20,514 nt of DNA, from the NCBI GenBank assembly GCA_018814505.1, contig JAHIZQ010000040.1, positions 1 to 20,514 on the forward strand, written 5' to 3'. A program made the position numbers and the translations under genes. The stretch comes from Candidatus Omnitrophota bacterium (lineage in GTDB: Bacteria > Omnitrophota > Gorgyraeia > Tantalellales > Tantalellaceae). This document shows positions 1 to 20,514 of this stretch, piece after piece. Position 1 is the first letter of the stretch. Every line of letters begins with the position of its first letter. The notes under the pieces were generated by a model. That model made no database searches and was not told the origin of the DNA. It saw only the letters and a program-made list of their open reading frames with translations.

Positions 1-31
1 ATTTCAAATTTCAAAAAAATAACACTAGCAA

Positions 32-3000
32 ATGCAGAAACAGAAAAAAAATAAAACCTACCAAGAGTATTATAATCAGTTAAATGATGAACAGAAAAAG
101 GTTGTTGATTTTGTTGACGGCCCAGTTTTGGTTCTAGCCGGACCTGGGACAGGAAAAACTCAACTTTTATCGGTGCGTGCCGCGAATATAATACAGCAAA
201 AGAAGTCTCTTGCGGAGAATATTCTTATATTAACATTTTCAAATGCCGCCGCAAATGCCATGCGGGAGCGCCTTGCGCTGATAATAGGACATTCGGGCTA
301 TGAAGTGGAAATAGAAACATTTCACAGTTTCGCGAATTCGATTGTTTTGGAATCAGAAGGAGCTCTAAAGTATTCCAGAGACCAGATTGAAATCGATGAA
401 ATCGAAAAAGTTCGGGCTATAGAATACATTTTGGATAATGTCTCAGGAGTCCAGCCGCTCAGGCCTTTTGGCGCGCCTTATTCATTTCGTTCGGAAATAG
501 AAAAACGAATAAGTGAACTAAAAAATGAAGCAATTATGCCCCATGAGTTTAAGGAGAATATAAAAAATTTAGAGCCTGATGGTGTGGATATAGAAGAAAA
601 ACATGTGGTACGATTAAACGCGCTTGCGCTTATTTATGAAAAATATGAACAATTAAAAAATGAAAATTGTGAACTCTTGTTTGACCAAAGGGGCAGGCGA
701 GACTATGACGATATGATATTAACGGCGTTAAACGCTTTTAGGCAGGACAAAACTCTCAGGAAATTTTTCCAGCGTCAGTATAAATACATAATGGTCGATG
801 AATTTCAGGATACAAATGGTACGCAACTTGAACTTTTGTTTAGCATACTGGATCCTGACACGAAAAACATTTGCTGTGTAGGGGATGATGACCAATCAAT
901 TTTTAGATTTCAGGGAGCTTCACTTTCAAATTTTAGAATTTTAAAAGAACGGTTGCCGCATCTTCAAACAATAGAGCTTTTTCGTAATTACCGTTCGGTT
1001 AATGATATTTTGAGTTTGGCCGATAGGATTATTAAACAGATTCCAGAGGATGAACGTCTTTCTTCAAAAAAACTTGTTGGGGCGAAAACGTATTCAAGTC
1101 AAAATGTTAAGCTTATGGAGTTTGCCACTTCGGAAGAGGAACTTAGTTTTCTTGTTGACGAGATAGAAAAGCAGGCTGACATTATACGAAGTGATGCGAT
1201 GCTCACAGACGAAGAAAGGCAAAAGCCGTATAATAATATTGCGGTTTTAGTGCGTAAAAGAGCGCAAATACTTAAGGTTATAGACGCATTTTTAAGAGCC
1301 GGTATCCCATACGCGACTGACGGGAAAGAAGATATCCGTCAGGAAAAACGTGTGCGTCAAATGTTGGACGTACTGGAGCTGGCTAATATTGATATCCGTG
1401 ATAATGAGAAAAAGTCGTTGACGCTGTATAAAATCCTTACCGCAGATTATCTTGAAGTTGATCTTTCAGATATCATGAAACTCGTTTCATATGTTAACGC
1501 TAAGAAGTATTCGAAAAACTCAAGAAGAGGCAAAGTCGGCGTGAATTTTTTTCAGGAATTTCATGCTAATTTTCCGGTAGAAAAAGATGAAGTGCCTTCA
1601 AAAGAGAATTCGAACGGTTTAGACATCGCGAGGGAATTAATGTTTAAAGATATAGGCGCTTTGCATAAAGCGGCCTGGGCGATAAATAGATTGCTTCAAG
1701 ACGCATCCAACAGGCCTGTGCATGATTTGTTATTGCAGTATATTGCGGACACACGGTTATACCGCTATATTTTGGATCGATATGAACAGGATAAAGTTCT
1801 TAAGATTCGGGATCTTAGGGCTTTGAGTTCGTTTATCAATAAGGTTAAAGAGTCAGATCTATCCAAACCTGCGTTAAATCTTCAAGCATTTATGGAAGAA
1901 CTTTCTATGAGAGAAGCGCATGGGATGCCACTTGAAGGGAATATTGCCACACAAAGCCAGAATGGGGTAAGATTGTATACCGCTCATTCATCAAAAGGGC
2001 TGGAATTTTATACGGTATTTGTGCCGTTCTGTCTTGGAAAGAAAAACTGGCCTGCAAGAACAAAAATTGAAATTATTCCCCTGCCACCTGATATATACAA
2101 AAGCAAAAAGAGAGTGGAAGATAAAAACACTAGAAAGCTATTAGCGCATTATGATGAAATTAGGCTTTTTTATGTGGCATCTACCAGAGCAAAGGCGTCT
2201 ATTTTTTATACAGCGGCCCCGGAAGGAAAAGTAATTATAACCCCATTTTTGAATCAGGTAGGGATTAATCACGAAACCGCGGTTATTGATGAAGAACAGT
2301 TTTTAATTAATTTTCTGGCTTCATCTAAAAAACGGGATCCGGTTGACTCTGCGGTAGCTGTTCTCTCGGATGTTATTAGTACGCTTGTTTTAAATCCTAC
2401 GAGCTTAAACAATTACGTTACATGCAGACGAAAGTTTTTGTATGATAATGTTCTTCGTCTTCCAGGCCGAAAAAATCAGCACCTGGTTTTTGGTAATTGC
2501 GCGCATAAAGCGTTGGAGGAAGTATACTTAAATTTTATGAAAACAGAAGTTTTTCCGGACTTTAATTTTTTCAAAGAAGCGTTTAAAAATGAACTAGAGT
2601 TTCAGGGCGCCAATAATCAGATCAAAAAGTGGTGTTTAGATAAAGTTGATGTTACGATAAGGGCGTGGTATGAGGGTGAGTCTCGTTTTCCGGTTATGCC
2701 TGTTGATCTCGAGAACAAACTGGAAATCGTGCTGACCGGGGGAATATTGTTTAAAGGTACCTTTGATAAAATAGAGTTGGAAACGGATGGTTCTATAAGG
2801 GTTGTGGATTATAAAACCGGGAAACCGGATAAGCATATAAAAGCTATCGCGAATTGTCATGAAGTTTCGGCAAAAGAATGTGATGATTATTTTAGGCAAC
2901 TTATTGCGTATAAAATGTTATATGAGCGGACTCGTCATGTAAATGATAAAAAAATAGTTTCAACAGGCGTGCTTAAGTTTTTAGAACCTGCGGGTGCGAC

Positions 3001-3199
3001 TGTTAAAAAATATAATTTGGAAAAAGGTATTTTTAGAGATGAAATTGTAAAACTTACGGATACAATGGTGCGTAACTTTGAAATTTTTATTGTCGAATGC
3101 TGGAAAGACATACAAGCTTTGAAGTTTGAACAGCTTAAGGAGCGGGATGATAAAGAAAAATGCGCGAGGTGTGAATATGACTCAATTTGCTGGGGATAG
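32..3199 (+). CDS. UvrD/PcrA-type helicase fused to Fe-S RecB/Cas4-like nuclease
   Basis: Predicted ATP-dependent 3'-5' DNA helicase with a C-terminal nuclease, acting in DNA repair or recombination. Visible helicase motifs are Walker A GPGTGKTQ (residues 37-44), Walker B DEFQDT (256-261), GDDDQSIFRFQGA (284-296), motif V around 647-660 and motif VI FYVASTRA (about 713-720). The last ~270 residues carry a PD-(D/E)XK nuclease: H825, D912, VDYKTG with D926 and K928, and the QxxxY motif at 956-960. Cys798 with C1044-x2-C1047-x5-C1053 matches the split four-cysteine 4Fe-4S pattern of AddB and Cas4. Helicase and nuclease in one 1055-residue chain resembles AddA/AddB parts merged. The ATG at 32 follows an in-frame TAA at 20-22, so the gene is complete at its 5' end; no clear Shine-Dalgarno is present. 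A YhaM-like gene follows 67 bases downstream. The family call is firm; the pathway is inferred. Confidence 0.93.
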   Translation: MQKQKKNKTYQEYYNQLNDEQKKVVDFVDGPVLVLAGPGTGKTQLLSVRAANIIQQKKSLAENILILTFSNAAANAMRERLALIIGHSGYEVEIETFHSFANSIVLESEGALKYSRDQIEIDEIEKVRAIEYILDNVSGVQPLRPFGAPYSFRSEIEKRISELKNEAIMPHEFKENIKNLEPDGVDIEEKHVVRLNALALIYEKYEQLKNENCELLFDQRGRRDYDDMILTALNAFRQDKTLRKFFQRQYKYIMVDEFQDTNGTQLELLFSILDPDTKNICCVGDDDQSIFRFQGASLSNFRILKERLPHLQTIELFRNYRSVNDILSLADRIIKQIPEDERLSSKKLVGAKTYSSQNVKLMEFATSEEELSFLVDEIEKQADIIRSDAMLTDEERQKPYNNIAVLVRKRAQILKVIDAFLRAGIPYATDGKEDIRQEKRVRQMLDVLELANIDIRDNEKKSLTLYKILTADYLEVDLSDIMKLVSYVNAKKYSKNSRRGKVGVNFFQEFHANFPVEKDEVPSKENSNGLDIARELMFKDIGALHKAAWAINRLLQDASNRPVHDLLLQYIADTRLYRYILDRYEQDKVLKIRDLRALSSFINKVKESDLSKPALNLQAFMEELSMREAHGMPLEGNIATQSQNGVRLYTAHSSKGLEFYTVFVPFCLGKKNWPARTKIEIIPLPPDIYKSKKRVEDKNTRKLLAHYDEIRLFYVASTRAKASIFYTAAPEGKVIITPFLNQVGINHETAVIDEEQFLINFLASSKKRDPVDSAVAVLSDVISTLVLNPTSLNNYVTCRRKFLYDNVLRLPGRKNQHLVFGNCAHKALEEVYLNFMKTEVFPDFNFFKEAFKNELEFQGANNQIKKWCLDKVDVTIRAWYEGESRFPVMPVDLENKLEIVLTGGILFKGTFDKIELETDGSIRVVDYKTGKPDKHIKAIANCHEVSAKECDDYFRQLIAYKMLYERTRHVNDKKIVSTGVLKFLEPAGATVKKYNLEKGIFRDEIVKLTDTMVRNFEIFIVECWKDIQALKFEQLKERDDKEKCARCEYDSICWG

Positions 3200-3266
3200 G
3201 GCGTGTTTTAGCAATTGTTGGTTTTGATTAGAATTTTTAGTGTGTTGTTTAGACGGGGAGGGTTCA

Positions 3267-4307
3267 GTGGATAAAAAATTTATTGCGGATTTTAAAGTTA
3301 ATGAACAGATTAATTCAGTTTTTATGCTTAGAAAAAAAAACCTGAAACTAACAAAGTATGATAAACCGTATCTTGAAATGACGCTTTCGGATAAAACCGG
3401 GAAAATAGAAGGCCGCTTATGGGACGATGCTGAAAAGTACTTTGAAGCATCAGATACGGGAGATTTTGTTCTCGTAAAGGGTACGGTTGATAAATACCGG
3501 GACGAAAAACAGTTAAAGATTGATTATTTGGTGAAGGCCGATGAAAGGGCTTTTCGTTATGAGGATATGGTACGAGTTGTAGAGAACAGGGATAAGTTTT
3601 ATAACGACATTTTGGTCTATTTAGAAAGCATTAAAAATGTATGGGTACAGTCTCTTTCGAAGTTATTTGTTGAAGATACAGAATTAATGTCTGCGTTTAA
3701 AGATGGAATCGGGGGAAAGAGCTGGCATAACGCGTACATAGGCGGGTTAATGGAACACACATTTGAGGTAATGTACATTTCGCAAAAAATGTGTATTTTG
3801 TGTGATGAAGCAGATAGGGATATAACGCTTTTTGGCGCGTTTATTCATGATATCGGAAAAGTGCGTGAACTGGATCCAAAAAAACTCGAATATACGGTTG
3901 AAGGTGGCCTTTTGGGGCATATTGCCATAGGATACAGGATTCTTACAGAAAAAATCAGTGAAATTAAAGATTTTCCATACGATTTACGGTTACGGTTGGA
4001 ACATATTATTCTCAGTCATCATGGAGAATACGAACAGCAATCGCCGGTTTTGCCTAAAACTCTTGAAGCCACAATTATATATCACGCGGATGAACTTGTG
4101 TCGCAAGCAAATGCCATAAAAGAAATACAGGTTGGCCAAAAAGAGGAAGGTAAAATATGGAGTAATTATGTTACAATCAAAAACAGGAAATACTTTATCA
4201 AGTCAGCAAAGGAAGAGGCCTGGAACAGTGCAAAAAGTGAGAATGAAAAAGTGAAGCGTCTTGAAAATCCTGATGAAGAATCGGATGAAATAGGTGATTT
4301 GTTTTAA
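3267..4307 (+). CDS. yhaM: YhaM-like 3'-5' exoribonuclease (OB-fold + HD domain)
   Basis: The protein has an N-terminal OB-fold nucleic-acid-binding region (about residues 10-90, with the TGKIEGRLW stretch) followed by an HD-superfamily metal-dependent phosphohydrolase domain. This is the architecture of YhaM, a 3'-5' exonuclease that trims RNA and some DNA. Metal-site residues visible are H154, H164, the doublet H194-D195 in FIHDIGK, H218, H251-H252 in SHHGEYE and D275. I chose the GTG at 3267 because GGGGAGGG (3255-3262) lies 4 bases before it. An upstream in-frame GTG at 3240 has no ribosome binding site and would add nine unconserved-looking residues. It gives 346 residues, slightly longer than Bacillus YhaM, because of a charged C-terminal tail. 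It is probably cotranscribed with the helicase upstream and the metallopeptidase 26 bases downstream. Confidence 0.88.
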   Translation: MDKKFIADFKVNEQINSVFMLRKKNLKLTKYDKPYLEMTLSDKTGKIEGRLWDDAEKYFEASDTGDFVLVKGTVDKYRDEKQLKIDYLVKADERAFRYEDMVRVVENRDKFYNDILVYLESIKNVWVQSLSKLFVEDTELMSAFKDGIGGKSWHNAYIGGLMEHTFEVMYISQKMCILCDEADRDITLFGAFIHDIGKVRELDPKKLEYTVEGGLLGHIAIGYRILTEKISEIKDFPYDLRLRLEHIILSHHGEYEQQSPVLPKTLEATIIYHADELVSQANAIKEIQVGQKEEGKIWSNYVTIKNRKYFIKSAKEEAWNSAKSENEKVKRLENPDEESDEIGDLF

Positions 4308-4333
4308 TAATTTATTTTTGATCGAAATAAAAA

Positions 4334-4702
4334 ATGAACCGTAAAAAATTTGAAAAACTGGTTATAGAGACACTCGAAGCATTGCCGAGAGTTTTTAAAA
4401 ATAGTTTAAAAAATATTGATGTTGTTATTGAAGATGAACCGTCTGCTGGCCAGGAAGATAAACTTGACGCTTCACACTGTAAAGTTGTTTTGGGATTGTA
4501 TCAAGGCGTTCCATTGTCACGACGGAGTCATTGTTACGGCATGGTGATGCCTGATAAGGTGTATATTTTTCAGAAAAATATTGAAAAAGTCTGTGGTTCT
4601 GATGAAGAAATAACGCGACTAGTGAGGCGTACCGTTCAGCACGAACTAGCTCATCATTTTGGAATTTCTGACCAAAGGATGAGAGATCTTGACGTTTACT
4701 AA
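4334..4702 (+). CDS. Small zincin-like metallopeptidase (PF06262/DUF1025-type)
   Basis: This 122-residue protein ends with the zinc-peptidase signature HELAH (residues 103-107), followed by HFGISDQRMRDLD, which fits the minimal zincin family PF06262 (MMP1-like). His103 and His107 would bind zinc, Glu104 would act as general base, and a downstream Asp (113, 118 or 120) is the candidate third ligand. The length is normal for the family, which consists of single-domain cytosolic proteins of unknown physiological substrate. There is no signal peptide or membrane segment. It starts 26 bases after the YhaM-like gene, so it is likely the last gene of that operon; no convincing Shine-Dalgarno is visible. 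It converges on the - strand membrane protein gene, with only 46 bases between the stop codons and no clear hairpin there. Confidence 0.82.
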   Translation: MNRKKFEKLVIETLEALPRVFKNSLKNIDVVIEDEPSAGQEDKLDASHCKVVLGLYQGVPLSRRSHCYGMVMPDKVYIFQKNIEKVCGSDEEITRLVRRTVQHELAHHFGISDQRMRDLDVY

Positions 4703-4748
4703 ACTTATCTCTCCAGGTAACTCATTATTATTCTAGAATGTAATTCGA

Positions 4749-5768
4749 TTAGTTTTTGTTGACTCGGATATTATCAATGCAGATGTGTCCATTGTAAAGG
4801 GTGTTATACGATTCTATTCGCAATGCAAGTTTGCGTATGTCGGATTTAATCGTATTATTGATTTTTACTTGGTTCCAGTCTTTGCTTTGTTCTGTTAAGT
4901 CGGCTTTAATAGTAACCCATTTGCCAGGTGACAATCTTACGGTGTGGTTCATTTCAATAAAGTCCCAATTTTCTCCGGCACTTAATATAAGCTTGCCGCG
5001 AATTTCTGTTTCAGGTGCTTCAAGAGGCAAGTATACATCGGCTGAGATCGAATCGTAATTTGAAAGGTCAAGGTACTGTTGAATTTCAACCAGGGCGGCC
5101 GTCCATGTTCGTCCGGGAAATTCTACAAAAAGTTCAAGGCAACCTTTGCCATGACTTGAAATGTAATCAATTTTATCAATGAACCGTGCTACATGATCCT
5201 GCTTATCGAGTTCCCAGGAAGGTATTTCCCATCCGCTTAAATCATTTTCAAAGCTGTAAAGAGTTTTGTTCTCTGGGAGTGAAATGCTTGTTTTGCTAAG
5301 TAGAACTGGAAGCTCTTTGCCTGGGTCTGCCTCAGGACTGAGTATAGTTGAAGTAGTCGTAGTATTTTCGCCATGTTCTGCATTTGGCAGTTTATTGTTA
5401 TCAAAACCCGTCGTAATATCATTTTCCCATGTTTCTGGAGCAAGAGGGCTTTTCCGCACAGGCTCGATACTAACATGTACGTTGAAAATAACACGTTTTT
5501 GTTGGAAAAACCATACCGTGGGAATGACTAAACCCGCAATAAGTATCAACGCGATGATCCAGCGTGTGAACCGTGCGGATGTTGTATGATTTCTTTTTGT
5601 GGGCGCGTTTTTTACGTTGTTTCTTTTCGCAATTTTTTTAAAATGATTTTGTTGAAGCAATTTGCGGATGTCGTCTGGCTGTTCTTTTTTCTCATTCAGC
5701 GTATTATTCCGAAAATAAGTTTTTGATAACTCAAAATCAATTTTGTCCGGCGTTTTTGTCCCTTGCAT
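4749..5768 (-). CDS. Single-pass membrane protein with beta-sandwich/CBM-like C-terminal domain
   Basis: I do not recognise a named family. Starting at the ATG at 5768 gives 339 residues; a TTG at 5804 would add 12 more, but neither has a good ribosome binding site. Residues 1-66 are polar and basic (predicted cytoplasmic). A hydrophobic segment at about 70-88 (IIALILIAGLVIPTVWFF) is a single transmembrane helix, and the rest should be outside the inner membrane. A Thr/Pro/Glu-rich linker (about 105-170) leads to a C-terminal domain (about 175-339). That domain begins LYSFENDLSGW and ends with HICIDNIRV, with alternating strand-like stretches and conserved-looking tryptophans. This is typical of galactose-binding-like/CBM beta-sandwich modules attached to glycan-active proteins. 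The gene is divergent from the ParA-CBM48 gene, and a shared carbohydrate theme is inferred from that. Confidence 0.72.
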   Translation of the reverse strand: MQGTKTPDKIDFELSKTYFRNNTLNEKKEQPDDIRKLLQQNHFKKIAKRNNVKNAPTKRNHTTSARFTRWIIALILIAGLVIPTVWFFQQKRVIFNVHVSIEPVRKSPLAPETWENDITTGFDNNKLPNAEHGENTTTTSTILSPEADPGKELPVLLSKTSISLPENKTLYSFENDLSGWEIPSWELDKQDHVARFIDKIDYISSHGKGCLELFVEFPGRTWTAALVEIQQYLDLSNYDSISADVYLPLEAPETEIRGKLILSAGENWDFIEMNHTVRLSPGKWVTIKADLTEQSKDWNQVKINNTIKSDIRKLALRIESYNTLYNGHICIDNIRVNKN

Positions 5769-5812
5769 AATTGTGTCCAACTGGTTGTGGTGTGAAAAAA
5801 ACAATAAAAAAT

Positions 5813-5841
5813 ATTATATACTACAAAATTAGAAAAAGCAC
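5813..5841 (-). promoter_or_regulatory. Possible promoter of the - strand membrane protein gene
   Basis: Read on the - strand, a perfect TATAAT -10 hexamer lies at 5818-5813, about 45 bases before the ATG at 5768. No good -35 hexamer is seen at the expected spacing, so this rests on the -10 match in a very AT-rich stretch and is weak. Confidence 0.35.
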
Positions 5842-5902
5842 GTCTAAAAATAAAAAATGTGAACTTTGTGCGAGAAAATTACGGATTTGTAGAGTTTGTC
5901 TG

Positions 5903-5931
5903 TTTACAAGGTTATGCCCATATGATATACT
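5903..5931 (+). promoter_or_regulatory. Sigma70-type promoter of the ParA-CBM48 gene
   Basis: TTTACA at 5903-5908 (five of six matches to TTGACA) is followed by a 17-base spacer and TATACT at 5926-5931, with a TG dinucleotide just upstream of the -10. Transcription would begin near 5938, giving a leader of about 57 bases before the strong Shine-Dalgarno of the downstream gene. Confidence 0.62.
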
Positions 5932-5994
5932 TGCATTTGTCGTACCTGTATTGAAAATTTGATAGGAAACTTCAAATCATTGTCAGGAGGAGAT

Positions 5995-7038
5995 ATGAAA
6001 GTTATTTCAATCGCGAATCAAAAAGGCGGTTGTGGCAAAACTACGCTGGCGGTGAATATCGCGGCGACGCTTTCTAATTTAGGCAATGAAACTCTTCTAA
6101 TCGATCTTGACCCGCAGGCTCACGCTACTTTTGCCTTAGGTCTTTCGGGGAAATCCTCGGAGCATAAAACTTCATATGACATATTCAGATCCCGTTTTAA
6201 TAAAGCAGATATTGATTTTGACGGATTAGTTATAAGTGATCGTGAAAAACTTTCATTTATTCCCGCGAACATGATGCTTAGCGCGGCTGAAATTAATCTA
6301 GGAGGCATTGACGGGGCCGCGGCAATATTGTCACAGACTTTAGCGCATCCGTATTTTGAAAAATATGCGTATGTTGTAATTGATTCACCGCCGAGTTTCG
6401 GATTTCTGACTTTAAATTCTATGTACGCGGCTGATGTTATACTAGTTCCGATGGATTTGAGTTATTTTGCTTTTAACGGTATTAATGGTGTTTATCGTGT
6501 GGCCAGTTTGTTGAATAGAGAAACTGGGCGTAGTCCTTCAATTTTTTTCGCAATGAATTTATTCGACAGCCGATCGAATTTTGCCAGGAAAATAGAAAAA
6601 GACGCGCGATCAAAATTGGGAGAATATCTTTTATCAACAAAAATACGTTCCAGTGTTCGTTTAAGAGAAGCCGCGAGCGAGGGGAAAACTATATTTGAAT
6701 ACGCGGATGAATCGCCATCCGCGTCAGATTTTATTAATCTTACATGTGAGATTTTAGTTGCCGAGAGCAAAAAAACTAATGCCATCATGAAAGAGTTTAT
6801 GCTTCACGCACCAGAAGCGGGTGCGGTTTATGTTCTTGGCGATTTTAATAATTGGCAGAAAACCGAAGCTAACAGGCTTACGAAACTTGAGAATGGACAT
6901 TGGTCGGGACATGTTACTTTACGGCGGGGAAAATATCGTTATAAATTTTTGGTAGATGACGAATGGATTCATGACCCAGAAAATCGTAAAGTTAGCGCAA
7001 ATGGATATGGTACGCATGATTCGATTGTTAAAGTGTGA
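5995..7038 (+). CDS. ParA/Soj-type ATPase fused to C-terminal CBM48/AMPK-beta-like glycogen-binding domain
   Basis: Residues 1 to about 260 are a ParA/MinD-superfamily ATPase: deviant Walker A KGGCGKTT (10-17), DLDPQ (about 37-41) and the Walker A'/B stretch VIDSPPSFG (128-136). Such proteins dimerise with ATP and position DNA, or cargo such as carboxysomes, over the nucleoid. Residues about 267-345 form a separate E-set domain like CBM48/AMPK-beta glycogen-binding modules. Its marks are VYVLGDFNNW (W287), a second aromatic W303, and YKFLVDDEWIHDPEN. The ATG at 5995 is chosen because AGGAGGAG ends a few bases upstream; an in-frame ATT 36 bases earlier has no such site. The gene ends in a strong terminator, so it is probably monocistronic. 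No ParB or parS-like gene is adjacent. The domains are clear; a role in placing glycogen-like cargo is only a hypothesis. Confidence 0.88.
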   Translation: MKVISIANQKGGCGKTTLAVNIAATLSNLGNETLLIDLDPQAHATFALGLSGKSSEHKTSYDIFRSRFNKADIDFDGLVISDREKLSFIPANMMLSAAEINLGGIDGAAAILSQTLAHPYFEKYAYVVIDSPPSFGFLTLNSMYAADVILVPMDLSYFAFNGINGVYRVASLLNRETGRSPSIFFAMNLFDSRSNFARKIEKDARSKLGEYLLSTKIRSSVRLREAASEGKTIFEYADESPSASDFINLTCEILVAESKKTNAIMKEFMLHAPEAGAVYVLGDFNNWQKTEANRLTKLENGHWSGHVTLRRGKYRYKFLVDDEWIHDPENRKVSANGYGTHDSIVKV

Positions 7039-7075
7039 AGGTTAGGTAGGTGCTAGGCACAAAAAAATAAAGATG

Positions 7076-7110
7076 AAAAGGGTTCCGGGTTGTTGACTGA
7101 ACCTTTTTTT
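7076..7110 (+). terminator. Intrinsic terminator after the ParA-CBM48 gene
   Basis: The left arm AAAAGGGTTC (7076-7085) pairs with GAACC (7099-7103) and the start of a seven-T run (7104-7110), with one G-U pair. It sits 38 bases after the stop codon and separates this gene from the GH130 gene. Confidence 0.75.
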
Positions 7111-7219
7111 GTTTATTATCAAGGTTTTCCACCTCAATTTACGATTACGATAGGGGTTTTATTGTCGAAATTGGACAGGTTCGAAAAGGTTTAAAAAAAA
7201 GTAGGTTCATAAAAAAAGC

Positions 7220-7248
7220 TTGAATTGTGGGTAAAAATATCGTTTAAT
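7220..7248 (+). promoter_or_regulatory. Sigma70-type promoter of the GH130 gene
   Basis: TTGAAT (7220-7225), a 17-base spacer and TTTAAT (7243-7248, five of six to TATAAT) lie about 75 bases upstream of the GH130 start and downstream of the terminator. The rest of the 7039-7321 gap shows nothing else I can support. Confidence 0.55.
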
Positions 7249-7321
7249 ACTATGAACTGTTTGGTACAACACTAACAATACTAATAATAACGACGACGTA
7301 AACTACAGAAAGGGAAATGTA

Positions 7322-8269
7322 ATGTCACAACCTATAATTTATCCAAAAACCAAAGAAAATATTGTTGTTCGGTATGAAGGCAATCCAATTTTAACAAAGG
7401 ATGATGTTCCAGTCGCGGCAAAAGGAGTTTATAATTCCGGATGTATAAAAACCGCGGAGGGGCAGTATGTCATGCTTTGCAGAGTTGAAACTCCGTCCAT
7501 GAAACAAATGATTTGGCCCGCAGATTCTGTTCAAGGCATAAAGTTTAAATTGCGCCCTGAACCTATAAAAATGCCGGATACAGATGAATTTAAAGAATAT
7601 ACGACTGGGATGTACTATGATCCGCGTGTTACTCAGATTGATGGGATTTATTATGTTGTGTTTGCATGTCATAGTGGGCATTCGTGCAGATTAGGGCTTC
7701 TGGAATCACCTGATATGAAAGAGTTTAAATGGCGGGGGTTTATTTCTGAAACTGATAATCGTAATGGGGTTCTTTTTCCTGAAAAAATAAATGGGTTATA
7801 TTGCCGTTTAGACAGGCCTAATACCGGTGATGGGAAAGGGTATATGTGGCTTTCGTATTCGCCTGATCTTATTCATTGGGGGCAGTCAAAAGCAGTAGCG
7901 TTTTCTCAGGACGAATGGGGTTGGAAGAAAAATGGTCCGGGAGCGGTACCTATAAGAACAGAAAAAGGATGGCTTGTTATTTACCATGCGGTTAATGTTC
8001 AGTGCGCGGCGCAGTATGTGTATCATCTGGGAGTTATGTTGTTGGATATTCACGATCCTTCAAAGATTGTTGCGCGCGCAAAAGCTCCGATACTTTCACC
8101 GACTACGGATTATGAACTTAGTGGATTAACATATGCAGTTGTTTTTACGTGCGGCGCGATAGTAGAATCTGACGGTGAAGTGAAAATATATTACGGTGGC
8201 GCGGATACTGTACAATGCTTGGCAACAGCGAGGATTGAAGATCTGGTAGACGCTTGTTTTAATAGGTGA
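7322..8269 (+). CDS. GH130 family glycoside phosphorylase/hydrolase
   Basis: A 315-residue five-bladed beta-propeller enzyme of glycoside hydrolase family 130. Most members phosphorolyse beta-1,4- or beta-1,2-mannosides, producing mannose 1-phosphate without using ATP. Supporting stretches are YEGNPILTKDDVP (18-30), YNSGCIKTAEGQYVMLCRVE (37-56), YDPRVTQIDGIYYV (99-112; D100 is the candidate proton-donor Asp), DRPNTGDGKGYMWLSYSPDL (164-183) and NGPGAVPIRTEKGWLVIYHA (204-223). The length is typical and no signal peptide is seen, so it is cytoplasmic. The start ATG follows AAAGGGA about 8 bases upstream. It has its own promoter, and the RF-like gene follows after 75 bases. Exact linkage specificity cannot be read from the sequence; no mannan transporter or mannosidase lies nearby. 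Confidence 0.88.
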   Translation: MSQPIIYPKTKENIVVRYEGNPILTKDDVPVAAKGVYNSGCIKTAEGQYVMLCRVETPSMKQMIWPADSVQGIKFKLRPEPIKMPDTDEFKEYTTGMYYDPRVTQIDGIYYVVFACHSGHSCRLGLLESPDMKEFKWRGFISETDNRNGVLFPEKINGLYCRLDRPNTGDGKGYMWLSYSPDLIHWGQSKAVAFSQDEWGWKKNGPGAVPIRTEKGWLVIYHAVNVQCAAQYVYHLGVMLLDIHDPSKIVARAKAPILSPTTDYELSGLTYAVVFTCGAIVESDGEVKIYYGGADTVQCLATARIEDLVDACFNR

Positions 8270-8344
8270 ACCGGTTCTTGATGTAGATACGGGTTTCTGT
8301 GTCTGTCCGTTAAATTAATGTAGATGTTCATAAGGATTAAATAT

Positions 8345-8761
8345 ATGAAATATGGCGTTTCTTTGCGGAAGGAAACGGAGCTTAAGAAAAAAATGCGCCG
8401 CTTTGGCGTAAAAGAAAAAGATATTGCGGAAAACTTTGTAAGGTCCAGTGGCCGCGGAGGACAAAACGTTAATAAAGTTGCGACATGTGTTTATTTGAAA
8501 CACAACCCTACGGGAATTGAAGTTAAATGTAAGCAGGCCAGGACACAGGGGCTTAATCGTTTTTTAGCGCGTAGGATACTTGTTGAGAAAATTGAAACTA
8601 AAATATTGGGAAAACTTTCCTCAGAAAAACAGCGGATAGAAAAAATTCGGCGTCAAAAGCGAAAAAGGTCAAAAAAATCCAAAGAAAAAATGCTTGCGGA
8701 CAAGAAAAAGCAGACACAAATAAAGAATCTTAGAAAAAAAATAAGCGTGCATGAAGAATAG
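8345..8761 (+). CDS. RF-1 domain, GGQ-containing ribosome-rescue-type release factor
   Basis: This protein has only the catalytic RF-1 domain of class I release factors, with the GGQ motif in SSGRGGQNVNKVAT (residues 34-47, GGQ 38-40). It lacks the codon-reading domains of RF1/RF2. It ends in a lysine/arginine-rich tail of about 40 residues, as in ArfB (YaeJ) and the mitochondrial rescue factor MTRFR, where the tail enters the empty mRNA channel of stalled ribosomes. It would hydrolyse peptidyl-tRNA on non-stop complexes. The ATG at 8345 has AAGGA 8 bases upstream; an in-frame ATG at 8324 has no good ribosome binding site. The result is 138 residues. The stop codon is embedded in a terminator hairpin. 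Confidence 0.85.
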   Translation: MKYGVSLRKETELKKKMRRFGVKEKDIAENFVRSSGRGGQNVNKVATCVYLKHNPTGIEVKCKQARTQGLNRFLARRILVEKIETKILGKLSSEKQRIEKIRRQKRKRSKKSKEKMLADKKKQTQIKNLRKKISVHEE

Positions 8762-8777
8762 CACGCTTATTTTTTTT
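8734..8777 (+). terminator. Intrinsic terminator overlapping the end of the RF-like gene
   Basis: AATAAGCGTGC (8740-8750) and GCACGCTTATT (8761-8771) form a perfect 11-bp stem with a 10-base loop, extended by A:T pairs and followed by T residues to 8777. The left arm is coding and the stop codon (8759-8761) spans the loop and right arm. The AAGGAGG of the next gene starts only three bases after the T run. Confidence 0.85.
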
Positions 8778-8790
8778 ATAAGGAGGCATT

Positions 8791-10353
8791 GTGGCAAAAA
8801 ACGTGCGTGATTCTTGGGGGTCACGACTGGGTATTATCATGGCGGTTACGGGATCTGCCGTTGGTTTAGGGAATTTTTTGAGGTTTCCGGTACAAGCGGC
8901 AAAGAATGGCGGTGGAGCCTTTATGATACCGTATTTTATTGCGCTTTTACTTGTGGGCATTCCGCTTATGTGGGTTGAATGGTCAATAGGCCGTTACGGC
9001 GGCGGTTTTGAACATTCTTCAGCACCTGGAGTTTTTCATAGTTTATGGCAAAAAAACCGATTTATCAAATATTTCGGAGTGATAGGTATATTCGGGCCGC
9101 TCGTTATCATGATTTACTATACCTATATCGAGTCGTGGACTCTTGCGTATAGTTTTTTCTCATTGACGCAAAAATATGCAGGCATTACGGATCAAATATC
9201 AATGCAGTCTTTTCTTCGGGGGTTTCAGGGGCTTGAAAAAAACCAATATTTTTCAAGCATAGGAACGGCCTACATATTTTTTCTTGTCACTTTTAGTGTA
9301 AACATTACGGTTTTGAATTATGGAATACGCGGCGGGATTGAACGTTTTTGTAAAATTGCGGTTCCGGTGCTTTTTATTTTTGGAATTATTTTGCTTGTTC
9401 GAGTGTTTTCATTAGGCGTGGTAGATTTATCTAAACCCGATTGGAATATTTCTAACGGACTGGGCTATCTGTGGAATCCTGATTTTTCACAGCTTAAAAG
9501 CGCGAAAGTATGGTTGGCGGCTACCGGACAGATATTTTTCACGCTTAGTGTCGGAATAGGTGTAATTTTAACGTACGCGAGCTATTTAAAAAAAGGCGAT
9601 GATGTTGCGCTTTCAGGATTAACGGCCGTAAGTATGAATGAAATGGCGGAAGTTGTTTTAGGTGCCAGCATAGTCATTCCTGCGGCATTTGTATTTTTTG
9701 GGCCGATAGCAATAGGTGATATCGCGAATTCCGGCGCGTTTAATCTAGGGTTTGTGACAATGCCGCTTGTTTTGGGGCAAATGCCGTTTTCTGAAATTTT
9801 TGGTTTTTTATGGTTTGGTTTATTGTTCCTGGCTGGGGTTACGTCATCTGTTTCTCTAGCGCAACCAGCCATAGCTTTTTTGGAAGATGAGTTTAATATA
9901 TCACGAAAACAATCTGTGCTACTATTCGGTATTGTAACTTTTGTTATGTGCAACGCGGCAATATTTTTCTTAAGCAAAGGGGTTGTGGATGAACTGGATT
10001 TTTGGGGAGGAACTTTTTGTTTGGTGCTTTTTGCGACAATTGAAGTGATATTGTTTGGTTGGATATTTGGTATTAATAAAGCATGGGAAGAAGTTCACCA
10101 TGGTGCTGACATGAGACTCCCTCGAATTTATAAACATATAATAAAATATGTAACTCCAACTTTTCTCCTGATTATATTGGGAGCCTGGTTTTTTCAGGAA
10201 TGGTTACCCATAATCAGAATGGACAATGTATCACTAGTTAATCGGCCTTATGTTATCGCGACAAGGGTGGGTTTGTGTTTAATATTTATTGTTTTGGCTG
10301 TACTGGTTAACATAGCCTGGCGGAAACGAAAAATAAAGGGAAGACGCGTATGA
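8791..10353 (+). CDS. Sodium:neurotransmitter symporter (NSS) family amino-acid transporter
   Basis: A polytopic inner-membrane protein of 520 residues with about 12 hydrophobic helices. The NSS signature is at the N-terminus: GSAVGLGNFLRFP (residues 21-33) in TM1, where sodium and substrate bind in LeuT, followed by KNGGGAFMIPYF and WVEWSIGRYGG. It should import an amino acid with Na+; the partner small-subunit gene suggests a MetP-like methionine/alanine transporter. The GTG start at 8791 has AAGGAGG (8780-8786) at good spacing. The RF-like gene and its terminator are just upstream, so expression needs read-through or a promoter inside that gene. The stop overlaps the next start in ATGA. 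Confidence 0.92.
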   Translation: MAKNVRDSWGSRLGIIMAVTGSAVGLGNFLRFPVQAAKNGGGAFMIPYFIALLLVGIPLMWVEWSIGRYGGGFEHSSAPGVFHSLWQKNRFIKYFGVIGIFGPLVIMIYYTYIESWTLAYSFFSLTQKYAGITDQISMQSFLRGFQGLEKNQYFSSIGTAYIFFLVTFSVNITVLNYGIRGGIERFCKIAVPVLFIFGIILLVRVFSLGVVDLSKPDWNISNGLGYLWNPDFSQLKSAKVWLAATGQIFFTLSVGIGVILTYASYLKKGDDVALSGLTAVSMNEMAEVVLGASIVIPAAFVFFGPIAIGDIANSGAFNLGFVTMPLVLGQMPFSEIFGFLWFGLLFLAGVTSSVSLAQPAIAFLEDEFNISRKQSVLLFGIVTFVMCNAAIFFLSKGVVDELDFWGGTFCLVLFATIEVILFGWIFGINKAWEEVHHGADMRLPRIYKHIIKYVTPTFLLIILGAWFFQEWLPIIRMDNVSLVNRPYVIATRVGLCLIFIVLAVLVNIAWRKRKIKGRRV

Positions 10354-10454
10354 GAGTGCTTGGTTGGATATTTATGTTTTTTTCCTGGGGAATGATTTTT
10401 TCTTTATCAGTTTTTTGTTTTAGAAGGATTTTTAGGAAAAAACATGTTGATTAG
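10350..10454 (+). CDS. MetS-like small subunit of the NSS transporter (34 aa)
   Basis: A 34-codon ORF whose ATG overlaps the transporter stop codon in ATGA, implying translational coupling. The product is one hydrophobic helix (LGWIFMFFSWGMIFSLSVFCF, broken here as LGWIFMFFSW then GMIFSLSVFCF) followed by a basic end, FRRIFRKKHVD. This fits the tiny MetS/MaAIMP_sms-type subunits that accompany some bacterial NSS transporters (MetPS of Corynebacterium). It likely sits in the inner membrane with a cytoplasmic basic tail and stabilises or activates the transporter. Position, size and topology are seen; the family assignment is by resemblance, without a profile search. Confidence 0.72.
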   Translation: MRVLGWIFMFFSWGMIFSLSVFCFRRIFRKKHVD

Positions 10455-10474
10455 CAGTGATGTTTAAATTATTT

Positions 10475-10504
10475 TTGCATTCTGTCACAGCATAGTGGTA
10501 TACT
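10475..10504 (+). promoter_or_regulatory. Sigma70-type promoter upstream of the PC4-like gene
   Basis: TTGCAT (10475-10480), an 18-base spacer and TATACT (10499-10504) lie about 95 bases upstream of the PC4-like start. An overlapping TATAAT at 10504-10509 could act as an alternative -10. Confidence 0.5.
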
Positions 10505-10600
10505 ATAATTAATATTACTATGAAACTATACTGTGCTCTTTAGTACGACTGGGTCAATATGCGAAATGAAACAAGCTAGAGTAAAAAAGGAGGCGTCAAA

Positions 10601-10834
10601 ATGGAAAGGGATGTTGCGGTTTTTGAAAAAAACAGATATCAGGATGTGAAAATACGCATATCTGAGTACCAAGGAAATAATGTTATAGACGTTAGAATAT
10701 GGACACAACCGCCGCAAGGGGATGAGAAGGTTCCCACGGGAAAAGGTATTAATATAAACGTAAAACTTTACTCCAAACTGAAAGAAGCTGTTGACGAATT
10801 GGGCAAAGTTCTGAAAGAAAATAATATGATTTAA
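10601..10834 (+). CDS. PC4/p15-like single-stranded nucleic-acid-binding protein
   Basis: A 77-residue protein resembling the C-terminal core of transcriptional coactivator PC4 (p15, PF02229). Beta strands (VKIRISEYQGNNVIDVRIW) are followed by a basic, glycine-containing loop (KVPTGKGININV) and a C-terminal helix (LYSKLKEAVDELGKVLKE). Bacterial members are small homodimeric binders of single-stranded DNA or RNA. The start ATG is preceded by AAAAAAGGAGG at good spacing. The gene has its own promoter and no obvious partner. PilZ follows after a 70-base gap, and only a weak possible hairpin (AGCC near 10851, GGCT near 10868, then T residues) separates them. The call rests on the strand pattern and the K-G-I core, so it is good but not certain. 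Confidence 0.72.
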   Translation: MERDVAVFEKNRYQDVKIRISEYQGNNVIDVRIWTQPPQGDEKVPTGKGININVKLYSKLKEAVDELGKVLKENNMI

Positions 10835-10904
10835 TCTTTTAGCCGCAAGGTATAGTGTATGTGTTATGGCTGGAAAATAGTTTTTTCAAACGGAGAATAT
10901 GCTT

Positions 10905-11360
10905 ATGTCGATTAATGAGGGTAACGTGCAGAAAGAAAAACGACGTTTTATCAGGCATTTGCTTGTTAATCCGCTTGAATTTCAAATTTTTGAAGATGAG
11001 AATTTTCGAAAGTCCGAAACAATTGATGTGAGTGAAGGTGGGCTCATGTTTACTTCCAGAAAAGGTGTAGCCGCGGATGCGATAATAAACCTGCAGGTTC
11101 CTTTGTATGAGAAAATTTTCAAGATTAAAGCAAAAGTAATTCATTCCCAAAAAGACTATAGTACGGGGCTCTACCGGATAGGTGTCGCGTTTGTAAATTA
11201 TTCCGATGCTTTTAAGATCAAGATAATAGAACAGATTTATTTGATTGAAGAGTACCGTGTGTTACGTTCACTTCAAACAGGAAAAGATTTAAGCCTGCCG
11301 GAAGCTTCGCGAGAGTGGATAAAAAGGTATTCCGCAAGATTTAAAAAACTCTATTGGTAA
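10905..11360 (+). CDS. PilZ-domain protein (probable cyclic-di-GMP binding)
   Basis: A 151-residue PilZ-domain protein. The two c-di-GMP-binding motifs are present: RxxxR in EKRRFIRH (R13 and R17) and D/NxSxxG in DVSEGG (D41, S43, G46). A beta-barrel pattern follows to about residue 110, and a charged helical tail of about 40 residues is at the end. It probably acts as a cytosolic c-di-GMP sensor whose partner is unknown; no pilus, flagellar or cellulose gene is nearby. The ATG at 10905 is preferred over the in-frame ATG at 10899 because GGAG (10892-10895) is 9 bases from the former and only 3 from the latter. The thiol peroxidase gene follows after 62 bases. Confidence 0.85.
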   Translation: MSINEGNVQKEKRRFIRHLLVNPLEFQIFEDENFRKSETIDVSEGGLMFTSRKGVAADAIINLQVPLYEKIFKIKAKVIHSQKDYSTGLYRIGVAFVNYSDAFKIKIIEQIYLIEEYRVLRSLQTGKDLSLPEASREWIKRYSARFKKLYW

Positions 11361-11422
11361 TGTAAATACCTGCCTGTTAAATCTTTTTTTAGCTTACAAA
11401 AGGAAGTTATTTAGGAGGAATT

Positions 11423-11950
11423 ATGGAACGTAAAAATGTGGCAACAATTAACGGAGACTCCTTAACCTTGGTGGGAGAAGAAATAAAAATAGGACAATAT
11501 GCTCCGCGGTTTATTGTGAGGGATGCTAATTTATCTGAAAAAGGTCTGGAAAATTTCAAAGATAAGATAAAACTCATTGCGTCAGTACCATCACTAGATA
11601 CTCCCGTATGTGATCTTCAAATAAAACGTTTTAATGATGAAGCAGTAAGTATGTCAAAGGATATTCAGATTATATTCATAAGCATGGATTTGCCCTTCGC
11701 GCAAAAACGTTTTTGTCAGACGTATAACATTAAAAACGTAAAAGTTTTTTCTGACCATAAAGATGCTAATTTTGGGATTAATTACGGTGTTCTTATAAAA
11801 GAATTACGTCTTTTGTCAAGGGCGGTTTTTATTATAGATATGAACGATGTTGTGCGATACTCGCAATATGTAAAAGAAGTAAGTTTGCCGCCTGATTATG
11901 CGGATGTTTTAAAGGCATTAAAGACAATTATTGCCCAAAACCCAAAGTAA
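11423..11950 (+). CDS. tpx: Thiol peroxidase (atypical 2-Cys peroxiredoxin)
   Basis: A Tpx-family peroxiredoxin of 175 residues that reduces hydrogen peroxide and organic hydroperoxides, with electrons from thioredoxin. The active site SVPSLDTPVCD (54-64) supplies Thr60 and the peroxidatic Cys63. Cys98 in KRFCQ is the resolving cysteine, and Arg134 in LSRAVFIID is the conserved arginine. The length is normal, and AGGAGG ends 5 bases before the ATG. The reductase for this chain may be the TrxB encoded about 5 kb downstream. The presence of Tpx in a likely anaerobe points to coping with oxygen stress. Confidence 0.95.
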   Translation: MERKNVATINGDSLTLVGEEIKIGQYAPRFIVRDANLSEKGLENFKDKIKLIASVPSLDTPVCDLQIKRFNDEAVSMSKDIQIIFISMDLPFAQKRFCQTYNIKNVKVFSDHKDANFGINYGVLIKELRLLSRAVFIIDMNDVVRYSQYVKEVSLPPDYADVLKALKTIIAQNPK

Positions 11951-12005
11951 AATAAATTTTTGTAAAATACATAAACAATTTGAAATATAGTTGCCGATAT
12001 CAAAT

Positions 12006-14309
12006 ATGAATTTACGAAGGGCTATAACATGGTCCATGATACTAACTGGGGCCGCCGCCATGGCGTCACAGATAATATTTTTACGTGAATTTTTAATTGT
12101 TTTTTACGGTAACGAAATTTCAATAGGTATTATTCTTGCCTGTTGGTTATTGTGGGGCGCGTTTGGCAGTTGGTTTTTTGGGCGGTTTTCAGACGAAATA
12201 AAAGAAAAAGCACATGTGTTTTCCTCGTGCCAGATTGCATTGGCATTCATCCTACCACTAACACTTATTATCATACGACTAGTAAAACCAGTAATGGGAA
12301 TTGCGACCGGTGAAATAATTGGGTATCTGCCTATGTTCACGGCCGTGTTTGTTGTCTTAAGTTTTTCATGCGCCACAATGGGGTTTATGTTTAGTCTTGC
12401 GTGTCGTATTTACCGGGATAGGAGTAATCTTCCTGAAACCGCGCTTGCCCATATTTATATAGTGGAGGCAATCGGTGCGTTAATCGGAGGTTTTGTTGTC
12501 AGCGGGTTTATGATTAGGGTTGTGACGCCCTTAAGTATTTTGTTTTCATTGTCAGTTCTTAATGTTGTCGCGGCAATTATATTGCGTAGTTCCACGAAAA
12601 TGTTTTCACGAAGAAGAATTTTTAGTTATACGTCAATTCTTTTGCTTGTAATGTTGGTTGTGGGAATGGTCTTAGGCGGAGTACGTTTATTACGAGAATT
12701 TTCTTTGGGGCAATTGTGGAAAGGATTTAATGTTATTGAATCCAGAAATTCGGTTTATGGGAATATCACCGTTACAAAAAAAGGCAGGGAAACATCTTTT
12801 TATGAAAACGGCCTGCATTTATACACAGTGCCGGATGATTTTTCCGCTGAACAAGCGGTTCATTTCGCGCTTCTTGAAAACACAGATTTTTCAAGAGTGC
12901 TTTTAATCGGCGGTGGTATAGGAGGGTTATTAAAAGAGGTTTTAAAGTATCCGGTGAATCAAGTTGATTACGTGGAATTAGATTCGACTATTATTGATGA
13001 AGCTGAAAAACATCTTGATCCCATAGATTCTGCCCCTCTTAAAGACGCTAGGGTAACCATAATAAACGAGGACGGGCGTTTTTTTGTAAAAAGAACGAAT
13101 AAAAAATATTCTACCGTGATAATTAATCTAGGCGATCCGTATACAATACAGCTTAATCGGTTTTATACAGTCGGCTTTTTTCAGGAATTAAACCGCATCC
13201 TTACAGATAACGGAATAGTGTCATTTTCTTTAACATCATCCGACAATTATATAGGGGATGAATTAAAAGATTATTTAAGCTCCATATATATCAGCGCGTC
13301 TAAAGTTTTCCCCGATGTTCTGCTTATTCCGGGCGATACGGTTTATTTTTTGCTTTCGAATAAACGGAACGTTTTGACCGGAGACCCGGGAATTCTTATG
13401 TCGCGTTTACGGGAATTGGGAATTGACGCGAAATATGTCAGAGAATATTATTTATTTGATAAATTGTCCAAAGAACGTTTGCAGTATGTTAAAAATGTGG
13501 TAGAAAAAGACGCTAACGCGAAAGTGAACGAAGATTTTAGGCCCGTTGCTTATTATTATGCGACTTTATTTTGGGGAACGCATTTTGATTCTCCTTTTTT
13601 TAGGAAATTCTTACGAAGTGTGGAAAGCAAAAATATATGGACAATTGCGATTTTAGTGTGCCTTGTTATTGTGATGTTTGGTTTTTTTGACAGAAAAAAA
13701 CAGGGAAAACGTACGGTTTTGTTGTCGGTGATGACAACGGGATTCGCGGAAATAGTATTTCAGATTGTGGTTCTCTTTTCATTTCAGGTGATATACGGGT
13801 ATGTGTTTTATAAGCTAGGCATAATTTTAACGTTTTTTATGGTTGGCCTGGCTTTCGGTGGTTGGATAATTTCGCGAAACATTCAGCGGATACGTGATTA
13901 TATGAAAGTTTTTCAGTGGACACAGATATGTATTTGTCTTTATCCACTAATGCTTCCACCACTATTTTTATGGTTTGCTAAGGCCCAGTCCAATGTTGTT
14001 TCCTGGACTGGGGCAAATCTTATTTTTCCACTACTTCCGATTGTTGCCGGAACAATCGGAGGTATACAGTTTCCACTTGCTAATAAAATTTATCTTGAAA
14101 ATCCGGAAAATTTCGGAAGAGTTGCCGGACTAAGTTATGGATTAGACCTAATGGGGGCATGTTTCGGAGCGCTTTTATCCGCCGCGTTTTTAATTCCGAT
14201 ATTAGGTATTTTTCAAACCTGTTTACTAACTGCGGTTATAAATATGTCTGTACTTGTCGCGCTTATGTTGGCAAGCCGTAAATCGGTCAGTGTGGTTAAT
14301 CGTGCTTAG
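12006..14309 (+). CDS. Polytopic membrane protein with internal spermidine-synthase-like domain
   Basis: A 767-residue protein with about seven N-terminal hydrophobic helices (residues 5-225), a soluble spermidine-synthase-like Rossmann domain (about 240-530) and about seven C-terminal helices (540-755). SAM-fold motifs are VLLIGGGIGG (298-307), the acidic VELD (323-326) and NEDGR (354-358). The polyamine-synthase position reads IINLGDPY (372-379), so the catalytic Asp of true SpeE (DSxDP) appears to be Asn374. The following NRFYTVGFF is typical of membrane-fused homologues. A polyamine or related aminopropyl transfer role is therefore doubtful. No speD or other polyamine gene is nearby. The ATG at 12006 was chosen over a TTG at 11991; neither has a strong ribosome binding site. 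Confidence 0.85.
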   Translation: MNLRRAITWSMILTGAAAMASQIIFLREFLIVFYGNEISIGIILACWLLWGAFGSWFFGRFSDEIKEKAHVFSSCQIALAFILPLTLIIIRLVKPVMGIATGEIIGYLPMFTAVFVVLSFSCATMGFMFSLACRIYRDRSNLPETALAHIYIVEAIGALIGGFVVSGFMIRVVTPLSILFSLSVLNVVAAIILRSSTKMFSRRRIFSYTSILLLVMLVVGMVLGGVRLLREFSLGQLWKGFNVIESRNSVYGNITVTKKGRETSFYENGLHLYTVPDDFSAEQAVHFALLENTDFSRVLLIGGGIGGLLKEVLKYPVNQVDYVELDSTIIDEAEKHLDPIDSAPLKDARVTIINEDGRFFVKRTNKKYSTVIINLGDPYTIQLNRFYTVGFFQELNRILTDNGIVSFSLTSSDNYIGDELKDYLSSIYISASKVFPDVLLIPGDTVYFLLSNKRNVLTGDPGILMSRLRELGIDAKYVREYYLFDKLSKERLQYVKNVVEKDANAKVNEDFRPVAYYYATLFWGTHFDSPFFRKFLRSVESKNIWTIAILVCLVIVMFGFFDRKKQGKRTVLLSVMTTGFAEIVFQIVVLFSFQVIYGYVFYKLGIILTFFMVGLAFGGWIISRNIQRIRDYMKVFQWTQICICLYPLMLPPLFLWFAKAQSNVVSWTGANLIFPLLPIVAGTIGGIQFPLANKIYLENPENFGRVAGLSYGLDLMGACFGALLSAAFLIPILGIFQTCLLTAVINMSVLVALMLASRKSVSVVNRA

Positions 14310-14320
14310 CATGAAGTGCC

Positions 14321-14368
14321 TCGTATGTCGGTTATAATTGTAAGTCTATATACGATGACTACATACGA
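14321..14368. repeat. Inverted repeat TCGTATGT / ACATACGA after the spermidine-synthase-like gene
   Basis: TCGTATGT (14321-14328) and ACATACGA (14361-14368) are perfect 8-base arms around about 32 bases that also contain ATACGAT. The same TCGTATGTCG 10-mer recurs at 17705-17714, likewise about 10 bases after a stop codon. Confidence 0.55.
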
Positions 14369-14385
14369 CGTGCGATAATAAGTCC

Positions 14386-14414
14386 TTGTTCAAATTCATG
14401 ATACGATATATAAT
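14386..14414 (+). promoter_or_regulatory. Sigma70-type promoter for the small coiled-coil/metV operon
   Basis: TTGTTC (14386-14391), a 17-base spacer and a perfect TATAAT (14409-14414) lie about 60 bases upstream of the 51-codon gene. The -35 is weak; the -10 is good. Confidence 0.5.
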
Positions 14415-14472
14415 TATGCTTTGAAAAATAAGAACCTGGTTTTACTTATAAATGGAAAGGATAGAAAAAATA

Positions 14473-14628
14473 ATGTTTGATTTAAACAAATTGGGTGATA
14501 TGGCAAAAATGGCTCGTGATGCCAAACAGATTCAAACAGATCAACAAAAAATCCAGAGAGAACAGATTGAACTTTTGCGTAAGATCTCGGCACAGCTTGA
14601 TTCTGTTTTGGGGTTATTGAGGAAATAG
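14473..14628 (+). CDS. Small coiled-coil protein (51 aa)
   Basis: A 51-codon ORF preceded by AAAGGA 11 bases upstream; an in-frame ATG at 14452 would add seven residues. The product starts MFDLNKLGDMAKMARDAKQ and continues as one long amphipathic, Gln/Lys/Arg-rich helix with leucines near the end (LDSVLGLLRK), likely a coiled coil. The start resembles the first helix of YbaB/EbfC nucleoid proteins, but the DNA-binding core of that family is missing. It lies 31 bases before MetV with a promoter upstream, so it seems to be the first gene of that operon. I cannot assign a function. Confidence 0.62.
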   Translation: MFDLNKLGDMAKMARDAKQIQTDQQKIQREQIELLRKISAQLDSVLGLLRK

Positions 14629-14659
14629 AGTTAAGTGAAGCTAACAACAAAGGCTATTT

Positions 14660-15319
14660 ATGATAATAACACGGCAGAAAAAAATATCAGAAATATTGGA
14701 TACGATAAAAACAAAGAATAATGTTTTTTTGGTCGGGTGTACTTTGTGCGCGACTGTGTGCAAGACTGGAGGAGAAAAGGAACTTAAAAATCTGGCAGAA
14801 TTTCTGAAAAAAGAAGGAAAGCGCGTTACCGGATGGGTGATTCTAGATCCTGCATGCAACCTTTTACAGGTAAAAAAACTGAAACGCGATAGAGCAAAAG
14901 AAATAGAAGCTTCGGATATTATTCTTAGCTTGGCTTGCGGCGGCGGCACACAGGCAATAGCTGAGATTTTTGACAATAAAAAAGTTTCTCCGGCAAATGA
15001 TACACTTTTTCAGGGAGAAATTACGGAATTAACATTGAAAAAAGCCCGGTTTGAAGAAAAATGTTCGCTTTGCGGTGAATGTCTGTTGGATGAGACAGCC
15101 GGAATGTGTCCGGTAAGCCTTTGTCCGAAAGGATTAATGAACGGGCCTTGCGGCGGTGTTAAAAACAAAAAGTGTGAAGTCAGCGATGAGCTTGATTGCG
15201 CTTGGGTGCTTATTTATGAAAGATTAAAAAAGCGAAATGAACTCGAACAAATAAAAAAAATTAGAGGGCCAAGAGATTATAGCCGTCTTAAAAAACCACA
15301 AAAGCTTGAATTAAAATGA
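14660..15319 (+). CDS. metV: MetV-like methylenetetrahydrofolate reductase C-terminal (MTHFR_C) protein
   Basis: A 219-residue cysteine-rich protein of the MTHFR_C family (PF12225). It corresponds to MetV, the small partner of MetF in the methylene-THF reductase of acetogens such as Moorella, which feeds the methyl branch of the Wood-Ljungdahl pathway. Visible metal-ligand candidates are C27-x2-C30-x3-C34, C66, C93, and a ferredoxin-like cluster C135-x2-C138-x2-C141 with C150, C155 and C164 in the MNGPCGG motif. The start ATG follows AAAGG at 6 bases. It overlaps the YggS gene in ATGA. No metF lies next to it here, so the catalytic subunit must be elsewhere if this complex exists. Confidence 0.82.
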   Translation: MIITRQKKISEILDTIKTKNNVFLVGCTLCATVCKTGGEKELKNLAEFLKKEGKRVTGWVILDPACNLLQVKKLKRDRAKEIEASDIILSLACGGGTQAIAEIFDNKKVSPANDTLFQGEITELTLKKARFEEKCSLCGECLLDETAGMCPVSLCPKGLMNGPCGGVKNKKCEVSDELDCAWVLIYERLKKRNELEQIKKIRGPRDYSRLKKPQKLELK

Positions 15320-15981
15320 GTATAGGTTACATTAGGCGTAATGTTGAAGATATTTTGAAAGAGATTCCATCTCATGTCAAACTTGTTGCCGCGGCAAAGA
15401 CAAGAAGCCCTGAAGAAGTTTTAGAAGTAATTTCTTGTGGTATAAAAGCAATAGGTGAAAATTATGTTCAGGACACAGTAAAGGCTTTTGAGGTAATTAA
15501 ACATTCTGCAGAATGGCATTTTATAGGCCATTTACAAAAGAACAAAATAAAAAAAGCTGTTGAAATCTTTGATGTGATTGAGACGGTTGATTCAATTGAA
15601 CTTGCCGGCAATATTCAAGAAAAATGCTGTCAAATAAATAAAATTATGAAGGTATTTATTGAAATTAACAGTGGCCGGGAACCGCAAAAGTTTGGAGTGT
15701 TTCCGGAAAACGCGGTAGAACTGATAAAAGCCATATCAAAATTAAATTATGTCAAAGTAGAAGGCCTGATGACAATGGGGCCTTATTCTGGCGATCCTGA
15801 AACAGCACGGCCGTATTTTTCAGAGACAAAAAAACTTTTTGATGAAATTAAAACAAAAAGTCTGAGGAATGTTGATATGAAATATTTGTCAATGGGGATG
15901 ACAAATTCGTACAAGGTTGCGATATCTGAAGGTGCGAACATCGTGCGGATAGGTACAAAGATTTTTGGCGAAAGAAAATAA
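15316..15981 (+). CDS. yggS: YggS/PLPBP pyridoxal-phosphate homeostasis protein
   Basis: A 221-residue alanine-racemase-fold protein of the YggS/PROSC family, which binds PLP and buffers cellular vitamin B6 and amino-acid pools without clear catalysis. Lys28 in VAAAKTRSPEE is the PLP-binding lysine, followed by IGENYVQD, WHFIGHLQKNK and VEGLMTMG. The SMGMTNSYKVAISEGANIVR block near residues 192-211 has the family phosphate-binding region, with MTNSYK where MSxDxx is usual. The length is normal. Its ATG overlaps the metV stop by four bases, so the two are translationally coupled. Confidence 0.92.
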   Translation: MSIGYIRRNVEDILKEIPSHVKLVAAAKTRSPEEVLEVISCGIKAIGENYVQDTVKAFEVIKHSAEWHFIGHLQKNKIKKAVEIFDVIETVDSIELAGNIQEKCCQINKIMKVFIEINSGREPQKFGVFPENAVELIKAISKLNYVKVEGLMTMGPYSGDPETARPYFSETKKLFDEIKTKSLRNVDMKYLSMGMTNSYKVAISEGANIVRIGTKIFGERK

Positions 15982-16005
15982 AAATATTAAGGCAGGAGAA
16001 AAATT

Positions 16006-16716
16006 ATGTATGTTAAAGTTTTGTTTGATCAAAAGGCTAAAAAAGGGCTTCTTTCGGGAAAAGGTTTTTCATGTTTAGTCGATGGTAAAATTCTTTTTGA
16101 TACAGGAGGGACTTCCGCTGACCTTGTTGAAAACATGGATCGCATGATGGTGTCAGTAGAAGAACTTGAAGGCGTGGTAATTTCACACGATCATTGGGAT
16201 CATACGGATGGGTTGTGGGAGATCTTGAGGAGAAAAAAAGGCCTTAAAGTATACGTTTGCTCTGAAATTAGCGAAACTTTTAAACGGTGTATTGAGGAAT
16301 TGGGAGGGAAACCGGTTTTGGTTGAAGGGGCAACGGAAATAATGGAAAACATTTTTGTTGTCGGAGGAATGAAAGGTGTGCACAAAGGAGTTGAGATATC
16401 AGAACAGGTACTGGTTGTAAGAGGTGATAATGGGTTATCCGTTGTGACGGGATGCGCGCATCCGGGAATTGTAAAAGTTTTGGAAGTCGTAAAAGACAAG
16501 CTGGGTGTGGAAAAAATATACATGGCATTTGGGGGGTTTCATCTTGATGGGTTTGACAAAGTGGCTATTGAAAAAGTTATCAGTGAAGTTAAAAAGATGG
16601 GGCTTATTAAGGTTGGGCCGACACATTGTTCTGGTGAAAAGGCGAGGCGTATGTTTAGCGGTCGTTACCATGAAAATTATATAGCGGTTAAGGCGGGGCA
16701 TATAATACACTTGTAA
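16006..16716 (+). CDS. MBL-fold metallohydrolase (COG1237-type)
   Basis: A 236-residue metallo-beta-lactamase-fold protein. The metal-site motif HDHWDH (H61, H63, D65, H66) is preceded by KILFDTGG (28-35), and later candidates are H152 in TGCAHPG, H179 in GGFHL and H207 in GPTHCSG. This pattern fits COG1237, a group annotated as dihydropterin-type or generic metal-dependent hydrolases; the archaeal relatives make a methanopterin precursor. No substrate can be assigned here. GGCAGGAG precedes the ATG, and spacing of 24 and 39 bases to its neighbours supports a common operon with yggS and trxB. Confidence 0.85.
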   Translation: MYVKVLFDQKAKKGLLSGKGFSCLVDGKILFDTGGTSADLVENMDRMMVSVEELEGVVISHDHWDHTDGLWEILRRKKGLKVYVCSEISETFKRCIEELGGKPVLVEGATEIMENIFVVGGMKGVHKGVEISEQVLVVRGDNGLSVVTGCAHPGIVKVLEVVKDKLGVEKIYMAFGGFHLDGFDKVAIEKVISEVKKMGLIKVGPTHCSGEKARRMFSGRYHENYIAVKAGHIIHL

Positions 16717-16755
16717 GCTGACATGTTGGCTAAACTGCTTTAACCGGAGGAGATT

Positions 16756-17694
16756 ATGAAACAGGAAACATATGATAGCGTTATTATAGGCGCAGGGCCC
16801 GCTGGATTAACCGCGGGGATTTATGCTTCTCGTGCGAGAATGAAAGTTTTGCTCCTGGAAAGCTACATTGTAATGGGGCAGGCGACGATGACTGACATGA
16901 TTGAAAATTATCCGGGAGTTATTAAATCGTCAGGTTTTGATCTTATTGATATTTTAAAAAAACAAGCGGAAACTTTTGGGCTGGAGTGCCGTCCGGGTAC
17001 CGTTAAAAATGTGTTGCTACAAGACGGTTCTTGGAATGTTGAAGATGAATCCGGAGTGTATCAGACACATTCCGTTATTGTGGCGACAGGAGCTTGTTCA
17101 AAAAAGCTAAATATTCCTGGTGAAACGGAATTTTTGGGAAAAGGCGTATCGTATTGCGCGACATGTGACGGTGCGTTTTTTCGGGACAAAGATATTATTG
17201 TTGTAGGTGGCGGTGATACGGCGGTTGAAGAAGCACTTTTTTTAACAAGATTCGGCAAGAAAGTAACAGTTGTGCATCGCAGGAACTCGCTAAGAGCCGC
17301 GAAAATATTGCAGGAACGTGCTTTTGCCAATAAAAAAATAGAGTTTATTTGGCAGTCAAAAATAAAAACAATAAACGGAAGCCAGAAGGTTGAAAGCGTG
17401 AGTGTGGAAAATATTGAAACAGGAAAAATTCAGGATGTCGCCTGTGAAGGTGTTTTTATATTTGTGGGATGGCAACCGAACACTGGATTTTTAAAAGGAA
17501 CGGTTAACTTGGATGAAAAAGGCGGGATTCTCACAGATTCTGCCATGAATACATCGGGGAAAGGAATGTTCGCCGCGGGCGATTGCCGAAAAAAATTGCT
17601 TCATCAGGTTGTAACCGCGTGCGGGGATGGGGCTGTCGCGGCTTATAGCGCCGGCCAGTACGTTGATGAACTTAAGGGAATAGTTTATAAGTAA
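16756..17694 (+). CDS. trxB: Thioredoxin reductase
   Basis: A low-molecular-weight thioredoxin reductase of 312 residues that passes electrons from NADPH through FAD to thioredoxin. The FAD motif GAGPAG is at 12-17. The redox-active dithiol is CATC (C134 and C137), the NAD(P)-binding motif is GGGDTA (151-156), HRRNSLR is the NADPH-phosphate site, and the second FAD motif is GMFAAGDC near 280. GGAGGAG precedes the ATG. It is likely the last gene of the 14473-17694 operon and could recharge the thioredoxin used by Tpx. Confidence 0.94.
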   Translation: MKQETYDSVIIGAGPAGLTAGIYASRARMKVLLLESYIVMGQATMTDMIENYPGVIKSSGFDLIDILKKQAETFGLECRPGTVKNVLLQDGSWNVEDESGVYQTHSVIVATGACSKKLNIPGETEFLGKGVSYCATCDGAFFRDKDIIVVGGGDTAVEEALFLTRFGKKVTVVHRRNSLRAAKILQERAFANKKIEFIWQSKIKTINGSQKVESVSVENIETGKIQDVACEGVFIFVGWQPNTGFLKGTVNLDEKGGILTDSAMNTSGKGMFAAGDCRKKLLHQVVTACGDGAVAAYSAGQYVDELKGIVYK

Positions 17695-17700
17695 AGAGCT

Positions 17701-17748
17701 TATATCGTATGTCGCACATCGATTTAAAACTTTTAGAACGATATATAG
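17701..17748. repeat. Inverted repeat TATATCGT / ACGATATA after trxB
   Basis: TATATCGT (17701-17708) and ACGATATA (17738-17745) are 8-base complementary arms. The left side overlaps TCGTATGTCG, shared with 14321-14330. There is no T run, so it is unlikely to be a classical terminator. Confidence 0.5.
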
Positions 17749-17799
17749 ACAAAGTCGTTAACCAATTAATCTGCAATGGGTAACGTGGATTAACTTAAT

Positions 17800-17821
17800 G
17801 GACAGGCACAGGGGCCTGTCC
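17800..17821. repeat. Palindrome GGACAGGC ... GCCTGTCC
   Basis: A perfect 8-bp stem (17800-17807 with 17814-17821) and a 6-base loop, upstream of ilvD. There is no T tract. GC-rich compared with its surroundings, it looks like a dispersed intergenic repeat unit. Confidence 0.55.
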
Positions 17822-17836
17822 CTACATCAAACCGGC

Positions 17837-17865
17837 TAACGGGTTAACCGACTAACCGGTTAACC
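17837..17865 (+). repeat. Tandem 13-bp repeat TAAC(G/C)GGTTAACC upstream of ilvD
   Basis: Two copies, 17837-17849 and 17853-17865, differ at one base and have a 16-base period. Each contains the palindrome GGTTAACC. A partial copy, GTTAACCAAT, lies at 17757-17766. The second copy ends just before the Shine-Dalgarno of ilvD, so an operator role is possible but unproven. Confidence 0.6.
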
Positions 17866-17882
17866 AATCACAAGGAGGAGAT

Positions 17883-19541
17883 ATGCGTTCTGATCAAATG
17901 AAAAAAGGCCTTGAGAGAACGCCGCATCGAGCGCTATTAAAGGCTTTGTCGTATACAGACGAAGAATTAAGCCGCCCTATAATCGGGGTTGCGAATTCAG
18001 CTAATGAATTAATTCCCGGACACGTTCATTTGAAAAGTGTCGCATCCGCAGTCAAAAGCGGGATAAGAATTGCCGGAGGCACGCCTATGGAGTTTAATAC
18101 GATTGGTGTTTGTGACGGTATCGCGATGGGGCATTCCGGGATGAAGTATTCACTTCCGTCACGTGAAATTATTGCGGATTCAGTTGAAATTATGGCGACA
18201 GCTTATCCATTTGACGGGCTTGTATGTATTTGTGATTGTGATAAAATCGTTCCGGGCATGATGATGGCTATGCTTAGATTAAATATTCCCGCGATTCTAA
18301 TAAGTGGCGGGCCTATGTTTGCGGGAAAAATAAAGAAACAGTCAATTGATTTAATTACTGTTTTTGAAGGTGTTGGCAAACATATATCGAACAAAATTAC
18401 TGATAAAGAGCTTAAAGAACTTGAAAATGAAGCGTGTCCCGGATGCGGTTCGTGTTCTGGGATGTTTACTGCCAATTCAATGAACTGTTTAAGCGAAGCT
18501 TTGGGGCTCGCACTTCCCGGTAATGGAACAATACCTGCGCCCACGGCAAAAAGGTTGCGTTTAGCAAAACAAACCGGAATGAAAATCATGGAGCTTGTTG
18601 TTAAGGATATCAAACCGCGAGATATTGTTTCACAAAAATCTATTGAAAACGCGGTTACAGTTGAAATGGCTTTAGGCAGTTCGACAAATACAGTTCTTCA
18701 TTTACCGGCAATTGCAAATGAAGCAGGGGTGAAACTAGACCTCAATATGTTTAATGCAATAAGCGAACGGACCCCAAATTTGTGCCGCATATCACCGGCC
18801 GGTGAACAGCATATGGAGGATTTGGACTCTGCGGGCGGAATTTCGGTTGTGATGTCTGAACTTAATAAAAAGAAGCTAATCCATATGGATATCCGTACTG
18901 TAACGGGTCTTACCGTCAAAGAAAACATTCATGGCGCGGAAAATCTTGATCCCGAAGTTATTAAACCCATTGACGCGCCGTATTCAAAAGACGGGGGTTT
19001 AAGCGTACTTTTCGGTAATCTCGCGCCTGACGGGGCAGTTGTAAAAAAATCCGCTGTCTCGAAATCCATGCTTTGTCATGAAGGACCAGCGCGGGTTTAT
19101 AATTCAGAAGAAGAAGCCATGAAAGCAATAATGAACAAAACGATTAAAAAAGGGGATGTGGTAGTTATCCGTTATGAAGGGCCGAAGGGCGGGCCTGGAA
19201 TGCGGGAAATGCTTGGGCCGACGTCAGCCATTGTGGGAGAAGGGTTGGGAGAAACTGTCGCGCTTATTACAGACGGTCGTTTTTCAGGCGGTACTCGTGG
19301 CGCGGCAATAGGACATATCTCTCCGGAAGCGCAGGAAGGCGGGCCAATTGCCGCTATTAAAGAAGGTGATAGGATTCGCATTGATATTCCAAACAAATCG
19401 TTAGAACTTTTAGTTAGTGAAGATGAAATTGCTGAAAGAATGAAATCATGGAAAGCACCTGAACTAAAAATAAAACATGGTTATTTACGCAGATACGCGG
19501 AGAGAGTAACATCAGCTTCAACCGGAGCGGTGTTTGAATAA
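17883..19541 (+). CDS. ilvD: Dihydroxy-acid dehydratase
   Basis: A complete 552-residue IlvD/Edd-family enzyme. It dehydrates 2,3-dihydroxy-isovalerate and 2,3-dihydroxy-3-methylvalerate to the keto acids for valine, leucine and isoleucine, using an Fe-S cluster and Mg2+. Characteristic stretches are [13 protein letters not shown] (75-87, C77), [11 protein letters not shown] (117-127, C119), [19 protein letters not shown] (185-203, with C191 in the conserved position) and the C-terminal [29 protein letters not shown] sits directly before the ATG. No other ilv or leu gene is present. The Nudix gene follows after 16 bases. Possible regulatory repeats precede it. Confidence 0.96.
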
Positions 19542-19557
19542 CAAAGGACAATAAATT

Positions 19558-20058
19558 ATGGAACTATACAAATACTGTCCGATGTGCAAAAAGAATTTGA
19601 AAAAAAGTTTTGTAGATGGGCTTAATAGATTTAGATGTGTATCTTGCGGATGGATAGATTATCGTAATCCTGTACCTGTTGCGGCGTGCCTTGTTGTTAA
19701 TAACAAGAAAGAACTTCTTTTAGTTAAGCGAAGTATTGCTCCAAGCATTGGGCATTGGGCGCTTCCCGGCGGATATATTGAACTAAAAGAAACGCCTCAA
19801 AAAGCGGGGATACGAGAGCTTTATGAAGAAACAGGATTAAAAGGCAGTCCTAACAGAATGGTTGGCGTTGAGCTCCAAAAAAGTAAAATATATGGTTTCG
19901 TTCTGGTCGTGGGCGTAGAATTAACGACGACGCGTTATAATACCGTTCCCGGGGACGACGCAAGTGATGCAAAATTTATATCGTTTAAAAAGCTTCCAAA
20001 AATTCCTTTCCTCAGCCACCGCAAACTTATTGAGGCGTATCGGTTAATGTTAAAGTGA
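19558..20058 (+). CDS. Nudix hydrolase with N-terminal zinc ribbon
   Basis: A 166-residue Nudix protein that should cleave a nucleoside-diphosphate-linked substrate. The N-terminal zinc ribbon is C7-x2-C10 with C27-x2-C30, as in NudC-like and ADP-ribose-pyrophosphatase-like members. The Nudix box is complete: G72-x5-E78-x7-R86-E87-L-Y-E90-E91-T-G93-L94, where the glutamates bind Mg2+. The fold continues to the C-terminus. It is too short for full NudC. AAAGGA precedes the start, and the 16-base gap places it in the ilvD transcript. The substrate is unknown (ADP-ribose, NADH or another nucleotide). Confidence 0.9.
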   Translation: MELYKYCPMCKKNLKKSFVDGLNRFRCVSCGWIDYRNPVPVAACLVVNNKKELLLVKRSIAPSIGHWALPGGYIELKETPQKAGIRELYEETGLKGSPNRMVGVELQKSKIYGFVLVVGVELTTTRYNTVPGDDASDAKFISFKKLPKIPFLSHRKLIEAYRLMLK

Positions 20059-20115
20059 AGATTCAATTCTTTGATAACATAAACGCACATGGTCATATTT
20101 GGTAATTATCTAGCG

Positions 20116-20212
20116 AATTTGTATAGAGAGAATTCCCCTTTGGGAAAGGGGGGATTTTTACATACAAATTTGTTAAATCCTTCATAATCTTCCTTTTTCA
20201 AAGGGAGAAATT
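20116..20212. repeat. Imperfect nested palindromic element between the Nudix gene and bioB
   Basis: AATTTGTAT (20116-20124) and ATACAAATT (20162-20170) enclose CCCCTTT-GGG-AAAGGGG (20135-20151). A second, imperfect inverted copy of the CCCCTTT part (20175-20212, with CTTTTTCAAAGGGAGAAATT) follows. This looks like a REP/MITE-like dispersed palindrome; no ORF or transposase is present. Confidence 0.55.
20135..20159 (+). terminator. Possible terminator of the ilvD-Nudix transcript
   Basis: The 7-bp stem CCCCTTT/AAAGGGG with a GGG loop is followed by GGA and five T residues (20155-20159). It lies 77 bases after the Nudix stop and overlaps the palindromic element. Confidence 0.45.
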
Positions 20213-20262
20213 GATGTTTGTTCTAATCTCTAAATGAACTTCATATTGTTTTCTCGGCAAGC

Positions 20263-20291
20263 TTGCAATTGTAAACTCAAAATGGTAACAT
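20263..20291 (+). promoter_or_regulatory. Possible bioB promoter overlapping the BirA operator
   Basis: TTGCAA (20263-20268), a 17-base spacer and TAACAT (20286-20291) are both four-of-six matches. Transcription would start near 20298, giving an almost leaderless mRNA. BirA bound at 20268-20301 would cover it. Confidence 0.4.
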
Positions 20292-20301
20292 TGTTTACAA
20301 T
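20268..20301. promoter_or_regulatory. BirA (biotin repressor) operator upstream of bioB
   Basis: ATTGTAAAC (20268-20276) and GTTTACAAT (20293-20301) are perfect 9-base inverted arms with a 16-base spacer. They match the classic BirA box TTGTAAAC-N-GTTTACAA in sequence and close to it in spacing. It lies directly against the bioB ATG at 20302, so biotinyl-AMP-bound BirA should repress the gene. Confidence 0.88.
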
Positions 20302-20514
20302 ATGGAAAATGCGAAAGAAATAATCAGTATGATTAAGCTTATGCCGGTTAAGGAACTTGCAAAGCTAGGGGATTGTTTCCGGAAAAAATATATTGGAAGC
20401 GAAATCGAGATTTGCGGTATTTTTAACGCGAAAAACGGAAAGTGCAGTGAAGATTGCAAGTTTTGCGCGCAGTCAGCACATTATCCGGTTGAAATTAGCG
20501 AATATCCGCTTAGA
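20302..20514 (+). CDS. bioB: Biotin synthase, N-terminal part (runs off the window)
   Basis: The first 71 codons of biotin synthase, the radical-SAM enzyme that inserts sulfur into dethiobiotin as the last step of biotin synthesis. The radical-SAM cluster motif C48-x3-C52-x2-C55 sits in GKCSEDCKFCAQSAHY (46-61), preceded by EICGIFNAKN. The ATG at 20302 touches the BirA operator, leaving no room for a Shine-Dalgarno. In-frame ATGs at 20329 and 20341 also lack good sites. The rest of the gene lies beyond the right edge. Confidence 0.93.
   Translation, partial: MENAKEIISMIKLMPVKELAKLGDCFRKKYIGSEIEICGIFNAKNGKCSEDCKFCAQSAHYPVEISEYPLR

Follow-up and report, generated by a model that had tools for sequence, protein, structure and literature searches.

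The cell components positioned by ParA/MinD ATPases include DNA, carboxysomes, flagella and receptor arrays (PMC13170346, available part of the text). In the McdAB system, a ParA-type ATPase and a separate activator serve a cytoplasmic body, and in the AlgP and PhaF systems storage granules are placed on the nucleoid, with the histone-like AlgP spacing polyphosphate granules (PMC13052382, available sections). For ParABS, the Myxococcus xanthus ParB motif L11, R13, L15, L18 and I19 has been modelled as a helix on ParA and tested by mutation, and the ParA pocket for this helix includes V116, L150, L152 and L155 (PMC12462528, available sections). The word ‘glycogen’ is absent from the main text of the 2025 review on bacterial organelle placement (PMC13052382), and ‘ParA’, ‘partition’ and ‘AMPK’ do not occur in the available part of a 2024 review on alpha-glucan enzymes in prokaryotes (PMC11046441). 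Two Omnitrophota papers likewise lack the whole word ‘ParA’ (PMC10066038, PMC8542988). A literature search, with subscription papers and preprints outside its scope, found no description of a ParA with a glycogen-binding domain among the papers listed; for glycogen granule localisation, the titles and abstract openings of the papers listed first named no ParA for glycogen.

Here we describe such a protein. The window is the whole stretch of DNA analysed, 20,514 nucleotides of contig JAHIZQ010000040.1 from a Candidatus Omnitrophota bacterium (GCA_018814505.1). An open frame on its forward strand (5995..7038, ATG to TGA, the ATG preceded by AGGAGGAG) encodes a product of 347 residues. The ParA/Soj ATPase domain takes up residues about 1-255 (5995..6759), with the Walker A motif NQKGGCGKTT at 6016-6045, and is followed by an AMPK1_CBM/CBM48 domain at residues about 266-347 (6790..7035). 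Pfam matches are AAA_31 at residues 1-176 (E 2.4e-42), CbiA at 4-233 (E 2.4e-18), AMPK1_CBM (PF16561) at 275-346 (E 6.7e-13; 49.1 bits, cut-off 26.8) and CBM_48 at 267-330 (E 8.1e-8; 32.9 bits, cut-off 22.4). The AlphaFold2 model has two well-formed domains (mean pLDDT 93.2, pTM 0.85). A sequence-only reading of this DNA had seen a complete ParA ATPase and an E-set sugar-binding domain in one frame, on which Pfam, AlphaFold2 and the open frame agree. It had assigned the C-terminal domain to CBM48, and this assignment is borne out by two profiles above their Pfam cut-offs and by a well-formed domain in the model.

Fold comparison of the model with VIA-align gives Soj/ParA proteins as the best matches of the ATPase part. 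The rows extend to residue 299 at most, so the fold of the sugar domain rests on the sequence profiles and the AlphaFold2 model. With the C-terminal 88 residues alone as query, the best solved relatives are the glycogen-binding domains of the beta1 and beta2 subunits of AMPK, the energy sensor of animals (E 2.9e-9).

Residue conservation was counted in 109 aligned full fusions, which are not independent of each other because some are the same contig from two collections. ATPase residues K10, C13, K15, D37, D39, D130 and R193 are invariant (109/109). They include the deviant Walker A with its signature lysine, KGGCGKT in every sequence, and the catalytic aspartates of Motif 2 and Walker B (D37, D39 and D130). 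The Motif 2 asparagine, N64 in M. xanthus ParA, is H43 in 108 of the 109, and the DNA-binding R238 of that ParA aligns with R222 of the fusion, a position held by K or R in 80/109. Among basic residues that might serve non-specific DNA binding, only R193 of these two is thus fixed. In the sugar domain, W287 (6853..6855) and W324 (6964..6966) occur in 109/109 and W303 in 108/109; at residue 317, a lysine here, 60 sequences have K, 37 have R and 12 have Q, and at residue 338 there is F or Y in 98. In AMPK beta, the counterparts of W287, K317 and W324 are two tryptophans and a lysine, the FNNW tryptophan matching W287 and the second one W324. We take the two tryptophans to be W100 and W133 of AMPK beta, and all three counterparts to be its glucan-contact residues. 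The catalytic and glucan-contact residues are thus intact, and the aromatics that a glucan binder should show are present. Judged by its sequence, the protein combines a Soj-type ParA ATPase with a domain of the AMPK-beta type in which the aromatics for glucan contact are retained. The fusion's C-terminus belongs to the same domain family as AMPK beta and keeps the contact tryptophans; unlike AMPK beta, it is attached to a ParA ATPase and not part of a kinase complex.

The two domains are joined in one frame in 36 of 59 relatives' genomes, own genome included and mostly Candidatus Omnitrophota, with one of these fusions (G016) split over two contigs. Within the window's own family, 16/19 genomes have the fusion and none was seen in the other three (G006, G011 and G015). 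Further full-length fusions appear among the matches listed from a sample of 193 genomes of the phylum. A genome scan found at least 576 confirmed relatives, the best 80 of which, a set biased toward good matches, are all full-length fusions. In a first set of 111 loci chosen as matches to the protein, 109 hold a full fusion; the other two are a weak match (L002) and a fusion cut by a contig end (L017). By record titles, the best 80 of the at least 576 are mostly Candidatus Omnitrophota, then Desulfobacterota and other deltaproteobacteria, then Planctomycetota, Eisenbacteria, Krumholzibacteriota, Latescibacterota, Zixibacteria and Rokubacteria. One record is titled archaeon (L100) and another Planctomycetales bacterium (L055), yet the neighbours in L055 are of the Omnitrophota kind; both may be misbinned. 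The search for the same architecture in other genomes that had been suggested for this protein turned it up in 36/59 relatives and in records of several phyla. Being so conserved, the fused architecture is neither chance nor an assembly error, and we rule out both. Since Desulfobacterota and other phyla also carry the fusion, it is testable outside the uncultured Omnitrophota.

The fusion could be a normal partition ParA, of chromosome or plasmid, that gained by accident a domain without special function, a reading already disfavoured and in our view highly improbable. The ATPase part is that of a typical Soj. With the fusion as query, we found no second full ParA in the own genome (87.8% complete), where the fusion is single copy and the sole other match covers 42 residues (E 5.6e-4). 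Against these points stand the conservation across relatives and phyla, the lack of a ParB domain in the partners scanned and the phylogeny. In the tree, a branch supported at 100/100 separates 27 fusions from 16 ordinary ParAs of the same class (12 from fusion genomes, 4 from genomes without it), which rules out that the fusion is the lineage's ordinary ParA. The Walker A motif differs: KGGCGKT in the fusions, KGG[VT]GKT or KGGVAKT in the 16 ordinary ParAs. Plasmid origin was rejected on the eight best plasmid rows, which extend to residue 270 at most, without the sugar domain; among 5000 counted records, 22 span 80% or more of the query. As a side observation, the ordinary ParAs of the window's family have KGGVAKT, not KGGVGKT, in all 10 members sampled (L160-L163, L165-L168, L173 and L174).

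The fusion gene has a conserved neighbour. Divergent from it, on the reverse strand at 4749..5768, lies a gene for a single-pass membrane protein of 339 residues. It has a cytoplasmic tail motif, IDFELSKTYF, at residues 10-19 (5712..5741), a transmembrane helix at residues 63-90 (5499..5582) and an outer beta-sandwich domain at residues 197-338 (4755..5180). In 13/13 family members, I10, D11, E13, Y18 and F19 are identical and position 16 is K or R, while no column from 20 to 172 reaches 90% conservation. The cytoplasmic tail thus has one short conserved motif, isolated amid unconserved columns; the structure model places a low-confidence helix at residues 7-19 within a weakly modelled tail. 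The outer domain fits CBM27 by profile and fold, has six Trp conserved in at least 12 of the 13 family members and is a predicted mannan-type binder. Membrane partners from four clusters occur in 48/80 loci, adjacent to the fusion on the locus map, and such proteins are inside-positive in 52/56 with ties in 4. The gene is divergent in the window's family and co-directional elsewhere.

This neighbouring, putatively sugar-binding membrane protein is likely the partner of the fusion. It had been noted earlier that no ParB partner is adjacent. That holds for the ParB domain, since neither the window partner nor any other partner scanned matches the ParB family; as a statement about partners it fails, since the adjacent gene encodes a likely functional partner with a conserved tail motif. 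For the same reason, the earlier description as a one-protein system is probably wrong.

Compared with ParABS, the fusion has the ATPase fold and catalytic residues of Soj/ParA, and in soluble partners of several other phyla the N-terminal motif is LGRGLxDI-like and may correspond to L11-R13-L15-L18 of ParB. The differences are the extra C-terminal glucan-binding domain and a partner that has no ParB match and is, here, a membrane protein. McdAB also pairs a ParA-type ATPase with a separate activator; its activator sits on the cargo, whereas here the cargo-binding domain is on the ATPase and the likely activator in the envelope.

The resemblance to the ParA-activating peptide of ParB is to the partners of other phyla, where LGRGLEDI fits L11 to L18; the window partner has a different hydrophobic motif. 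By our reading of the alignment, ParA V116, L150, L152 and L155 correspond to I100, F135, F137 and L140 of the fusion, all hydrophobic and fixed in 15/15 of the window's family, although outside the family the counterpart of V116 is mostly Q. Conservation of the patch facing R13 of ParB appears partial at best. As printed, the alignment pairs ParA Y81 with F64 of the fusion; with the gap shifted to the family's IY, the patch falls on Y61 and D62. Its other two acidic residues, D110 and E117, are replaced by M94 and N101.

Short N-terminal motifs were found in the adjacent gene at 66 of 92 loci, in otherwise unrelated proteins. In other phyla, the gene just downstream of the fusion usually encodes a soluble protein, with unrelated domains and N-terminal motifs such as KSLGRGLEDISQIFLS. 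Among these partners are ParA-like proteins, some degenerate (L058, L081 and L086), an AAA protein (L077), proteins without a Pfam match (L056, L066 and L070) and two helix-turn-helix-like proteins (L087 and L089) whose HTH_17 match is below the Pfam cut-off. The motif-bearing partner at L087:1614-2969 combines its weak helix-turn-helix match with RodZ_C, the RodZ C-terminal domain, above cut-off. At L097:9074-11014, the motif-bearing protein is in one frame with an NrfD membrane protein.

Two patterns were searched. Counted up to 1 kb from the fusion, the LxxISxxFLS-like pattern has 20 matches where 0.96 would be expected, including that of L048, which falls in a membrane segment. The second pattern has 51 where 2.31 would be expected; both expected counts are drawn from the remainder of the same loci. 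Five matches in membrane segments or other genes were removed by hand to leave the 66 loci: for the first pattern, the second matches of L072, L044 and L048 plus the match of L042, and for the second pattern the match of L048. Another 25 of the 92 loci match neither pattern, some being visibly variant and some cut by contig ends, and the adjacent frames read at L034, L036, L037 and L040 have no such motif. Both patterns were written after most loci had been seen and are partly circular, less so for L090, L092 and L101 because their partners were hidden by longer frames until the scan.

In 17 later loci, the patterns match a real partner in six (L146, L152, L153, L157, L158 and L159), of which L158 and L159 repeat contigs already in the set; L147 repeats L042. 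Variants of the motif were read by eye in seven (L143, L148, L149, L150, L154, L155 and L156), L145 shows no motif, and L144 and L151 gave no fusion frame. The Omnitrophota locus L157 has LGKGLEDISYLFLS, a form otherwise known from other phyla and L058. In a search for the tail motif, 2 of 12 matches (both in G003) lie in frames of 58 and 12 residues and were counted as chance. A single score matrix for both motif classes was rejected: trained on membrane partners, it finds 2/36 of the other partners at 6 bits or more, versus 7/879 in the background. Since the matrix did not transfer between partner classes, their motifs may be analogous and not a single motif.

The link to glycogen draws on gene context. 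On contig C11, the own genome encodes a GH57-glycogen synthase fusion of 1029 residues, a branching enzyme fused to DUF4912 and a 4-alpha-glucanotransferase; a full-length phosphorylase is on C133. Glycogen synthesis has been reported from Omnitrophota genome bins (PMC8542988, available part). On C11 (L180), the GH57-fused glycogen synthase is at 5578-8667 and the branching enzyme, DUF4912 plus GH57, at 1062-3317. Elsewhere, eight query proteins detect an alpha-glucan enzyme in the flanks of 20 of 94 fusion loci, a set in which two contigs are counted twice and flanks are limited in length. A GH57 gene lies about 2 kb upstream of the fusion in 16 loci, with a GH57 fragment in L111; MalQ, GH57 and phosphorylase are near the fusion in L034, and GlgB in L087 and L100. 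In a comparison with seven GH57 sequences, the closest to the 17 members of the GH57 cluster was the GH57 part of the own genome's glycogen synthase, at 37-42% identity for 16 and 22% for one. In G033, where no fusion was seen, a stand-alone AMPK1_CBM gene of 94 residues (L176:6420-6704, contig C50) is 45% identical to the fusion's domain. Around it, G033 has genes for glycogen synthase, branching enzyme and GH57, and among these enzyme genes lie those of a histidine kinase and a response regulator.

Other observations speak against the glycogen reading. In the window's own family, none of the queried alpha-glucan genes is beside the fusion, and the partner's mannan-type outer domain and a GH130 neighbour point away from glycogen. 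GT5 is present in 56/59 genomes of the class; those without it are G030 and G031, both lacking the fusion, and the fusion-bearing G051. G001 has the fusion with only weak GT5 matches (best E 2.5e-12). Because GT5 is nearly universal, co-occurrence of the fusion with glycogen genes is uninformative.

One protein cluster is represented at 34 of 80 fusion loci and absent from the window; the members read (L055, L084, L152, L156 and L159) are lysine-rich and histone-like. The protein downstream of the fusion at L084:4843-5355, like that in L159, has a lysine/arginine-rich, histone-H1-like tail and a weak EF-Tu domain-2-like part (E 0.072 in L084). The cluster recalls AlgP and PhaF, with the difference that the window lacks the lysine-rich gene. 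To our knowledge, neither AlgP nor PhaF involves an ATPase.

We propose that the fusion is a ParA-type switch for cytoplasmic glycogen, which places or senses it, worked by an envelope-anchored activator; we would give this reading about an even chance of being right. We infer the following cycle. The ATP-bound ATPase would dimerise and in that state probably hold DNA, and the AMPK-beta-type domain on each subunit would bind glycogen. Because each subunit carries such a domain, a dimer could link glycogen to the nucleoid or to the partner. The partner's N-terminal cytoplasmic motif would dock on the dimer and stimulate hydrolysis, by analogy with the N-terminal peptide of ParB, while this putative single-pass inner-membrane protein would keep its CBM27-like outer domain in the periplasm. 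Such a cycle would spread glycogen or hold it at a given place, and might couple glycogen handling across the membrane to what the outer domain binds. If true, glycogen would have its own ParA-type machinery, a ParA would bind its cargo directly, and bacteria would use the glycogen-binding domain of AMPK. The fusion architecture is conserved, and so are the adjacent partner and its isolated tail motif. A ParA with such a domain and such a likely partner suggests that some bacteria actively place or sense stored sugar.

A sensor that moves no granule is possible but doubtful. The sugar domain would report glucan status and shift the ATPase state, and the ATPase would control its partner, a membrane protein here and a helix-turn-helix protein in some Desulfobacterota. 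Such a role would suit a domain whose closest solved relatives are those of AMPK beta, and the two partners with sub-threshold HTH_17 matches are in keeping with it. The ParA family also includes the regulatory FleN, which is among the fold matches. The best fold matches of the ATPase are nonetheless Soj/ParA proteins, and the lysine-rich cluster in 34/80 loci recalls the granule-spacing AlgP (PMC13052382, available sections). Because of these two points, we favour placement over sensing.

The other neighbour of interest is a GH130 beta-mannoside phosphorylase-like gene downstream of the fusion on the forward strand (7322..8269), kept in 12/14 family loci and below the cut-off of each NCBIfam mannoside model that it matched. 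It starts after a gap of 283 bases, in which a GGTTC/GAACC stem with a T run can be made out by eye at 7081-7110; the loop exceeds what our scan allows. That scan gave 4 terminator-like sites versus 3.3 in shuffles and 11 promoter-like sites versus 10.9. A shared transcript with the fusion is unsupported, given the gap with its stem and T run, and the gene is a candidate neighbour only as regards membership of the system. The mannan-type outer domain and the GH130 gene in 12/14 loci speak for some link with outside glycans.

Another explanation, which we consider unlikely, is an envelope-glycan machine. The ATPase would position a glycan complex (for export, import or at the surface), a role that BcsQ has in the case of cellulose, and the sugar domain would have become a protein-binding module or would bind a precursor of the exported glycan. 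BcsQ shares the ATPase fold and a polysaccharide context, but the fusion misses the cut-off of the BcsQ NCBIfam model (TIGR03371; 72.1 bits against 157.85), and we know of no sugar-binding domain in BcsQ. Nor would contact tryptophans need to stay invariant across phyla in such a machine, and ten partners scanned from other loci have no carbohydrate-binding domain. A bolder version of our preferred reading, a switch for cytoplasmic glycogen, is an inverted ParA system: the cargo-binding domain would be on the ATPase, the activating peptide tethered in the inner membrane on a protein that senses outside glycans, and a periplasmic mannan-type glycan would set where or whether glycogen is held. 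We think this rather improbable as a whole. If true, it would be a trans-envelope link of sugar supply to sugar storage, and across other phyla the partners would be exchangeable, with nothing but a short N-terminal tail motif in common.

On the other side of the partner gene, at 32-4702 on the forward strand, the window encodes a UvrD-like helicase with a PD-(D/E)XK nuclease domain, followed by genes for a YhaM-like HD-domain protein and a zincin-like protein. Of the 14 family loci mapped, 11 retain the HD-domain gene.
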